The notes below the pieces were generated by a model. The model was not told where the DNA came from. It did not search any database and saw only the letters and a program-made list of their open reading frames with translations. A stretch of DNA of 64,000 nt from NCBI RefSeq assembly GCF_014874095.1, contig NZ_JADBEB010000001.1, positions 2,356,001-2,420,000 on the forward strand. The letters run 5' to 3'. Shown here in pieces: positions 1-64,000 of the stretch (its first letter is position 1; the number at the start of each line of letters is the position of its first letter). This stretch comes from Plantactinospora soyae. GTDB taxonomy: Bacteria; Actinomycetota; Actinomycetes; Mycobacteriales; Micromonosporaceae. Made by a program: the position numbers and the translations under genes.

Positions 1-1
1 G

Positions 2-1330
2 GCACTGGCCGACTTCGGACTGGCCGTGCTCGCCGAGGCCCGGGACACGGCGATCACCCTGGAGGTGCTCACCCCGGCGTACGCGCCACCGGAGATGTTC
101 CGGCACAGCCCGCCCTCGCCGGCCGTCGACGTGTACGCGCTCTGCGCCACCCTGTACGCCGTGATGCACGGCAAGCCGCCGCGCTGGCAGGCCGACCGGA
201 ACCCGGGGCTGCTCACCCTGCTGGAGCTGTTCACCGAGCCGATCCCGGAACTGCCGGGCGTGCCGACCCGGCTGCTGGACCTACTCCGCTACGGAATGGC
301 CAACGACCCCTCGGACCGACCCTCCGCCGAGCAGCTGCGGGATCTGCTCGCCAGTGTCCCGCTGGAACCGCCGACGGTCGGCGTCGGTCCGTACCCCGGG
401 GTGATGGGTGCCGTACCGGTCTCCGGGATTCCGGTCTCCGGCGGCTCGGTCTCCGGCGGTTCCTGGCCCGGAGGTTCCGGGTCCGACCCGGCTGGCAGCG
501 CGGCCTCCGCGTCCGCCGGCTCGGCCGTGGATGCCGGATCCGGCGGGTCGCCGGGAGTTCCCGCACCCCGGACGCCCACCTCCGGCGCTCCGGTTTCCGG
601 GGTACCGGTCTCAGGTGTACCGGTGTCCGGCGTGCCGACCTCGGGTGGTGCGCCGCCGAACGTCTACCTGTCGAGTTCCTACGCCCCGCCCCCACCCCGG
701 TCCGCCGGCCCGGCCCAGGGCGACGTGCCGCCGGTGCCGCCGCGCCCCAGCCGCCGCCGGTCGCTGTTCTGGTTCCTCGGCGGGCTGGGCGCGATCGTCC
801 TGGTCGCCACTATCGCCGGCGGGTCCTGGTACGCGGCGACCCGGGGACTGCCGGGCCCGTCGCCCAGCGCCAGCCGCAGCGGCACCGCACCGGCCAGCAC
901 GGCCGCCACCCGGGTCTTCCCCGGCACCGGTGGCGTGCTGCGCGGCTGCCTCGTGCCGCTGCCCGGTGGCGCCCGCTGCCCGGTCGAGCTGGAGTGCTTC
1001 GGCCCGGTACGGGTCAGGAGCACCGAGGCGGAGGCCGGGCGACTGCCCTGCACCGGCCGGCACACCTGGGAGTCGTACGCCGAAGGGGATCTGCCGCTCG
1101 GAGTCGACGCGACCGATCACGGGGCGGTGAAGCGGGACGCCACGGTGCGCGGCATCTGCAACGCGAACGTCTTCCGGCTGACCACCACCCTGATCGAGAC
1201 CGAGGGCTGGAAGTTCGAGGTGCTGCCGCCGGCGACCGCCGGTGCGGCCGGTCCGGCCAGCCGGACCTTCCGCTGCCTGGCCGGCAAGGGCGTCGACAAG
1301 CTCACCGGGCCCGCCCTCACCGCCGACTGA
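2..1330 (+). CDS. Membrane serine/threonine protein kinase, N-terminus outside window
   Basis: The window opens inside this gene. The frame is open to the edge and reads A-D-F-G-L-A at nt 8-25, the DFG magnesium-binding motif, followed by T-P-A-Y-A-P-P-E at nt 71-94, the activation segment and APE-type motif. The ATP-binding lobe and the catalytic HRD loop lie upstream. The kinase domain ends near nt 360. A low-complexity linker with P-V-S-G units (nt 400-660) leads to one membrane span (about nt 760-835) and an extracytoplasmic domain with six cysteines. That domain contains C-T-G-R-H-T-W, resembling the septum-formation-type domain seen in other actinobacterial membrane proteins. The following lipoprotein and membrane-protein genes suggest a common sensing role (inference). 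Confidence 0.9.
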   Translation, partial: ALADFGLAVLAEARDTAITLEVLTPAYAPPEMFRHSPPSPAVDVYALCATLYAVMHGKPPRWQADRNPGLLTLLELFTEPIPELPGVPTRLLDLLRYGMANDPSDRPSAEQLRDLLASVPLEPPTVGVGPYPGVMGAVPVSGIPVSGGSVSGGSWPGGSGSDPAGSAASASAGSAVDAGSGGSPGVPAPRTPTSGAPVSGVPVSGVPVSGVPTSGGAPPNVYLSSSYAPPPPRSAGPAQGDVPPVPPRPSRRRSLFWFLGGLGAIVLVATIAGGSWYAATRGLPGPSPSASRSGTAPASTAATRVFPGTGGVLRGCLVPLPGGARCPVELECFGPVRVRSTEAEAGRLPCTGRHTWESYAEGDLPLGVDATDHGAVKRDATVRGICNANVFRLTTTLIETEGWKFEVLPPATAGAAGPASRTFRCLAGKGVDKLTGPALTAD

Positions 1331-1467
1331 CCGCGCGGCGCCGACGGGCGGCAGGACCGTCGGCGGGGTCTCGCCGAGCAGCGGGGAACCCGCTCGGCCG
1401 ATCACCAGAATGGACTCTGCCGGCTACCCTGGGCTTTCGCATCCCGCCCTCAGACCAGGGGCCGCCG

Positions 1468-2409
1468 ATGATCACCGTAACGCTCCGAGGACGTGTCCGA
1501 CTGCTCGCCACGACCACGGCGGTCGTGCTCACCCTGCTGCTCGCCGCCGGTGCCGGCTGCGACAGCCAGCGGGAGCCGGAACTTCCATCGGTCCAGGAGA
1601 AACTCGAGCAGACGCACATTTTCGGCCAGAGCAAGCTGCGGATCGGGGTGGCCACCTACGAGCCGCTGATGGGAGTGCTGGACAACAACAAGCTGGTCGG
1701 CTTCGACATCGACATCGCCCGGTACATCGCGACATCCCTCGGGTACGAGGGGGACAGCGCGATCCAGTTCGTCCACCTCGCCACCGAGGACCGGATCCCC
1801 GCACTCCAGAGCGGCCAGGTGGACATCGTGGTGTCCAGCTTCTCCATCACCGAGGAGCGTCAGAAGCTGGTCAGCTTCGCCGGGCCGTACTTCATCACCA
1901 CGCAGGAGGTGATGGTCCCGGTCGCCATGAAGGACAAGATCCGCACCATCGAGGACCTGCGCAACCCGAACTACCGGGTCTGTGTGGGCGGCGGGTCGAC
2001 CACCGAGGCCGAACTCGAGAAGCACGGGATCAAGACGCTGGTGGTGAAGAACGTCCGGGACTGCGTGGACGGCATGCGGAAGAGGAACCTGTACGACGCG
2101 GTGAGCTCCGACGAGACGATCCTGGCCGGGTTCCGCTCGATGTACCCGACCGAGTTCGAGATCGTCGACCTGCCGTTCGGCACCAGTGAACAACTCGGGG
2201 TCGGAGTACCGATCAGCGACCCCGCACTCCGGGACCTGGTCGCGTACTTCCTGCAGCAGAGCTACCTGACCGGGCGCAGTGGCAGGACCAGCCCGTGGCT
2301 CACCGCGTACCACCAGAACCTGGGTCCCTGGCTCCCCGGCGAGCGGGAGCAACCGCCGCCGCTCGACGTACCCGAGTTGGTGGACTTCGACGACAAGGCA
2401 CCGGTATGA
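1468..2409 (+). CDS. Glutamate/polar amino acid-type solute-binding lipoprotein
   Basis: This 313-residue protein is a bacterial extracellular solute-binding protein of family 3. It has a hydrophobic N-terminal signal ending in A-G-A-G-C, with Cys31 the likely lipidation site, although the lipobox is not canonical. The family signatures G-F-D-I-D-I-A-R-Y and D-I-V-V-S-S-F-S-I-T-E-E-R are clear. The ATG at 1468 is chosen because it places the signal peptide at the start and has A-G-G-G-G about eight bases upstream. Its stop overlaps the next start (ATGA). No ABC permease or ATPase gene is adjacent. It therefore looks like a GlnH-type sensor, comparable to glnX-glnH-pknG of mycobacteria, rather than part of a transporter (inference). 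Confidence 0.88.
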   Translation: MITVTLRGRVRLLATTTAVVLTLLLAAGAGCDSQREPELPSVQEKLEQTHIFGQSKLRIGVATYEPLMGVLDNNKLVGFDIDIARYIATSLGYEGDSAIQFVHLATEDRIPALQSGQVDIVVSSFSITEERQKLVSFAGPYFITTQEVMVPVAMKDKIRTIEDLRNPNYRVCVGGGSTTEAELEKHGIKTLVVKNVRDCVDGMRKRNLYDAVSSDETILAGFRSMYPTEFEIVDLPFGTSEQLGVGVPISDPALRDLVAYFLQQSYLTGRSGRTSPWLTAYHQNLGPWLPGEREQPPPLDVPELVDFDDKAPV

Positions 2410-3596
2410 CCCTGCCCGGCCGGGAGTCGACGGTTCCCCGGGCCGCCGCGCCCGGCGATCCACCGATACCGGACGACCACCCGGGAAGCCGGGCCGGGCC
2501 GCCGGCCGTCGAGCTGCGGTCGAGGGTCGACGAACCGGCGGGTGACGACCGGTCCGGCCCCGACGAGCCGGTGGGCGGCCAGTGGGGAGCGCCGGACCTC
2601 ACCGATCGGAAATCCCGGGCCAGTCAGTCCTTCTGGACCCTGGTGGTCGGGGTACCGGCGATCTTCTCCGTGCTCCGGCTGGGTGTGGAGGCGGGCGGTG
2701 AGTTGCAGACGACGCTGCTGCTCGTCGCGAACGTGAACCCGGTCAACCTGGCCGCGGCGCTGGTCACCACGGCGGCCCGGCTGTTCTCCGCCGGCCTGGT
2801 GGCGATCTTCGCGATCGGGGCGGCGCTGGCGGCCAGCGCCACCGCCGCCCCGACGCACTGGATCGGACGGCACCCGCCGCTCTTCGCCCGCTGGCGGGCG
2901 ATCAGCCCGACCTGGCTGGTCGTCGCCAGCTTCGCCGTGGCGCTCGCCACCTGGCCGATCCTCTACCTGCCACTGCTGCTGCCCGCGCTCGCCGCCGCCC
3001 TCCAGTTCGGTCCGGACCGGCTGGACGAGCGCCGCGTCCCCCGGCTGCTGCTGCTCGGCGGGCTGCTGGCCGGCTACACGTACCTGATGCTGCCGACCCT
3101 CTGGGACGCGTGGCAGCAGCGGGAGGTCTTCGCGGTGCTGGTGATCGCGGCACCGCCGGTGCTGGCGCTCTTCGTCTCCGGACCGATCCCCCCGATCGTC
3201 GCGCGCCCGCTCGCCATGACGGCCCAACTGGCCGTGCTGGCGATGCTCTGCTGGGCCGCCCTACCGGTGATCACCACTCCGGTACTGCCGTTGACCGTCA
3301 CCACGGTCCGGGCCGACGCGGGCGCCGACGGTACCGAGGACATCCGGGGCCACGTGATCACAGTGGACGACGTCAGCACCGTGATCCTCCAGGAGCGCGG
3401 CGGGGTGCGGTACGTGCCGGTCGGCCGGGTCGAGGCGCAGGTGCTCTGCCCGACCGAGGGGGAACTGCCCCGGTACCGGCTGCGGGTCCGGGACTTCCAC
3501 GTCGAGGACTCGCTGCTGGAGGGGATGGGCCGGCGGGTACGCCCGGTCACCCGGGTCGACGCGGCGTGCCGGGCGACGGCGTCCACCACGCGTTGA
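2406..3596 (+). CDS. Multi-pass membrane protein with extracytoplasmic C-terminal domain
   Basis: This 396-residue protein starts in the ATGA overlap with the solute-binding protein gene. A charged, proline-rich cytoplasmic N-terminus of about 75 residues precedes six or seven hydrophobic segments between residues 80 and 300. A soluble C-terminal tail of about 90 residues follows, containing two cysteines (V-L-C-P-T-E-G and D-A-A-C-R-A). I do not recognise a named family. The coupled translation with a lone binding protein, downstream of a kinase, argues for a role in relaying ligand occupancy across the membrane, like mycobacterial GlnX (inference, no sequence match asserted). It ends only 17 bases from the convergent acyl-CoA dehydrogenase gene. 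Confidence 0.75.
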   Translation: MTLPGRESTVPRAAAPGDPPIPDDHPGSRAGPPAVELRSRVDEPAGDDRSGPDEPVGGQWGAPDLTDRKSRASQSFWTLVVGVPAIFSVLRLGVEAGGELQTTLLLVANVNPVNLAAALVTTAARLFSAGLVAIFAIGAALAASATAAPTHWIGRHPPLFARWRAISPTWLVVASFAVALATWPILYLPLLLPALAAALQFGPDRLDERRVPRLLLLGGLLAGYTYLMLPTLWDAWQQREVFAVLVIAAPPVLALFVSGPIPPIVARPLAMTAQLAVLAMLCWAALPVITTPVLPLTVTTVRADAGADGTEDIRGHVITVDDVSTVILQERGGVRYVPVGRVEAQVLCPTEGELPRYRLRVRDFHVEDSLLEGMGRRVRPVTRVDAACRATASTTR

Positions 3597-3613
3597 GCCG
3601 TACGCCCTGCCGT

Positions 3614-4894
3614 TCAGTAGGCCTTCGGCTGGCGCAGCACGTGCTGGGCGACGAAGTTGAGGATCATCTCCCGGCTGACCGGTGCGATCCGGCCGGCCCG
3701 TACCGCGCCGAGCAGGGTGGCGACGCCGTACTCCGTCGTCATGCCGTTGCCGCCGTGGACCTGGATCGCGGTGTCGACGGCCAGCGCCGACGCCTCGGCC
3801 GAGGCGTACTTGGCCAGGTTGGCGGCCACCCCAGCCTCGGCGTCCCGGCCGGCGTCGTACAGGGTGGCGGCCTTGGCGATCATCAACCGGGCCAGTTCCA
3901 GCTGTACGGCGGCGTGCGCCAGCGGGTGCGAGACGCCCTGGTGGGCGCCGATCGGCCGACCCCAGACCTGTCGGCTCGCGGTGTAGGTGGAGGCGCGCTC
4001 GATGGCGTACCGGGCGGTGCCGGCGGCCATCGCCGCGACGGTGATCCGCTCCGGGTTCAACCCGGCGAAGAGTGCGGGAAGCCCGGCGGCGAGCCCGCTG
4101 CGGTAGTCCGCCCCGCTGTCGCTGCCGAGCAGGGCGTCGGCGGGCAGCCGGACGTCGTCGAGATAGAGCAGCCACTGGTTCTCCGGAGACACGATCTCCA
4201 TCTCCAGTTTCGACCGGGTCAGCCCGGGTGCGTCCGTCGGGACGATGAACAGTGCCGGCTTGAGCCGGTCACCGGCCGCGCCGCCGCGAGCTGTCGACCC
4301 GGCGGCGCCGCCCCGGCCCGTCAACCCGGGCGATGCGGCGGAGCCGTCGGACCGGTCGGCGGCCTCCGGCTCGTCGTCGGCTACCCGGGCGACCACCAGG
4401 ACGTACGGTGCCTCGTCCACGCCGGAGATGAAGCACTTGCGGCCGGAGAGCGTCCAACCGTCGCCGTCGCGGCGGGCGACGGTGCCGAGGCGGTGGAAGT
4501 TCGAGCCCGCCTCGGGTTCGGTGATCGCGAAGACCATCTTCAGCGACCCGTCGGCGAAGCCCGGCAGGAACCGTCGGCGCTGTGCCTGCGTGCCGTGCCG
4601 ACCGATCACCGTCGCCGCGATCGCCGGCGAGACCACGAGCAGCAGCAGCGGGCAGCCGGCCGCGGCCAGCTCCTCGCAGACGATGGAGAGTTCGGTGATT
4701 CCGCCGCCTCCGCCGCCGTACTCGGCCGGGATGTTGACGCCGAGGTAGCCGAGCCGGCCCGCCTCGTCCCACAGCTCGGTGGTGTGCCCGCCGGACTTCG
4801 CCTTGGCGACGAAGTACCCGTGGCCGTAGCGCCGGCCCAGCGACGCGACGGCGTCGCGGAGCTGTTGCTGCTCGGAGGTGAGGTCGAAGTCCAT
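3614..4894 (-). CDS. Acyl-CoA dehydrogenase (last gene of the catabolic operon)
   Basis: This 426-residue flavoprotein oxidises acyl-CoA to enoyl-CoA with FAD. It begins M-D-F-D-L-T-S-E-Q-Q, typical of the family. The flavin and substrate signature F-A-I-T-E-P-E-A-G-S-N is present, and the C-terminal N-G-M-T-T-E-Y segment carries Glu at the catalytic-base position of medium-chain-type enzymes. A Gly/Ala/Ser-rich insert (about residues 210-235) interrupts the middle beta domain, a common low-complexity expansion in high-GC genomes. The start lies 60 bases after the carboxylase alpha-subunit stop, so it is probably co-transcribed. Similar pairs of fadE genes flank accD2-accA2 in mycobacteria, which supports a role in branched-chain or terpenoid acyl-CoA breakdown (inference). 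Confidence 0.9.
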   Translation of the reverse strand: MDFDLTSEQQQLRDAVASLGRRYGHGYFVAKAKSGGHTTELWDEAGRLGYLGVNIPAEYGGGGGGITELSIVCEELAAAGCPLLLLVVSPAIAATVIGRHGTQAQRRRFLPGFADGSLKMVFAITEPEAGSNFHRLGTVARRDGDGWTLSGRKCFISGVDEAPYVLVVARVADDEPEAADRSDGSAASPGLTGRGGAAGSTARGGAAGDRLKPALFIVPTDAPGLTRSKLEMEIVSPENQWLLYLDDVRLPADALLGSDSGADYRSGLAAGLPALFAGLNPERITVAAMAAGTARYAIERASTYTASRQVWGRPIGAHQGVSHPLAHAAVQLELARLMIAKAATLYDAGRDAEAGVAANLAKYASAEASALAVDTAIQVHGGNGMTTEYGVATLLGAVRAGRIAPVSREMILNFVAQHVLRQPKAY

Positions 4895-4954
4895 CAGGGG
4901 CGCCTTCCCTATGCAGACGGGTGTCCGGGCCGGTTCCGTGGCTCGGGGACGGGA

Positions 4955-6979
4955 CTATCCGGGCGTGAGAACGGCGAGCACCGCGCCGGTCTCCACCTGG
5001 GCACCTTCGCCGATCGGCAGCTCCGCGACCGTGCCCGCGACCGGGGCGTGCACGGGGTGTTCGAGCTTCATCGCCTCCAGCGTGAGCAGGAGCTCACCGG
5101 CGTCGACCCGTTGCCCGGCGACGACGAGCACCCGGCTGACCATGCCGGGCAGCGGCGCCAGCAACGAGCCCTCGGGCACCTCCGGCACGGGCTCGGAAAA
5201 CCGGGGGCGCTCGGCCAGCGCGACGGCACCCTCGGGACCGTCCACGAAGGAGACCCCGGCGACCCGGTGTACGGCGAAGTCGAGTCGTACCCCGTCGACC
5301 TCCAGTACCGTGCCGGACGGCTCCGCCCGCAGCACCGTCACCGTCACCGTCGGATGGTCGACCGGGGCGTCGGCGTCGGCGTCGGTCGCCGTACCACCGG
5401 TGGGTTCGGGGCGGACCCACCAGGTGACCAGTTCGCCGGAGCGGCCGAGCCGGTAGCCGATCTCGACCGGGCCGGACGGGCAGTCGTACCCGATGGTCTG
5501 TGGTCCGGTCGGCACGTTGCGCCAGCCGGACGGCAGCGCGGCCAGCACCGGCGCGGCGGCCCGGCGGGCGGCGGCGCCGGCCAGCGCGGCGGCCAGGCAG
5601 GAGAGCCGGAGCCCGTCGACCGAGGTCAGCAGCGGGGCGAAGACCTCCGGATGCCGGTCGAGGAAGCCGGTGTCGATCTCGCCAGCCAGGTACGCCGGAT
5701 GGCGCAGCACCCGGACCAGCAGGTCCCGGTTGGTGGTCACGCCGTGCAGCCGAGCCCTGGTGAGGGCGGTCCCGAGCAACCGGGCCGCCTCGGTCCGGGT
5801 CGGCGCCCAGGCGATCAGTTTGGCGACCATGGAGTCGTAGTGCACCCCGACGACGGAGCCGTCCCGCACCCCGGAGTCCAGCCGTAACCCGGAATCGTTC
5901 CGCGCCTCGGGACGGAACTGCGTGCTCACCCCCGGTACGGCGAACCGGTGCAGCGTGCCGGTGGCCGGCAGCCAGTCGGCGGCCGGGTCCTCGGCACAGA
6001 GCCGTACCTCGATGGCGTGCCCGGCCACCGGCGGGGCCGACGCCGGCAGCGCGCCGCCCTCGGCGACCAGCAGTTGCAGCCCGACCAGGTCGGTGCCGGT
6101 GACGCACTCGGTGACGGCGTGCTCGACCTGGAGCCGGGTGTTCATCTCCAGGAAGTAGAAGTCGCCGGACGGGTCCACCACGAACTCGACGGTGCCCGCT
6201 CCCAGGTAGCCGACGGCCCGGGCCGCCGCCACCGCCGCCGTGGTCAGCGCGGACCGGAGTTCCGGGGTGACCGCCGTCGAGGGAGCATCCTCGATGATCT
6301 TCTGGTGTCGGCGCTGGATCGAACACTCCCGCTCGCCGAACGAGAGCACGGCGCCGTGCGCGTCGGCGAGGATCTGCACCTCGATGTGCCGGGCCCGCTC
6401 GACGTACCGCTCGACGAAGACCGTGCCGTCGCCGAATGAGGCGGTCGCCTCCCGCCGGGCCGACGCCATCGCCTCGGCGAGGTCCGCCGGGGCCCGGACG
6501 ATCCGCATGCCGCGCCCACCACCACCCGCCGCCGCCTTGACCAGTACCGGGAACGCGTCGACCCGGCCCGGATCGGTGTACGTCGGCAGCATCGGCACTC
6601 CGGCGTCGGCCAGCAGTTCCTTCGCCGCGATCTTGTCGCCCATCGCCGCGATCGCCTTGGCGGACGGGCCGACCCAGACAAGTCCGGCGTCGAGGACAGC
6701 CTCGGCGAATCCGGCGTGCTCGGCGAGGAAGCCGTAGCCGGGGTGCACCGCGTCGGCCCCGGTCCGGACGGCCGCCGCGACGAGCAGGTCGACCCGGAGG
6801 TACGTCTCGGCCGGTGTGGCGCCGGGCAGGCGTACCGCGACGTCGGCGTCGGCGACGTACGGGGAGTCGGCGTCCGGGTCGGCGTACACGGCGACGGTCT
6901 CGATGCCGCGCGCCCGGCAGGTGGCGATGACCCGGCGGGCGATCTCGCCCCGGTTCGCCACCAGAAGTCTGCGGATCAT
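4955..6979 (-). CDS. Acyl-CoA carboxylase alpha subunit (biotin carboxylase + biotin carrier)
   Basis: This 674-residue fused subunit carboxylates biotin using ATP and bicarbonate and carries the biotin to the carboxyltransferase. The biotin carboxylase domain starts R-R-L-L-V-A-N-R-G-E-I-A and includes a Gly-rich ATP-grasp loop, A-A-A-G-G-G-G-R-G-M, and the E-M-N-T-R-L-Q-V-E-H-A-V-T-E signature. A linker domain follows. The C-terminal carrier has E-A-M-K-L, with Lys638 as the biotinylation site. A GGAGGG ribosome site lies about eight bases before the ATG. The beta subunit gene is immediately upstream in the same direction, separated only by a 52-bp palindromic repeat. The likely substrate is methylcrotonyl-, geranyl- or a related acyl-CoA; the sequence does not decide between them. 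Confidence 0.93.
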   Translation of the reverse strand: MIRRLLVANRGEIARRVIATCRARGIETVAVYADPDADSPYVADADVAVRLPGATPAETYLRVDLLVAAAVRTGADAVHPGYGFLAEHAGFAEAVLDAGLVWVGPSAKAIAAMGDKIAAKELLADAGVPMLPTYTDPGRVDAFPVLVKAAAGGGGRGMRIVRAPADLAEAMASARREATASFGDGTVFVERYVERARHIEVQILADAHGAVLSFGERECSIQRRHQKIIEDAPSTAVTPELRSALTTAAVAAARAVGYLGAGTVEFVVDPSGDFYFLEMNTRLQVEHAVTECVTGTDLVGLQLLVAEGGALPASAPPVAGHAIEVRLCAEDPAADWLPATGTLHRFAVPGVSTQFRPEARNDSGLRLDSGVRDGSVVGVHYDSMVAKLIAWAPTRTEAARLLGTALTRARLHGVTTNRDLLVRVLRHPAYLAGEIDTGFLDRHPEVFAPLLTSVDGLRLSCLAAALAGAAARRAAAPVLAALPSGWRNVPTGPQTIGYDCPSGPVEIGYRLGRSGELVTWWVRPEPTGGTATDADADAPVDHPTVTVTVLRAEPSGTVLEVDGVRLDFAVHRVAGVSFVDGPEGAVALAERPRFSEPVPEVPEGSLLAPLPGMVSRVLVVAGQRVDAGELLLTLEAMKLEHPVHAPVAGTVAELPIGEGAQVETGAVLAVLTPG

Positions 6980-7008
6980 CCGCGGCTCCCTCCTTGAGGT
7001 TTGGGGTG

Positions 7009-7060
7009 TTAGGAGGGGGCCCTTCTTCTACAGAAAACGATAGGAAGGGGCCCTTCCTTG
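7009..7060. repeat. 52-bp interrupted palindrome, copy 1 (intercistronic)
   Basis: Two 20-bp arms (7009-7028 and 7041-7060), each centred on GGGGCCC, are separated by the 12-bp spacer TACAGAAAACGA. A second copy with the same 20-12-20 layout lies at 34019-34070. The element fits exactly between the stop of the carboxylase beta-subunit gene (7065) and the start of the alpha-subunit gene (6979), so transcripts of the operon must cross it. It could act as a transcript-stabilising or partially terminating hairpin, or be a small non-autonomous mobile repeat. Confidence 0.85.
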
Positions 7061-7064
7061 CATG

Positions 7065-8666
7065 TCACATTCGGAAGACGCCGAAGGTGTCGGCGCCGCT
7101 GACCGGTGCACTGTGGACGGCGGAGAGGCAGAGCCCGAGGACGGTACGGGTGTCCCGGGGGTCGATGACGCCGTCGTCGAAGAGGCGTCCGGAGAGGAAG
7201 AGCGCGCCCGACTCCGACTCGACCTGCTGCTCCACCATCATCCGCATCGCGGTGTCGGAGTCGGCGTCGTACGGCCGGCCCTTCGCCTCGGCGGCCTGTC
7301 GGGCGACGATCGACAGCACTCCGGCGAGCTGTGCCGGCCCCATCACCGCCGACTTGGCGTTCGGCCAGGTGAAGAGGAATCGAGGGTCGTACGCCCGCCC
7401 GCACATGCCGTAGTTGCCGGCCCCGTACGACGCGCCGAGGTTGACGGTCAGGTGCGGCACGGTCGAGTTCGAGACAGCGTTGATCATCAGTGCGCCGTGC
7501 TTGATGATGCCGCGCTGCTCGTACTCGGTGCCGACCATGTAGCCGGTGGTGTTCTGGAGGAAGAGCAGGGGTGTCGCGGCGACGTTGGCGAGCTGGATGA
7601 ACTGGGCGGCCTTCTGGGCCTCCTCGGAGAAGAGCACTCCCCGGGCGTTCGCCAGTACGCCGACCGGCCGGCCGTGCAGTTCCGCCCAGCCGGTCACCAG
7701 GGCGGTCCCGTAGCCGGGCTTGAACTCGTCGAACTCGGAGCCGTCGACGATCCGGGCCAGCACCTCGCGGGGGTCGAACGGCACCCGCAGGTCGGTGCCG
7801 GCGATCCCGAGCAGTTCCTCGGGGTCGTACCTCGGTGGGGCGGGCCGGGTGGTCCGGGCCGGTGGGCCGTGCTTGCGCCAGTTCAGCCGGCGTACGCACT
7901 GTCGGGCCAGCCGCAGGCCGTCGCGCTCGTCGGTGGCGAGAAAGTCGGCCAGTCCGGAGGTGCCGGCGTGCATGGCGGCACCGCCCAGCGACTCGTCGTC
8001 GGCGTCCTCCCCGGTCGCCATCTTGACCAGTGGCGGTCCGGCCAGGAACACCTTGGCCCGCTCCCGGACCATGATCGTGTAGTCGGACATGCCCGGCACG
8101 TACGCCCCACCGGCTGTCGCCGTGCCGAACACCACCGAGACGGTCGGGATCCGGGCCGCGGAGAGCCGGGTCAGGTCGCGGAACACCCGGCCACCGGGGA
8201 TGAAGATCTCCGACTGGCTGGCCAGGTCCGCCCCACCGGACTCGACCAGGTTGATCATCGGCAGCCGGTTCGCGAACGCGATCTCGCCGGCCCGCTGGGT
8301 CTTCTTCAACGAGTACGGGTTGACCGCGCCGCCGCGTACCGTCGGGTCGTTGGCGACGACCACGCACTCGACGCCCTCGACCACACCGATTCCGGTGACG
8401 ACGCTGGCGCCGATCGGAAAGTCGGTGCCCCAGCCGGCGACCGGGGAGAGTTCCAGGAACGGGGCGTCCCGGTCGAGCAGCAGCTCGATCCGTTCCCGGG
8501 GCAGCAGTTTGCCCCGCGCGTGGTGCCGGGCCACGTACTTCTCCCCGCCACCGCCCCGGGCGGCGTCCAGCGCCGCGTCCAGGTCGTCGAGCCGGGCCAG
8601 CATCGCCGTCCGGTTCTCCTGGTACGCCGGACCGGCCGGATCGACGACGGTGCGCAGCACGCTCAC
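7065..8666 (-). CDS. Acyl-CoA carboxylase beta subunit (carboxyltransferase)
   Basis: This 533-residue protein transfers the carboxyl group from biotin to an acyl-CoA. Both crotonase-like halves are visible. The N-terminal part contains R-G-K-L-L-P-R-E-R-I, and the C-terminal half contains G-A-S-Y-G-A-G-N-Y-G-M-C-G. The latter is the oxyanion and acyl-CoA region shared with methylcrotonyl-CoA carboxylase beta (MccB/LiuB) and mycobacterial AccD1/AccD2. The GTG start lies two bases downstream of the preceding dehydrogenase stop, so the genes are translationally close. The resemblance to the methylcrotonyl or geranyl type, rather than the propionyl type, comes from the G-A-G-N-Y-G-M-C-G signature and the operon partners. 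Substrate assignment remains an inference. Confidence 0.92.
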   Translation of the reverse strand: MSVLRTVVDPAGPAYQENRTAMLARLDDLDAALDAARGGGGEKYVARHHARGKLLPRERIELLLDRDAPFLELSPVAGWGTDFPIGASVVTGIGVVEGVECVVVANDPTVRGGAVNPYSLKKTQRAGEIAFANRLPMINLVESGGADLASQSEIFIPGGRVFRDLTRLSAARIPTVSVVFGTATAGGAYVPGMSDYTIMVRERAKVFLAGPPLVKMATGEDADDESLGGAAMHAGTSGLADFLATDERDGLRLARQCVRRLNWRKHGPPARTTRPAPPRYDPEELLGIAGTDLRVPFDPREVLARIVDGSEFDEFKPGYGTALVTGWAELHGRPVGVLANARGVLFSEEAQKAAQFIQLANVAATPLLFLQNTTGYMVGTEYEQRGIIKHGALMINAVSNSTVPHLTVNLGASYGAGNYGMCGRAYDPRFLFTWPNAKSAVMGPAQLAGVLSIVARQAAEAKGRPYDADSDTAMRMMVEQQVESESGALFLSGRLFDDGVIDPRDTRTVLGLCLSAVHSAPVSGADTFGVFRM

Positions 8667-8668
8667 GA

Positions 8669-9907
8669 TCAGATCCCCATGCCCTTCGCGATGATCTCGT
8701 TCATGATCTCGGTCGTGCCGCCGCCGATGCCCAGGATCCGGGCGTCCCGGTAGTGCCGCTCGACCTCGGCGTCACGCAGGTAGCCGTACCCGCCGTGCAG
8801 CTGTACGGCCTGGTCCACCACCCAGTCGCAGGCGGACACCGCCGCGTTCTTGGCCATCGCCGCCTCGCCCGCCAGCGGTCCGGTCGCCGGTGCCCCGGCG
8901 GTGGCGGCGCGGACGGCCACCTGGGTGACGAACGCCTGCGCCGCCGCCGTCCGGGTGGCCATCTCGGCGAGCCGGTGCCGGACGACCTGCCGGTCGGCGA
9001 GCGGACGACCGAAGGTGTGTCGGTCCCGGCACCAGGCCAGGGTCAGGTCGAGGCAGCGCCACGCGGTCGCGTACGCCTGGGTGGCCAGGGAGAGCCGTTC
9101 GGTGGCGAACTGTCGCATCAGCGCGACGAAGCCGGCGTTCTCCGCGCCGACCCGGTTCCGCACCGGCACCCGTACGTCCACGAACGACAGCTCGGCGGTG
9201 TCGGAGCAGTGCCATCCGAGCTTGTCCAGCCGGCGGTCGACGGTGCAGCCCGGAGCATCCTTGTCGATCACCAGTAGGGAGATGCCGCCCGGTCCCGCGG
9301 GTCCGGTCCGGACAGCGGTGGTGACGAAGTCCGCCCGTACCCCGCTGGTGAGGTACGTCTTGGTGCCGTTGACGACGTAGTGGTCCCCGTCCCGCCGCGC
9401 GCTGGTACGCAGTCCGGCCACGTCCGAGCCACCGTCCGGCTCGGTGATGCCGAGCGCCCCGATCCGGCGGCCGGCCAGGGTGGGCCGGACGTACCGGTCG
9501 ACCAGCTCGCCGAGGTCGCTGGTCGGCTCCGGGCGGCCGGCGTCCTGCCAGGCGGCGACGATGTGCGGCAGCGCGATGCCGTGGGTGAAGAGCGCGGCGA
9601 CCAGCCCGGACGAACCACCGGCCCGGATCAGTTCCTCGGTGACGAGCAGGCTGTCCAGGAGATCGCCCCCGCTGCCGCCGACCGCCTCCGGAAAGCCGAC
9701 CCCGAGCAGTCCCAGCTCGGCGGCGGTGGCGTGCGGCGTACGGGGCACCTCGCCGGCCCGCTCCCAGTCGGCTAAGTACGGCAGCACGTCCCGCTGGACG
9801 AACTGCCTGGTCAGCTCGCGGAGTTGGCGCCGTTCGAGGCTCTCGTCAGCCCGTTGCGAACGTCCGTCGACCCCGCCGAGGCTGCTCAGGAGGCGACTCG
9901 GAGTCAT
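8669..9907 (-). CDS. Acyl-CoA dehydrogenase, second paralogue of the operon
   Basis: This 412-residue flavoprotein is of the acyl-CoA dehydrogenase family. G-I-T-E-P-D-G-G-S-D is the flavin-contacting motif, and G-T-K-T-Y-L-T-S-G and Q-L-H-G-G-Y-G-Y are family hallmarks. The position that holds the medium-chain-type catalytic Glu (after G-Y-G-Y-x-R) is Asp here. A T-E-R-L-S-L-A helix keeps Glu at the site used by isovaleryl-CoA dehydrogenases, which suggests a branched-chain substrate (family knowledge plus inference). It starts in an ATGA overlap with the AtuA-like gene and ends two bases from the carboxyltransferase start. It is sandwiched in the operon and must be co-expressed with the carboxylase. 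Confidence 0.9.
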   Translation of the reverse strand: MTPSRLLSSLGGVDGRSQRADESLERRQLRELTRQFVQRDVLPYLADWERAGEVPRTPHATAAELGLLGVGFPEAVGGSGGDLLDSLLVTEELIRAGGSSGLVAALFTHGIALPHIVAAWQDAGRPEPTSDLGELVDRYVRPTLAGRRIGALGITEPDGGSDVAGLRTSARRDGDHYVVNGTKTYLTSGVRADFVTTAVRTGPAGPGGISLLVIDKDAPGCTVDRRLDKLGWHCSDTAELSFVDVRVPVRNRVGAENAGFVALMRQFATERLSLATQAYATAWRCLDLTLAWCRDRHTFGRPLADRQVVRHRLAEMATRTAAAQAFVTQVAVRAATAGAPATGPLAGEAAMAKNAAVSACDWVVDQAVQLHGGYGYLRDAEVERHYRDARILGIGGGTTEIMNEIIAKGMGI

Positions 9908-11655
9908 CGCCCTGCTCCGGTCAGGTCGACTGGCAGGTCGACGATTCGGGAGCGCAGCAGCTCGCCGAGCGCCTTCGCCTGCGGGTCGAACCGGGTCGAC
10001 GCCGCCACCCCCTGGCCGAGGAGGCCGGGCAGGACGAAGTTGACCGCGCGGAGGTTCGGCAGCTCGTACCGGTGCACCGCAAGATCGGCGGTCTCGGGCA
10101 GCAGACCGCGCAGCCGATCAGTGGTCAGCCATCCGCGCAGCCAGCCGTAGCCGGCGTCCGAGCGGGCCCAGACCCCGAGGTTGGCGTCTCCGCCCTTGTC
10201 GCCGGAACGGGCGCCGACGACCTCGCCGAGCGCCGCCCGCCGGGTCGGCCGGCCATCGGTGGACGGGGTACCAGCCTGGGCGTGGGTAGGTGCGGTGTCC
10301 GCCCGGCCGTCGGTCCCGGATTCCGGGCCCGGTGCCGGCTGCCGCTCAGTCAGCACCGGAGGCGGGACGTCGACGCGCTCCCCGGAGGGCAGGACGGCCA
10401 CCTGCCGTACCCCGTCCTGCGGCACCTCGTCGGCGCTGAACACCCCGTACGGGGTGGCGTCGCCGGGCGGTGTGGTCAGGGTGCAGCCGGGATAGGAGGC
10501 CAGGGCCAGTTCGACGGCGGCGGCCGAGAAGGCCCGTCCGGCCCGCTTCGGGTCGGCGTCCCGCAGGTGTACGTGCAGCAGCGCGCTCGCCGCCTCGGTG
10601 TCGGCCGCGTCGACGTGGTCCGTACGGGCGAGGTCGAACTCCAGCCCGTCCGCGCCGACGGAGTCGGTGAGCTGGGCCCGGACCAGTGCCGCCTTCGCCT
10701 CGATGTCCAGTCCACAGAGGACGAACGTCATCGAGTTGCGGAAGCCGCCGAGCCGGGTCACCCCGACCTTGAGGGTGGGCGGTGGGGGAGTGCCGGCCAC
10801 GCCGCTGACGCGTACCCGGTCGGGGCCGTCCGGGGTGAGGGTCACCGAGTCGAGCCGGCTCACCACGTCCGGGCCGAGGTAGCCGGGGCCGCCGACCTCG
10901 TACAGCAGTTGTGCGGTGACGGTCTCGGTGCTGACCGCGCCGCCGGTACCCGGATGCTTCGTCAGCACCGCCGACCCGTCCGCCCGGAGCTCGGCGATCG
11001 GGAAGCCGGGCCGGTACCCGCCGTCCGGCAGCTCGGTGAAGAAGCTGAAGTTGCCGCCGGTGACCTGTGTGCCGCATTCGAGCAGGTGGCCGGCGACCGT
11101 CGCCCCGGCCAGCGGATCGAGCTCGGTACGCCCCCAGCCGAAGTGCGCGATCCCGGGCCCGACCACCAGCGAGGCGTCGGTGACCCGGCCGGTCACCACG
11201 ACGTCCGCGCCGCCGGAGAGGCAGGCGGCGATGCCGAACGCCCCGAGGTAGGCGTTCGCGGTCAACGCGTCCGGACGGGGCAGCGCGTCGCCTTCGACGT
11301 ACCCGATCCGGACCGGCACTCCCAGCCGGTCGCCGAGGGTACGCAGTGCGGCGGCCAGCCCGGCCGGGTTGAGCCCGCCGGCGTTCGTCACGACCCGTAC
11401 GCCACGGTCGAGCGCGGTGCCGAGACAGGTTTCCATCTGCCGCAGGAACGTCTTCGCGTAGCCGGTTTCCGGATCGCGACGCAGGTCCCGGCCGAGGATC
11501 AGCATGGTCAACTCGGCCAGGTAGTCGCCGGTCAGCACGTCGAGGTCGCCGCCGTCGAGCATCTCCCGCCAGGCGCTGAACCGGTCGCCGTAGAAGCCCG
11601 ACGCGTTGCCGATCCGGAGCACGTCGGGCCGGCCGGCGAGGCCCGCTCGGGTCAC
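9904..11655 (-). CDS. AtuA-like acyclic terpene utilisation family protein (DUF1446)
   Basis: This 583-residue protein begins V-L-R-I-G-N-A-S-G-F-Y-G-D-R shortly after its start. It contains L-T-G-D-Y-L-A-E-L-T-M and V-V-T-N-A-G-G-L-N-P, which are characteristic of the AtuA/DUF1446 family. AtuA belongs to the citronellol/geraniol pathway cluster of Pseudomonas, but its biochemical step is not well defined. The C-terminal part has G-A-R-S-G-D-K-G-G-D-A-N-L, a conserved motif of the family's small C-terminal domain. The GTG start at 11655 makes a GTGA overlap with the upstream TIGR03084 gene and gives the family's usual length. Placement among dehydrogenases and a carboxylase supports a role in branched-chain or terpenoid acyl-CoA degradation. 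Confidence 0.88.
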   Translation of the reverse strand: MTRAGLAGRPDVLRIGNASGFYGDRFSAWREMLDGGDLDVLTGDYLAELTMLILGRDLRRDPETGYAKTFLRQMETCLGTALDRGVRVVTNAGGLNPAGLAAALRTLGDRLGVPVRIGYVEGDALPRPDALTANAYLGAFGIAACLSGGADVVVTGRVTDASLVVGPGIAHFGWGRTELDPLAGATVAGHLLECGTQVTGGNFSFFTELPDGGYRPGFPIAELRADGSAVLTKHPGTGGAVSTETVTAQLLYEVGGPGYLGPDVVSRLDSVTLTPDGPDRVRVSGVAGTPPPPTLKVGVTRLGGFRNSMTFVLCGLDIEAKAALVRAQLTDSVGADGLEFDLARTDHVDAADTEAASALLHVHLRDADPKRAGRAFSAAAVELALASYPGCTLTTPPGDATPYGVFSADEVPQDGVRQVAVLPSGERVDVPPPVLTERQPAPGPESGTDGRADTAPTHAQAGTPSTDGRPTRRAALGEVVGARSGDKGGDANLGVWARSDAGYGWLRGWLTTDRLRGLLPETADLAVHRYELPNLRAVNFVLPGLLGQGVAASTRFDPQAKALGELLRSRIVDLPVDLTGAGR

Positions 11656-12557
11656 TGCGGCCTGCCCGGCTCGGACCCGGCCCCGCCGCCGGGCTCCCGA
11701 CTGCCGCCCGGCTCCCGACCGGCACCGTTGAATTCGTGACCGCCGCCGGACGCGCGGCCGTCGCCAACCTCCCGGCCGGTGCGGGGCTCCCGGCCGGCTC
11801 CGGGTGGGCCGGCGAAGATCTGGGCGATGTCGAGCCACTCGTCGGCGACCGGGCCGACGGCGACCAGGGCCAGGTCGGCACGGTGTCGCCGCTGGGTGAC
11901 CAGCAGGCAGAAGTCCAGTGCCGGGCCGGAGACCAGGTTGACCGCGTCGGCCGGGCCGAAGGACCATTCGTCGCCGTCGGGCCCGCGCAACTCGATCCGG
12001 ACCGGCGCGTCGGGGAACGGGCGCCCGTGGGTGGCGAAGCCGTGCCCGAGGGTACGGAAGCCGAGGTACGCGACGTGCCGGAGCCGGGCGGTCGGCGTAC
12101 GGGTGTGGCCGAGTGCGTCGGCGACGTCCTCGCCGTGCGCCCAGGTCTCCATGATCCGGGCGGTGGCCATCGAGGTGGCCGACATCCGGGTGCCGTACCA
12201 GGGCAGTTTGACCCCGGCCGGAACGCCGGAGAGCGCGCGAGCCAGGGCGGTACGGCCGGACCGCCACCGGGCCAGCAACTCCGGTACCGGCGCCAGGAAC
12301 TCCGCCGCACCCCGGTCGATGAAGCCGTACGGGTCGGTGGCGGCGTGCTGGATCGACTCGGCGAAGCCGTCGATGTCGGTGGCGGCGAGCAGGGCGACGT
12401 TATCGGTCCAGGCGAGGTGTGCGATCTGGTGTGCGACCGTCCAGCCCGGCGCCGGGGTGGGCCGGGCCCAGTCCGCGTCGGGCAGCCCGGCGACCAGCGC
12501 CTCCAGGCTCTCCGACTCGGCGGCAAGATCCGTCAGCAGACTGTCGAGGTCGACCAT
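11652..12557 (-). CDS. TIGR03084-type protein of the DinB / maleylpyruvate isomerase-like fold
   Basis: This 301-residue protein has the N-terminal pattern of actinobacterial DinB-like proteins, with the stretches P-T-P-A-P-G-W-T-V-A-H-Q-I-A-H-L and E-T-W-A-H-G-E-D-V-A. The histidines in H-Q-I-A-H and W-A-H-G would bind a metal in this fold. Members of this group sit next to AtuA/acyl-CoA catabolic genes, but their reaction is unknown to me. The last 50 residues are an unusual Gly/Arg/Glu/Pro-rich tail with repeated G-R-E-P-G-G-type units, probably disordered. Its stop overlaps the AtuA-like start, and its own start lies 42 bases after the TetR gene, so it is the first enzyme-like gene of the operon. 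Confidence 0.75.
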   Translation of the reverse strand: MVDLDSLLTDLAAESESLEALVAGLPDADWARPTPAPGWTVAHQIAHLAWTDNVALLAATDIDGFAESIQHAATDPYGFIDRGAAEFLAPVPELLARWRSGRTALARALSGVPAGVKLPWYGTRMSATSMATARIMETWAHGEDVADALGHTRTPTARLRHVAYLGFRTLGHGFATHGRPFPDAPVRIELRGPDGDEWSFGPADAVNLVSGPALDFCLLVTQRRHRADLALVAVGPVADEWLDIAQIFAGPPGAGREPRTGREVGDGRASGGGHEFNGAGREPGGSREPGGGAGSEPGRPQ

Positions 12558-12599
12558 GCGAGGCTCCTTGCGCGGATGGCGGTGCGGCGGGGCGACGGT

Positions 12600-13235
12600 T
12601 CAGCCGGTGCTGGCCGATGGTGTTGTCGGTACGGCGGCCAGGATCGCGGCGAGCTGCCGTTTCCAGGTGCCGAGCAGGGCGGTACGCCGGGCGGAGTCGT
12701 CGGAGAGCAGGTTGGCCACCCCGAGCCCGCGTAACAGGTCGAGGGTGGCCTGGATGGTCTCGCGTACCCCGGGCTGCCGTTCGTCGGCGCCGAGGAGTTC
12801 GACGGTGAGCCGGTGCATCTCGCGGCCGACCCGGGCCTCCAGCGGCACGAGGGCGTCCCGCAGTTCCGGATCGGTACGCCCGGCCACCCAGAGTTCCAGC
12901 GCGGCGACGAAGAGCGGACCGGTGAACGCCGTGGCCAGCATGTCGATCACCCGGTCGAGTCGTTCGGGGCCGGCCGGCAGGCTGGCCGCCTCGGTGCGGA
13001 TCTCCGCCGCCCGGCGTTCGGCGAGGTGCTCGACGGCCGCCATCACCAGGGCCGACTTGGTCGGGTAGTGGTGCAGTTGGGCGCCTCGGGACACGCCCGC
13101 GCGGGTGGCGACGACGGTGGTGGTGGTCCCAGACCAACCCCGTTCCAGCAGGCAGTCCACGGTGGCCTCCAGCACCCGGGCCTGGGTGGCACGGCTGCGC
13201 TCCCGCTGTGGCGTACGGGTCGGGGCGCTCGACAT
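12600..13235 (-). CDS. TetR-family transcriptional regulator
   Basis: The N-terminal helix-turn-helix runs A-T-Q-A-R-V-L-E-A-T-V-D-C-L through G-V-S-R-G-A-Q-L-H-H-Y-P-T-K, typical of TetR proteins. The C-terminal ligand domain is all-helical. I start the gene at the ATG at 13235 (M-S-S-A-P-T-R, 211 residues). A longer reading from 13262 is possible, but it would put the inverted repeat at 13253-13286 across the start codon. The gene is the first of the minus-strand operon, 42 bases ahead of the TIGR03084 gene. Binding of an acyl-CoA or pathway intermediate would most simply relieve repression of its own gene and the downstream catabolic genes (inference). Confidence 0.88.
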   Translation of the reverse strand: MSSAPTRTPQRERSRATQARVLEATVDCLLERGWSGTTTTVVATRAGVSRGAQLHHYPTKSALVMAAVEHLAERRAAEIRTEAASLPAGPERLDRVIDMLATAFTGPLFVAALELWVAGRTDPELRDALVPLEARVGREMHRLTVELLGADERQPGVRETIQATLDLLRGLGVANLLSDDSARRTALLGTWKRQLAAILAAVPTTPSASTG

Positions 13236-13252
13236 CCGCCCAGCCTGCCGGT

Positions 13253-13286
13253 CCAGAAACAAACAGTCAAGCCTGCTTGTTTCTGG
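13253..13286. promoter_or_regulatory. Inverted-repeat operator for the TetR regulator
   Basis: Arms CCAGAAACAAACAG (13253-13266) and CTGCTTGTTTCTGG (13273-13286) are inverted repeats with one mismatch in 14 and a six-base centre. AT-rich palindromic DNA is conspicuous in this GC-rich setting. It lies 18 bases upstream of the TetR ATG and just past the stop of the EamA gene (13303). That is the expected position for an autoregulatory operator controlling the whole minus-strand catabolic operon. Confidence 0.8.
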
Positions 13287-13302
13287 CGGCGCAGGCCCGG
13301 TT

Positions 13303-14220
13303 CTAGTCGACCGGGGTCGGTGCCGCCGGGTCCGGTCCGGCGAGGACGGGTTTGCGCTGTTGGGCCAGGGCCACGCCCCCGAGGACCAGCACCATTCCGG
13401 CGATCATCGGAATCGTGGTCGGCTCGTTCACCACCAGGGCCCCGAGCAGCACAGCGACGATCGGCAGCAGGTAGGTGGTGGTCGCGGCGACCGTCGCGCC
13501 CTCGTCGGCGATGAGCCGGTAGTTCAGGGTGTAGGCGAAGGCGGTGCCGGCGATGCTGAGGACCAGCAGGCTCGCCACCGCGTCACCCCGCCAGGCCAAC
13601 GGAGTCAGTCCGCCGCCGAAGGGCAGGGCCAGGGCGATCAGTGCGGTCCCGGCGACGAGCTGGCTCGCCGAGAGCATGAGCGGCGAGATCCCCCGGTTGG
13701 TCAGGTAGCGGCTCATGTAGACGAAACTGACCGCGTAGCTGGCGGCGGCACCGAGGACGGCCAGTCCACCCCAGCTCGCGATCTCACCGGCCGACTTCCA
13801 GGGCGAGAAGATCAGCACCGTTCCGCCGAAGCCGAGTGCGATCCCGATCCCGCGCTGCACGCTGGTCACCCGGTCGGTTCCGACCAGGAACGCGATCAGG
13901 ACCGTCCAGACCGGAGTGGTGGCGTTGAGTACCCCGGCGACGTTCGAGCCGATGCTCTGCTCCCCGATCCCGACCAGGGTGTACGGGATGGTGGTCGCCA
14001 CCAGGGCGGCCACGGTCAGGTGTGCCCAGGTCCGCCGGTCGGTCGGCGGTCGCAGGCCACTGAGCAGCGCGATCGCCATCAGCACGAGCGCGCCGAGCGC
14101 GAGGCGTACGAAGACGATCTGGACCGGGGTGAAGCCGCGCAGCGCCAGCTTGATCCAGAGGAAGCCGGACCCCCAGAGCAGGGCGAGCAGGGCCAGCCTG
14201 ACCAGGCTGCCTCGACGCAT
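13303..14220 (-). CDS. EamA/DMT-family small-molecule exporter
   Basis: This 305-residue, roughly ten-span membrane protein is made of two EamA repeats. The first repeat starts L-A-L-L-W-G-S-G-F-L-W-I-K-L-A, and the second covers about residues 150-285 with Y-A-V-S-F-V-Y-M-S-R-Y. The C-terminal half ends with N-E-P-T-T-I-P-M-I-A-G-M, matching the conserved family segment around the last helices. Members export amino acids, metabolites or drugs; the substrate cannot be read from sequence. It is transcribed towards the TetR operon but ends before the operator, so it may be independently transcribed from the region before 14220. Confidence 0.88.
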   Translation of the reverse strand: MRRGSLVRLALLALLWGSGFLWIKLALRGFTPVQIVFVRLALGALVLMAIALLSGLRPPTDRRTWAHLTVAALVATTIPYTLVGIGEQSIGSNVAGVLNATTPVWTVLIAFLVGTDRVTSVQRGIGIALGFGGTVLIFSPWKSAGEIASWGGLAVLGAAASYAVSFVYMSRYLTNRGISPLMLSASQLVAGTALIALALPFGGGLTPLAWRGDAVASLLVLSIAGTAFAYTLNYRLIADEGATVAATTTYLLPIVAVLLGALVVNEPTTIPMIAGMVLVLGGVALAQQRKPVLAGPDPAAPTPVD

Positions 14221-14394
14221 TCCGCCTCTTCCCTCAGTTGGTTACCGGCGGGTTCTATCCAGGCGTCGAGTTTGCCGCACGGGGCACGTGACTAGCTACG
14301 TTCACTCGCGTATTCATCGAGGCGGATCGTTGCGGCCTGCGGGACGGCCGTACCCCGGCGTTCGTCGGGCGGGATGTCGGCGTAGAAACGGGTC

Positions 14395-15291
14395 GTGACG
14401 ATTGTCGAAGATCCGCTGTCCGGGATCGACCAGGTGGCGTGGCACCGGCTGCACCATGCCTATGGTCCGGCGACGGATGTGCCCGACCAGCTTCGCGCGC
14501 TGCGCACTACCGACCCGACGCGGCGCTCGGAGGCCCTGTCGCAGCTCTTCGGCAACGTCCACCATCAGGGCACCCGGTGGCAGGTCAGCCACGTGGTCGT
14601 GCCGTTCCTGGTCGCGCTGGTCGACGATCCGGCGACACCGAACCGTGCCGGGGTCGGCCAACTGCTCGCGGCGGTCGCCATCGGTGACCGGCGGGACGAC
14701 GAGTTGCCCTTCGACCCGGGGCGCGCGTTCAACGCCGCCGAGCGGCTCACCGGGGTCGACACGACGGGCCTGATCCGACGGTTCTACGCCGGAGAGGACC
14801 TTTCCGAGGAGGAGATCGACCTGCTGGAGGCCGAGGCGGTGCGCTGGGCGGCGGACAGCTACTCCAGCGCCGCGGCCCGCCTGACCACCATCACCGGCTG
14901 GTTGTCGGACCCGGACGAGGAGGTGGCAGCCCGCGCCGCCGCCCTGATGCCGTGGTTTCCGGCCACCGCCGCCACCGTCTTCGCACTCGGTACCGCTTCC
15001 GCGAGCCGAGCCCAGCTCCGGGCGAGCGCGAACCTGGCGCTGGCACACGTGCCGTACGTCGACCCGTACGTCGCGCGGCGGTTGCGGGAGTTGAGCCGAT
15101 CCGACGCCGACGTGGTAGTCGTGACCGCCGCGATCGCCCTGGCGTACCGGGAGGGTGCCTCGATGCCTGACGAGGCACTGTCGATCCTGGTCGACGCGTC
15201 GGCCCGGGATCTCGACCAGGGCGTCGTCGGTTGGAGCCGGGCGCTACGCGGCTTCGTGATGCTGGCGTTGCGGCGCCTCGGGCTCGGCTGA
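14395..15291 (+). CDS. HEAT-repeat-like protein
   Basis: This 298-residue, alpha-helical protein has no signal peptide or membrane span. The pattern W-L-S-D-P-D-E-E-V-A-A-R-A-A-A-L and later segments (R-A-Q-L-R-A-S-A-N-L-A-L-A and V-V-V-T-A-A-I-A-L-A-Y) have the spacing of HEAT repeats. It resembles actinobacterial cytoplasmic HEAT-repeat proteins of unknown role. The GTG start gives the N-terminus M-T-I-V-E-D-P-L-S-G-I-D. It stands alone between the divergent EamA gene and the alpha/beta hydrolase gene, so context gives no function. A scaffolding or protein-binding role is the family expectation only. Confidence 0.65.
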   Translation: MTIVEDPLSGIDQVAWHRLHHAYGPATDVPDQLRALRTTDPTRRSEALSQLFGNVHHQGTRWQVSHVVVPFLVALVDDPATPNRAGVGQLLAAVAIGDRRDDELPFDPGRAFNAAERLTGVDTTGLIRRFYAGEDLSEEEIDLLEAEAVRWAADSYSSAAARLTTITGWLSDPDEEVAARAAALMPWFPATAATVFALGTASASRAQLRASANLALAHVPYVDPYVARRLRELSRSDADVVVVTAAIALAYREGASMPDEALSILVDASARDLDQGVVGWSRALRGFVMLALRRLGLG

Positions 15292-15460
15292 CCGCCGCAC
15301 ACCGGTACGCCGAACCGGCCCGCCACGGGCACTTCGCTCGTCCGGCTCGGGGCCAGATCGGGGTTCTCCCCGATCTGCGGCACGGGGTCGAACGCGGCAA
15401 ACCCCGGATGTCAGAGCCGTCATGGGCTGGCAGTCTCCAAAAGCGACATAGGAGGAGACC

Positions 15461-16876
15461 ATGCGGCGAAGCCTCGTCGGGTTGCTCGGTTGCTCACTGG
15501 CCGCCGCGTCCGCACTCATCGGCACCCCGATGCCCGCCTCGGCGGAGCCGAACGGACTCCCCGCCGGCCTCACGGCCGCCGAGGTGACCTTTCGCAGCGG
15601 TGACCTGACCCTGCACGGCACCGTGCTCGCGCCACGCGCCGCCGGTCCGCGCCGGCCCGGAATGGTGCTGGTGCACGGTTCCGGCGTGGGCGTTTCCCGG
15701 GAGAAGCTGCGGCGGGAGGCGGAGGCGTTCGCCGCGGGTGGAATCGTCACGCTGATCTACGACAAGCGGGCCGCCGACTATTCCCCGGTACACCGGGACT
15801 ATTCGCTGCTCGCCGACGACGCACTCGCCGGACTGGCCATGTTGCGTACTCGGTCCGAGGTGGACCCGGCGAACGTCGGGCTGTGGGGATTCTCCGAGGG
15901 CGGTTGGGTGGCACCGATGGCCGCCGCTCGGTCCAGCGCCGTCGCGTTCCTCGTCGTGGTCGGCGCCAACGGGGTCCCCCCGGCCCGGCAGGAAGCCTGG
16001 GCGATGGGCGAACGGCAGCGCCATCAGGGAATCTCCGGCTCCTCGCAGGACCGTTTCCCGACCACCGGTATCCGGCTGGTCGCCGGAGCGGACCTCTTCG
16101 CCCAAGCCCACCACGATCCGGTACCGGTGCTCGAACGGGTACGCCAACCCGTGCTCGCCATCTGGGGCGGCAAGGACCGGCAGACGCCACCCGGCGAGGG
16201 TCTGACCGTCTACCACCAGGTACTGGCCCGCACCGGCAACCCGCACTACATGCTGCGGGTCTTTCCGAACGGTGACCACGCGGTGCACCAGTCGACCGAC
16301 GACGGCTTCCGCCGACTCGACGACCTGATGCCCGGCTACGCCGACCTGGTGACCTCGTGGGTGGCCGACGTCGTCGCCGACCGGCCGCCGGAGCGGCACG
16401 TAGATCCGGTGCCCCGCCAGGATCGGCCCAGCCCGGTGATCCACCCCCTTGCCTGGTGGGAGTCGCCCGGACTGCAACTCGCCGCGATCCTGCTCTGCAC
16501 GCTGGCCTTCCTCGCGTACCCGATGGTGGCCCTCGGCCGCCGGCTCCGCCGTGGGCGCGGCTCCCTCGCCGGCCTGGCGCCCGCGCGCTGGCTGGCCGGC
16601 CTCGGCCTGGCCGCGATGCTCGGCTTCCTCTGGGTCTTCGTCGCCAGCAACGCGGGTGCGTCCCTGGGGCCGGTGGTGGCCGGCCGGGCACTGTCCTGGC
16701 TGGTGGTGCAACTGCTCGCCGTCGCTGTCGTGGCCGCGGCGGTCGCCACCGTGATCGGTTGGGTCCGGGCCCGAGCCGTCACCCCCGGACGAGACCGGCT
16801 CCGGCTCGGCCTGTTGCTGACCGGAGCGCTGGTCTTCCTGCCGTGGGCGGCGTACTGGGGGCTGTTGCTGCCGTGA
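15461..16876 (+). CDS. Exported alpha/beta hydrolase with C-terminal membrane domain
   Basis: This 471-residue protein has a strong ribosome site, AGGAGGAG, four bases before ATG. A signal peptide (residues 1-28, cleavage near A-S-A-E) is followed by an alpha/beta hydrolase domain. It shows the oxyanion segment V-H-G-S-G-V (71-76), the nucleophile elbow G-F-S-E-G (Ser145), an acid at Asp239 in G-G-K-D-R-Q and a base at His273 in G-D-H-A-V. About four hydrophobic segments (residues 337-470) follow, so the catalytic domain faces outside while anchored in the membrane. The fusion to a multi-span C-terminal region is less usual than a plain secreted hydrolase. The substrate is unknown. Transcription ends at a very strong hairpin (16919-16969). 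Confidence 0.82.
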   Translation: MRRSLVGLLGCSLAAASALIGTPMPASAEPNGLPAGLTAAEVTFRSGDLTLHGTVLAPRAAGPRRPGMVLVHGSGVGVSREKLRREAEAFAAGGIVTLIYDKRAADYSPVHRDYSLLADDALAGLAMLRTRSEVDPANVGLWGFSEGGWVAPMAAARSSAVAFLVVVGANGVPPARQEAWAMGERQRHQGISGSSQDRFPTTGIRLVAGADLFAQAHHDPVPVLERVRQPVLAIWGGKDRQTPPGEGLTVYHQVLARTGNPHYMLRVFPNGDHAVHQSTDDGFRRLDDLMPGYADLVTSWVADVVADRPPERHVDPVPRQDRPSPVIHPLAWWESPGLQLAAILLCTLAFLAYPMVALGRRLRRGRGSLAGLAPARWLAGLGLAAMLGFLWVFVASNAGASLGPVVAGRALSWLVVQLLAVAVVAAAVATVIGWVRARAVTPGRDRLRLGLLLTGALVFLPWAAYWGLLLP

Positions 16877-16918
16877 GCGCGGGAGCTGTGGGTACGGCCC
16901 TCGGCTCGGTCGGGCGGT

Positions 16919-16969
16919 ACGCAAAGCCTCGTACCGCCCGTCGACGGCGGGCGGTACGAGGCTTTGCGT
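16919..16969. terminator. Perfect 22-bp stem, bidirectional terminator
   Basis: The arms 16919-16940 and 16948-16969 are exact reverse complements, with a seven-base loop TCGACGG. The hairpin lies between the convergent hydrolase gene (ends 16876) and crp gene (ends 16981), the classic site of a shared terminator. No T-tract follows on either strand, as is common for actinobacterial terminators. Confidence 0.85.
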
Positions 16970-16980
16970 TCGGCGCTGGG

Positions 16981-17658
16981 TCAGACGCGGGCGCGGCGGG
17001 CCAGACGCTCCGGGTCGAGGATGATGATGCTCTTGCCGTCCAGGCGCAGCCAGCCGCGCGAGGCGAAGTCGGCGAGCGCCTTGTTGACGGTCTCCCGGGA
17101 GGCGCCGACGAGCTGGGCGATCTCCTCCTGGGTCAGGTCGTGGGTGACCCGGAGTACGCCGCCGTCCCGGGTGCCGAACCGGCCCGCCATCTGGAGCAGG
17201 TTCTTCGCCACCCGACCGGGCACGTCCGTGAAGATCAGGTCGGCCAGGTTGTCGTTCGTCCGGCGCAGTCTCCGGGCGAGGACCCGCAGTAACTGCTCGG
17301 CGATCTCCGGCCGGTTGTTCAGCCACGGCCGCAGCGCCTGCTTGCGCAGCCGGGCGAGCCGGGTGTCGATCACGGCGGTGGCGGTCGCCGTACGGGGACC
17401 GGGGTCGAACAGTGACAACTCGCCGACCATGTCCGAGGGGCCCATCACGGCGATCAGGTTCTGCCGACCATCGGCGGCACGCCGACCAACCTTGATCTTG
17501 CCGCTCAAGACGATATAAAGGCTGTCGCCCGGCTCGCCCTCGTTGAAGACGATTTCGCCCTTACGGACCTCGATCGTCTCCATGTCCTTTGCGAGCGCCT
17601 CGGCAGCCTCCGGGTCGACGCCCTGGAAGATCCCGCTGCGGGCAAGTACCTCGTCCAT
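16981..17658 (-). CDS. crp: Crp/GlxR-type cAMP receptor transcription factor
   Basis: This 225-residue protein has an N-terminal cyclic-nucleotide-binding barrel (residues 10-120) with the phosphate-binding cassette [16 protein letters not shown] dimer helix and a Crp-type winged helix follow, with [18 protein letters not shown] as the recognition unit. It closely follows the pattern of mycobacterial Crp (Rv3676) and corynebacterial GlxR, global regulators responding to cAMP. Gene order with nth, tlpA-like, CoA-pyrophosphatase and marP downstream matches the mycobacterial neighbourhood, supporting orthology. It is divergent from cbiZ with a 314-base gap that presumably holds both promoters. 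Confidence 0.93.
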
Positions 17659-17972
17659 TGCGCACCTCCGCCTACGCGGGCCGTCCCGCCGGCCGGGTTC
17701 GTGGCCGGTGTTCCCCCGCGCGCCGCCAAGTCTAGGCGCATGTGAAGAGTAATCGGAGGTGGCCCCTGGAATCTTGATCCGGTACCGGACAAGCGTAAGA
17801 GCAGATGAGCGGGGGTACGTCCGGTTCGTTCCGCCGTGTCACCGGTCGGGCGGGTCCGGCCGGGCACGGAGCGACCGGCCCGGGCCGCCCCGGAACCGGG
17901 CATCGGACGGGAAAACGGCAGGTGCCCGGTGGGGAGTCGGCCGCCGGACCGACGGGTACGTAGGGTCGACCG
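17659..17972. other. Divergent intergenic region crp / cbiZ
   Basis: These 314 bases between two divergent genes must hold both promoters. I see no convincing -35/-10 pair and no complete TGTGA-N6-TCACA Crp site. A single TGTGA half-site lies at 17741-17745. No gene is supported here. Confidence 0.5.
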
Positions 17973-18728
17973 GTGTCGTCCGAGCCGCTGTTGACCTCCC
18001 GTACCGAGGACGGGCGGGACATGCCGGTCCTGGTCTGGCGCCTCACCGCGCCGACCCTGGCGATCAGCTCCGCTCCGCTCGGCGGCGGGATCGGCGTACG
18101 GCACTGGGTGGTCAACGCGACCGTGCCGATGTCGTACCGCCGGGACGACCCGGACGTCCACCTCGGTGAGCTGGCCGACCGGCTGGACCTGCGCGGGCCC
18201 GGGGTCGGACTGCTCACCGGCGTCGACGTCGCACAGGTGGTGACCGCTACCGACACCGGTGTCCGGCTCTGGGCCACCGTGGGGCTCGGTGCCCCGATCT
18301 GGGCCGCCGCTCCGGGCTGGGAGGCCGCCGCTCCGGGCTGGGAGGTCGCCGCTGCGGACGGTGAGCAGGAGCCGGAGGCAGGATGGCCCGGGGCGGCGCG
18401 GCCGGATACCGGGGAGCTGGAGCGGGAGCCGGCGCGACCGGTCGGCACCGTCAACATCGTCGCGCTGCTGCCGGTCCGGTTGAGCGACGCGGCACTGGTC
18501 AACGCCGTCGCCACGGTCACCGAGGCGAAGGCACAGGCGCTCCGGGAACTGGGTCTGCCGGCCACCGGCACCGCCACCGACGCGGTGACCCTGCTCTGCC
18601 CGCCCGACGGCCCGGCCGCCCCGTACGGCGGCCCGCGCTCCCGCTGGGGTGCGCCACTGGCCCGAGCCGCATGCCGGGCGGTACGGATCGGCGGCGCCAC
18701 CCCCGGCGTCCCCTGGTCGGACCGCTGA
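17973..18728 (+). CDS. cbiZ: Adenosylcobinamide amidohydrolase (CbiZ family)
   Basis: This 251-residue protein resembles CbiZ, which removes the side chain of pseudo-B12-type cobamides to give adenosylcobyric acid, so that externally acquired corrinoids can be remodelled. Recognisable segments are G-G-G-I-G-V-R-H-W-V-V-N-A-T-V-P, G-V-G-L-L-T-G-V-D-V, G-T-V-N-I-V-A-L-L-P-V-R and A-L-V-N-A-V-A-T-V-T-E-A-K. An insert of about 45 residues after W-A-T-V-G-L-G-A-P-I-W, built on A-A-A-P-G-W-E repeats, interrupts the domain and is probably a disordered loop. No other cobalamin gene is nearby. The GTG start is the first in frame that keeps the conserved N-terminus. Confidence 0.78.
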   Translation: MSSEPLLTSRTEDGRDMPVLVWRLTAPTLAISSAPLGGGIGVRHWVVNATVPMSYRRDDPDVHLGELADRLDLRGPGVGLLTGVDVAQVVTATDTGVRLWATVGLGAPIWAAAPGWEAAAPGWEVAAADGEQEPEAGWPGAARPDTGELEREPARPVGTVNIVALLPVRLSDAALVNAVATVTEAKAQALRELGLPATGTATDAVTLLCPPDGPAAPYGGPRSRWGAPLARAACRAVRIGGATPGVPWSDR

Positions 18729-18770
18729 GCCGGTCGGATCGCTGAGCCGGTAGGACCGCTGAGCCGGTAG
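18720..18770. repeat. Three tandem 17-bp units
   Basis: Units of GACCGCTGAGCCGGTCG type run at 18720-18736, 18737-18753 and 18754-18770 with one or two differences each. The first unit contains the cbiZ stop codon. It is probably a slippage expansion of the gene end; no hairpin role is evident. Confidence 0.7.
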
Positions 18771-18921
18771 GAGTACCGAACCGCCGCCGGGGCGTGCGTC
18801 ACGACGGCGGGCGCCCCGGCGGCGGGGAGAGCGGGGGTGTTGGCGGCTGGCGGATCGGTGGCGAGATTCCGGCCTGTCGGCGGTCGCTCGCCTTGCCCAC
18901 TCCCGGTACTGTCACCGGGCG

Positions 18922-20118
18922 ATGTACGACACCAATCGACCTCCTCCGAAGTCCCGCCGGGCGCCCCGACGCACCGGCCGGACCGTTCTCATCGTGACCG
19001 CGGTCCTGACGGTGCTCCTGGGCACCGGTGTGGCCGCGGTGGCGGTCTTCAACGTCATGGGTGACGACTCGGCCGCGCCGCAGACACCGGGCGCGGCCAG
19101 CGGGAGCACCTCGACCGACCCGTCGCCGACCGGCAAGCCGGAGCCGAAGGTCATCTCCATGTCGGCCACCGGGGACATCGTGATGGGCAACGCCCCGGGC
19201 CGGCTGCCCTCGGGCGGGGGCAAGGGCTTCTTCAACTCGGTCAAGAAGGCGCTCGCCGCCGACCTGGTGATGGGCAACCTCGAGGAGCCGTTGACCGATG
19301 ACACCGGCACCTCGAAGTGCGGCGCCAACTCGACCCGCTGCTTCCAGTTCCGGGCCCCGCCCGGGTACGCGGCGCACCTGAAGGAAGCCGGCTTCGAGCT
19401 GCTGAACCAGGCCAACAACCACGGGTACGACTTCGGCAAGGCGGGCTACCGGAACACCCAGCTCGCGCTGGAGAAGTACGACCTCCAGCACACGGGTGCG
19501 CCGAACCAGATCACCGTGGCCGAGGTCGAGGGCGTCAAGGTCGCTGTGGCGGGCTTCTCGTCGTACCCCTGGTCCAACAGCCTGACCAACATCACCTCGG
19601 CGAAGAAGGTGATCCAGAAGGCCGCGACAATGGCCGACCTGGTCGTCGTGCAGGTGCACATGGGGGGCGAGGGCTCCGAGAAGACCCGGGTACGGCCCGG
19701 CACCGAACTCTTCCTGGGCGAGAACCGGGGCGACCCGATCAAGTTCTCGCGCGCGATGATCGACGCGGGCGCGGATCTGATCGTCGGCCACGGGCCGCAC
19801 GTGATGCGGGCGATGGAGTTCTACAAGGGGCGCCTGATCGCGTACAGCCTCGGGAACTTCGCCGGTGGCGGCGGGACGCTCAGCAACAACGGGCGGCTCG
19901 GTTGGGGTGCGGTGCTCAAGGTCTCGCTCGCCTCGGACGGTACCTGGGCCGGCGGGCAGCTTCTCTCGACGTACATGAACGACGCGGGCAAGCCGACCAT
20001 GGACGGCCAGAAGCGCGCGCTGGGCCTGGTACGCGATCTGGGCAAGTCCGACTTTCCGAAGACCGGCGCGAAGCTCGCCACGGACGGCAAGATCTCGCCG
20101 CCCGCCCCGGCGAGCTGA
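18922..20118 (+). CDS. CapA-family (poly-gamma-glutamate synthesis-type) membrane-anchored protein
   Basis: This 398-residue protein has one N-terminal membrane anchor (about residues 20-44), a Ser/Thr/Pro linker, and then a metallophosphatase-like CapA domain from about residue 75 to 370. Family signatures are A-T-G-D-I-V-M-G-N, M-G-N-L-E-E-P-L-T-D, Q-A-N-N-H-G-Y-D-F-G, V-V-V-Q-V-H-M-G-G-E, V-G-H-G-P-H-V and Y-S-L-G-N-F. The conserved Asp, Asn and His residues fit the two-metal site of this fold. No capB/capC partners are near, so poly-glutamate synthesis is not implied; such orphan CapA proteins are often of unknown role. It sits between cbiZ and nth on the same strand. Confidence 0.85.
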   Translation: MYDTNRPPPKSRRAPRRTGRTVLIVTAVLTVLLGTGVAAVAVFNVMGDDSAAPQTPGAASGSTSTDPSPTGKPEPKVISMSATGDIVMGNAPGRLPSGGGKGFFNSVKKALAADLVMGNLEEPLTDDTGTSKCGANSTRCFQFRAPPGYAAHLKEAGFELLNQANNHGYDFGKAGYRNTQLALEKYDLQHTGAPNQITVAEVEGVKVAVAGFSSYPWSNSLTNITSAKKVIQKAATMADLVVVQVHMGGEGSEKTRVRPGTELFLGENRGDPIKFSRAMIDAGADLIVGHGPHVMRAMEFYKGRLIAYSLGNFAGGGGTLSNNGRLGWGAVLKVSLASDGTWAGGQLLSTYMNDAGKPTMDGQKRALGLVRDLGKSDFPKTGAKLATDGKISPPAPAS

Positions 20119-20201
20119 CCGGCTGACCGTCAGGTTCCCAAGCTTCGGCCTCGTCCGGCTCCCGGGCTTCGACGTCGTTGCCGCGACGTAGGCTGGCCGA
20201 C

Positions 20202-21062
20202 GTGAGTGCGACAGACGATTCCGTCGACACCGGGGTCGTGACGGCACCCGGTGCGGCGACCAAGGCGATCCGGGCCGCCCGGCCGTCCCGCCGTACGGTG
20301 GAAACCGATCTTGGTCGCAAGCGGCGGGCCCGGCGGATCGGGCGGCTGCTGACCGAGGCCCATCCCGACGCCCACTGCGAGCTCGACCACTCCGGGCCGC
20401 TGCAACTGGCCGTGGCGACCATCCTCTCCGCCCAGTGCACCGACCAGCGGGTCAACGAGGTGACGCCGAAGTTGTTCCGCCGCTACCCGACGGCGGCCGA
20501 CTACGCCGGGGCGGACCGGGCCGAGATGGAGGAGCTGATCCGGCCCACCGGGTTCTTCCGGAACAAGACGAACTCGCTGATCAACCTCGGCCAGCAGCTC
20601 GTCGAACGGTACGACGGCCAGGTGCCCGGCCGGCTGGTCGACCTGGTGACCCTGCCCGGGATCGGCCGGAAGACCGCCAACGTCATCCTCGGCAACGCGT
20701 TCGGGGTGCCCGGGATAACCGTCGACACCCACTTCCAACGGCTGATGCACCGGTGGGAGCTGACCGCCGAGACCGACCCTGTCAAGATCGAGCACGCCGT
20801 CGGGGCGCTGTTCGAGCGGCGCGACTGGACCATGCTGTCCCATCGGGTGATCTTCCACGGCCGGCGGGTCTGCCACGCCCGCAAGCCCGCCTGCGGGGCC
20901 TGCACGCTGGCCAGCGTCTGCCCGTCGTACGGCACCGGGCCGACCGAGGCCGCCCCGGCGGCCAAGCTGCTCAAGGGCCCCCGGGCCCGTGAACTCGCGG
21001 TACAGGCCGGGGTGGACCCCGATCTGGTGCCGCCGACCGCCGTCGTCTCGGACACCCCGTGA
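20202..21062 (+). CDS. nth: Endonuclease III (DNA glycosylase/AP lyase)
   Basis: This 286-residue base-excision repair enzyme removes oxidised pyrimidines. The helix-hairpin-helix [13 protein letters not shown] contains the catalytic Lys, and V-D-T-H-F-Q-R-L supplies the catalytic Asp. A C-terminal Cys cluster ([11 protein letters not shown] and V-C-P) fits the 4Fe-4S loop. I use the GTG at 20202, shortly after an intergenic stretch, over the upstream TTG at 20178. The C-terminus extends about 35 residues beyond the iron-sulfur loop. The last codons overlap the start of the thioredoxin-like gene, a coupling that recurs through the next two genes. Confidence 0.93.
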
Positions 21063-21685
21063 AACGGCTGCTGCTCGCCGGGTCGCTCGTGCCGCTGCTG
21101 CTGCTCGCCGCCGGCTGCACCGGCTCGGACCCGGACTCCGAGGCCGGCCCGGTGCCGGCCGGCCAGACCACCGGAACCACGGCGTTCGCGGACTGCGGCA
21201 CCCTGACCGCACCGCTGCCCGCCCCGACCCCGACCGACACCGCCGAGGCGGCCGGTCCGGGCGAAGCACTGCCGGCGCTGACCCTGCCCTGTCTGGCCGG
21301 GGACAGCCGGGTGGCAATCGGCGAGCTGCGCGGACCCGCCGTGATCAACCTCTGGGCCCACTGGTGCGCACCCTGCCGCAAGGAACTGCCGGCCTTCCAA
21401 CGGCTCTCCGAACGGACCTCCGGCACGCTGCGGGTGCTGGGCGTGAACGCCCGGGACAGCCGGTCCCGCGCGGAGTCGATCGGCGAGGACTTCGGACTGC
21501 GGTTCCCCACGCTCTTCGACCCGGACGACCGGCTCCGGGTGGCGCTCGGCCGCAACGTGCTGCCGATCACGCTCTTCGTCGACGGCGAGGGACGGATCCG
21601 GCACCGGGACGAGACCGGCGCGCTGGACGACGCGGAGCTGGCCAACCTCGTCCGACAGCACCTGGGGGTGGCGGTGTCGTCGTGA
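21059..21685 (+). CDS. TlpA/ResA-like thioredoxin-fold lipoprotein
   Basis: This 208-residue exported redox protein has an N-terminal signal ending L-L-L-L-A-A-G-C, with Cys20 the likely lipid site. The thioredoxin domain (about residues 75-200) carries [10 protein letters not shown], a TlpA-type C-A-P-C active site, and the cis-Pro segment V-L-P-I-T-L-F-V. An extra Cys in P-C-L-A-G-D resembles some TlpA-like proteins. It starts GTGA over the nth stop and itself overlaps the CoA-pyrophosphatase start, so the three genes form one translation-coupled unit. The M. tuberculosis equivalent is the thioredoxin-like Rv3673c in the same order. Confidence 0.88.
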
Positions 21686-22362
21686 CCGACCGGGAACTTC
21701 CGACCTGGTGCGAGCCACTGCTCACCCGGGTCCGGTCGGCCCGTACCGAGGACTTCACCCGGCTGCGTACCCCCGTCAACGGCGGGCGGGCCAGCGCCGT
21801 ACTGGTGCTGCTCGGTGAACAGCCGGCACACGGGCTGGACGTACTGATCCTGCAACGCGCGGCGACCCTGCGTACCCACGCCGGCCAGCCGGCCTTCCCC
21901 GGTGGCGCCTGCGATCCGGGCGACGCGGACGTGGCGGCGACCGCGCTGCGGGAGGCACACGAGGAGGTCGGCCTCGACCCGGACAGCGTCACCGTGCTGG
22001 CCCAGCTGCCCAGGCTGTGGATTCCGGTCAGCGACTTCGTCGTCACCCCGATCCTGGCCTGGTGGCACCGGCCCCATCCGGTGCACTCCCGCGAGCCGGC
22101 CGAGGTGGCACACGTGGCCCGGCTGCCGGTCAGCGAACTGGTCGACCCGGCGAACCGGGTCCGGGTACGCCATCCCAGCGGCTGGATCGGTCCGGCCTTC
22201 CAGGCCCGCGGCATGCTGGTCTGGGGCTTCACCGCCGGGGTGCTGGCGGCGCTGCTCGACATGGCCGGCTGGGCCCGCCCCTGGCCCCAGGACCGGGTAC
22301 TGGAACTGCCGCCGGCCAGCCCCGCGCCGGCACCGGACGCGAGCGCCGACGAGCCGGAGTAA
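21682..22362 (+). CDS. Nudix hydrolase, coenzyme A pyrophosphatase type
   Basis: This 226-residue protein has the NuCoA signature. It reads L-R-T-H-A-G-Q-P-A-F-P-G-G directly before the Nudix box ending A-L-R-E-A-H-E-E-V-G-L, which supplies the metal-binding Glu residues. This arrangement defines CoA pyrophosphatases (NudL/UPF0035 relatives), which cleave CoA to 4'-phosphopantetheine and 3',5'-ADP; actual substrate specificity is untested here. The GTG start forms a GTGA overlap with the thioredoxin-like gene. The C-terminus is proline- and alanine-rich. The gene precedes marP by 89 bases, as in mycobacteria. Confidence 0.85.
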   Translation: MTDRELPTWCEPLLTRVRSARTEDFTRLRTPVNGGRASAVLVLLGEQPAHGLDVLILQRAATLRTHAGQPAFPGGACDPGDADVAATALREAHEEVGLDPDSVTVLAQLPRLWIPVSDFVVTPILAWWHRPHPVHSREPAEVAHVARLPVSELVDPANRVRVRHPSGWIGPAFQARGMLVWGFTAGVLAALLDMAGWARPWPQDRVLELPPASPAPAPDASADEPE

Positions 22363-22451
22363 CGGACCCGCGACCCGACCGAGCCAGAAAGTGATTCGGC
22401 TGTCTCCGTCGTGGCGAGGTCATTCTCGGGTCGCCCCCGTACCCTGAACGG

Positions 22452-23630
22452 GTGTCGGTGGTGGATGTCGTCCTGATTCTGCTCATGTTGCTGTTCGCGA
22501 TCAGCGGCTACCGGCAGGGCTTCGTCATCGGACTGCTCTCCTTCACCGGGTTCTTCGGTGGCGCGCTGATCGGGTTGCAGGTCGGCCCGCTGCTCGCGGA
22601 GCAGTTCTCGAACAACTCGACCCGGGTCGTGGTCGCGTTGATCGCGATCTTCGGCCTTGCGGTGCTCGGCCAGGCCCTCGCCGGGTGGCTCGGCTCGCAT
22701 CTGCGGCACGCCATCACCAGTCAGGTGGGCCGGCGGGTGGACGACGTCGGCGGCGCCATCGTCTCGCTGCTCGCCGTACTGCTCGTCGCGTGGCTGGTGG
22801 CCGTACCGTTGGCGTCGTCGTCGCTGCCGTGGCTCGCCAGCGCCGTCCGCAACAGTGCCCTGCTGACCGTGGTGGACCGGGCCCTGCCGGAGGAGGCCCA
22901 GGCGCTCTCCCGGGCGTTGCGGGACACGGTCGACACCAACGGTTTCCCGGACGTCTTCGGCGGGCTGGCCCCGACCCGGTCCCGCGAGGTGGCCTCGCCG
23001 GATCCGGCGCTCGCCGGATCCCAGGCGGTGGTGAACGGCCGGCGCTCGGTGGTCAAGGTGCTCGGCAACGCGCCCAGTTGCTCCCGCCGGATCGAGGGCT
23101 CCGGCTTCGTCTACGCCGACAACCGGGTGATGACGAACGCCCACGTGGTCGCCGGGACCCGGAGCGTCTCCGTCGAACTGGCCGGCGAGCGGCACACCGC
23201 CCGGGTGGTCGTCTACGACCCGGACCGCGACCTGGCCGTGCTCTACGTGCCGAAGATGACCGCCCCGATCATGCCGTTCGCCCCCCGCGAGGCGGAGGTG
23301 GAGGACGACGCCATCGTGCTCGGCTTTCCGCTTGACGGCCCGTACAACGCCCAGCCGGCCCGGATCCGTGACATCGGTGAGATCAGCGGTCCGGACATCT
23401 ACGAGTCCGGACGGGTCAACCGGGAGATCTACACGATCCGGGGACTGGTCCGGAGCGGAAACTCGGGCGGACCACTGGTGACCACCGGCGGCCAGGCGCT
23501 CGGAGTGATCTTCGCGGCGGCGGCCGACGATCCGAACACCGGGTTCGCGGTGACGGCCGACGAGGCCCGGTCGACCGCGACCGCCGGGGTCGAGCGGACC
23601 CGCGTCACCGGTACCGGCGACTGCACCTGA
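22452..23630 (+). CDS. marP: Membrane-anchored acid-resistance serine protease, MarP-like
   Basis: This 392-residue protein has a CvpA-type N-terminus with four membrane spans (to about residue 122) and then a trypsin-like domain facing outside. The triad is visible: His231 in M-T-N-A-H-V-V, Asp260 in D-P-D-R-D-L-A-V and Ser338 in R-S-G-N-S-G-G-P-L. Numbering is within a few residues of the mycobacterial enzyme. Cys210 plus a C-terminal Cys may form the disulfide known from that family. In M. tuberculosis MarP maintains cytoplasmic pH in acid. Here it follows nth, tlpA-like and the CoA-pyrophosphatase in the same order as Rv3674c-Rv3671c, supporting orthology. Confidence 0.9.
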   Translation: MSVVDVVLILLMLLFAISGYRQGFVIGLLSFTGFFGGALIGLQVGPLLAEQFSNNSTRVVVALIAIFGLAVLGQALAGWLGSHLRHAITSQVGRRVDDVGGAIVSLLAVLLVAWLVAVPLASSSLPWLASAVRNSALLTVVDRALPEEAQALSRALRDTVDTNGFPDVFGGLAPTRSREVASPDPALAGSQAVVNGRRSVVKVLGNAPSCSRRIEGSGFVYADNRVMTNAHVVAGTRSVSVELAGERHTARVVVYDPDRDLAVLYVPKMTAPIMPFAPREAEVEDDAIVLGFPLDGPYNAQPARIRDIGEISGPDIYESGRVNREIYTIRGLVRSGNSGGPLVTTGGQALGVIFAAAADDPNTGFAVTADEARSTATAGVERTRVTGTGDCT

Positions 23631-23659
23631 CCGGCGTCGCCTCCCGATCCACGCCCTGG

Positions 23660-23700
23660 ACGCGCGGCGGCGTACGGGCGACGCGCGGCGGCGTACGGGC
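23660..23700. repeat. Direct duplication of a 20-bp unit
   Basis: ACGCGCGGCGGCGTACGGGC occurs at 23660-23679 and again at 23681-23700, in the 93-base gap between the convergent marP and mycosin genes. There is no clear stem. It is a local tandem duplication that may serve no function. Confidence 0.7.
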
Positions 23701-23723
23701 AGGGACCGGCCTTCCCCGCGGGG

Positions 23724-25013
23724 TCAGGAGCCCTTGCGGCCCAACCGGCGGACCAGCAGGACGCCCCCGGCGACGACCACGATGAGCAGGAGACCGCTGC
23801 CGAACAGGCCGTTGTGGGAGCCGGGGATCGGACTGCCCGCCGGCTCGACCGACCAGTTCGCCGAGCGGCCGGAGGCCACCGTTCCGACCGAGCCGGAGCC
23901 GTCCTCGGCCAGCTCCGGCGACTGCTCCAGGCCGGGCGCCGAGCCGAACCCGGAGACGGCGGGCGCCGCCTCGCCGTCGTCCAGCGGGTTGCGCTGCACG
24001 GCGGAGACCTCACCGTTCAGCGCGGCGACGGGATCGACGACGCCGAAGCCGAACTGGTCGTCCCGACCGGACGGACCGACGTCCCGGGCAGTATTGATCA
24101 ATCGGTTGACCACGTCGGCGGCGGACATCTTCGGCCAGTGCGCCCGGACCAGCGCCGCCGACGCGGCCACCAGCGGCGCGGCGAAGCTGGTGCCCTGGAC
24201 CTGCCAGAAACCACCCGGGCGGGCGCCGGAGAGCCCCGTCGCCGGAGCGGACAGCACGGTCTCCGGGCCGGTTATCGACCCCGACCACAGCGCGTCGCTC
24301 TCCCGTTCCAGGCCGGCCACGGCGACCACGCCCGGCTCCCGGGCCGGGTACCAGACGCGCTTGCCGGCGGACGAGCCCAGATTTCCGGTACAGGCGACGA
24401 CGACCACGTCCCGGGCGAAGGCGTAGTCGAGGGCCGCGGCCAGCGCGGGACTGTCCCCACTGCCGCCCAGCGACAGGTTCACCACCTGGGCGCCGTTGTC
24501 GACCGCCCAACGGACGCCCTTCGCCACGACCAGCGCGTCGTCGTAGCGGTTCTCCTCGTTCAGCACCCGGACCGGCAGGATCTTGGCTTTGGGGGCCAGG
24601 CCGGCGACCCCACGGGTGTCGTCGTTGCGCCCGGCGATCAGGCCGGCCACCGTGGTGCCGTGCCCCACCGGATCGATCTGCCCGTTACCGGTGCTGTCGA
24701 CCAGGTCGATGCCGGGCAGCACCTGCCCGGCCAGGTCCTCGTGTGAGGCGTCGACCCCGGAGTCGATGACCGCGACCGTCACGCCCTTGCCGGTCGACAC
24801 CCGCCAGGCGGCCTTCGCGTTGAACAAGTCCAATTGCCACTGCTTGTCGCGGATCGCGTCGACGACGACGGGCAGGCTCACCGGGCGCGCCGGTATCGCG
24901 GCGGTTGCCGGCGCCGGGGCGACCAGCGAGCTGGCGAGCCCGGCCGTGGCGAGCAGTGCCGTCCCGGCGACCCGGGCGACAGCGCGGTCCTGTTGATGCG
25001 GCAGCCTGGTCAC
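23724..25013 (-). CDS. mycP: Mycosin, type VII secretion-associated subtilisin-like protease
   Basis: This 429-residue S8 protease has an N-terminal signal peptide and a C-terminal membrane helix followed by R-R-L-G-R-K, the layout of MycP proteins. The triad is Asp84 in A-V-I-D-S-G-V-D, His118 in V-G-H-G-T and Ser276 in Q-G-T-S-F-A-A-P. The N-terminal segment around R-D-K-Q-W-Q-L-D-L-F-N-A matches the mycosin extension that wraps the catalytic domain. MycP is required for ESX complex stability and cleaves some substrates on the cell surface. It lies downstream of eccC on the same strand, after a 235-base gap containing a strong hairpin, so its expression may be partly separate. Confidence 0.93.
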   Translation of the reverse strand: MTRLPHQQDRAVARVAGTALLATAGLASSLVAPAPATAAIPARPVSLPVVVDAIRDKQWQLDLFNAKAAWRVSTGKGVTVAVIDSGVDASHEDLAGQVLPGIDLVDSTGNGQIDPVGHGTTVAGLIAGRNDDTRGVAGLAPKAKILPVRVLNEENRYDDALVVAKGVRWAVDNGAQVVNLSLGGSGDSPALAAALDYAFARDVVVVACTGNLGSSAGKRVWYPAREPGVVAVAGLERESDALWSGSITGPETVLSAPATGLSGARPGGFWQVQGTSFAAPLVAASAALVRAHWPKMSAADVVNRLINTARDVGPSGRDDQFGFGVVDPVAALNGEVSAVQRNPLDDGEAAPAVSGFGSAPGLEQSPELAEDGSGSVGTVASGRSANWSVEPAGSPIPGSHNGLFGSGLLLIVVVAGGVLLVRRLGRKGS

Positions 25014-25205
25014 AGCATGGCCATTTCACCCCGGGGGACACATGATGCACGGAGGTTACCCCGTTTCACCCCTGTCGCGGGACGAAACTTCGCGACTACC
25101 TCCATGGACCTCCAACCGGGTACGCACACCGCCCCCGCACCAGCCGGCGGAGCCGGACCCTGCCGGCGGCCGACGACGGTGGGTCGACCGGCCGCCGACG
25201 CCCGT

Positions 25206-25242
25206 GGTCGACCGGTGACCTTGGGGTGGCCACCGGTCGACC
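25206..25242 (-). terminator. Hairpin just after the eccC stop codon
   Basis: GGTCGACCGGTG (25206-25217) and CACCGGTCGACC (25231-25242) form a perfect 12-bp stem with a 13-base loop, six bases beyond the eccC stop. It probably terminates or attenuates transcription between eccC and mycP. Confidence 0.65.
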
Positions 25243-25248
25243 GGGCCG

Positions 25249-28200
25249 TCAGGTGGGCGGCAGGTAGCCGAGCTGCACCAGCCGGATGCCTTCCTTCCGG
25301 GTCACCAGTCGGCCCCGGCCGGGCGGCATCGGTCCCGGACGTACCGAACCGATCAGCGCACCCTCGTCCTTGCTTCCGGACATCACCAGACCGGGCGAGG
25401 AGAGCTCCCGGAGCCGCTGGATGATCGGCTCGTAGAGGGACCGCGAGGCGCCACCCGAGCGCCGGGTGAGCACCAGGTGCAGACCGACGTCCCGGGCCTG
25501 CGGGAGGTACTCGACCAGCGGCGTCAGCGGGTTGTTCGGGCCGGTGGCGACCAGGTCGTAGTCGTCGACCAGCACGAACAGCTCCGGCCCGGTCCACCAG
25601 GAGCGGTCCCGCAGCTGCTGCGGGGTGACGTCCGGGCCGGGCAGCCGACGCTGCATGTAACCGGCCACCGACTCGATCAGCTCGCTGGTCGCCGCGGCCG
25701 CGGTGCCGTACCCGATCAGGTGGTCGGACTGGACCACGCCCAGCAGGCTGCGCCGGAAGTCGACCAGGATCACCCGCGCCTGCTCCGGCGTGTACCGGGT
25801 GGTGATCGAGATGGCCAGCGCCCGCAGGAACGAGGACTTGCCGCACTCGGCGTCGCCGAAGAGCAGGAAGTGCGGCTCGGAGGCGAAGTCGATCGCCACC
25901 TGCTGGAGGTCCGCCTCGGAGATGCCGATCGGCAGCCGCAGGCCGGTCGCACCGGCCACGTCCAGATCGGCGTACGGCAGGATCGGCGGGAGCAGCCGTA
26001 CCCGGGGCGCCGGTGCACCGGCCCAGTTGCCGGCCACCGCCTTGACCAGTGCCTGGGTCTGCCCGCCGCCCAGGCTGGAGAGCTCCGGCAGAACGGTCAG
26101 GAAGTGCAGGCTCTCGGCCGTGATGCCCCGACCCGGCGACTTCTCCGGCACGTTCGCCGCCGCCTTGCGCGAGACGATCGAGTCGGTCGGGTCACCGAGC
26201 CGCAGCTCCAACCGGGATCCGAACAGGTCCCGGATCGCCGGCCGGAAGTCCATCCAGCGCGGCGCCGCGGCGATCACGTGCACGCCGTACGACAGGCCTC
26301 GGGTGGCGATGTCGGTGATCAGCGGCTCCATGTCGTCGTACTCGCCACGCAGGGTGGGCCAGCCGTCGACGACCAGGAAGACGTCGCCGAACGGGTCCGC
26401 GCCGACCCCGACCCCGCCCGCGGCGGCCCGCCGCTTGCGGTACGCCGGCATCGACTCCACGCCCAACTCGGCGAACCGCTGCTCACGCTCGTTGAGCAGG
26501 GTCGCGATCTCACCGACGGTACGCCGTACCGCCGCCGCCTCGGACCGTCCGGCGACCCCGCCGACGTGCGGCAGGTCGCGCAGCGCGGCCAGCGATCCGC
26601 CACCGAAGTCGAGGCAGTAGACCTGGACCTCGGCCGGTGTGTGGGTCAGGGCCAGGCCACAGACCAGGGTCCGCAGCAGGCTCGACTTGCCCGACTGCGG
26701 CCCACCGGCGATGGCGACGTGCCCGGCGCCACCCTCCAGGGACAGCCACAGCAGGTCACGCCGTTGCTCGTAGGGCTTGTCGATCAGGGCGACCGGCACC
26801 TGTAGGGCGCCGTGCAGTTCGGGGTTGCCGAAGGTGAGCCCACGGGTCGGGTCGGTGATGACCGGGCCGAGGATCTCGTCCAGGGCCGGTGCCAGGGACA
26901 GCGGTGGCAACCACACCTGGTGGGCCGGTGGGCCCTGGCCGACCAGTCGGGACACCATCACGTCGAGCAGGCTCTCGCCCTCGGGCTCCTCCGGCGCCGG
27001 CTTCGGAGCGACCGGCACCACCGGCTTCGGGACCGGCACGAGGTGGGTGGAGTACGACAGCAGCAGGGGACCGGTGTAGCCCTGCGCTCCCGGGCCGCTC
27101 GTGCTGGTCTTCTGGAACGGGCCGGAGACGTACGCCGCCTTGAACCGGATCAGTGGCTCGGTGCCGAACTTCAGGTAACCGTGTCCGGGCGCCCGGGGCA
27201 GTTCGTACGCGTCCGGCACGCCCAGTACCGCCCGGGACTCCAGTGCCGAGAAGGTCCGCAGACCGATCCGGTACGACAGGTGGGTGTCCAGCCCGCGCAG
27301 CCGGCCCTCCTCCAGCCGCTGCGAGGCGAGCAGCAGGTGTACGCCGAGCGACCGACCCAGCCGGCCGATCTGGACGAAGAGGTCGATGAAGTCGGGCTTG
27401 GCGCTGAGCAGCTCGGAGAACTCGTCACAGATGATCAGCAGCGAGGGGAGCGGTGCCAGCGCCGCCCCGCCGGACCGGGCCTTGTCGTAGTCCTTCAGGT
27501 TGGCGTAGTTGCCGGCCTTGCGGAGCAACTCCTGCCGCCGGATCATCTCGCCGTTGATCGCGTCGACCATCCGGTCGACCAGGGGTAGCTCGTCGGCCAG
27601 GTTGGTGATCACGGCGGCGGTGTGCGGCAACCGGTCCAGCGAGGCGAAGGTCGCGCCACCCTTGAAGTCGACCAGTACGAAGTTGAGCGCCTCGGAGGAG
27701 TGCGTCGCCGCCAGCCCGAGCACGAGGGTACGCAGCAGCTCGGACTTTCCGGAGCCGGTGGCGCCGATCAGCAGGCCGTGCGGGCCCATTCCGTCCTGGG
27801 CCGACTCCTTCAGGTCCAGGTCGATCGCGCCGCCGTCGGCGCCCACGCCAATCGGCACCCGCAGCTTGTCCCGGTTGGGTCGTGGCGCCCAGCCCTGTGC
27901 CGTACTGAAGTTCTCCGGGTCGCCGACGCCGAGCAACTCGCCGAGGGTCATCTCGGCGGCCAGCGGGGCGTCGGAGGAGCCCTTCTGGGCGACGGCGAGC
28001 CGCAGCGGGGCCAGCCGGCGGGCGACCGCCTCGGCCTCTTCGAGGCTGAGCCGGTCCGGGGTGCCGACCTCGGCCTGCCCGTCCATCGTGAAGGTGTTCA
28101 GCCGGCCGCCGGCCAGTTCCAGGACCAGGGTGGCGCGGTCCAGCAGCCGGGGCGGCGGGCTGTCCAGGTCGACGATGGTCACCGCGTCGATGCCGCTGTC

Positions 28201-29229
28201 GCCGGCCAGGTAGCTGGCCCCGTTGAGGTCGCCGCCGTCGAGCACGATCACCACGTGCGGGCCGTCGGTCGCCGGGCCGGACAGGCTGAACCGGGACCGG
28301 TTGCCGACCACGTCCTCGATGAGCTTCTCCAGCTCCACCGCCGAGCTGGCCACCATGCGTACCGGACCGAGCGCGTCGGTGCCGGTCGGGTGGTGCACGT
28401 GCGGGAGCCACTTGGCCCACTCCCACCGGGCCCGCCGTTCCGGCCCCGCGCAGATCGCGATCAGCAGTTCCTCGGGCGCGTGGAAGACCGAGAGCTGGGT
28501 GAGCACCGCCCGGGCCACCGCCTGGGGGTCGCCGCCGGCCGGATCGCGGGACTGGTCCCGCGCGCCCGGCGCGTTGCGGATGAAGACCCGGGCGAAGCCC
28601 CGGATGGAGAGCGCCACCGGCAGGTCCGGCACGACCGAGTACGCGTCGAGGAACCGGCGCAGCGCGCCGGCGGTCATCGGTTCGAGGTCCTCCAGCGGCC
28701 GGGTGACCGGCGGCACGAGCGGGGTGGCCAGGGTCTGCGGGCCGACCGCGACCCGGACCACGCCGAAGTCGCCGTCGCTGGGGCGGCGCTCCCAGACCCG
28801 GTAACTGCCCACAGTGGACCACAGTTGGGCCGGGTCGGGATGCCGGTAGAACAGGCCCGACCGCTGCTTCGACGCGGTCTCCCGGACCCGGCGCCGCAGC
28901 GTGGCCAGGTGTCGGAGGTACTCGCGCCGGGCGGCCATCATTTCCGACTTCTTCGGCGAACCTGACGAACTGCCCCACGACGACGCCACCATGGCCAGCG
29001 AGGAGATGCCGAACATCGCACCGACGACGTACGAGTAGGCGCCGCCGCCACGGCCGAACATCATCGCCATCGCGACCGAACCGCCGAGCATCGGCAGCAC
29101 CATCATCATCTGCTGCCACTTGCTGCCGGTGGCCTGGGGGATCTCCGGTGGCGGCTCGACGGTCAGTTCACCGGTCGGGATGTCCGGTGCCGGCCGCCGG
29201 GGAGGGCGCTTGATGACAACGGTACTCAC
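25249..29229 (-). CDS. eccC: ESX/type VII secretion ATPase EccC (EccCa-EccCb fused)
   Basis: This 1326-residue protein has two N-terminal membrane helices (about residues 40-85) and three FtsK/SpoIIIE ATPase domains. P-loops are G-A-T-G-S-G-K-S (489-496), G-G-P-Q-S-G-K-S (842-849) and G-D-A-E-C-G-K-S (1125-1132). Only the first domain has a full Walker B with Glu (I-I-C-D-E-F). The second reads V-V-D-G-W and the third V-D-D-Y, as in other EccC proteins, where the first ATPase drives export and the last binds substrates. The GTG at 29229 has GGAGGAG five bases upstream and is preferred over a longer reading. It is divergent from eccD. Confidence 0.95.
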   Translation of the reverse strand: MSTVVIKRPPRRPAPDIPTGELTVEPPPEIPQATGSKWQQMMMVLPMLGGSVAMAMMFGRGGGAYSYVVGAMFGISSLAMVASSWGSSSGSPKKSEMMAARREYLRHLATLRRRVRETASKQRSGLFYRHPDPAQLWSTVGSYRVWERRPSDGDFGVVRVAVGPQTLATPLVPPVTRPLEDLEPMTAGALRRFLDAYSVVPDLPVALSIRGFARVFIRNAPGARDQSRDPAGGDPQAVARAVLTQLSVFHAPEELLIAICAGPERRARWEWAKWLPHVHHPTGTDALGPVRMVASSAVELEKLIEDVVGNRSRFSLSGPATDGPHVVIVLDGGDLNGASYLAGDSGIDAVTIVDLDSPPPRLLDRATLVLELAGGRLNTFTMDGQAEVGTPDRLSLEEAEAVARRLAPLRLAVAQKGSSDAPLAAEMTLGELLGVGDPENFSTAQGWAPRPNRDKLRVPIGVGADGGAIDLDLKESAQDGMGPHGLLIGATGSGKSELLRTLVLGLAATHSSEALNFVLVDFKGGATFASLDRLPHTAAVITNLADELPLVDRMVDAINGEMIRRQELLRKAGNYANLKDYDKARSGGAALAPLPSLLIICDEFSELLSAKPDFIDLFVQIGRLGRSLGVHLLLASQRLEEGRLRGLDTHLSYRIGLRTFSALESRAVLGVPDAYELPRAPGHGYLKFGTEPLIRFKAAYVSGPFQKTSTSGPGAQGYTGPLLLSYSTHLVPVPKPVVPVAPKPAPEEPEGESLLDVMVSRLVGQGPPAHQVWLPPLSLAPALDEILGPVITDPTRGLTFGNPELHGALQVPVALIDKPYEQRRDLLWLSLEGGAGHVAIAGGPQSGKSSLLRTLVCGLALTHTPAEVQVYCLDFGGGSLAALRDLPHVGGVAGRSEAAAVRRTVGEIATLLNEREQRFAELGVESMPAYRKRRAAAGGVGVGADPFGDVFLVVDGWPTLRGEYDDMEPLITDIATRGLSYGVHVIAAAPRWMDFRPAIRDLFGSRLELRLGDPTDSIVSRKAAANVPEKSPGRGITAESLHFLTVLPELSSLGGGQTQALVKAVAGNWAGAPAPRVRLLPPILPYADLDVAGATGLRLPIGISEADLQQVAIDFASEPHFLLFGDAECGKSSFLRALAISITTRYTPEQARVILVDFRRSLLGVVQSDHLIGYGTAAAATSELIESVAGYMQRRLPGPDVTPQQLRDRSWWTGPELFVLVDDYDLVATGPNNPLTPLVEYLPQARDVGLHLVLTRRSGGASRSLYEPIIQRLRELSSPGLVMSGSKDEGALIGSVRPGPMPPGRGRLVTRKEGIRLVQLGYLPPT

Positions 29230-29529
29230 CGTGCTCCTCCACCCTGCCGACCAGCGGTTTCCCGCCGGAGTCGGCCGCCCGGCGGCGGGCCGGTGTCGAG
29301 CCTGCGGGCCCGTCCGGCGCGGTTGACACCGCACCGGCACTGGCTACCCGTGTCCATGTGAGACCTCCCCTAAGGCCGCGGCGATGGAGCAGTTATCCGG
29401 TGCCGGCGGGCCATTCGACGCGCCCGCGTCGCAAATGTCCTCGTGCTCGGTCGGACGAGCTTGCACCATCCTAGGTAAAGTGCGGTCGTCCGCGCAGCCA
29501 TGGGTTGCCCCCTCGATGGAGGACTGTCG
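29230..29529. promoter_or_regulatory. Divergent promoter region eccC / eccD
   Basis: These 300 bases separate the divergent eccC and eccD starts and must contain both promoters. The stretch 29450-29490 is relatively AT-rich for this window. I cannot assign -35/-10 elements. No WXG100-type (EsxA/B) small gene fits in the gap. Confidence 0.6.
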
Positions 29530-30957
29530 ATGAGTACCGGGCTTGCCCGCGTCACGATCAGCGCGCCGCAACGACGGGTGGACGTTGCGCTGCCCGAACA
29601 CCTGCCGCTGGCCGAACTTCTACCAGAGGTGCTGCGGCACGCCGGCGAAGGACTGGCGGACGACGGCGAGAAGCACGGCGGGTGGCTGCTGCGCCGGACC
29701 GACGGTGAACCGTTGGCCGCCGGCAAGGCTCTGCTGCCGCAGGGCATACGGGATGGTGACGTGCTTCATCTCGTACCGGCCCGGGCCCAGTGGCCGGAAC
29801 TGGAGTACGACGACGTCGTGGAGGCCATCGCCGACGGCGCCCGTCGACGTGGCAGCGCGTGGTCCGGGCGGAACACCCGGATCGGGACGCTGGGCGCCGC
29901 GGGTGGACTGCTCACCGTCGGGCTGCTCGCGGTGGTCGCCGGGGGCACGGTCTGGTCCCTGGGCGCCTTCGTCGCGCTCGGCACCGCCGTACTGCTGGCG
30001 GTCGGGGCCGTGGTGGCCTCCCGGGCGTACGGGGACGCGACGGCGGGCGCCGCACTGGGCGGGTACGCGATGCCGTTCGCCTTCTTCGGTGGTGCCCTGC
30101 TGGTGGCCTCCGGCGACCGGGTCGGGGTGCTCGGTCCGGTCGGCTGGCTCGGCGCGCCCGAGGCGCTGGCCGGCTCGGTGGCACTGCTCCTGATCGCCGT
30201 CCTGGGCCTGGTCGGGGTGGCCGCCGGGCTCCGGGTCTTCGCCGCCGGTGTCTCCGTCGGGTTGCTCGGCGCGGTGACCGCGCTCACCGGCTTCCTGCTG
30301 TCGGCCGCCGGATCCGCCGCCATCCTGATGGCCCTGCTGGTCTGTGCGATCGGCATGCTGCCGCTGCTGGCGATCCGGTTCGGCAAGCTGCCGATGCCGC
30401 CGATCACGCTGCCCACCGGTGCCGAGGCGGCGGAGGGCTTCAGCGCGGCCAGTTCCAGCCAGAGCGGCGTACGGGAGCGGCCGGACCGGGGACGCGTCTT
30501 CGCGGCGGTCGCCCGGACCGAGGAGATGCTCACCGGGATGCTGATCGGGCACGCGGTGCTGGCCGTCGCGGCGGCGCTGCTGCTGGTGGTCGCGGGCGGG
30601 TTCTCCGGCCGGCTGATGGTGGCGGTCTCGGCGGCGGCGCTGCTGCTCCGGTCCCGGCTCTTCGTCACGGTTCGGCAACGGGTTCCACTGGTGGTCGCCG
30701 GGGTCGTCTCGTTCGTGGTGCTCGGGATCGCCCTGCTGCTCCGGGTCCAGGAGACCGGCCTGCTCCTGATCACGGCCGGTGGGCTGGGGCTCGCCCTGCT
30801 GACCATCGGCGCCGGTGCGACGTACTCGAAGCGTGAGCCGGGGCCGTACCTCGGTCGGACCGCCGACATCGTCGACACCCTGATGGTGGTGGCGGTGGTG
30901 CCGGTGGCGTGCGCGGTGCTGGGTCTGTACGCCCAGGCGCGCAGCCTGATCGGCTGA
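29530..30957 (+). CDS. eccD: ESX/type VII secretion membrane channel protein EccD
   Basis: This 475-residue protein has an N-terminal ubiquitin-like domain (about residues 1-90; V-T-I-S-A-P-Q-R-R-V-D-V-A-L-P and I-R-D-G-D-V-L-H-L-V) followed by about eleven hydrophobic segments. This is the layout of EccD, the most hydrophobic component of the ESX inner-membrane complex. The ATG at 29530 has GGAGGA upstream; an earlier ATG at 29500 is in frame but lacks a ribosome site and is less likely. EccB, EccE and EsxA/B-like genes were not found near it. Together with eccC and mycP it shows that the strain has at least a partial ESX locus here, with other parts elsewhere. Confidence 0.92.
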   Translation: MSTGLARVTISAPQRRVDVALPEHLPLAELLPEVLRHAGEGLADDGEKHGGWLLRRTDGEPLAAGKALLPQGIRDGDVLHLVPARAQWPELEYDDVVEAIADGARRRGSAWSGRNTRIGTLGAAGGLLTVGLLAVVAGGTVWSLGAFVALGTAVLLAVGAVVASRAYGDATAGAALGGYAMPFAFFGGALLVASGDRVGVLGPVGWLGAPEALAGSVALLLIAVLGLVGVAAGLRVFAAGVSVGLLGAVTALTGFLLSAAGSAAILMALLVCAIGMLPLLAIRFGKLPMPPITLPTGAEAAEGFSAASSSQSGVRERPDRGRVFAAVARTEEMLTGMLIGHAVLAVAAALLLVVAGGFSGRLMVAVSAAALLLRSRLFVTVRQRVPLVVAGVVSFVVLGIALLLRVQETGLLLITAGGLGLALLTIGAGATYSKREPGPYLGRTADIVDTLMVVAVVPVACAVLGLYAQARSLIG

Positions 30958-30998
30958 ACCCCGGCCGTCCCCGGGGTGTTCGGGACGGATGGCACACG

Positions 30999-31048
30999 AC
31001 AGCCCTTGACCGATGAAGTCCGCTGGACTTCGGCCGGTCAAGGGCTGT
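30999..31048. terminator. Bidirectional hairpin between eccD and ppa
   Basis: The outer stem of 14 bp (ACAGCCCTTGACCG against CGGTCAAGGGCTGT) and an inner seven-base-pair stem (GAAGTCC/GGACTTC), joined by a short asymmetric bulge and a three-base loop, lie between the convergent eccD and ppa genes. Confidence 0.8.
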
Positions 31049-31072
31049 CGGCCTTGACGATTGGTTTCGGCG

Positions 31073-31579
31073 TCAGTGCGCCGACTCGCCCCGTTCGACG
31101 GCTTCCTGCTGGCGCCGGAAGGAGGCCCGGATCTCGGCCTCGGCCTCGGTCCGACCGACCCAGGTGGCGCCTTCGACTGATTTGCCCGGTTCCAGGTCCT
31201 TGTAGACCTCGAAGAAGTGCTGGATCTCCAGGCGGTCGAACTCACCGAGGTGGTGGATGTCCCGGAGGTGCTCCTGACGCGGGTCCTCGTACGGCACGCA
31301 GAGGACCTTGTCGTCGCCGCCCTTCTCGTCCGTCATCCGGAACATGCCGATCGTCCGGCACCGGATGAGGCAACCTGGGAACGTGGGTTCGGGTACCAGT
31401 ACCAGAGCGTCGAGGGGGTCACCGTCCTCGCCCAGTGTGCCTTCGATGAAACCGTAGTCAGCCGGGTACTGGGTCGACGTGAAGAGCGTGCGGTCCAGCC
31501 GGATTCGGCCGGTCGCGTGGTCCACCTCGTACTTGTTGCGGTGACCCTTTGGGATCTCAACCGTTACGTCGAAATCCAT
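31073..31579 (-). CDS. ppa: Inorganic pyrophosphatase (family I)
   Basis: This 168-residue cytoplasmic enzyme hydrolyses pyrophosphate to two phosphates and drives biosynthetic reactions. It begins [12 protein letters not shown]. It has the metal-binding signature D-G-D-P-L-D-A-L-V plus conserved K-Y-E-V-D and Y-P-A-D-Y-G-F-I, typical of family I enzymes. I start at the ATG at 31579, because the upstream extension lacks similarity and the length then fits the family. It is divergent from dacB across 159 bases. The ppa-dacB-protease-tilS-hpt-ftsH order is conserved in actinomycetes. Confidence 0.94.
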
Positions 31580-31738
31580 CTCGCACGCTCCCTCGTTTGC
31601 CGGCGCTGGCCAACGGAACCACAACGTCGCATACCGGCGCGGGTGATCTGGCGATTCACCTGGTTCGCGCCGGCCGCCGTGCGGTGTTCGGACCAAAGTA
31701 GTGTCGCCTAGGCAGAATTCGACGGGGAGGAGGGGCCG

Positions 31739-34009
31739 GTGGGGAGTGAAGATTCACACTCGGACCTGACGGGTGAGAACCCGTCGGACCGTCCGCGCGG
31801 GCGTGTCGTGGTGCCCGGCGTCGGAGGGCCGCAACCCGCTGCGGGCTCGCTGCCGGCACGGGGCCGGGCCGTCGTGCCGCTGCCCACCACGCTGCCGATC
31901 CCGCCCTCGGCGACCCCGTCGGGCCCGCCGCAGCCGCCGGGCGAGGCGGCCAGGCCGCCCGGTGTTCCGGGCTGGGCCGGTCAGACCCTGCCGGTGTCGC
32001 CGGAGCGGTCGAGCCAGCCCACCCCCGCACCGCCCGGTCCGCCGGGCTGGGCCGGTCAGACCCTGCCCCTGATGCCGGGCCGCCCGGGCCAGCCGCCGTC
32101 CGTGCCCTCGGCTGGCGTTCCGGGCCGGGCCGGTCAGACGTCCCCCGCCGCGCCGGAGCGCCCCGGATGGTCGTCCGCGCCGCCGCCGGAGTGGCCGGGC
32201 CGGGCCGCGCCGGCCCAGCAGCAGGGCCTGGGAGGCCAGCCGCAGGGCCTGGCCGGACAGCCACCGGGACCGGCGGGCCAGCCGCAGAATTTGCCGGGCC
32301 AGCCGCCGGGTTCGCCCGGCCAGCCGCAGAATCTTGCCGGACCGGCGCAGTTCGGCCCACCGGACCGGCCGGGGGCACCCGGGCAGGGCCCGACCGCCTT
32401 CTCCGGGCAGGCCGGGCCGCAGGGCTGGGCGGGCCAGCCGGTCAATCCGGCACCGGGCGGCGAACCGCCGCCGGGAGGCCAGCCACCCGGCAGCCCACGA
32501 GCCGGCGGTACGCCGCCCGACGGGGCGCCGCCGGACGGCGTACCGGCGGGTCGGCCGCGTCGGCGGCGCGGCCTGGTTCTTACGCTCGCGGCCGTACTCG
32601 TGGTGGGTCTGGCGGTGGCCGGGGTGGTCGTGGTACGTCCCGGCCCGGTGGACGGCTGGCTGGGTGGCAACCCGGCCACGCCCGCCGCCGGGGCCGACCC
32701 GAGCGAGCCGCCGCCCCCGCCCGTGCTGACGGCCGCCGGAACCAGCGCCCCGGCCCCGACCCCCGAGGGGGTACGCGCCGCGCTCACCCCGCTGCTCACC
32801 TCGTCGGTACTGGGTGACGAGGTGAACATCTCGGTGGTCGACGCCGCCACCGGGGAGGCGCTCTACGAGAACGGGCAGGACACTCCGACGGTGCCGGCGT
32901 CGACGACGAAACTCGTCACCGCAGCGACCGTCCTGGCGGCCCGTGGGCCGGCCTACCGGATCCCCACCCGGGTCGTAGCCGGGCCGAATCCGGGCGAGGT
33001 GGTGATCATCGGAGCCGGCGATCCGACCCTGGCGGTGAACGCCACCGGCTGGTACCCGGGTGCGGGGCGGCTCGACCGGCTCGCCAACCAGGTGAAGAAG
33101 GCGCTCGGTGGCACCGCCCCGACGAAGGTGATCGTCGACGGCGGCCTCTTCCCCGGCCCGAAAGTCGGTCCGGGCTGGGACGCGGACGCCCACGTCGGCG
33201 GCTTCGGGGCGGTCATCACGGCGTTGATGACCGACGGCGCCCGGATCGACCCGGAGGACAAGGACCGGGGCCCGGAACGGTCGGACAAGCCAGACCAGGC
33301 CGCCGGCCGGTCCTTCGCCAAGCTGCTGGACCTGCCGAACTCGGCGGTGGTGACGGGCACCGCCCCGCCGCCCCCCACGGCCTCGCCGCCCGCCGGCGCC
33401 AGCGCCACCCCCGGAACGGTCGCCCCCGGCACCGAACTCGGCAAGATCCACTCGCCGCCGATGATCCGGCTGGTCGAGTTCATGCTCCGGGAGAGCGACA
33501 ACGTGGTGGCCGAGACGTTGGCCCGGCAGGTCGCGCTGGCCCGGAACAAGCCGGCCTCGTTCGAGGGGGCCGCGGTCGCGATGGACGAGATGGTCGCCGA
33601 ACTCGGCCTGCCGGAGGCGGAGAGTGCGCTCGCCGACGGCAGCGGCCTGTCCCGCTCCAACCGGGTCACCCCCGGACTGCTGACGGACGTGCTCGCGCTG
33701 GCCGCCAAGGGAACCCGACCGGAACTCGCGGGCCTGTTCCCCGGGCTGCCGGTGGCGGCCTGGTCGGGCACGCTCGACGACCGGTTCGAGCGCGCCGGCG
33801 AGCGTCCGACCGAGGCCGGAGCGGGAGTCGTACGGGCCAAGACCGGCACCCTGAGCGGAGTGCACGCGATCTCCGGCGTGGTGACGACGCTCGACGGCCG
33901 GCTGCTCGCGTTCGCGGTGCTCGCCAACAAGGTGCCGGGCGGTCAGGAGCAGGCGCAGCCCGAGCTGGACCGGATCGCGACCGCCCTGGCACAGTGCGGC
34001 TGCCGCTGA
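31739..34009 (+). CDS. dacB: D-alanyl-D-alanine carboxypeptidase/endopeptidase (PBP4, S13) with long proline-rich N-terminus
   Basis: This 756-residue protein has a strong GGGAGGAGGGG ribosome site before GTG. Residues 1-275 are a cytoplasmic low-complexity region rich in Pro, Gly and Gln, with repeated G-W-A-G-Q-T and G-Q-P-Q units. One membrane span follows (about 278-300), then the peptidase domain. Catalytic motifs are S388-x-x-K391 in P-A-S-T-T-K, S586-D-N and K701-T-G, giving the S13 layout with the large insertion between SxxK and SxN. It trims cell-wall peptides outside the membrane. The disordered cytoplasmic tail is much longer than in Escherichia coli PBP4 and may bind division or signalling proteins (inference). 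Confidence 0.92.
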
Positions 34010-34018
34010 GCTGAGATG

Positions 34019-34070
34019 TTAGGAAGGGGCCCTTCTTATACAAAAAGCGATAAGAAGGGCCCCTTCCTTA
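34019..34070. repeat. 52-bp interrupted palindrome, copy 2
   Basis: Arms 34019-34038 and 34051-34070 pair at 19 of 20 positions around the 12-base spacer TACAAAAAGCGA. The layout is identical to copy 1 at 7009-7060. It lies ten bases after the dacB stop and 41 before the zinc protease start, where it could fold into a terminator-like hairpin. Confidence 0.87.
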
Positions 34071-34111
34071 CCGCAGGGTGGGGGTGTTGTGATCCGGGTA
34101 CGGTGGGATGC

Positions 34112-35182
34112 ATGGCGCAGTTCGTGGACTGGGATCTGGCCGCCGCCACCGCCGGGGCGTTGGGAAAATCGGGACCTCGGGTCTCCTACGACGAGGCCAC
34201 CGAGGTGGTCGCCGATCTACGGCGGCTGACGGACGAGGCAGCCGGGCACGTGCTGGCGTACACCGGGCTGCGGCCACAGGTCGCCCATCCACCGGTACGG
34301 GTGGTGGACCGCCGGGACTGGGCGGCCACCAACATCGCCGGGCTGCGTGAGGTGATCACCCCGCTGATCAACCGGCTCTCCGGCGACAAACCGCCGGGGC
34401 TGATCAGTGACACGATCGGGTCCCGGCTGACCGGCGTACAGGCCGGTACGGTGCTCGCGTACCTCTCGGGACGGGTGCTCGGCCAGTACGAGGTCTTCTC
34501 CGCCGATCCGGGGCAACTGCTGCTGGTCGCGCCCAACATCGTCGAGGTCGAGCGGAAGTTGCAGGCCGACCCCCGGGACTTCCGGCTCTGGGTCTGCCTG
34601 CACGAGGTCACCCACCGCACCCAGTTCACGGCGGTGCCGTGGATGCGTGGGCACTTCCTCGGCGAGGTGCAGGCGTTCGTCGACGCCTCGCAGGCAGGTG
34701 GCGACAACTTCCTGGACCGGCTGCGCCGGGGCGTCAGTACGCTCTCCGACTCGGTCCGCAACCCGGAGAGCCGGGCCAGCGTGCTGGACATCGTGCAGAC
34801 GCCGGGGCAGCGGGCCGTACTGGACCGGCTGACGGCGCTGATGACCCTCCTGGAGGGGCACGCGGAGTTCGTGATGGACGGCGTGGGGCCGGAGGTCATT
34901 CCGAGCGTGGAGACGATCCGGGCCCGGTTCAACCGGCGCCGGGAGTCGGGCAACCCGCTGGAGAAGGCGATCCGCAAGCTGCTCGGCGTGGACGTGAAGA
35001 TGCGCCAGTACGCCGAGGGGCGGAAGTTCGTGCACGGGGTGGTGGACCGGGTCGGGATGGAGGGCTTCAACCGGATCTTCAGTTCACCGCTCACCCTGCC
35101 CCGGCTGGAGGAACTCTCCGACCCCGATGCCTGGGTCGCCCGGGTGCACGGTCCGGTCGGGCCGATCGCCGCCACCGGCTGA
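34112..35182 (+). CDS. Zinc-dependent metalloprotease of the actinobacterial HExxH family (TIGR03624-like)
   Basis: This 356-residue protein carries H164-E-V-T-H168 in C-L-H-E-V-T-H-R-T-Q, the zincin signature. It begins M-A-Q-F-V-D-W-D-L-A, matching a family found in nearly all actinomycetes next to dacB and tilS. It has no signal peptide or membrane span. Its physiological substrate is not established as far as I know. I start at the ATG at 34112, past the palindromic repeat; longer in-frame readings would translate the repeat itself. The stop lies 13 bases before the tilS start. Confidence 0.86.
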   Translation: MAQFVDWDLAAATAGALGKSGPRVSYDEATEVVADLRRLTDEAAGHVLAYTGLRPQVAHPPVRVVDRRDWAATNIAGLREVITPLINRLSGDKPPGLISDTIGSRLTGVQAGTVLAYLSGRVLGQYEVFSADPGQLLLVAPNIVEVERKLQADPRDFRLWVCLHEVTHRTQFTAVPWMRGHFLGEVQAFVDASQAGGDNFLDRLRRGVSTLSDSVRNPESRASVLDIVQTPGQRAVLDRLTALMTLLEGHAEFVMDGVGPEVIPSVETIRARFNRRRESGNPLEKAIRKLLGVDVKMRQYAEGRKFVHGVVDRVGMEGFNRIFSSPLTLPRLEELSDPDAWVARVHGPVGPIAATG

Positions 35183-35195
35183 GGCGGAATCCTTC

Positions 35196-36317
35196 GTGGC
35201 TGCCCTGCCCCCGCCGGTCGCGGCCATCCGGGTCGCCGTCCGGCGGGCGCTGGTCGGCGTACCCCGGGATCGTCCGGTCCTGGTCGCCTGCTCCGGTGGT
35301 GCCGACTCGCTCGCGCTGGCCGCCGCCACCGCGTTCGTGGCGCCCCGGCTCGGCGTGGCCGCCGGGCTGGTCAGCGTCGACCACGGCCTACAGGCCGGTT
35401 CGGCGGGCCGGGCCGCCGAGGTGGTGCAGTGGGCCCGGGGGATCGGTCTGGCGCCGGCCGAGGCGGTGGCCGTCCAGGTCGCCGGCCGGCCGGGCGGGCC
35501 GGAGGCGGCGGCCCGGGAGGCCCGCTACCAGGCACTGGTCGCCACGGCCCACCGGTACGACGCGTCGACGGTCCTGCTCGGGCACACCCGGGACGACCAG
35601 GCCGAGACGGTGCTGCTGGCGCTGGCCAGAGGAGCCGGCCCGCGCGGGTTGGCCGCAATGCCGGTCGACCGGGAACTGGACGGCGTGATCCTGTCCCGCC
35701 CGCTGCTGGACGTCTCCCGGGAGGAGACCCGCAAGGCGTGCGCGGTGCTGGGGCTGACCCCGTGGGAGGACCCGCACAACGCCGACGACCGGTACGCCCG
35801 GGCCCGGGTCCGGGCCGAGGTGCTGCCGGTGCTGGTCCGGGTGCTCGGTCCGGGGGTGCTGGACAACCTGGCCCGGACCGCCCGGCTCGTCGCGGCGGAC
35901 ACCGCCGCGCTGGACGAACTCGCCCGGATCGGGTACGCCGAGGCGCGGATCGCCCCGGGCGGGACCCGGAGCGTCGACGGGCTGGCGGTACCGGTGCTCG
36001 CGGCGATGCCGGCCGCGGTGCGTACCCGGGTCCTGCACCGGTGGGCCCGCGAGTTGGGCGCGTCGCCGGCCGCGCTGTCACACCGGCACGTCGCGGCGCT
36101 CGATGCCCTGGTCACGGCCTGGCGGGGACAGGGACCGACACACCTGCCCGGCGGAATCCGGGCGACCCGGCGCGGCGCGGAGTTGCTGGCCGAGCAGGAC
36201 GGCGGGCCGGCGACGGAGCAGGACGGCCGGCTGCTGGCCGAGCAGAACGGCGGTTCGGTAGCCGAGCAGGCCGGCGGGCCAGTGTTGGAGCAGGAACACG
36301 GGCCGGTCGTGGAGTAG
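35196..36317 (+). CDS. tilS: tRNA(Ile)-lysidine synthetase
   Basis: This 373-residue enzyme modifies cytidine 34 of tRNA-Ile(CAU) to lysidine so it reads AUA. The N-type ATP pyrophosphatase loop C-S-G-G-A-D-S (residues 32-38) and the conserved H-T-R-D-D-Q-A-E-T and R-P-L-L-D-V-S-R-E-E-T segments are present. The GTG at 35196 follows an AGGCGG site. The last 45 residues are a degenerate repeat (A-E-Q-D-G-G-P-type units) unrelated to the enzyme core, and the repeat continues past the stop codon. The core stays intact, so activity is expected. It belongs to the conserved dacB-protease-tilS-hpt-ftsH order, here interrupted by a ggt-like and a regulator gene. Confidence 0.92.
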   Translation: MAALPPPVAAIRVAVRRALVGVPRDRPVLVACSGGADSLALAAATAFVAPRLGVAAGLVSVDHGLQAGSAGRAAEVVQWARGIGLAPAEAVAVQVAGRPGGPEAAAREARYQALVATAHRYDASTVLLGHTRDDQAETVLLALARGAGPRGLAAMPVDRELDGVILSRPLLDVSREETRKACAVLGLTPWEDPHNADDRYARARVRAEVLPVLVRVLGPGVLDNLARTARLVAADTAALDELARIGYAEARIAPGGTRSVDGLAVPVLAAMPAAVRTRVLHRWARELGASPAALSHRHVAALDALVTAWRGQGPTHLPGGIRATRRGAELLAEQDGGPATEQDGRLLAEQNGGSVAEQAGGPVLEQEHGPVVE

Positions 36318-36345
36318 AGCGACGGGCAGGTCGCGGAGTAGACAT
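36186..36345. repeat. Degenerate tandem repeat at the tilS 3' end
   Basis: Imperfect 24-27-bp units encode A-E-Q-D-G-G-P, T-E-Q-D-G-R, A-E-Q-N-G-G-S, A-E-Q-A-G-G-P and L-E-Q-E-H-G-P. In the same frame the array continues beyond the TAG stop as S-D-G-Q-V-A-E and a second TAG. This suggests an expanding array cut by a stop. Confidence 0.7.
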
Positions 36346-36350
36346 GACCC

Positions 36351-37997
36351 ATGGCCTACCCTCGACAGCCGGTCTTCGCGCCGAACGGCGCCGTCGCCAC
36401 CAGTCAGCCGCTCGCCGCCGCCGCCGGTCTGGCGGTGCTGCGTCGGGGTGGCAACGCGGTGGACGCCGCCCTCGCCACCGCCATCACGCTCACCGTGGTC
36501 CAGCCCGGCTCCAACGACATCGGCGGTGACCTGTTCGCCATCGTCTGGGACGGGCAGCGGCTGCACGGGCTGAACGGATCCGGCCGGTCGCCGGCCGCGC
36601 TGACCCGGGACGCGGTGCTCGCCGCGACCGGTGGCCGGGGTGCGGAGCCGACCGGGGCACACGGCGGGGCGCAGGCCAGCGGGGCAGCGATGCCGGCCCG
36701 GGGCTGGCTCTCGGTGACCGTACCCGGGGCTCCGGCGGGCTGGCGGGACCTGCACGACCGGTTCGGCTCGCTGCCCTTCGCCGACCTCTTCACCGACGCG
36801 ATCGGCTACGCCGAGTGCGGCTTCCCCGTGTCACCGAACGTCGCGGCGGGCTGGGCCCGTGCGGTGGGCCAGCACGCCGAACTGGTCGGCCAGGAGTACG
36901 CCGAATGGGGCCGGGTCTTCACCGTCGACGGTGGACGGGCACCCCGGGCCGGGGAGCGTTGGCGCAACCCGGACGCCGCCGGCACGCTGCGCCGGATCGC
37001 GGCCAGCGGCTCGGCGGCGTTCTACACCGGGGAGATCGCCGAGGTGCTGGCCGGGTACGCCGACCGGACCGGTGGGCTGCTCTCCGGGGCCGACCTCGCC
37101 AAGCACGAGTCGAGCTGGGTGGATCCGATCCGGGCGACCTACCGGGGCCACGAGCTGTGGGAACTGCCGCCGAACGGGCAGGGCGTGGCCGCCCTGCTCG
37201 CGCTGAACATCCTGGACGGCGTGGATCTGGCCGCGATGTCCCCGGCCGAGCAACTGCACTGGCAGATCGAGGCGACGAAGATCGGCTTTGCCGACGCGCA
37301 CGCGTACGTGGCCGATCCGGACCGGGTCACGGTACCGACGGCGGAACTGCTGACCCCGGAGTACGCCGCCACGCGCCGGGCCCTGGTCACCTCCTCCGCC
37401 GGTACGCCGGCACCCGGCGACCCGGCGAAGGGTGGCACCGTCTACCTCTGCGCCACCGACGCCGACGGGATGATGGTGAGCCTGATCCAGTCCAACTACC
37501 TCGGCTTCGGCTCGTACGTCGTACCGTCGGGGCTCGGCTTCGGGCTGCAGAACCGGGCCGCCGGGTTCAGTCTCGACCCGGCCCACCCCAACGTGGTGGC
37601 ACCCGGGAAGCGCCCGTTCCACACCATAATCCCGGGCTTCCTGACCCGGGACGGCGAGCCGGTGGGCCCGTTCGGGGTGATGGGCGGGCACATGCAGCCG
37701 CAGGGGCACGTGCAGGTCGTCTCGTCGACCGTGGACGCCGGCCTCGGCCCGCAGGCGGCGCTGGACCGCCCCCGCTGGTACTGGCACGCGGGCAGGTCGG
37801 TGCTGGTCGAGCCGGCGTTGCTGGCCGACGAGGCGGGCCGCGACGCGGTCGAGCGGTTGCGGTCCCGGGGGCACGAGATCGCCGTCGAGGCCGAGCCGTC
37901 CGCCTTCGGGTACGGCCAGGCGATCTGGCGGCTCCCCGACGGCGGGTACGTGGCCGGCTCAGAGCCCCGAGCCGACGGGTGCGCGATCGGCTACTGA
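36351..37997 (+). CDS. Gamma-glutamyltransferase-family N-terminal nucleophile hydrolase
   Basis: This 548-residue protein has the family N-terminus A-T-S-Q-P-L-A-A-A-A-G and R-R-G-G-N-A-V-D-A-A-L-A-T-A. The likely autoprocessing and nucleophile Thr363 lies in K-G-G-T-V-Y-L-C-A-T-D-A-D-G, and a C-terminal G-V-M-G-G-H-M-Q-P-Q-G-H segment corresponds to the small subunit. It has no signal peptide, so unlike secreted glutathione-degrading enzymes it seems cytoplasmic. It belongs to the broader GGT-like group whose members also act as acylases. The exact substrate is not readable. It interrupts the usual tilS-hpt spacing seen in related genomes. Confidence 0.87.
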   Translation: MAYPRQPVFAPNGAVATSQPLAAAAGLAVLRRGGNAVDAALATAITLTVVQPGSNDIGGDLFAIVWDGQRLHGLNGSGRSPAALTRDAVLAATGGRGAEPTGAHGGAQASGAAMPARGWLSVTVPGAPAGWRDLHDRFGSLPFADLFTDAIGYAECGFPVSPNVAAGWARAVGQHAELVGQEYAEWGRVFTVDGGRAPRAGERWRNPDAAGTLRRIAASGSAAFYTGEIAEVLAGYADRTGGLLSGADLAKHESSWVDPIRATYRGHELWELPPNGQGVAALLALNILDGVDLAAMSPAEQLHWQIEATKIGFADAHAYVADPDRVTVPTAELLTPEYAATRRALVTSSAGTPAPGDPAKGGTVYLCATDADGMMVSLIQSNYLGFGSYVVPSGLGFGLQNRAAGFSLDPAHPNVVAPGKRPFHTIIPGFLTRDGEPVGPFGVMGGHMQPQGHVQVVSSTVDAGLGPQAALDRPRWYWHAGRSVLVEPALLADEAGRDAVERLRSRGHEIAVEAEPSAFGYGQAIWRLPDGGYVAGSEPRADGCAIGY

Positions 37998-38085
37998 ACC
38001 GGGCCGCGCGGTTTCTGACCGGTGCTGGCACCGGCCGGCGGTGGGGTGGCCGGACGCTCGCGGGTGGCGTAGCCGGCCGCCCCGG

Positions 38086-39072
38086 TCAGCCGACCGGGCT
38101 GGCCTGACGGTCGGTGGGCGTACGGTCCCGGAAGGTGGCCCGGTAGGCGTGCGGCGTGGCGCCGACCCGCCGGCCGAAGTGGTGCCGCAGGGTCGCGCCG
38201 TCGCCGAAGCCGGCCCGGGTGGCCACCGCCTCCACGGCGAGTTCGGTCTCCTCCAGCAGGCGCCGGGCCAGCAGCACCCGCTGGTTGGTGATCCAGTCGT
38301 GCGGGGTGGTGCCGGTCTCGGCCCGGAACCGCCGGGCGAAGGTCCGGGGCGCCATGTGGGCCCGCCCGGCCAGGTCGTCGACGGTCAACTGCTGGTCGAG
38401 GTGGTTGATCAACCAGCTCAGCACCGGCTCCAGGGTGGGCGCGTCGGGCGTACGCGGGATGGGTGCCTCGATGTACTGGGACTGCCCGCCGTCGCGGTGC
38501 GGGGGTACGACCATCCGCCGGGCGAGCTTGGTGGCCAGGGCGGAGCCGTGTTCCTGGCGTACCAGGTGCAGGCAGGCGTCGATGCCGGCGGAGGTGCCGG
38601 CACCGGTGAGCAGGTTCCCGTCCTGTACGTAGAGGGCGTCACACCGCACGTCCGCCTCCGGGTACATCCGGGCCAGGGCGTCGGCGTACCGCCAGTGGGT
38701 GGTGCAGGCGCGGCCGTCGAGCAGGCCGGCCGCGCCCAGCACGAAGGCGCCGGAGCAGACGCTCAGCACGTACGCCCCGCGTTCGTCGGCCCGGCGCAGC
38801 GCGTCGAGTACGGCCTCCGGGATCGGCGCCCCGATGGTGTGTGCCGCCGGCACGGCGACCAGGTCGGCGTCCTCGACCGGCGACAGGTCGGCATGTGGGA
38901 TGAGCCCGAAGCCGGACCGGGTCCGGATCGGCTTCCCGTCGGCGGTGCAGAGGTGGAACCGGTAGTCGGGGAATCCGTCGTCGGTCCGGTCGGTGCCGAA
39001 GACCTCGCAGAGCACCCCCAGTTCGAAGGTGGCCACCGGGTCCAGGGCGATCACTGCCACATTGCGGAGCAT
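38086..39072 (-). CDS. GlxA-type regulator (DJ-1/PfpI domain + AraC helix-turn-helix)
   Basis: This 328-residue protein has a DJ-1/PfpI-like domain (about residues 1-175) with the nucleophile-elbow region V-L-S-V-C-S-G-A-F-V-L-G-A-A-G, and a C-terminal AraC-type double helix-turn-helix (about 215-315; T-V-D-D-L-A-G-R-A-H-M-A-P-R-T-F-A-R-R-F). This is the architecture of GlxA/FtrA regulators, which commonly control amino-acid or glyoxylate-type catabolism. It is convergent to the ggt-like gene and divergent from the small membrane protein gene at 39266. Targets are not evident; autoregulation from the 39073-39265 gap is likely but unproven. Confidence 0.9.
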   Translation of the reverse strand: MLRNVAVIALDPVATFELGVLCEVFGTDRTDDGFPDYRFHLCTADGKPIRTRSGFGLIPHADLSPVEDADLVAVPAAHTIGAPIPEAVLDALRRADERGAYVLSVCSGAFVLGAAGLLDGRACTTHWRYADALARMYPEADVRCDALYVQDGNLLTGAGTSAGIDACLHLVRQEHGSALATKLARRMVVPPHRDGGQSQYIEAPIPRTPDAPTLEPVLSWLINHLDQQLTVDDLAGRAHMAPRTFARRFRAETGTTPHDWITNQRVLLARRLLEETELAVEAVATRAGFGDGATLRHHFGRRVGATPHAYRATFRDRTPTDRQASPVG

Positions 39073-39265
39073 GCACCGACCCTAACGGAACAGTGGCAGG
39101 AAATCGAGGGTGCATGGCATTGCTGCCACTGTCCGGTTCGGTCCGTCCGGCCGAGACTTGAACCATCAGCCGGTGCGCACCGGCGGCGAAGCCCCAGAAC
39201 ACCTGATCAAGACCGGGAAATCCGTCCCCGGCACGATCGGAATTTGACCGGGAGGTCACGCCGCC

Positions 39266-39397
39266 ATGGAACTCTTCCTCACCCTCTTCTTCCTCGTCCT
39301 GCTCCTCGCCTCCGTGCTCGGCTTCACCTCCGACAGCCGTGACTCGGCCGACTGGCGGCCCAGCAACGGTGGCTGGCGTTCCTCGCCGCGTTCCTGA
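39266..39397 (+). CDS. Small single-span membrane protein (43 residues)
   Basis: ATG at 39266 follows a GGGAGG site. It encodes [20 protein letters not shown], one hydrophobic helix, and then a short hydrophilic tail rich in Ser, Arg and Trp (W-R-P-S-N-G-G-W-R). The codon pattern is typical of the window and the ribosome site is good, so I consider it a real mini-gene. Function unknown. It precedes hpt by about 100 bases and might share its transcript. Confidence 0.6.
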
Positions 39398-39498
39398 CGA
39401 CGGCGCCGAGAAGTGCATGCCTGGCCAGCCGGGGTGGACACCGCGTGAAGGTGCCGCCCCGGCGACAGGCCCGAACTGGCGTACGGCAGGCTAGGCGC

Positions 39499-40074
39499 AT
39501 GGCTCAGGGCTCCTGGTACGACGCCGACATCGACCACGTGATCATCTCGGAGGAGCAGATTCGGGAGAAGATCGCGGAACTGGCCAAACAGGTGGCGGCG
39601 GACTACGCCCCTGTCGCGGACGGACTCCTGCTGGTGTGCGTGCTCAAGGGAGCGGTCATGTTCATGGCCGACTTCGCCCGCGCACTCGGCCGGCACGGGC
39701 CCCCGGCCGAACTCGAGTTCATGGCCCTCTCCTCGTACGGCCAGGGCAGCACCTCGTCCGGGGTGGTGCGGATCCGCAAGGACCTCGACCGGGACATCGC
39801 CGGCCGGCACGTGGTGGTGGTCGAGGACATCGTCGACTCCGGCCTCACCCTGTCCTGGCTGCTCCGCTACCTGGAGTCCCGGGCGGCGGCGAGCGTCGAG
39901 GTGGTCGCGCTGTTCCGCAAGCCGGACGCGATCAAGGTCTCGGTGCCGGTCAAGTACGTGGGATTCGACATTCCGAGCGAATTCGTCGTCGGGTACGGCC
40001 TGGACTTCGGCGAGCGCTACCGCGAGGTCCCCTACGTCGGCGTGCTGAAGCCCGAGGTCTACGCCCGGTCCTGA
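39499..40074 (+). CDS. hpt: Hypoxanthine phosphoribosyltransferase
   Basis: This 191-residue purine-salvage enzyme converts hypoxanthine or guanine and PRPP to IMP or GMP. The PRPP-binding signature [14 protein letters not shown] begins at about residue 105. [12 protein letters not shown] and [12 protein letters not shown] are also canonical. The ATG at 39499 ([10 protein letters not shown]) is chosen over an upstream in-frame start because it matches the usual N-terminus. It lies in the conserved tilS-hpt-ftsH order. A palindrome, ACCGGTCGACCGGT, lies 25 bases after the stop. Confidence 0.95.
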
Positions 40075-40538
40075 CCACCGCTTCCCGTCCCGCTGGCGAC
40101 CGGTCGACCGGTTAGGGGCCCGCTGAGCCGTCCGGTGTACCCCGCCCATCCTGATTATCGGCAGGGAAATATCGCGTCGACGTACAGCGCGCTCCCAGGA
40201 ATCACGGTTACGGTATGCGGTGGTGGCACGCAAGCATCCCGCGCCGGGGTTCCTGCCCTGTTTGACCCGAAAGGGTCGACCATCCAGGGCGGAGGACCGG
40301 AGTTGGTCTGCCGTCACCCGGCACACGAGCGGGAGTGAACCCGTAACCCCAGGGCTCGCAGGCTCGCTCCTCGCGTTCACGGTGTACCGTCGAATGACCG
40401 CGGCGCGGTACTTAGCGTCCGGTGTCGGGCCGGCTAGCACATAGACGGCTCCGGCCGTCGCCTCGGCGACGACAGAAGGCAACCAGACGATCAGGACGTC
40501 GATCAGGAGGGTCCGGGCGTTACGGCGCTCGATACAGC
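40075..40538 (+). promoter_or_regulatory. Long ftsH leader with several small stems
   Basis: 464 bases without a supported gene. The palindrome ACCGGTCGACCGGT (40099-40112) lies just after hpt. A GACCC-GAAA-GGGTC stem-loop occurs at 40264-40277. Further short stems (GACC-GGAGTT-GGTC and CGGG-AGTGAA-CCCG) follow within about 70 bases. An AGGAGG at 40505-40510 is 28 bases from the ftsH ATG, farther than a normal ribosome site. It may be a structured 5' leader; I cannot assign a known riboswitch class. Confidence 0.4.
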
Positions 40539-42563
40539 ATGGAACGTACGCGTTTCTTCCGCCGCCCGGTGGTCTGGATCATCCTGGTGATCATCGGTGC
40601 GATTGCGCTCAGCTCATTCTTCAGTGGCGGCCCGAGCTATCACAAGGTCGAGACGAACGTGGTCCTCGACCAGCTCAACAAGGGCGGCATACAGAAGGCC
40701 ATCTTCCAGGACAAGGAGCAGACGCTCCAGCTCGACCTGAAGGACTCGGCCAAGTTCGGTGACACGGACACGGACAAGATCCAGGCCCAGTTCCCGTACG
40801 AGGTCGGCGACGAGGTCTGGAACCAGGTCGCCGCGGCCAAGGCGGCGGGCCGGATCACCGGTCCGATCGACACCGAGGTCTCCGGCGACAACATCTTCGT
40901 GTCGCTCCTGGTCAACCTGTTGCCCATCGCCATCCTGGTGATCCTGCTGCTGCTCTTCATGTCGCAGATGCAGGGTGGCGGCTCCCGGGTCCTGAACTTC
41001 GGCAAGTCCAAGGCGAAGATGATCACCAAGGACACCCCGAAGACCACCTTCTCCGACGTCGCGGGCTCGGAAGAGGCCGTCGAGGAACTGCACGAGATCA
41101 AGGATTTCCTGCAGAATCCGGCGAAGTACCAGGCCCTCGGCGCCAAGATCCCCAAGGGCGTGCTGCTCTTCGGCCCGCCCGGTACGGGTAAGACGCTGCT
41201 GGCCCGGGCCGTGGCCGGCGAGGCCGGTGTGCCGTTCTACTCCATCTCCGGCTCCGACTTCGTCGAGATGTTCGTCGGTGTCGGCGCGAGCCGGGTCCGT
41301 GACCTGTTCGAGCAGGCCAAGGCGAACGCTCCGGCGATCGTCTTCGTCGACGAGATCGACGCCGTCGGTCGGCACCGTGGCGCCGGCATGGGCGGCGGGC
41401 ACGACGAGCGGGAGCAGACGCTCAACCAGCTCCTCGTCGAGATGGACGGCTTCGACACCAAGGGCGGCGTGATCCTGATCGCCGCGACCAACCGGCCGGA
41501 CATCCTCGACCCGGCGCTGCTGCGTCCGGGCCGGTTCGACCGGCAGATCGCGGTGGACACCCCGGACATGGAGGGCCGCAAGGCGATCCTGCGGGTGCAC
41601 GCGAAGGGCAAGCCGTTCACGCCGGACGTCGACCTCGACGCGGTGGCTCGGCGTACCCCGGGGTTCACCGGTGCGGACCTGGCCAACGTGATCAACGAGT
41701 CGGCGCTGCTGACCGCCCGTGGCGAGAAGCGGGCGATCTCCAACGACGCGCTGGAGGAGTCGATCGACCGGGTGGTCGCCGGCCCGCAGCGCCGGACCCG
41801 GGTGATGAGCGACAAGGAAAAGAAGATCACCGCCTACCACGAGGGCGGGCACGCGCTGGTCGCCTGGGCGCTGCCGCACTCCGCCCCGGTGCACAAGGTC
41901 ACGATCCTCTCCCGCAGCCGCTCCCTCGGGCACACGCTGGTGCTTCCCACCGAGGACAAGTACACCCAGACCCGGGCCGAGATGATTGACACGCTGGCGT
42001 ACGCGCTGGGCGGTCGGGCCTCCGAGGAACTGGTGTTCCACGAGCCGACCACCGGTGCCGCGGACGACATCGTGAAGGCCAGTGCGCTGGCCCGAGCGAT
42101 GATCACCCAGTACGGCATGAGCTCCAAGCTCGGTGCGATCAAGTACGGCACCAGCGGTGACGAGCCGTTCCTGGGCCGGAGCATGGGCCACGAGCGGGGC
42201 TACTCCGACTCGGTGGCCGCCGAGATCGACGCCGAGGTGCGGTCGCTGATCGAGCTGGCACACGACGAGGCCTGGGAGATCCTGGTGGAATACCGGGACG
42301 TCCTCGACAGCCTCGTACTGGAGCTGATCGAGAAGGAGACCCTCTCCACCGCCGACATGGCCCGGATCTGTGCCCGGGTGGTCAAGCGGCCGCCGATGGC
42401 CCCGTACAACGGGTTCGGCAAGCGGCAGCCGTCGACCGAGCCTCCGGTGCTCACCCCGGGTGAGAAGGAGAAGCTCAAGGCGCAGGCCGAGGCCGACGGC
42501 GTACAGGCGACCGTCGGGGGCAACAGCAACAACACCGCCCCCAACTCGGACGGCCCGCACTGA
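40539..42563 (+). CDS. ftsH: ATP-dependent membrane zinc protease FtsH
   Basis: This 674-residue protein has two N-terminal membrane spans (about 11-29 and 120-142) flanking an external domain. An AAA module follows with the Walker A G-P-P-G-T-G-K-T (212-219), a Walker B ending F-V-D-E-I-D, and the second region of homology. The protease domain has H434-E-G-G-H438 as zinc ligands and catalytic Glu. A glutamine/asparagine-rich disordered tail ends the protein. FtsH degrades misfolded and regulatory membrane proteins. The ATG is the first start that gives the correct first helix, though the best ribosome site is 28 bases away. Its stop overlaps the folE frame by CTGA, suggesting translational coupling. 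Confidence 0.96.
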
Positions 42564-43273
42564 TCCGGAGCAGCGACGACCAGGCCGCCGGCGATTTTGC
42601 CGGCGGCCTGTCCGCGTCCGCCACCGAACCGGACGGCGACGAGGAACTCGACTACCTCGCCGCCCGGCTGATCAACGGCAAGCTCGGTGGTGGACCGGTC
42701 GAGGCGGCCGTCGACCTGCCCCGGATCGAGAAGGCGGTACGGGAGATCCTGATCGCCGTCGGCGAGGATCCGGACCGCGACGGCCTCCGGCAGACACCGG
42801 CCCGGGTCGCCCGGGCGTACGCCGAACTCTTCGCCGGGCTGCGGGTGGACCCCTCCCAGGTGCTCAGCACGACGTTCGAGGCCAACCACGACGAACTGGT
42901 GCTGGTCCGGGACATCGACGTGATGAGCCTCTGCGAGCACCATCTGCTCCCGTTCCGGGGCTCGGCGCACATCGGCTACATCCCGGGGGAGAACGGCCGG
43001 ATCACCGGGCTGTCGAAGCTGGCCCGGCTGGTCGAGGTCTTCGCCCGCCGGCCGCAGGTGCAGGAGCGACTCACCTCGCAGATCGCCGACCTGCTGATGA
43101 CCAAGCTCGAACCGCGTGGCGTGCTGGTCGTGCTGGAGTGCGAGCACATGTGCATGGCGATGCGCGGCATCCAGAAGTCCGGCGCCAGGACCATCACCTC
43201 GGCGGTCCGGGGCCTGCTGAAGGAGGACGCCAAGTCCCGCGCCGAGGCGATGTCCCTGATCATCCGCGGTTGA
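42560..43273 (+). CDS. folE: GTP cyclohydrolase I (apparent CTG start)
   Basis: This enzyme makes dihydroneopterin triphosphate from GTP, the first folate step. The core is unmistakable: [21 protein letters not shown] begins the domain. C-E-H-H-L-L-P-F holds zinc-site residues, and [11 protein letters not shown] holds another Cys. No in-frame ATG, GTG or TTG occurs between the ftsH interior and GTG 42845, which would delete the first conserved helices. The only coupled start is CTG 42560 in a CTGA overlap with the ftsH stop, giving 237 residues. The exact start is therefore uncertain, and a sequence error is an alternative. It is the last folate gene before the secretion island. Confidence 0.85.
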
Positions 43274-43281
43274 GCCGGGCC

Positions 43282-43295
43282 GGCCGGATCCGGCC
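43282..43295. terminator. 14-bp palindrome between convergent folE and the island
   Basis: GGCCGGATCCGGCC is self-complementary and lies eight bases past the folE stop and 18 before the convergent gene end. It is a weak candidate terminator marking the left edge of the secretion-gene block. Confidence 0.4.
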
Positions 43296-43313
43296 ACGGC
43301 CGGTCCGCGCCGG

Positions 43314-43742
43314 TCAGAGCAGGTAGATCCCGCCGACGCAGAGCACGACCAGCAGCAGTAGCGCCCCCAGCGCGATCGCACCGTAGAGCAGCACCCGGGG
43401 CCAGGCCAGTGGACCGGTACCCGGCAGCTCGGTGGCCGAGTCCGCCGCGTCGGCGGTCGCCCGGGCCTCCCGCAGCGCCGCCAGCACCGCCTCGGGGCCG
43501 GCGGCCATCGCCCTGCCGGCCGCCGCCACCTCCGGCTCGGACGGCTGCAGGTCCCCCTCGGGTACGCCCAGCGCCCGCAGCCGGGACTGCTGGGGCACCA
43601 GCCGGGCGCGTATCCCGGTCAGCTCCTCCCGAGCGGTGTGTACGCCCTGCGCCTGTCGGCCGGCGGCGGTGGCGGCGGTCCGGCGTACCGCGTCCAGTCG
43701 CTGTGCGGCCGCCAGGTAGTCCTGCCAGGGGTCCTCGCTCAC
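43314..43742 (-). CDS. Small tail-anchored coiled-coil protein of the secretion island
   Basis: This 142-residue protein starts GTGA over the stop of the FtsK-like ATPase gene. The first 100 residues are helical and charged with coiled-coil character (A-A-A-Q-R-L-D-A-V-R-R-T and R-E-E-L-T-G-I-R-A-R-L). The last 25 form one membrane helix, A-I-A-L-G-A-L-L-L-L-V-V-L-C-V. Residues 80-90 are rich in Ala. No family was recognised. The coupling suggests it works with the ATPase, for example as a membrane anchor or adaptor (inference). It is the last gene of the island and convergent to folE. Confidence 0.65.
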   Translation of the reverse strand: MSEDPWQDYLAAAQRLDAVRRTAATAAGRQAQGVHTAREELTGIRARLVPQQSRLRALGVPEGDLQPSEPEVAAAGRAMAAGPEAVLAALREARATADAADSATELPGTGPLAWPRVLLYGAIALGALLLLVVLCVGGIYLL

Positions 43743-46465
43743 CGCGTACTCACCTCCGTCGGTGTGGCGTACGGGACGACCAGACTGGCCCGGTCGGTGC
43801 GGCGGTCGTACAGCAGGGCGCGGCCCGGACGGGGTCGCCACCGTACGGCCCGACCGAGCAACCGGGCCACCTCCGGCTCGGGTACGTCGAGGAAGAGCAG
43901 GTGGTCGATCGTCGCCGCGTTCCCCGGTTCCGTGGCCGACTCCGCACCACCCGACCGCGCACCACCCGACTCCGTACCGTCGGGATCCGTGCCGTCGGGG
44001 TGCGTGTCCTCGGGTGCCGGGGCCCGGTCGGTGCTCGGTTCCGGTTCGGCCACGGCCGCGATCAGGTCGGCGAACCGGCGGATGCCGCGCCACCAGGCGA
44101 TCAGGTGCACCCCCCGGGCCGGTCCGTCCCGGAGCAGCGCCCGCAGCCGCTCCACCGGAACGGTATCGGGATCTGCCCCGTCCATCCCGAAGATCACCAG
44201 GTAGCCGGGCCCGCCGAGATCCAGCGCGGCGGCCAGGCCGGCGGCGTCGACCTGGTCGACCGGGTGCCGCCGGGCGAGTGCGGCGGACAACGCCGCCGCC
44301 GTCGGTTCCGCCTCGGCGACCAGCGCCGCGACCACGAATCGGACCTCACCGGGAGCGTGTTGCCCGGCCAGGCTCCGGGCCAGGCCGTCCAGCACGTCCT
44401 CGGCGGCCGAACCCGGCCCGAGCACCGCGAGATGTCGGCCCGGCGACCGGTCGAACGGGACCGCCGCCGGATGCAGCGGCACCTCGACCACCTGGCCGAC
44501 CAGCGCGACAACGCCTCCGGCGGGGTCGGCGGTCGGCTCCGGACCGTCCGGCCGGGGCGGGGCCAGGTAGCCGGTGAAGACGGCCGGGCCGGCCGACCCG
44601 GCGGGCCGGTCCGCCCAGAGCCGGTGCCGCAGCAGGGCGAGCGCGTCGGGGTCGGCATGCGGGTCGGGGAACCGGACCATCCGCTCGTGTCCCCGGGTGG
44701 CGCCGCGCGGTCCGCCGAGCCCGCCGGCCGTGTTGACCACCGCCGTACCGAGCGGCAGACCGGCCGCCGCGTCGTTCGCCGGCTCCAGCACGTCCGCACC
44801 GCCGGGCAGCGCCACCCGGACCGGGAACTGCGCGAGGAAGGAGTCCCGCCGGGCCCGCAGCGCGGCTAGGGCCGGCGTCGGCCCACTGGTCAGGATCAGG
44901 TGTACGCCTGCCGAGCGCCCGCGCCGGGCCACCGACTCCAGCCGGCCGAGCGCCTCGGTGGTCAACGCGTCGTCCTCGGCGAGCAGCATCGGAAACTCGT
45001 CCAGCACGCAGAGGATCCGCCGCTGATCCGGTTCGGTGGCTCGACGGTCCAGTTCCGCGTCGAGTTCACGGAGCAGTGCGAGGCCGTACTCCCGATCGGC
45101 CTGTACGCCGACCGCGCGGACGTGCGGCAACCAGGGCCGGCCCGGTTCGGCGCCGTCCTCGGGCAGGAAGCCGTCGGCCCGCTCCGGAACGAACTCGGTG
45201 AACGCGGTGCCGTCGGCGAAGTCGGCGAGGTAGAGGGCCAACTCGTCGGGGTGGTACCGGGCGCACAGGCCGTAGAGCACGTTGATCAGGAAGGCGCTCT
45301 TGCCGGCGCCGGCCCGGCCGCCGACCAGCCAGTGCGGGGTGCGCTCGTCGAAGCCGAGCGGAACCGGCCGCTCCCCGGCGTGGCCGACCGTGGTGCCCAG
45401 ACCTCCCGCCGCGCTCTCGGTCCAGAGCCCGTCCGACGGCTCGGGCAACAGGTCGTCGAGCGTGCGACGGTAGTCGGCCTGGAACCGGGCGGCGAGGTCC
45501 CGGCAGACCCGGTCCAGCAGTGGAACCGGCGGGGACTCGTCGAGGAACACCGGGGCGTTCAGGCCGGTGCCGGGCAGGTGCGGTGCGGGGCTTCCGAACG
45601 AGGCCCCGGGCGGATCGCCGACCAGCGCGTACGGGTTGCGCAGCGCGATCATCGTGCTCCGGGACAGCGGTGCCTGACTGGTCTGCGCGGTCAGCGGCGG
45701 GGGCGGCCAGCCCGCGACGATCAGGTGCAGGGCAGCTTCGGGGCCCTCCCGGGCCAGTGCGCCGATCCGGGCCAGGTCGGCCGGTTCGGTCAGCTCCGGC
45801 AGCGAGCCGATCACCACCAGCAGGGTGCGGTCGTGCCGGTTGTACCGGGCGGTGGTCGGACGGGTCGGCCGTACCCACTGCTCCGCCTCGGTCAGTACGG
45901 CCCGCAGCCCGGCGCGGTCGGTGACCGGCGGCGGCATCAGGCCGGCGTCGGCGAGCGGCGCGAAGGGCGCGAAGAGCTGGCCCGAGGTGGCCGAGTCGAC
46001 CCCGCGCACCAGCAGTGCGCCGGCCGGGGCGGCGGCGAGCAGCCGGAGCAGCACGGACCGGAGCAGGCCGGCGACCCGTGGATCGCGGCTGTCCGCGTCG
46101 ACCGTGAGGTGCCCGGTGCCGAGCAGCGGTATCACCGCCGGGAACCGCGCGTCGTCGAGCGGCTGGGCGATGCCGATCCGGACGAACGCCGGCAGGGCCG
46201 GCCCGCCCAGCGGGGCGTCCTCGGACTGGGCGTCCAGCGGCGCGCCGAGCCAGCCGGGGGCGAGCAGGCTCGCGGCGGCCCGCAACCGCTCGGCGAGTTC
46301 GTGCTGTTCCCGCTGGTCGGCGGGGACGGGCCGGATCGCGTCGAGTGCGCTGGCCGCGGCGGCGGTGGTGGCGGCGGCCCGGCGGTGCAGCGCGGCGGCG
46401 GTACCGGCGGCGGCCCGCCAGCGGAGCGTGGCGGCCGGGCTGGTCGGTCCCCTCCAGGTCTCCAC
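43739..46465 (-). CDS. FtsK/SpoIIIE-domain ATPase of the secretion island (TcpA/EccC-like)
   Basis: This 908-residue protein has no obvious membrane helix. An N-terminal region of about 370 residues resembles a degenerate nucleotide-binding domain. The active FtsK-type domain has a P-loop G-R-A-G-A-G-K-S (383-390) and a Walker B I-L-C-V-L-D-E-F around Asp489. A further ATPase-like fold without a clear P-loop follows. The layout recalls EccC-type proteins and FtsK/TcpA-like coupling ATPases. The GTG at 46465 has GGAGGAG nine bases upstream. It overlaps the small tail-anchored protein gene by GTGA. It could be the substrate-recruiting ATPase of the type IV-like apparatus (inference). Confidence 0.82.
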   Translation of the reverse strand: METWRGPTSPAATLRWRAAAGTAAALHRRAAATTAAAASALDAIRPVPADQREQHELAERLRAAASLLAPGWLGAPLDAQSEDAPLGGPALPAFVRIGIAQPLDDARFPAVIPLLGTGHLTVDADSRDPRVAGLLRSVLLRLLAAAPAGALLVRGVDSATSGQLFAPFAPLADAGLMPPPVTDRAGLRAVLTEAEQWVRPTRPTTARYNRHDRTLLVVIGSLPELTEPADLARIGALAREGPEAALHLIVAGWPPPPLTAQTSQAPLSRSTMIALRNPYALVGDPPGASFGSPAPHLPGTGLNAPVFLDESPPVPLLDRVCRDLAARFQADYRRTLDDLLPEPSDGLWTESAAGGLGTTVGHAGERPVPLGFDERTPHWLVGGRAGAGKSAFLINVLYGLCARYHPDELALYLADFADGTAFTEFVPERADGFLPEDGAEPGRPWLPHVRAVGVQADREYGLALLRELDAELDRRATEPDQRRILCVLDEFPMLLAEDDALTTEALGRLESVARRGRSAGVHLILTSGPTPALAALRARRDSFLAQFPVRVALPGGADVLEPANDAAAGLPLGTAVVNTAGGLGGPRGATRGHERMVRFPDPHADPDALALLRHRLWADRPAGSAGPAVFTGYLAPPRPDGPEPTADPAGGVVALVGQVVEVPLHPAAVPFDRSPGRHLAVLGPGSAAEDVLDGLARSLAGQHAPGEVRFVVAALVAEAEPTAAALSAALARRHPVDQVDAAGLAAALDLGGPGYLVIFGMDGADPDTVPVERLRALLRDGPARGVHLIAWWRGIRRFADLIAAVAEPEPSTDRAPAPEDTHPDGTDPDGTESGGARSGGAESATEPGNAATIDHLLFLDVPEPEVARLLGRAVRWRPRPGRALLYDRRTDRASLVVPYATPTEVSTR

Positions 46466-46806
46466 CGCACCAACTCCTCCGCCTGTCGGCCCTGGCGGGC
46501 ACCCGCGCCGGGCGCCCTCGTCCTGGCCACGGAGCACCCGCAGGCGCGTCGCCTCGTCCTGGACTCCAGACGGTATCCCAGCCGACCGGCATCTTTGCGG
46601 ACCTGCGGCGATGGTCGGCGAGGAACTTGTGGCACAGTTGGCGGTCGGTACCTCCAGAGCTGGTGCGCGCACCACCGGTGGCCAGGGTGGACGCCCGATC
46701 GCGGCGCCGGGGCGGGCTGGCGGAAATTACGGGTTGCTCCCGTTTGGTTACCAAGCTGGAATTCGCGGCCATTGGGTACGGGAGCGCCAGCCGATAGCCT
46801 CGAGGG
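46466..46806. other. Divergent gap between the FtsK-like gene and the NTF2-like gene
   Basis: 341 bases between divergent genes. The GGAGGAG of the FtsK-like gene is at its left edge. No hairpin, gene or operator was recognised. The stretch 46715-46760 is relatively AT-rich and may contain the plus-strand promoter. Confidence 0.4.
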
Positions 46807-47376
46807 GTGGAATCAGTGCACCCCCCGGCCGATTCCCAGGTGTCCCGCGTACCCACGCAACGGACCCCGCCCGGACAGGCCGTCCCCGAGCCGGTCGCCC
46901 CGCCACCGGCGCCCCGCCGCAGGCGGCTGCCCGTCGTACTGGCGGTGGTCGGTGGCGCACTGGCACTGCTCTGCCTGGCCGGCGTCGCCGTCGCGTACGT
47001 CGCCTACGACCGCTTCACCGCACCCGACCGCAGCGCCCCGGACGTGGTCGTCGACAACTACCTGCGGTCCTACCTGGTCGACCGCAACGACGTACTGGCC
47101 GGCGAGTTCGAGTGCGCAGACTCCTCGGCGGGACTGGCCGAGCTGGCCGGGCTGCGGACCGACCTGACCGCCCGGGAGAAGCAGTTCCAGGTCACCTTCG
47201 TGGTCAAGTGGGGCCCGCTGGACGTACGCGCCCAGGAGAGCCGGGCCGAGGTCTTCGTGGAACTCGTGATCTCGTACCGGGTCGACAACCTGAACCAGAG
47301 CGAGCACCAACGGTGGCGGTTCGTCACCGAGCAGGACGACGGCTGGCGGGTCTGCGAGGCGGGACGGGCGAACTGA
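46807..47376 (+). CDS. Single-span protein with NTF2-like external domain
   Basis: This 189-residue protein has a Pro-rich cytoplasmic N-terminus, a membrane span at about residues 40-65, and an external alpha+beta domain of about 115 residues (V-V-D-N-Y-L-R-S-Y-L-V to D-D-G-W-R-V-C). It contains two cysteines. The size and strand pattern resemble NTF2-like modules of VirB8/TcpC or Mce-associated proteins; this is a fold-level guess. It is the only plus-strand gene within the minus-strand island, so it may be separately regulated. A second NTF2-like membrane protein lies at 49218-49763. Confidence 0.6.
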   Translation: MESVHPPADSQVSRVPTQRTPPGQAVPEPVAPPPAPRRRRLPVVLAVVGGALALLCLAGVAVAYVAYDRFTAPDRSAPDVVVDNYLRSYLVDRNDVLAGEFECADSSAGLAELAGLRTDLTAREKQFQVTFVVKWGPLDVRAQESRAEVFVELVISYRVDNLNQSEHQRWRFVTEQDDGWRVCEAGRAN

Positions 47377-47409
47377 CCCCGTCCGTCCGCGGCGACGCCG
47401 CCGGTGTGG

Positions 47410-48066
47410 TCACTCGATCCAGAGCAGGTGGACCGGCACCTCCAGGGTGGTCGGCGGCCGGCCGCTCCACGCCCAGCGGTACCAGTCCAACTCGGCGGTG
47501 ACCCGTACGCAGATGTCCCCGTCGGCGCTGGTGTGGACCTCGGTGACGGCCCGCAGGTCGCGTCGCTCCACCCCGTCGGCGACCTGCACCACCCGGCGGC
47601 CGGCGACCGCGTCCGCCTCGACGACCGGCACCGGGGACCGGTGTGTCGGCGCGTCCAGCGACACCAGCCGGGAGATCACGTCGGACCGGGCCGGCCGGGG
47701 GATCGGCGATCCGCCGCCCTCCCACGAGGACGCCTCGCCGAGCGTCTCCACCCAGACCCGGTCCGCGGGCACCAGCGGCGCGAAGACCTCGATCTGCTCG
47801 GCCTCGGCCCGGTACCACTCGTGTTCGGCCAGCACCGGCACGTAGGTACGGCTGCCCTGCACCACCCGCTCGTCCGCCCGCAGGTCGGCCCGCCAGCCGA
47901 GCCCGGGCAGGCCGACGAGCACCCGTCGCCCCCGCAGGTCCACCCGGCTGGAGGCGGCGGCCAGGACGATCGGTCGAGGCGGCGCCGGAGCCCAGTCGGG
48001 CTGCCCGGCGAAGGGATCAGGAAGTGGATCGTGACTCACGGGTCGCTCCGCCGGTTCATCCGCCAT
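47410..48066 (-). CDS. Hypothetical soluble protein of the secretion island
   Basis: This 218-residue protein has no signal or membrane span. It is beta-rich with several Trp residues and contains repeated short strands such as R-V-L-V-G-L-P-G-L-G-W and V-R-V-T-A-E-L-D-W-Y-R-W. I recognise no family. It overlaps the 3' end of the transglycosylase/M23 gene by 11 bases, so it is co-transcribed with the apparatus. Convergent with the NTF2-like gene. An accessory or regulatory role is possible but unsupported. Confidence 0.55.
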   Translation of the reverse strand: MADEPAERPVSHDPLPDPFAGQPDWAPAPPRPIVLAAASSRVDLRGRRVLVGLPGLGWRADLRADERVVQGSRTYVPVLAEHEWYRAEAEQIEVFAPLVPADRVWVETLGEASSWEGGGSPIPRPARSDVISRLVSLDAPTHRSPVPVVEADAVAGRRVVQVADGVERRDLRAVTEVHTSADGDICVRVTAELDWYRWAWSGRPPTTLEVPVHLLWIE

Positions 48067-49192
48067 CGGTCAGCGGAGCGCCCCGGTCCCGCATGAACGG
48101 CACCGGGTTGGTCGCGCCGTTCTTGCTCCGGTCCCCGCGCAGGTGCACCTCGAAGTGCAGGTGCGGCCCGGAGGAGTTGCCGCTCGAACCGACCCTGCCG
48201 ATCACCTGCCCGGCCTCCACCATGTCGTTCTTCGCCACCATCGGTCTGCTGACCATATGGCAGTACCGGGTGATCACGTTGCCCGCGTGCAGAATGTCGA
48301 CGAACCAGCCGCAGCCGCCCTTGCCCGGATAGCCGTCGACGTCACAGCTCAACCGGCCCCGCCGGTCCGGGTCACAGCGGGACACCAGTACCCGGCCGTC
48401 CGCCACCGCGCGGATCTTGGTGGTGTACTTCGGGGCTCCGATGTCGACGCCGTTGTGCGACGGCCGCTCGGCGGTCTGGAATCCGGAACCGACCCCGCCG
48501 GGGATCGGTGCCGTCCAGCCGGACGCGGCGATGTCCGCCCCGTCGGCGCAGTCGAGCGCGACGTTCGTGCCGACGGACCGGGCCGCCCCGCCGGTCAACG
48601 CGTTCACGATCTCCGTCGCGATCGGCTCGTGCTTGGCGTACGCGTCCGGGAAGGCGCTGACCTGCACCGCCTGGGCGGCGGCGGAGAGTGGCCGCCGCTG
48701 CCAGCTCCGTACCTTCGTCAACTTCTCGTAGAACTTCCGGGCCGTGTACTCGGGAGTGCGCAACTGGGTCGGGGTGCCCCAGCCCTGGCTGGGCCGCTGC
48801 TGGAACAGCCCGACCGAGTCGTGGTCGTTGTCCGAACCCAGGTGCGGCAGGTTGGCCAGGCCGGACTCCTGCATCGCCGTGGCGACGGCGATCACCCAAC
48901 CGCGCGGTGGGATGCCCATCTCCTTGCCGACCTTGATGATGACCGCCGCGTTGCGCATCTGCGCGGCCTTGTACGGCCCGACCAGCGGCAGGTCGCCGTC
49001 GACGGTGATCGGGCCCTTTGAGCCGCAGCCGAGGGTCGCCGCCGCCAGGTTCTCCTCCTCGTTGGCGAACATGGTCACCAGGAACGCGACGGTCCCACCG
49101 GTACAGCAGAGCAGGGCGAGTGTCGCGGTCAGCGCGACCGCCAACGCGACCCGGCGGACCGGCCGCCGGGTCGTCGGACCGTGGTCAGTCAT
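48056..49192 (-). CDS. Transglycosylase-like + M23 metallopeptidase cell-wall hydrolase (TcpG-like)
   Basis: This 378-residue protein has one N-terminal membrane anchor (about residues 15-42). A transglycosylase-like domain (70-200) has Glu109 in A-M-Q-E-S-G-L and the S-V-G-L-F-Q-Q-R-P motif. The M23 domain (235-365) has His246 and Asp250 in H-N-G-V-D and His344-Leu-His346 in G-P-H-L-H-F-E-V. Such two-domain peptidoglycan hydrolases open the wall for Gram-positive conjugation channels. The ATG at 49192 gives the correct anchor; the longer reading lacks support. Its position 25 bases after the TcpC-like gene and before the ATPase genes fits an assembly factor of the apparatus. Confidence 0.88.
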   Translation of the reverse strand: MTDHGPTTRRPVRRVALAVALTATLALLCCTGGTVAFLVTMFANEEENLAAATLGCGSKGPITVDGDLPLVGPYKAAQMRNAAVIIKVGKEMGIPPRGWVIAVATAMQESGLANLPHLGSDNDHDSVGLFQQRPSQGWGTPTQLRTPEYTARKFYEKLTKVRSWQRRPLSAAAQAVQVSAFPDAYAKHEPIATEIVNALTGGAARSVGTNVALDCADGADIAASGWTAPIPGGVGSGFQTAERPSHNGVDIGAPKYTTKIRAVADGRVLVSRCDPDRRGRLSCDVDGYPGKGGCGWFVDILHAGNVITRYCHMVSRPMVAKNDMVEAGQVIGRVGSSGNSSGPHLHFEVHLRGDRSKNGATNPVPFMRDRGAPLTDGG

Positions 49193-49217
49193 CCCGCCCC
49201 CACCTTCCGCGCCCGCC

Positions 49218-49763
49218 TCAGCGCCGTTGCCAGTCCACCGTGTCGACCTGCCACCGACCCTCCGGCGCGACCAGACCGAGCCGGAGTTCGCCGGAGTCCA
49301 CCGGAACGACCACCTCGACGAGGCTGTCGTTGCGGGGTACCACCACCGGATCGCCGGTGATCCGGTCCGCCGGTACACCGATCGGGTCGACACCGCTGAG
49401 CTTCTCGGCCAGTGCGGCCGTGGCCAGCGGCCGGAGCGTCTTGTGCCACTCCTCCGCCGTCACGTCGCGATGATCGAGCCAGGCGGTGGCGAACGACCGG
49501 GCCACCGCCACCGGAGCCGGAGCCCCCGGGCTGGTCCACGGCGTCGGCTCCTCGACCACCGTCAGCCCGTCGTCACCCGCCGACGGGTCGGTGGTGCTGA
49601 TCGGGCTGACCGGGCCGCCGCGCAGACCGGACGCGTCGCTGCCGGGCCCGGCGACCAGCCGGGCCGCGCCGACGATGCCGATGATGACGATGGCGAGCCC
49701 GAGCGCCAGGCCGAGCCGGGACCGCAGGACCCGGGTGAGGAGGAACTCGATCGCCCGCCGCAT
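49218..49763 (-). CDS. VirB8/TcpC-like single-span protein
   Basis: This 181-residue protein has one membrane helix (residues 15-38, L-A-L-G-L-A-I-V-I-I-G-I-V-G-A-A) and an external domain of about 110 residues beginning A-R-S-F-A-T-A-W-L-D-H. Its position six bases after a VirB6-like gene, its size and its topology fit the NTF2-like bridging protein of type IV channels (VirB8, TcpC). This is a structural argument; no diagnostic motif exists for that family. Confidence 0.65.
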   Translation of the reverse strand: MRRAIEFLLTRVLRSRLGLALGLAIVIIGIVGAARLVAGPGSDASGLRGGPVSPISTTDPSAGDDGLTVVEEPTPWTSPGAPAPVAVARSFATAWLDHRDVTAEEWHKTLRPLATAALAEKLSGVDPIGVPADRITGDPVVVPRNDSLVEVVVPVDSGELRLGLVAPEGRWQVDTVDWQRR

Positions 49764-49769
49764 GCCAGG

Positions 49770-51719
49770 TCACCTGGCCTCGGAGCGGATCCGGGGTGCC
49801 GCCGCCGGCTTCGGCTCGGGCACCGGCGCCGAGTCGGGCCGGTAGATGACGTAGGACGGGTTCTCCGCCGGTACGTCGGGCTCGGTCCATTCCGCCGGAC
49901 GGCGCCGGGACGGCCGGCCCGGTGTCGGCCGGGATCCGGAACCCCGTTCGGCGGGGCTCGTCGGCGCCGTGGTGGCCGGTTCGGCCGCCCGCTCGGTGGC
50001 GTTCTCCGAACGGGTGCCGGCGCCGTGCGACGGATCCTCGTGCCGGCTCTCCGGCCGGACGTTGGTCTGCTGGATGACCAGGTTGCGGTTCTTGACCCGT
50101 ACGTCACCGTCCCGGTCGTCCGCCGGGTCGAGCCGGGACGCGGCCCGGACGTCCCGGAAGAACCGGCGGTGCCACGAGCCGGCCGCGCCGATCACCTCGG
50201 TGCTGTCCTTGCCACCGAGTTGGGTGATCCGGCGGTACGGGCGCAGCAGCAGCCAACCCACCACACCGCACAGCCAGACCAGCACCACCTGCAACCAGCC
50301 GGGAATGGTGGAGGTGGTCATCACCAGGTCCACCGCCAACAGGTAGATGGCGGCGCCGGTGCCGAAGATGGCGATGTTGAAGATGGCCGCCACCACGGCG
50401 TTGCCCAGCCGGCGTATCCCGGCGCTGGCCGGGCGCATCAGGCCCACCGTGCCGAGCACCGGGGCGGCGATCACGGCCCAACGGAAGAGCAGGAAGCCGA
50501 GCAGCACCAGTACCGAGGCGGTCAGGTCGAACATCGCGAACAGGATCGCGGCCAGGATGGCGATCAGTCCGGCGCCGATCCGGTCCGAGTCGCGGGCGCC
50601 GCGCAGGTACTCGTACGCCTCCTTGTCCTCGGCCTTGATCTGTTCGGCGACCTTCAGCCACTGCTTCTTCTTGGCCTCGACCGTGGCGTCCCGGGTACCC
50701 GGGTTCGCGTCGATCTTCGCCGCCTCTTCCCAGCTCAACGCCTTGGCGTCGTACAGCGCGCGGCCATACTTGCGGGCCGTCTCGCTGTCCGAGGAGCCGA
50801 GCGCGCCGCGCAGCCAGTTGCGGTAGAGCATCGTCTCGGTCGCCGTGTCGCTGGCCCGTACCGCCGGTGGCCGGTTGTCCTTGCAGCTATCGGGGCGCAG
50901 CGACGCGCACCGGTCGGCCGGGATGTCCTTGGCCCGGGGACCGACCGCCTCGTGCACCACGTTGAGCGTGGTCACGAGGGTGCCGTCGGCGAGGTTGGCC
51001 GACCGGACCGGCCAGGCGGCGATGGCGGTCACCGCGACCATCACCAGCAGCGCCCAGCCGACGGTGGTCATCGCGTTGCTCATGTCGGACTGCCGGGACC
51101 GCCAGAGCAGGTAGAGGCCGACCACGCAGAGGGTGATGATGCCGAAGACGCTGAAGACCCGTTCGTAGACGGCCCTGGTGGCCTGCTCGACCAGGGGATC
51201 GGCCCAGTCCCACATGGTCCGGGGATCCCAGGCCCGCTCGCGCAACGCGTTCGAGGCGCCGATGATCGCGGTGGCGATCCGGATCTCGCCGTCGGCGATC
51301 TTGTTGAACACCTTGCTGCCCGGATCGATCACGTCCGAGGCGCAGCCGCCCGAGTCGTCGTACGTCTCGTAGCTGTAGCCGGCGTTGCCGTACTCGGTGT
51401 ACAGCCCCTTCACGCCCGGCTGCTTGCTCGCCTCGGGGCGGGACGCGAACCAGCCGGCCAGACCGGAGTCCGGCTTGGTCGGGGTCGGCGCGTTCAGGCA
51501 CTGGGCGGTGGCCTGGCTGACGTCGGCGAGCCGGTCGACGCAGGCGCGGAAGTCCGCCTCCCACTCGGCGGTGGTGCAGAGGGCGACCTTGGCCCGGGTC
51601 GGGATCGGGGCGGCCGACGCGGGCGCGGCGCTGCCGAGCACCGGCCAGACGAGGGTGGCGCTCGCGAGCACCCCGATCGCGAGCAGCAGGGCGGCGACGC
51701 GGGCTCCGATCCTCGCCAT
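49770..51719 (-). CDS. VirB6/TrbL-like polytopic membrane protein
   Basis: This 649-residue protein starts at ATG 51719, two bases after the VirB4-like stop, with GGAGG upstream inside that gene. A signal-like N-terminus (1-37) is followed by an external Cys-containing domain (to about 175). About six to eight hydrophobic segments follow (185-510, such as F-G-I-I-T-L-C-V-V-G-L-Y-L-L-W). A charged disordered tail of about 130 residues ends in Pro/Glu/Arg-rich sequence. The layout matches the TrbL/VirB6/TcpH channel component of Gram-positive type IV systems. It would form the inner-membrane pore of the apparatus. Confidence 0.75.
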   Translation of the reverse strand: MARIGARVAALLLAIGVLASATLVWPVLGSAAPASAAPIPTRAKVALCTTAEWEADFRACVDRLADVSQATAQCLNAPTPTKPDSGLAGWFASRPEASKQPGVKGLYTEYGNAGYSYETYDDSGGCASDVIDPGSKVFNKIADGEIRIATAIIGASNALRERAWDPRTMWDWADPLVEQATRAVYERVFSVFGIITLCVVGLYLLWRSRQSDMSNAMTTVGWALLVMVAVTAIAAWPVRSANLADGTLVTTLNVVHEAVGPRAKDIPADRCASLRPDSCKDNRPPAVRASDTATETMLYRNWLRGALGSSDSETARKYGRALYDAKALSWEEAAKIDANPGTRDATVEAKKKQWLKVAEQIKAEDKEAYEYLRGARDSDRIGAGLIAILAAILFAMFDLTASVLVLLGFLLFRWAVIAAPVLGTVGLMRPASAGIRRLGNAVVAAIFNIAIFGTGAAIYLLAVDLVMTTSTIPGWLQVVLVWLCGVVGWLLLRPYRRITQLGGKDSTEVIGAAGSWHRRFFRDVRAASRLDPADDRDGDVRVKNRNLVIQQTNVRPESRHEDPSHGAGTRSENATERAAEPATTAPTSPAERGSGSRPTPGRPSRRRPAEWTEPDVPAENPSYVIYRPDSAPVPEPKPAAAPRIRSEAR

Positions 51720-51721
51720 GG

Positions 51722-54700
51722 TCAAGCCTCCAGGTCCGCGATCGGGGAGGGCAGGTTCGACGTGACGGCCTTGGCCGTGACCGGGGTGGTGTCGAGGTGG
51801 TCGAGCAGACCCGCCACGTACGACACGTCGACCCGGACCTTCTGCACCCGGCCGTCCACGTCACGCATCACGAACTCGCGGAAGCCGAGTCGGTCCGCCG
51901 ACGCGCTGTCCACGGCCGACAGCGAGGCGAGGGTCGCCTCGTAGCCGTCGTTCACCGGCACCCGGAGCAGGCGCAACGCCTCCGAGGCGATGTCGACGTC
52001 CTCGGCGATCCGCCCGACGAAGACGGTGGAGACGAGGTTCTGCACGTCGAGACCGAGGATGTCCTTCGGGTTCTGCGAGGAGACCAGTGCCGCCAGGTTC
52101 CACTTCCGGGAGTCCCGGGCCAGCCGGACCAGGAACGACCGGCCGGACCGCCAGCCCTCCATGAAGTGCGCCTCGTCCAGTCCGACCATCTTGCGGGACG
52201 ACATCGAGCCGCCGTAGCAGCGGCGTACCGCCAGCCGGTGCGCCGTGTGCAGCATCGGCAGCGCGAGGGCCTCCTCGGCGGACCAGTACTCCCGTTCGAT
52301 CTTCAGGTCGGGCAGCCGAAGCCCGGCCATGGTGATCACGGTCAGCGTGGCGTCGGCACCGAGCAGACCCTCCGGCGGGCGGCCGAAGAAGAGCAGCGCG
52401 AGCGGCATCTCGGCCGTGTCGAGCAGCAGGTTCGCCAGTTCCCGGCCCTCGTCCTCCAGCCCGGACAGGCAGGCCACCACGTCGTCCAGGGTGGACGTCT
52501 CCTCGGCCGGTACCTGTCGGACCGCGTGCCGGAACAGCGTCGCGGTGGACGCCTCCCGGGCCACCTGCGGCGGCACCAGCATCATGCAGATGTCCTGGAC
52601 CAGCATCCGCCGTTCGGCCCGGGCGTTGGAGACCGCGATCTGGAACTCCCGGTCGCCGCCCGTGCCGGCCGGGAACTCGGTGCGCAGCGGGGTGGGAATC
52701 AGCGCGTACGGGGCCAGCGTGCCGTGCTCGGAGCCGGTCAGGTTCAACACCCGGGAGTACGGCCGCAGTTCCGGCATCGAGCAGAGCCGGGCGAGCGGGC
52801 CGGACGGGTCCAGCAGGGTCACCTGGACTCCGCGCCGGGCGTTCAGGTAACCGAGGGCACCGAGCAGGGTCGACTTGCCACCGCCCGGCTCGGCGACGAA
52901 GACGGCGAGCCCGGAGCGTTCCCGGACCTCCATCGGGAAGTGCAGGTCGAGGAAGACCGGCCGGCGGCAGGTCCCCGCGGTCCGGCCGATCAGGTCACCG
53001 CGCCGGTCGCCGACCGTGGAGGCGGCCTGCGGCAGTGCGGCGGCGAGCAGGTTGACCGGCATCCGGCGCAGGTATCCGGTGTTGGCGATCGGCTCGCCGG
53101 GAATGAACTCGCGGGCCAGCCAGTCCTGGTTCTTCGGGTGCTGCAACGAGATGCGCAGCTCCCGCGAGTAGAGCTGGATCAGCCGGCGGGCCCGCTCCAG
53201 GCACTCCTCCCGGGTACGCCCACCGACCGCGATCCGGTGCCAGCCGTGCGCGCGGGCGGACTCCACCGGCAGGCCGGTGGTCATCTCGTCGCCGATCACC
53301 AGTGCCCGTTTGGCCAGCCGTTCCAGCTCCGGCGGGGCGTCGATGCCGTGCTCGGCGTAGTCGAGCTGCTGGGACCGGATCATCCGCAGCCGGTGCTCCA
53401 GGTTCCGGAAGGAGTCGCCGGGACCGAGGATGTCGACCCGGGTGGAGATCTCCATCGGCCAGGGCAGCCGCTCGTGGAAGTGCAGCCAGGGCTCGTGCCG
53501 CTCGGGGATCTCCAGCGGCTCCATCCGGCCCACCGCCAGTACGGCGACGTGCCGCTCCTCCCCGGTCATCCGGTTGACCAGCTTGACCGTCGACCCGTAC
53601 GGGGTGCGGTAGCGCTCGACCTGCTCGGTCAGGGCGAGCAGGTCACCGCGTTCCCAGTGCCCGTTGGTGATCGGGGAGAGGGTGCCCGGGGGTGCCATGC
53701 AGAGCGCGACGGAGCGGTAGAGCAGCCACTCCAGCTCCTCGGCGGTGACCTGTCGGCCGCGCATGCCGAACGCGCCCAGCACCTCGTCGAACTGCTCCAC
53801 GGTGCGCCCGAGCTTGCGCCGCTCGCCGTCGGCGACCCCACGGCCGAACGCGCGCAGGACCCGCTCGGCGAGGTTGTTCCCCAGCGACCGGCGGGCGAAC
53901 GTGACGCCGAGATAGGTCTGGCCCTCGGCGTGGTTGACCGAGAGCAGGTGGCGCTGGGCGGCGACCAGGTGGTCCGACCAGCTCGGCGCTCCCGAAACGG
54001 TGGCCAGCGGTGCCGGGGTGTGCGAGTCGATCGTCCGGGCCCACTCGTCGGCCGGGAACGGCCGGGTGGTGCGGCGCAGGTGCAGCCGGAACCCGGCGAG
54101 CCCGGCGTACTGCTCGGAGATCGCCGAGAGCAGCGCCTCCCGCTCGGCGTCCGGCCGGAAGGCCCAACGCACCTCCGGCAGCCAGTACCAGGCGGTGACG
54201 GTGTTCGGCGTGAACGTCAGGTGACCGGCTATCTCGGTGATCGCCAGCTCGACGGCGGGATCACGGTCGCCGAACCGGACCTTCGGCGCGCGTACCCGCT
54301 GGGCCTTCGTCACCGCCACCGGTTCCGGCCGGGCCGGCTTCGACTTCGACCGCCGCTGTTTCGGCGCGACCGGGCCCGGGTCACGATCGGGCCGGCCGGC
54401 CGGACGCCGGGCCGGCGCGGGCGCCGCCTGGTCGGCGGGCTCGCGGACCACCGGCAGGATCGCCGGCTGCTCGCCGCCGCGCTGGTGCGGCGCGGGGCTC
54501 GGCCGCCCGCCGAACGTCTCGGGCGCGACGGTGGTCGGCGCCGTGCTGGCGGCGGATGCCGGCGGGTCGGCCGGCCAGCCGGCGGCGGGCGTCGTACCGG
54601 AGCCGTAGCGGGTCGCCTCGGTGTCCTGGAACGCGGCTCCGGCCTGGCTGCCGAGTGCCGGGGTGTTCCGGAGGGCGGGTTCGGCGGCGTCGGCACCCGG

Positions 54701-55270
54701 GCCGGGGCCGGCGAACCGGGGCGACGGCCCGGGACTCGGGTAGCCGGCCTGGTGGGGCCGCGCATCGTCCGGTTGCCCGGGCGGGAGGGCGGCCGGTTGG
54801 CCGTGCTGCGGGGGCGGGGCGGGTTGGGGCCGGTCCGGCGCCGACTCGTCCGGTTTCCAGGCGGGCAGGCCGACGGGGGCCTCGGGTTCCTCGCCCCACC
54901 GGCCCGGCCGATGCGGCGACGGCGTACGCGGGGCCCGGGCCGGTGCCGGTCCGGGGGGCGGCGGCTGGAGCGGGCCGGCACCGAAGAGGTCGAGGAAGGG
55001 CGAGTCGATGTCCGGATGTTCCGCCGGGGGCGCCGGTCGGGCCGCGGGTGCCCCGGCGGAAGGCCGGGCCGGCCGGTTCCGGGCCGGTGGCTGGGGTGCC
55101 TGGAACACCGCGACGCCGCCGTGCCCGGTGTTGCTGAGCAGCGCGGCGTCGTACTCGCTCTCGTCGGCGGGATCCGACGGCAGGTAGTCGGAGGACTGCG
55201 TACCGTTACCGGTACCGTCGGTCGGCCGACCTGCCGGGTACGGGGACCCCGGCGTGGCGGAGCGGGTCAT
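51722..55270 (-). CDS. VirB4/TcpF-like ATPase with long disordered N-terminus
   Basis: This 1182-residue protein has Walker A P-G-G-G-K-S (about residues 795-800) and Walker B G-L-D-E-A-H-F (Asp1032, Glu1033), plus a S-S-Q-N-P-K-D sensor-type segment. This gives the VirB4 C-terminal ATPase layout, following an N-terminal VirB4 domain (about 330-750). Residues 1-325 are an unusual Pro/Ala/Gly-rich region with no fold, making the protein longer than typical VirB4 (about 800). The ATG at 55270 makes an ATGA junction with a 20-codon mini-ORF. VirB4 energises pilus or channel assembly. It is followed immediately by the VirB6-like gene. Confidence 0.85.
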   Translation of the reverse strand: MTRSATPGSPYPAGRPTDGTGNGTQSSDYLPSDPADESEYDAALLSNTGHGGVAVFQAPQPPARNRPARPSAGAPAARPAPPAEHPDIDSPFLDLFGAGPLQPPPPGPAPARAPRTPSPHRPGRWGEEPEAPVGLPAWKPDESAPDRPQPAPPPQHGQPAALPPGQPDDARPHQAGYPSPGPSPRFAGPGPGADAAEPALRNTPALGSQAGAAFQDTEATRYGSGTTPAAGWPADPPASAASTAPTTVAPETFGGRPSPAPHQRGGEQPAILPVVREPADQAAPAPARRPAGRPDRDPGPVAPKQRRSKSKPARPEPVAVTKAQRVRAPKVRFGDRDPAVELAITEIAGHLTFTPNTVTAWYWLPEVRWAFRPDAEREALLSAISEQYAGLAGFRLHLRRTTRPFPADEWARTIDSHTPAPLATVSGAPSWSDHLVAAQRHLLSVNHAEGQTYLGVTFARRSLGNNLAERVLRAFGRGVADGERRKLGRTVEQFDEVLGAFGMRGRQVTAEELEWLLYRSVALCMAPPGTLSPITNGHWERGDLLALTEQVERYRTPYGSTVKLVNRMTGEERHVAVLAVGRMEPLEIPERHEPWLHFHERLPWPMEISTRVDILGPGDSFRNLEHRLRMIRSQQLDYAEHGIDAPPELERLAKRALVIGDEMTTGLPVESARAHGWHRIAVGGRTREECLERARRLIQLYSRELRISLQHPKNQDWLAREFIPGEPIANTGYLRRMPVNLLAAALPQAASTVGDRRGDLIGRTAGTCRRPVFLDLHFPMEVRERSGLAVFVAEPGGGKSTLLGALGYLNARRGVQVTLLDPSGPLARLCSMPELRPYSRVLNLTGSEHGTLAPYALIPTPLRTEFPAGTGGDREFQIAVSNARAERRMLVQDICMMLVPPQVAREASTATLFRHAVRQVPAEETSTLDDVVACLSGLEDEGRELANLLLDTAEMPLALLFFGRPPEGLLGADATLTVITMAGLRLPDLKIEREYWSAEEALALPMLHTAHRLAVRRCYGGSMSSRKMVGLDEAHFMEGWRSGRSFLVRLARDSRKWNLAALVSSQNPKDILGLDVQNLVSTVFVGRIAEDVDIASEALRLLRVPVNDGYEATLASLSAVDSASADRLGFREFVMRDVDGRVQKVRVDVSYVAGLLDHLDTTPVTAKAVTSNLPSPIADLEA

Positions 55271-55329
55271 GCCGCCGCCTCGCCCGGACCGGCAGCCCGT
55301 ACCGCAATCCACTCGCTCCACTCGTTCAT
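55267..55329 (-). CDS. Mini-ORF of 20 codons coupled to virB4
   Basis: ATG at 55329 encodes M-N-E-W-S-E-W-I-A-V-R-A-A-G-P-G-E-A-A-A and ends in an ATGA overlap with the virB4-like ATG. Its own start overlaps the stop of another mini-ORF. It is probably a leader peptide that couples translation of the TcpE-like and VirB4-like genes. It may be a chance reading frame. Confidence 0.35.
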   Translation of the reverse strand: MNEWSEWIAVRAAGPGEAAA

Positions 55330-55355
55330 GCCGTCACCTCGCCGCGTTCGGTCAT
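55326..55355 (-). CDS. Mini-ORF of nine codons after the TcpE-like gene
   Basis: ATG at 55355 overlaps the TcpE-like stop (ATGA), encodes M-T-E-R-G-E-V-T-A, and its stop overlaps the next mini-ORF start (ATGA). Three successive ATGA junctions at one gene border are unlikely by simple chance, but a peptide product is unproven. Confidence 0.3.
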   Translation of the reverse strand: MTERGEVTA

Positions 55356-55714
55356 GTCAACCGCTCCCGGATCCGGATGCGGGTCGCGACCAGTCGTGGG
55401 TCGCGCTGCTCTGTCGCCGGTTCGCGGGTGCGCCGCCAGTCGGTCAGCGCCGTCCGGATGACCATCCGGGCGGGGCGATCGGGGTCGACGTACCGGAAGA
55501 TGAATGAGGTGGAGACGATGGCGAGGGCGATCTCCCAGGCGGGGATCAACTCGACGCTGAGCGTGAACAGCCAGTGGATGAACATGTAGAGCAGCACCAG
55601 CAACATGAAGAGCCCGTACTGCGTGTAAGGCAGGTGTACGGGCAGGGTGTAGCCGGGCGGCCCCAGGTAGACCAGGCGGGCCCGATAGATGTCGTCGTCG
55701 GTGCGCAGCCGCAT
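55352..55714 (-). CDS. TcpE/VirB3-like small membrane protein
   Basis: This 120-residue protein has two central hydrophobic helices (about 33-80, F-M-L-L-V-L-L-Y-M-F-I-H-W and I-A-L-A-I-V-S-T-S-F-I-F) between charged termini. This is the VirB3/TcpE/PrgI-type layout that usually precedes VirB4 genes. A GGAG site lies eight bases before the ATG. It is followed directly by the VirB4-like gene through two coupled mini-ORFs. Family assignment is by topology and gene order, not by motif. Confidence 0.7.
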   Translation of the reverse strand: MRLRTDDDIYRARLVYLGPPGYTLPVHLPYTQYGLFMLLVLLYMFIHWLFTLSVELIPAWEIALAIVSTSFIFRYVDPDRPARMVIRTALTDWRRTREPATEQRDPRLVATRIRIRERLT

Positions 55715-55730
55715 CTTCGTGCTCCGCGGT

Positions 55731-56048
55731 CTACTCGAAGATCAGGTTGATCAGGTTCTCGCCAACGAAGAACAGCGTCGCCGCCCCGGCGATGAAGGCC
55801 AGGCCGAGCAGCGCGATAGCCGAGCTGGTCAGTACCTTCGAGACCTCGCCCTTGCTGGCCCGGCCGATGAAGATCACGCCGAGTACGGCGAGCAGGATCG
55901 GCGCGATGTTGGTGGCGAAGAAGTTGACGACGCCAGAGGTGTCGATATTGCCCTCTGGAGCCGGCTCGGCCAGCGGGATGAGCGAGAGAGTGTGGAGCGC
56001 GTGCGTGGCAGCCGGCCATGCCGTCTCCACCAGCTCCATGGCGAACAT
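55731..56048 (-). CDS. VirB2/TrbC-like pilin-type membrane protein, first island gene
   Basis: This 105-residue protein has an N-terminal segment of about 40 residues and two hydrophobic helices (P-I-L-L-A-V-L-G-V-I-F-I-G and I-A-L-L-G-L-A-F-I-A-G-A), separated by a short positively charged loop, R-A-S-K-G-E-V-S-K. That is the topology of VirB2/TrbC pilins and of small channel subunits. A GAGGAT ribosome site precedes the ATG. It is the promoter-proximal gene of the minus-strand block and is divergent from folP, so it probably carries the operon promoter. Confidence 0.7.
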   Translation of the reverse strand: MFAMELVETAWPAATHALHTLSLIPLAEPAPEGNIDTSGVVNFFATNIAPILLAVLGVIFIGRASKGEVSKVLTSSAIALLGLAFIAGAATLFFVGENLINLIFE

Positions 56049-56450
56049 CGGAATCCTCCCCGGTGCGGTGGCCCGCGCCCCGCACTGCTGTCAAGCCCGG
56101 TAAACCAGGCCGGTCGTGGGGTGTTGATCGACCCTGCGTCTTGCAGTCACCGCGTACGGTGATGGTTTGTGGGCGTCTTTGTCCTAATTCGGCCCATCTC
56201 TTAAGTTCTGGCATCTGGCTGATGCGAGCGTACGGCGCGTGCCTGTTTCGAACAAGCGGAGTGGAGTGCCACCAATCGACCCCGGAGGGCGGGTTCCGCT
56301 CCCGGTGTCCGACAGCCGATCGGCGGTCACGCCGAGCCGTCCCGCCGGTCGGCCGGCCGGGCCGCCGCGGGGCGACCGGCACGGGTGGGTCGGGGACGTC
56401 CCGCCCCGGGCGGTCCCGGCCGGACCAGGGCCGGTAGGTAACGTCTAGCC
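56049..56450. promoter_or_regulatory. Divergent promoter region: secretion island / folP
   Basis: 402 bases between the first island gene and folP. The middle (about 56150-56225) is noticeably less GC-rich than its surroundings and may hold promoters for both directions. I see no integrase site, tRNA gene or clear operator repeat. No coding gene is supported. Confidence 0.55.
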
Positions 56451-57347
56451 GTGACCGAGTTCGTCCAGGACCCCGCCACGCCCGGCGACGGATCCACGTC
56501 AGACGGCGACCTGCTCCGCCAGCGCCCGCCGGTGGTGATGGGCGTCCTCAATGTCACGCCCGACTCCTTCTCCGACGGCGGCCGGTACGCCGACCTCGAC
56601 GCCGCGGTGCGGCACGGCGTACAGATGCACCGCGACGGCGCACACCTGATCGACGTGGGCGGCGAGTCGACCCGCCCCGGTGCAGACAGGGTGGACGCCG
56701 AGACCGAGGCGGCCCGGATCCTGCCGGTCATCCGGGAACTCGCCGCCCGGGGCGTACCGATGAGCGTCGACACGTACCGGGCCGGCGTCGCGGCCGCCGC
56801 GCTGGACGCCGGCGCCACGGTCGTCAACGACGTCTCCGGCGGGCTCGCCGATCCGGACATGGCGAAGGTGGTCGCCGAGGCGGGCTGCCCGTGGATCCTG
56901 ATGCACTGGCGGGGGCATGCCAAGCGGATGCAGGAGCTGGCCCGGTACACCGACGTGGTGGTGGACGTGAAGGCCGAGTTGGCCGAGCGGATCGCCGACG
57001 CCCTCGCGGCCGGGGTCGCCGCCGACCGCATCGTGATCGACCCGGGACTCGGGTTCGCCAAGCGGGCCGGGGACAACTGGCAGCTCACCGCCCGCTTTCC
57101 GGAACTGCTCGGCCTCGGCTACCCGGTGCTCGTCGCGGCCAGCCGCAAGTCGTACCTCGGTGTGCTGCTCGCCGGGCCGGACGGCACCCCCCGGCCGACC
57201 GGGGAGCGGACCGCCGCGACGATCGCCACCAGCGTTCTCGCGGTCGCCTCCGGCGCCTTCGGGGTACGGGTGCACGACGTACGGGAGACCGTGGACGCCC
57301 TCGCGGTGTGGGTGGCCAGTGGGCGGCCCCGGCTGGTGACCGGATGA
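56451..57347 (+). CDS. folP: Dihydropteroate synthase
   Basis: This 298-residue enzyme joins hydroxymethyl-dihydropterin pyrophosphate and para-aminobenzoate. The two signatures are clear: V-M-G-V-L-N-V-T-P-D-S-F-S-D-G-G and G-A-H-L-I-D-V-G-G-E-S-T-R-P-G. The C-terminal A-A-S-R-K-S-Y-L-G-V-L-L carries the conserved Ser-Arg-Lys of the pterin site. It starts GTG after the 402-base gap and overlaps folB by ATGA, so folP-folB-folK form one coupled operon. In related actinomycetes folE directly precedes this set; here 13 kb of secretion genes intervene. Confidence 0.96.
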   Translation: MTEFVQDPATPGDGSTSDGDLLRQRPPVVMGVLNVTPDSFSDGGRYADLDAAVRHGVQMHRDGAHLIDVGGESTRPGADRVDAETEAARILPVIRELAARGVPMSVDTYRAGVAAAALDAGATVVNDVSGGLADPDMAKVVAEAGCPWILMHWRGHAKRMQELARYTDVVVDVKAELAERIADALAAGVAADRIVIDPGLGFAKRAGDNWQLTARFPELLGLGYPVLVAASRKSYLGVLLAGPDGTPRPTGERTAATIATSVLAVASGAFGVRVHDVRETVDALAVWVASGRPRLVTG

Positions 57348-57739
57348 CCGGCACCGGTGGCGCCCCGACGCCCGGCCCGCCCGGCGACCGGATCGTCCTG
57401 ACCGGGCTGCGGGCGCGCGGCCGGCACGGCGTCTACGACTTCGAGCGGGAGCAGGGGCAGGACTTCGTGGTCGACGTGGTCCTGGAGCTGGATCTCCGGC
57501 CGGCGGCCCGCTCCGACGACGTCACCGACACCGTCCACTACGGCGAACTCGCCGGCCGGTTGGTCGACATCGTGACCGGCGAGCCGGTGAACCTGATCGA
57601 GACGCTGGCGGATCGACTGGCCGTCGCGTGCCTGGCCGACCCACGGGTGGCGGCGGCCTCGGTCACCGTGCACAAGCCACAGGCGCCGATCCCGCACGAC
57701 TTCGCCGACGTGGCGGTCACGCTGACCCGGCGGCGGTGA
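57344..57739 (+). CDS. folB: Dihydroneopterin aldolase
   Basis: This 131-residue enzyme cleaves 7,8-dihydroneopterin to hydroxymethyl-dihydropterin and glycolaldehyde. V-L-T-G-L-R-A-R-G-R-H-G-V and D-T-V-H-Y-G-E-L matches the family. L-I-E-T-L-A-D-R-L-A carries the conserved Glu, and V-H-K-P-Q-A-P-I-P-H-D-F the conserved Lys. The ATG overlaps the folP stop and its own stop overlaps the folK GTG, so all three folate proteins are likely made in fixed proportion. The length is normal for the family. Confidence 0.95.
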   Translation: MTGTGGAPTPGPPGDRIVLTGLRARGRHGVYDFEREQGQDFVVDVVLELDLRPAARSDDVTDTVHYGELAGRLVDIVTGEPVNLIETLADRLAVACLADPRVAAASVTVHKPQAPIPHDFADVAVTLTRRR

Positions 57740-58266
57740 CGGTGACCCAGGCCGTGCTCTCGCTGGGCAGCAATCTCGGCGACCGGTTCGCGCACCTGCG
57801 GACGGCGGTGTCGGAGCTGCGGGACGTACTCCTGGTGGTGTCCGGGGTCTACGAGACGCCGCCGTGGGGCGACCTGGACCAGCCGGCGTACCTCAACGCG
57901 GTGGTCCTGGTCCGGGGGGACGGTGTCGCCCCGGGCGACTGGCTCGACCGGGCCCGGGCCGCCGAGGCCGGCGCCGGTCGGGTCCGGGATCCGACGCGAC
58001 GGTTCGGCCCGCGCAGTCTCGACGTCGACGTCGTCGCGGTGTGGACCGACGACGGCGAGCCGGTGGTCAGCGACGATCCCGAACTGACCCTGCCGCACCC
58101 CCGGGCCCATCTGCGGGCGTTCGTGCTGCGGCCGTGGATCGACATCCAGCCGTACGGGCGGCTGCCCGGCCACGGCTGGCTGACCGACCTGATGTCGACC
58201 GAACCGGTCGCCAGCGACGTACTGGAGCTGCGCCCCCAACCGGATCTGCGGTTAGAGTCGGACTGA
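57736..58266 (+). CDS. folK: 2-amino-4-hydroxy-6-hydroxymethyldihydropteridine pyrophosphokinase
   Basis: This 176-residue enzyme transfers pyrophosphate from ATP to hydroxymethyl-dihydropterin, preparing the substrate of FolP. L-S-L-G-S-N-L-G-D-R and G-V-Y-E-T-P-P-W-G are the family N-terminal motifs. R-F-G-P-R-S-L-D-V-D-V-V carries the conserved metal-binding Asp pair, and L-P-H-P-R-A-H-L-R-A-F-V matches the C-terminal signature. The GTG at 57736 gives a GTGA overlap with folB; an earlier reading would extend into folB without similarity. DUF3180 follows 21 bases later, as usual for actinomycetes. Confidence 0.95.
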   Translation: MTVTQAVLSLGSNLGDRFAHLRTAVSELRDVLLVVSGVYETPPWGDLDQPAYLNAVVLVRGDGVAPGDWLDRARAAEAGAGRVRDPTRRFGPRSLDVDVVAVWTDDGEPVVSDDPELTLPHPRAHLRAFVLRPWIDIQPYGRLPGHGWLTDLMSTEPVASDVLELRPQPDLRLESD

Positions 58267-58287
58267 CCGACGAGGCGAGGAGGGGTC

Positions 58288-58818
58288 GTGACCGAGCGGA
58301 GGCCTCCGACGCGTGGGCCCGCACCCGAGCAGGGACGGATGGGCCCGACCAGGCCCGCGACCCTGGTGGTGGCCGGGTTGGCCGCGGCGGCCGTGGCCTG
58401 GCTGCTGGTCAGCAGCTTCTACAGCCGGATACCGCCCCTGCCATGGTTACCCATCGTGACGCTGTTGGGGCTCGCGGTGTTGGAAGGCTACGCGGCGGCG
58501 AACACCCGGGCCCGAATCGCGCGCAAACCGGGCCGGGATCCGGTCGACCCGCTCGCGGTCGCCCGGTTCGTCGTACTGGCCAAGGCGTCGGCACTGGCCG
58601 GTGCCATCTTCGCCGGCTTCTACGCGGGACTGGACGCCTGGCTGCTCATCGAGCGGACCAGGGCCGCCGCGAACGACGTACCGGCGGCCAGTGCCGGCCT
58701 CGCCGCCTCGCTCGCGCTGGTCGGCGCGGCGCTCTGGCTGGAGCGGTCCTGCCGGGTGCCGGACCGCCCGGACCAAGACCCGGACGAGGACGACCGGCGT
58801 CGCCCCGACGATCTCTGA
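58288..58818 (+). CDS. DUF3180-family membrane protein
   Basis: This 176-residue protein has four hydrophobic segments between residues 25 and 150. It has a conserved small-protein topology (A-A-V-A-W-L-L-V-S-S-F-Y and V-V-L-A-K-A-S-A-L-A-G-A) and an acidic C-terminus. It directly follows folK, as in many actinobacteria where this family sits with the folate genes; its function is not known to me. The GTG start and 21-base spacing suggest co-transcription with folPBK. Confidence 0.82.
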   Translation: MTERRPPTRGPAPEQGRMGPTRPATLVVAGLAAAAVAWLLVSSFYSRIPPLPWLPIVTLLGLAVLEGYAAANTRARIARKPGRDPVDPLAVARFVVLAKASALAGAIFAGFYAGLDAWLLIERTRAAANDVPAASAGLAASLALVGAALWLERSCRVPDRPDQDPDEDDRRRPDDL

Positions 58819-59005
58819 GGGGTCCGTCGAGCTCGCATCGACCAACACCGGGGGTGACGGCCGGGCGTAGACGCGGGTACGGTGCCTCCGACCGGGCCAG
58901 ATCCAGCCGCCTCGCCGGATCGGCCCTTCCGTTCGACCGCTCCGGTCCCGGAGGCCGCCCCGGGTCCGGGCCTGCTCCGCGGGACGACATCAGGAGGCGC
59001 GCGAG

Positions 59006-60397
59006 ATGGCGTACGACGATTCGATCTATCGGCGACGCGAGACCGGCAGCATGGATCCGGCCGGTGCCGGTGGGCGGGAGGATCCCCGGTACGGCGCTGC
59101 CGACCCCGGGTACGGCACTGCCGACCCCGGGTACGACGACACCGACTCGCGTGCCTCGTCCGGCCACGTCATGGGCCGGTTCATGGATGGCCAGCCGGCC
59201 GAGCCGGCCGGGCGCTTCGAGCCGGACGAGCCGGTACGCCGACGGACCGTCCCGCCGGCCGCGCTGGAGAACGTGTTCGACGATCCGGCCCACGGCGAGC
59301 CCGGGCGGGACCGGATTGTCGTGCACCTGCTCTGGGAACTGGTGCTGCTGGTCGCGGTGGCGGCACTGGCCTTCCTGTGCAATCGGGACTATCCCGACCT
59401 GGTCCGGGGTGCGCGACTGGAGAGCCTGCTGGTCTTCGGTGCGGCGATCGGGCTGCTCACCCTCGCCGCCGCACTGACCCTGCGGTCTGGCGCGCCCAAC
59501 CTCGCTCTGGGGCCGGTCGCCGTCGCCGCCGCGCTGCACTTCGCGGAGAACTCCGATCGCGGAGTGGTCGCGGCGATGCTGCCGGCGACCGTGGCGGCCG
59601 TGGTGCTCGGGCTGGTGGTGTCCCTGCTGGTGGCGGGATTCCACGTGCCGGCCTGGGCGGCGACCCTCGCCGCCGGGCTGGCGGCCATCGTCTTCATCGA
59701 GCAGCGGACCGCCCCCGTCGACGTGCAGGGCGACTACGACCCGACCCAGCACGCGATCTACCTCTTCGGCGGGTTCGCCGCGGTCGCCGTGCTGGCCGGC
59801 CTGTTCGGCACCCTCAAGACCGTACGCCGCACCGTCGGGCGGTTCCGGCCGGTCGGCGATCCGGCGCTGCGCCGGGGCACCGCGGCCGGTGTCATCGTCA
59901 CGCTCAGCACGGTGATCTCGATGGTCTTCGCGGTGGTGGCCGGAATGCTGCTCGCCGCCGGCTCCAGCGGGCCGGTGGCGCCGACGACCGGTATCGAGTG
60001 GACCGGTCTGGCCATGGGTGCCGCGCTGATCGGTGGCGCCAGCGCCTTCGGCCGACGGGGCGGGATCGCCGGCGGACTCCTCGCGACCGTCGCCCTCACC
60101 CTGTTCATCCAGTACGCCGACGAACGCAACCTCGACATCGCGCTGAGCGCCGTCGCCGCCGTCGTGGTGGCGGTCGGCCTGCTGGTGACCCGCCTCGTCG
60201 AGACGTACGGCCGGCCCCGGCCGGTGGTCGGCCGAACCGAGGAGTGGGAGGAGGAGCCGGCCCCGGCGAGTACGACGAGTTGGGAGGCGGCCCGGACCCA
60301 GCCACCGGAGCCGTGGACCTCCTCGCTGCCGAACCAGCCGACCGACAACCGGGCCGACCGGTGGGGCGGCGACCGGTGGGGCGGCTCGGACCGCTGA
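59006..60397 (+). CDS. Multi-pass membrane protein resembling ABC-type permeases of the branched-chain family
   Basis: This 463-residue protein has a disordered N-terminus of about 100 residues with A-D-P-G-Y-G repeats. Then come nine or ten hydrophobic segments with the G-L-A-A-I-V-F-I-E-Q and G-A-A-L-I-G-G-A-S-A-F-G-R-R pattern of sugar or branched-chain ABC permeases (BPD_transp_2-like). A Trp/Gly-rich tail (R-W-G-G-D-R-W-G-G) ends the protein. No ATPase or binding-protein gene is adjacent, so it may be a permease that lost its partners or a protein of a different role. Assignment is tentative. Confidence 0.6.
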   Translation: MAYDDSIYRRRETGSMDPAGAGGREDPRYGAADPGYGTADPGYDDTDSRASSGHVMGRFMDGQPAEPAGRFEPDEPVRRRTVPPAALENVFDDPAHGEPGRDRIVVHLLWELVLLVAVAALAFLCNRDYPDLVRGARLESLLVFGAAIGLLTLAAALTLRSGAPNLALGPVAVAAALHFAENSDRGVVAAMLPATVAAVVLGLVVSLLVAGFHVPAWAATLAAGLAAIVFIEQRTAPVDVQGDYDPTQHAIYLFGGFAAVAVLAGLFGTLKTVRRTVGRFRPVGDPALRRGTAAGVIVTLSTVISMVFAVVAGMLLAAGSSGPVAPTTGIEWTGLAMGAALIGGASAFGRRGGIAGGLLATVALTLFIQYADERNLDIALSAVAAVVVAVGLLVTRLVETYGRPRPVVGRTEEWEEEPAPASTTSWEAARTQPPEPWTSSLPNQPTDNRADRWGGDRWGGSDR

Positions 60398-60487
60398 CGT
60401 TCCGGCCGGCCAGCGGTGGGGTGGCTCGGATCGCCGACCTTCCGGCCGGGCGAAGCCGTGGCGTTTCGGGCCGTTAGGCTCGGCGTT

Positions 60488-60796
60488 ATGACCGAATCTG
60501 GTGCCGAGTCGCGTACCACCCCCACCTTTGCCGAGCTGGACGCGTTGTCCACCGAGGAGTTGCGTGAGCGGGCGTTCACCCTGGCTCGGGAGCGCCGCGA
60601 CATCGGCTTCTTCTGGTCCGTCATCCGGCACCTGCCGAACGCCGACGAGGCGGCGGCGCTGGACGGCTCGCCCAACTCCGCCGGCCCGACCGTGGACGAG
60701 GCGGTCGCGCTCTGGCGCGAGTTCACCGGGCACGGGTACGAGGAGACCGCGCCGCTGCTCCGGGCCGCCTTCATCGACTACCTGCAGAAGCACTGA
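60488..60796 (+). CDS. Small conserved acidic protein, function unknown
   Basis: This 102-residue soluble protein is mostly helical (E-L-D-A-L-S-T-E-E-L-R-E-R-A-F-T-L-A and D-E-A-V-A-L-W-R-E-F). A conserved-looking F-F-W-S-V-I-R-H-L-P-N segment lies in the middle. The start ATG at 60488 fits the coding pattern; upstream sequence is low in coding character. I do not recognise a family. It is followed by a hairpin and the convergent surface-protein gene. Confidence 0.6.
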   Translation: MTESGAESRTTPTFAELDALSTEELRERAFTLARERRDIGFFWSVIRHLPNADEAAALDGSPNSAGPTVDEAVALWREFTGHGYEETAPLLRAAFIDYLQKH

Positions 60797-60841
60797 GCGG
60801 GCCCCAAGGATCATCGTTCCCTGAGGCCCGCGCTGTGCCTT
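60797..60841. terminator. GC-rich hairpin between convergent genes
   Basis: GCGGGCC (60797-60803) and GGCCCGC (60835-60841) form a seven-base-pair stem with a long loop directly after the stop of the small protein gene and before the convergent surface-protein gene end. Weak to moderate terminator candidate. Confidence 0.45.
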
Positions 60842-60863
60842 CCGGCGTGTTTGTGCCGGTGTC

Positions 60864-63254
60864 TCAGCCGAGGACGTGGTTTCCGCGACGGCGGCGGCCA
60901 AGTAGCAGCAGGACGACTCCGATGACGACCGCACCGGAGCTGTACCTGACCAGTGTGATGGTGGAGCTACCGGTGACCGGGAGGTTCTGGCCGACGTACC
61001 GGAAGGTGACCGCGTTGGAGACGCCGTTCGGCGTGCTGACGCTGATCGTGGTGTCGCCGGCCGGGCAGGGCGGGGTACGGAAGGTCAACGACGTGCCGTC
61101 CTGATTCACCGTGATCCGGCTGGCCGGGATGGTCTGCCCGCAGATGGTGACCGTGGTCTGGCCCGGTACGAACCCGCCGCCGTCGATGGTCACGGTCGTG
61201 CCGCCCGTCCTGGCGCCCCGGGATGGGTCGACCGACTCGATGGCCGGCGCCACGGCAAGGTATCGGAAGCCGTTCGCCTCGACCGCGTCAGCGCCGGGGA
61301 CCTGCACCCGTACGTCCGCCGGGCCGGCCAGCCCGGGTGGAGTGACCACGGTGAGCGAGGTACCGCTCGGGTCGACCACCAGGTTGGTCCCGGGGTTGCC
61401 GTCGAAGGTCACCCCGGTCGCCCCGGTGAAGCCCGTGCCGGTGATGGTGACGGTGGTGCCGCCGGCGGCGGGTCCGGAGGTCGGGGTCAGCCCGGTGACG
61501 ACCGCACCGCTGCCGTCCGGCAGGTAGGTGTAGTCCAGCGGCGGCGCGGATCCGCCGGGCGTGGTGACCACCACCAGGGCCGGCCCGACCGGGTTCGCCG
61601 GGGTGACGGCGGTCAGCGAGGTGCCGCCGGGAGCCACGACGACGTTCGTCGCCGGTACGCCGTCGAAGCTGACGGTGCTGCCGGGTACGAAGCCGGTGCC
61701 GGTGATCGTGACCGTCTGCCCGCCCGACTGCGGGCCCGAGTCCGGTGAGATCGCCGACGCCGTCGGCGGCGCGGCCAGATAGGTGAAGCCGTTGGGGGCG
61801 ACCGCGTCCGCTCCGGGGATCAGCACGGTCACGTCGACCGGTCCGGGCGCTCCGGGCGGGGTGAACACGGTCAGCGAGGTGCCGCTCGGGTCGACCACCA
61901 GGTTGGTGCCGGGGGTGTCACCGAAGTTGACCCCGGTCGCTCCGGTGAATCCGGTACCGGTGATCGTCACGCTGGTGCCGCCGGTGCTCGGACCCTCGTC
62001 CGGGACGATCGAGGTGATCGTCGGCGCGACGTAGGTGAACGGTGGTGCCGTCACCCGGCCCGCGGGGAAGACGACCTCCACCAGGGCCGGACCGGCGGGG
62101 TTCGGCGGGGTCACCACGGTGATCGCCGTACCGGCCGGGTTGATGGTGAAGTCGGTGGAGGGCAGCCCGTCGAAGTCCACGGCGACCGCTCCGGTCAGGC
62201 CGGTGCCGGTGATGGTGACGGTGGTGCCACCACCGGTGGGGCCGGTGGGCGGAGTCAGGCCGGTGATGTTGGCGCCGCTGCCGTCGGCCAGGTAGGTGTA
62301 GTCCAGCGGCGCCGCGGATCCGGCGGGGGTGGTGACGACGACGGCGGCCGGTCCGACCGGGTTCGCCGGGGTAACGGCGGTCAGCGAGGTTCCGCCGGTC
62401 GCGACGGTGACCCCGGTCGCGGGTACGCCGTCGAAGGTGACCGTGGTGCTGCCGGCCACGAAGCCGGTGCCGGTGATGGTGACGGTCTGGCCGCCCGACT
62501 GTGGGCCGGAGTCCGGTGCGATCGTCGACGTCGTCGGCGGGACCGGGGCCGGCGGGCGTTCACAGCTCGCCTGCGCCACGATCACGGTGCCGACCGGGAT
62601 CGTCACCAGTTGCCCGTTGACGATGCCGGTCAGGGCGAACGTGGCCAGTACGGCGGTCGCCGCGGCACCGGCGGCGGTGGTCGTCTCGGTCCGGGTCAGC
62701 GAGGCGTTCAGGGTGGCGCCGATCATCCCCGCCACGGTGACGACCGCGCTGCCGGTGACGCTCGGGCCGTTCACGATCAGCGTGACGGTCGTACCGAACA
62801 GCGACAGGCCGGTGATGGTGGTGTCGGCGGTCTGTGCTCCGACGAGCGGGCAGGTGGCGGTGGCGGTGATCTCGGCTCCGTCGAGTACGTCGACGCCCAG
62901 CACCGCCAGGTTGAGCCCGTTGACGCTGGAGAACGCGGACGAGGCGGTTGCGCCCCGGGTGGCGGTGACCTGTTCGACCGTGCCGCTCGCGGTTACCCCG
63001 AGGGCGCCGGGCAGGGCGATGGGTATCAGGGTGGAGGTGTCGGTGCCGCCGCCGGCCGGCGCTGTCGCGCTGCCGATGGTGGCGTCGGCGCTGATCACCA
63101 TGTTGCCGAGGACCTCTGCGGACAGGTCGACCACCACGCCCCGGGCGTTGGCGCTGCCCGGTTGTGCCACGGCCGGCGTCGGCGGGCCGACCACGACGGC
63201 ACCTACGACCAGTACCGCCGCAAGGATGGACAGGCTCTTCCGAATGGATCCCAC
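60864..63254 (-). CDS. LPXTG-anchored surface protein with six IPT/TIG domains
   Basis: This 796-residue secreted protein has a signal peptide (residues 1-30, ending P-A-V-A-Q) and an N-terminal domain of about 220 residues rich in Thr and Ala. Six IPT/TIG immunoglobulin-like repeats follow (about 245-750), each opening with x-S-G-G-x-T-V-T-I-T-G-T-G-F-type sequence. A sorting signal L-P-V-T-G, a hydrophobic helix (V-V-I-G-V-V-L-L-L-L-G) and R-R-R-R complete it. This is a sortase substrate for wall attachment. The GTG start at 63254 gives a normal signal peptide. Several repeats are near copies, suggesting duplication and conversion. The sortase gene is not in the window. Confidence 0.85.
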   Translation of the reverse strand: MGSIRKSLSILAAVLVVGAVVVGPPTPAVAQPGSANARGVVVDLSAEVLGNMVISADATIGSATAPAGGGTDTSTLIPIALPGALGVTASGTVEQVTATRGATASSAFSSVNGLNLAVLGVDVLDGAEITATATCPLVGAQTADTTITGLSLFGTTVTLIVNGPSVTGSAVVTVAGMIGATLNASLTRTETTTAAGAAATAVLATFALTGIVNGQLVTIPVGTVIVAQASCERPPAPVPPTTSTIAPDSGPQSGGQTVTITGTGFVAGSTTVTFDGVPATGVTVATGGTSLTAVTPANPVGPAAVVVTTPAGSAAPLDYTYLADGSGANITGLTPPTGPTGGGTTVTITGTGLTGAVAVDFDGLPSTDFTINPAGTAITVVTPPNPAGPALVEVVFPAGRVTAPPFTYVAPTITSIVPDEGPSTGGTSVTITGTGFTGATGVNFGDTPGTNLVVDPSGTSLTVFTPPGAPGPVDVTVLIPGADAVAPNGFTYLAAPPTASAISPDSGPQSGGQTVTITGTGFVPGSTVSFDGVPATNVVVAPGGTSLTAVTPANPVGPALVVVTTPGGSAPPLDYTYLPDGSGAVVTGLTPTSGPAAGGTTVTITGTGFTGATGVTFDGNPGTNLVVDPSGTSLTVVTPPGLAGPADVRVQVPGADAVEANGFRYLAVAPAIESVDPSRGARTGGTTVTIDGGGFVPGQTTVTICGQTIPASRITVNQDGTSLTFRTPPCPAGDTTISVSTPNGVSNAVTFRYVGQNLPVTGSSTITLVRYSSGAVVIGVVLLLLGRRRRGNHVLG

Positions 63255-63470
63255 GGTTCCCCCGCTTCGCACGTCAGCTGACCGGACGGGCCGGGAGTTC
63301 GCCTCCGGGACTGTCCTCCGGCTGAACGATGGAATATCGGGGCAAGTTACGCGAATCGCCACGGAAGGTACTTACAGGGTTACTTGGAGCGACGTCGGGC
63401 GCGATGGTGGTGCCGGCGGGCCGGGGCCCGGCTGGCGACGGCGCTGGAGGAGCCGGACCGGTAGGTGGGA

Positions 63471-64000
63471 CTATCCGCCGATCGGGTCGGCCGGATAGTC
63501 GATGCTGAGGATCCGGTGCCGGCTCAACAGGCCGACCGGCTCGCCGTCCTCCGTCGTCACCCGGGCGTCGTCGGAGTTGGTGGTGAGCAGCACCGCCAGC
63601 GCGTCGTAGAGCGACGAGCCGATCGGCACGGTCGGCAGCCCTGCGGGGACGTTCCCGTCGGGCGGCAGCGGTTGCAGCAGATCCGGTGTGATCGGGGTGA
63701 CCGCGAGCCGCCGGATCGCCCGGTCCGTGCCGACGAACTCCCGGACGAACGCGGAGGCCGGCTCGCCGAGCAGGGTGGCGGGGCTGGCGTACTGCTCCAG
63801 CTTGCCGCCCTGGGAGAGTACGACGATCCGGTCGCCGAGCCGGACCGCCTCGTCGAGGTCGTGGGTGACCAGCACGATCGTCTTGCGTACCTCCGCCTGC
63901 AACCGCAGGAACTCCTCCTGGAGCCGCCCACGGGCGATCGGGTCGACCGCGGAGAACGGCTCGTCCATCAGCAGTACGACCGGATCGGCCGCCAGCGCCC
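63471..64000 (-). CDS. OpuCA/ProV-type ABC transporter ATPase, 5' end outside window
   Basis: The visible part covers the last 176 codons. The window edge cuts the gene after D-P-V-V-L-L-M-D-E-P-F-S-A-V-D-P (Walker B and D-loop), followed by the H-loop L-V-T-H-D-L-D-E-A. The C-terminus carries about one CBS-like unit (S-S-L-Y-D-A-L-A-V-L-L to E-P-V-G-L-L-S-R-H-R-I), as in glycine betaine/osmoprotectant importers (OpuCA, ProV). Walker A and the signature motif are outside the window. The partners would lie further along the minus-strand operon, beyond 64000 or in the 63255-63470 gap, where no gene was seen. Confidence 0.85.
   Translation of the reverse strand, partial: ALAADPVVLLMDEPFSAVDPIARGRLQEEFLRLQAEVRKTIVLVTHDLDEAVRLGDRIVVLSQGGKLEQYASPATLLGEPASAFVREFVGTDRAIRRLAVTPITPDLLQPLPPDGNVPAGLPTVPIGSSLYDALAVLLTTNSDDARVTTEDGEPVGLLSRHRILSIDYPADPIGG

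Follow-up and report, generated by a model that had tools for sequence, protein, structure and literature searches.

Within the window (the whole 64,000-nucleotide stretch of Plantactinospora soyae DNA analyzed here), a chromosomal block of ten genes spanning positions 43314-56048 is wedged between folP and folE (Table 1). It is flanked on one side by ftsH-folE and on the other by folP-folB-folK-DUF3180, in agreement with the position given in the original prediction. That prediction also placed the genes on one strand with a single opposite gene, which matches the nine minus-strand genes and the one plus-strand gene found here; the 218-aa protein was missing from its gene list. All ten genes show either a codon-position GC pattern of the coding type or a conserved reading frame, and the GC content of the block (0.69-0.79 in 1-kb intervals) is like that of its surroundings. 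The Micromonosporaceae, in which the block is found, are mycelial, spore-forming actinomycetes and major antibiotic producers.

Table 1. Genes of the block, with positions in the window (VirB4 start set as in database entry P0012)
Gene product	Position	Strand
VirB2-like, small membrane protein with two helices, 105 aa, heading the channel operon	55731..56048	-
TcpE/VirB3-like membrane protein, 120 aa	55352..55714	-
VirB4-like ATPase, 1182 aa, proline-rich N-terminal tail	51722..55270	-
VirB6-like polytopic membrane protein, 651 aa	49770..51725	-
VirB8/TcpC-like membrane-anchored protein, 181 aa	49218..49763	-
Lysozyme-like + M23 peptidoglycan hydrolase, 378 aa	48056..49192	-
Soluble protein, 218 aa, last gene of the channel operon	47410..48066	-
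Membrane-anchored protein, 189 aa, opposite strand, fast evolving	46807..47376	+
EccC-like ATPase (FtsK-like gene), 908 aa	43739..46465	-
Tail-anchored helical partner, 142 aa, start overlapping the ATPase stop	43314..43742	-

Three of the proteins score above a Pfam cut-off, namely VirB4 (AAA_10, E 2.7e-19), the hydrolase (Peptidase_M23, 1.6e-22) and the 908-aa ATPase (FtsK_SpoIIIE, 1.3e-12). The other seven have no Pfam family above cut-off, a match to SLT_3 lies below its own, and the small channel proteins are supported by their matches to equally placed genes of plasmid modules. These modules are the type IV secretion system (T4SS) genes of the actinomycete plasmids from Streptomyces sp. 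SN-593 (pRVR2), Nonomuraea sp. NBC_00507, Rhodococcus pyridinivorans SB3094 and, by annotation only, Pseudonocardia sp. DSM 110487, which share with the block the order VirB2-like, VirB3/TcpE-like, VirB4, VirB6-like, VirB8-like and wall hydrolase. With E-values that refer to a search set of just 29 proteins, the VirB2-like protein matches the first module gene of the Streptomyces (8.6e-6) and Rhodococcus (1.5e-5) plasmids, with no match in the Nonomuraea module; the VirB6-like protein matches the gene after VirB4 in all three plasmids (23-30% identity, E 4e-48 to 5e-22); and the VirB8/TcpC-like protein matches equally placed plasmid genes at 4e-10, 4e-5 and, weakly, 0.017, while giving no TcpC family match in the Pfam and NCBIfam scans. 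The TcpE/VirB3-like protein matches the second module gene in three of three plasmids, and it and the VirB6-like protein adjoin VirB4, as their counterparts do in all three modules. The T4SS-like gene set originally proposed is thereby borne out for six genes, collinear with and homologous to the VirB2-, VirB3-, VirB4-, VirB6- and VirB8-like and wall-hydrolase genes of actinomycete plasmids.

VirB4 is 31-37% identical to the plasmid VirB4s; its sole PDB match is a solved VirB4 (4ag5), and its match to NCBIfam TcpF (E 3.7e-16) is below cut-off. The ATP site is intact, with Walker A present in 73/73 orthologs and LDEAH in 72/73. A motif of the N-terminal tail, D-I-D-S-P-F-L-D-L-F, is found in 47 of the 48 readable tails and is lacking from the plasmid VirB4s. 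It is lacking as well from a Pseudonocardiaceae lineage (Saccharopolyspora, Amycolatopsis, Pseudonocardia and others; 37-38% identity, chromosome-sized contigs of up to 9.9 Mb), compared by VirB4 alone, which the tree groups with the plasmid modules, apart from the Micromonosporaceae VirB4s. The lysozyme-like part of the hydrolase shares 54% identity with its counterpart in the Streptomyces plasmid enzyme, the plasmid modules differing in having a C40 or M23 hydrolase domain. The active-site-like Glu of the hydrolase and its M23 H/D and HxH motif residues are conserved in 95% or more of the 81 sequences aligned. The VirB2-like protein was found in 65/80 loci, the remainder being mostly cut off by contig or flank ends. 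The 218-aa protein has homologs on four Streptomyces plasmids that also bear the VirB4 module, and is predicted to form two SH3/Tudor-like barrels (model pLDDT 84.6, with weak fold matches). The opposite-strand protein, with one predicted membrane helix and a below-cut-off match to NCBIfam Rv0361_Cterm (E 2.7e-6), is present in 79/80 loci.

Unlike the plasmid modules, the block is chromosomal and fixed. In all 50 related loci with both flanks visible, the folP-folE interval is filled by the ten genes in identical order, whereas in 6 of the 10 out-group genomes inspected the folE-folP gap measures 150 bases or less. Of 200 Micromonosporaceae genomes, 192 yielded the TcpE/VirB3-like protein, and the block is single-copy in most. 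ARAGORN detected no tRNA in the window, and the two junction stretches that were compared share no direct repeat longer than one of 10 bases made up of G and C alone, consistent with the absence of a flanking repeat noted earlier. The variable presence expected of a conjugative element was not observed across the 200 genomes and 50 loci, nor were integration sites at the junctions compared. An ordinary integrative element, or the remnant of one, would explain the sequence kinship to plasmid modules and the empty site in the out-groups, but it is extremely improbable in view of the family-wide fixation of presence and gene order, the lack of flanking repeats and the strong purifying selection; a live element is refuted. 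These data, with the collinearity to plasmid modules, favor the domesticated system of the original prediction. Its claim that a relaxase is missing holds for PF03432, the only relaxase family searched, which has no match in the genome. This says little by itself, since the Streptomyces, Nonomuraea and Rhodococcus plasmid modules have no relaxase annotated nearby either.

The 908-aa ATPase opens with N-terminal helices, continues with a RecA-like domain that lacks a P-loop and a motor domain bearing Walker A and B, and has a second domain in which the P-loop is missing. The FtsK-type assignment made originally stands for its FtsK_SpoIIIE domain, and in the VIA comparison the FtsK motor domain ranks first. 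By sequence, however, the protein is nearest to the ATPase of type VII secretion (T7SS), EccC, and not to the DNA pumps of the two plasmid modules tested, which have a TcpA/FtsK-type ATPase. EccC/EssC are its best profile and Foldseek matches, its N-terminal domain resembles the EccC DUF domain and it shares with them several ATPase domains in a row. It differs from EccC in having no predicted N-terminal membrane helix, in its two rather than three ATPase-like domains and in its place in a T4SS block, and its EccC family score is far below cut-off (NCBIfam). The adjacent gene encodes the tail-anchored partner proposed earlier, a C-terminal membrane helix being predicted in the window copy and, when a simple hydropathy rule is applied, in 49 of 64 complete orthologs; a tail-anchored gene likewise follows the EccC-like ATPase of a Rhodococcus plasmid. 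What is new, on sequence grounds, is an 'FtsK' gene closest to EccC, unlike the tested plasmid pumps and next to a tail-anchored partner. In our literature searches the block surfaced only once, in a paper noting a solitary virB4-like gene with unknown neighbors (PMC4182475).

The window copy retains Walker A and Walker B in its only P-loop-bearing domain, while the Walker A lysine and the Walker B glutamate are both lost in 57 of 70 orthologs, forming one clade. The gene is under purifying selection despite these losses, and in the majority of the Micromonospora and Salinispora sampled its product is likely a pseudo-ATPase. As both residues are lost and Walker A of VirB4 is intact, DNA pumping by the EccC-like protein is unlikely in the species of that clade. 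This bears on whether the block is a domesticated, relaxase-free channel carrying double-stranded DNA between hyphae or cells of Micromonosporaceae. Such a role would fit channel genes that are those of plasmids whose modules have DNA-translocase-type ATPases, as well as the Walker motifs of the window copy; PMC2782261 reports that transfer genes of plasmid relatives such as SLP2, set beside the block here by description, are required for conjugation. It is nonetheless improbable given the EccC-like nature and altered Walker motifs of the ATPase, the genome without PF03432 relaxase and the fixed, mostly single-copy block. The TcpE-like, VirB4 and hydrolase classes are also common to the cp-type TcpA systems (pCW3, Clostridium perfringens), from which the block appears to differ in lacking a TcpA-type coupling protein; its only candidate for a VirD4/TcpA-type protein is the EccC-like ATPase.

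We propose, with moderate confidence, that the block is a chromosomal T4SS gene set forming a VirB4-powered protein export channel, in which the EccC-like ATPase would recruit substrate rather than pump DNA. The VirB2/3/6/8-like proteins would build the membrane pore and the lysozyme-like/M23 hydrolase would open the cell wall. The principal motor would be VirB4, on whose long N-terminal tail partners would dock. Kept at the membrane by its tail-anchored partner, the EccC-like protein may receive the substrate, the 218-aa protein serving as a putative cytosolic accessory. A more specific and tentative reading is that of a hybrid machine, a VirB-type channel joined to an EccC-like receptor with its tail-anchored partner, in which a former plasmid DNA-transfer module became a Micromonosporaceae-wide protein exporter and the receptor turned pseudo-ATPase once, leaving VirB4 as sole motor. 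If true, this would provide a natural case of a T4SS retained although it no longer conjugates, an example of T4SS and T7SS parts mixed, and a dated ATPase loss in the receptor, testable by simple gene deletions, and would raise the question of what a VirB4 channel does once DNA transfer has ceased.

Export might also not be required, if the block were a T4SS-derived developmental envelope or chromosome-segregation complex acting within the hypha or sporangium, which we consider rather unlikely. The mycelial, spore-forming habit of the families here would suit such a role. Its precedent is cmdABCDEF (SCO4126-4131) of Streptomyces coelicolor, likewise a chromosomal membrane-protein cluster with a VirB4-like, membrane-bound ATPase, which its authors relate to plasmid transfer genes; deleting the cluster impairs sporulation, with 6-8% of spores anucleate, and leaves transfer of an SLP2-derived plasmid unchanged (PMC2782261). 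The gene sets differ, however, as judged from the published description of cmd: it has an SCO6880-type gene (cmdC) per that paper's comparison, whereas the SCO6880 family has no match in the block and none over cut-off in the genome. In addition, the available part of the paper gives cmd no annotated hydrolase or EccC-like ATPase (PMC2782261), and a complete channel with wall hydrolase exceeds the needs of a segregation complex.

The channel operon and the EccC-like pair occur together in 73/80 loci, three of the other seven ending at a sequence edge. This argues against two unrelated neighbors, the channel operon (VirB2-like to 218-aa protein) and an ATPase-partner pair with a stress or conflict role such as its plasmid relatives seem to have, an arrangement to which we give little credence. 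It would account for the separate transcription units with the opposite-strand gene in between, for their separation in genome G082 and in 4/80 loci, and for EccC-like relatives elsewhere that lie in an Hsp70-TPR-GrpE operon, next to TerD genes or next to WXG100/VWA/kinase genes. Among the ten block proteins scanned (Pfam, NCBIfam) there is no family match to WXG100, EccB, EccD or EccE; two T7SS loci that include EccB lie elsewhere in the genome.

The T4SS-like block is interpreted as a plasmid-type channel turned into a fixed chromosomal function. Its source genome is a single 9.7-Mb contig, and the nearest VirB4s in the database are those of Plantactinospora. Pfam cut-offs were reached by VirB4, described as the signature subunit of T4SS (PMC12857230), and by the M23 part of the hydrolase; the VirB4 profile matched one solved structure, VirB4 of Thermoanaerobacter, and the small channel proteins fell in no curated family.

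Positions of the block and of side loci
Feature	Position	Strand	Description
folE	ends 43273		flank; ten genes between folE and folP
Second unit: partner	43314-43742	minus	tail-anchored protein, overlapping the ATPase stop
Second unit: ATPase	43739-46465	minus	FtsK-like, EccC-like
Membrane-anchored protein gene	46807-47376	plus	after the channel run
Operon-like run		minus	VirB2-like, VirB3/TcpE-like, VirB4, VirB6-like, VirB8-like, lysozyme-like/M23 hydrolase, 218-aa protein (47410-48066)
folP	starts 56451		flank
Repeat-protein genes	L150:8944-9573; L151:8481-9128		G158 and G144
Hsp70 operon	L163:10181-16777		Rhodococcus pseudokoreensis plasmid NZ_CP070617.1
EccC-like ATPase locus	L167:2567-13401		Caballeronia sp. 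SBC2 plasmid pSBC2-5

In a plasmid protein search, related modules turned up on plasmids of Streptomyces, Nonomuraea, Pseudonocardia and Rhodococcus. Neighbouring genes were compared in three of them (Streptomyces, Nonomuraea and Rhodococcus), and all compared neighbours follow the same order as in the block. Across these three modules, identity is 31-37% for VirB4, 23-30% for the VirB6-like and 28-31% for the VirB3-like protein; matches to the VirB8-like and VirB2-like proteins are weaker, the latter in two of three modules. The lysozyme-like part of the hydrolase shares 54% and 32% identity with two modules, the match in the third being over M23. Homologs of the 218-aa protein occur on four Streptomyces plasmids, all carrying VirB4.

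The best 80 of 527 relatives from a scan of genome contigs are all Micromonosporaceae loci, under at least nine genus names, and the 50 with both flanks display identical gene order over 12.7-14.4 kb. The VirB3-like protein, mostly single-copy, is present in 192 of 200 family genomes (179/184 good genomes; 42/44 genera), and in 1 of 60 genomes across the class, the window's own. Six of the ten out-group genomes examined have folE and folP only 29-150 bases apart, which marks the block as an insertion on the Micromonosporaceae lineage. VirB4 and the VirB3-like protein average 88-89% identity to the window, on a par with FtsH and FolE (87-89%); the mean falls to 51-55% for four others, namely the VirB8-like protein, the plus-strand protein, and the ATPase with its partner.

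Among the eight family genomes lacking the VirB3-like protein, three (G064, G122, G153) are of low completeness or fragmented. One genus lacks it in all three sampled genomes, of which G082 retains the ATPase and partner beside folE, the ATPase (639 aa) having an intact P-loop and no C-terminal domain; in two genomes of another genus, the sole remnant is a 218-aa-protein homolog (37%) adjoining folE. Four of 80 loci carry 3.7-5.2 kb of unrelated sequence past the plus-strand gene, with no ATPase gene there. These partial losses and ATPase-less loci show that channel and ATPase pair, although linked, are separable. In those four loci (L022, L034, L065, L082), the ATPase-partner-folE side is swapped for unrelated sequence downstream of the plus-strand gene, with downstream frames alike in the first three, as after a shared rearrangement. 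In G158 and G144, genomes without the block, a gene for a protein rich in D-x-D-G-D-G calcium-binding-like repeats lies between the 218-aa-protein homolog and folE.

In 57 of 70 ATPase orthologs, arginine replaces the Walker A lysine, and Asn, Gly or Ser the Walker B glutamate; both motifs are intact in 12 (Plantactinospora, Actinoplanes types, Asanoa, Phytohabitans), and one locus (L007) has Val for Lys with DE kept. A tree built from VirB4, VirB6 and the hydrolase places the 57 altered loci in a single clade. ATPase dN/dS is 0.06-0.25 in ten altered-clade pairs versus 0.08-0.26 in three intact pairs, and these low values indicate that the altered ATPase is retained for something besides its own ATP turnover. 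VirB4 Walker A is unaltered in 73/73, and a motif in the proline-rich VirB4 tail is shared by 47 of the 48 family members with a readable tail and absent from all 16 aligned VirB4s from outside Micromonosporaceae.

T4SS coupling proteins are all placed within the wider SpoIIIE/FtsK/HerA superfamily by PMC12857230, and PMC13037476 offers a precedent for T4SS-T7SS protein kinship in TraF and EssB/YukC. The EccC-like protein would occupy the receptor position. In the majority of Micromonospora and Salinispora sampled it can scarcely serve as a motor, which makes DNA pumping by it unlikely there; putative VirB4-driven protein export is the simplest reading.

A second VirB4 lineage, with short branches resembling those of a vertically inherited gene, was found in Pseudonocardiaceae (proteins P0361, P0370, P0371, P0298, P0293 and others). 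Its location on chromosome-sized contigs suggests that T4SS domestication of this kind occurred more than once. A chromosomal VirB4-like cluster is reported to be involved in Streptomyces development (PMC2782261).

EccC-like ATPases also occur on plasmids. The Rhodococcus pseudokoreensis operon reads Hsp70, TPR, GrpE, EccC-like ATPase, tail-anchored protein, with no T4SS or T7SS genes adjoining, and is possibly a chaperone-linked ATPase system. On the proteobacterial Caballeronia plasmid, the neighbours are WXG100, two VWA, CARF, PP2C, kinase and AAA genes. The window's own genome harbors two T7SS loci, at about 1.28 Mb (L164) and 1.43 Mb (L165) of contig G000:C1, with EccB over cut-off and EccE, and a WXG100 protein in L165.
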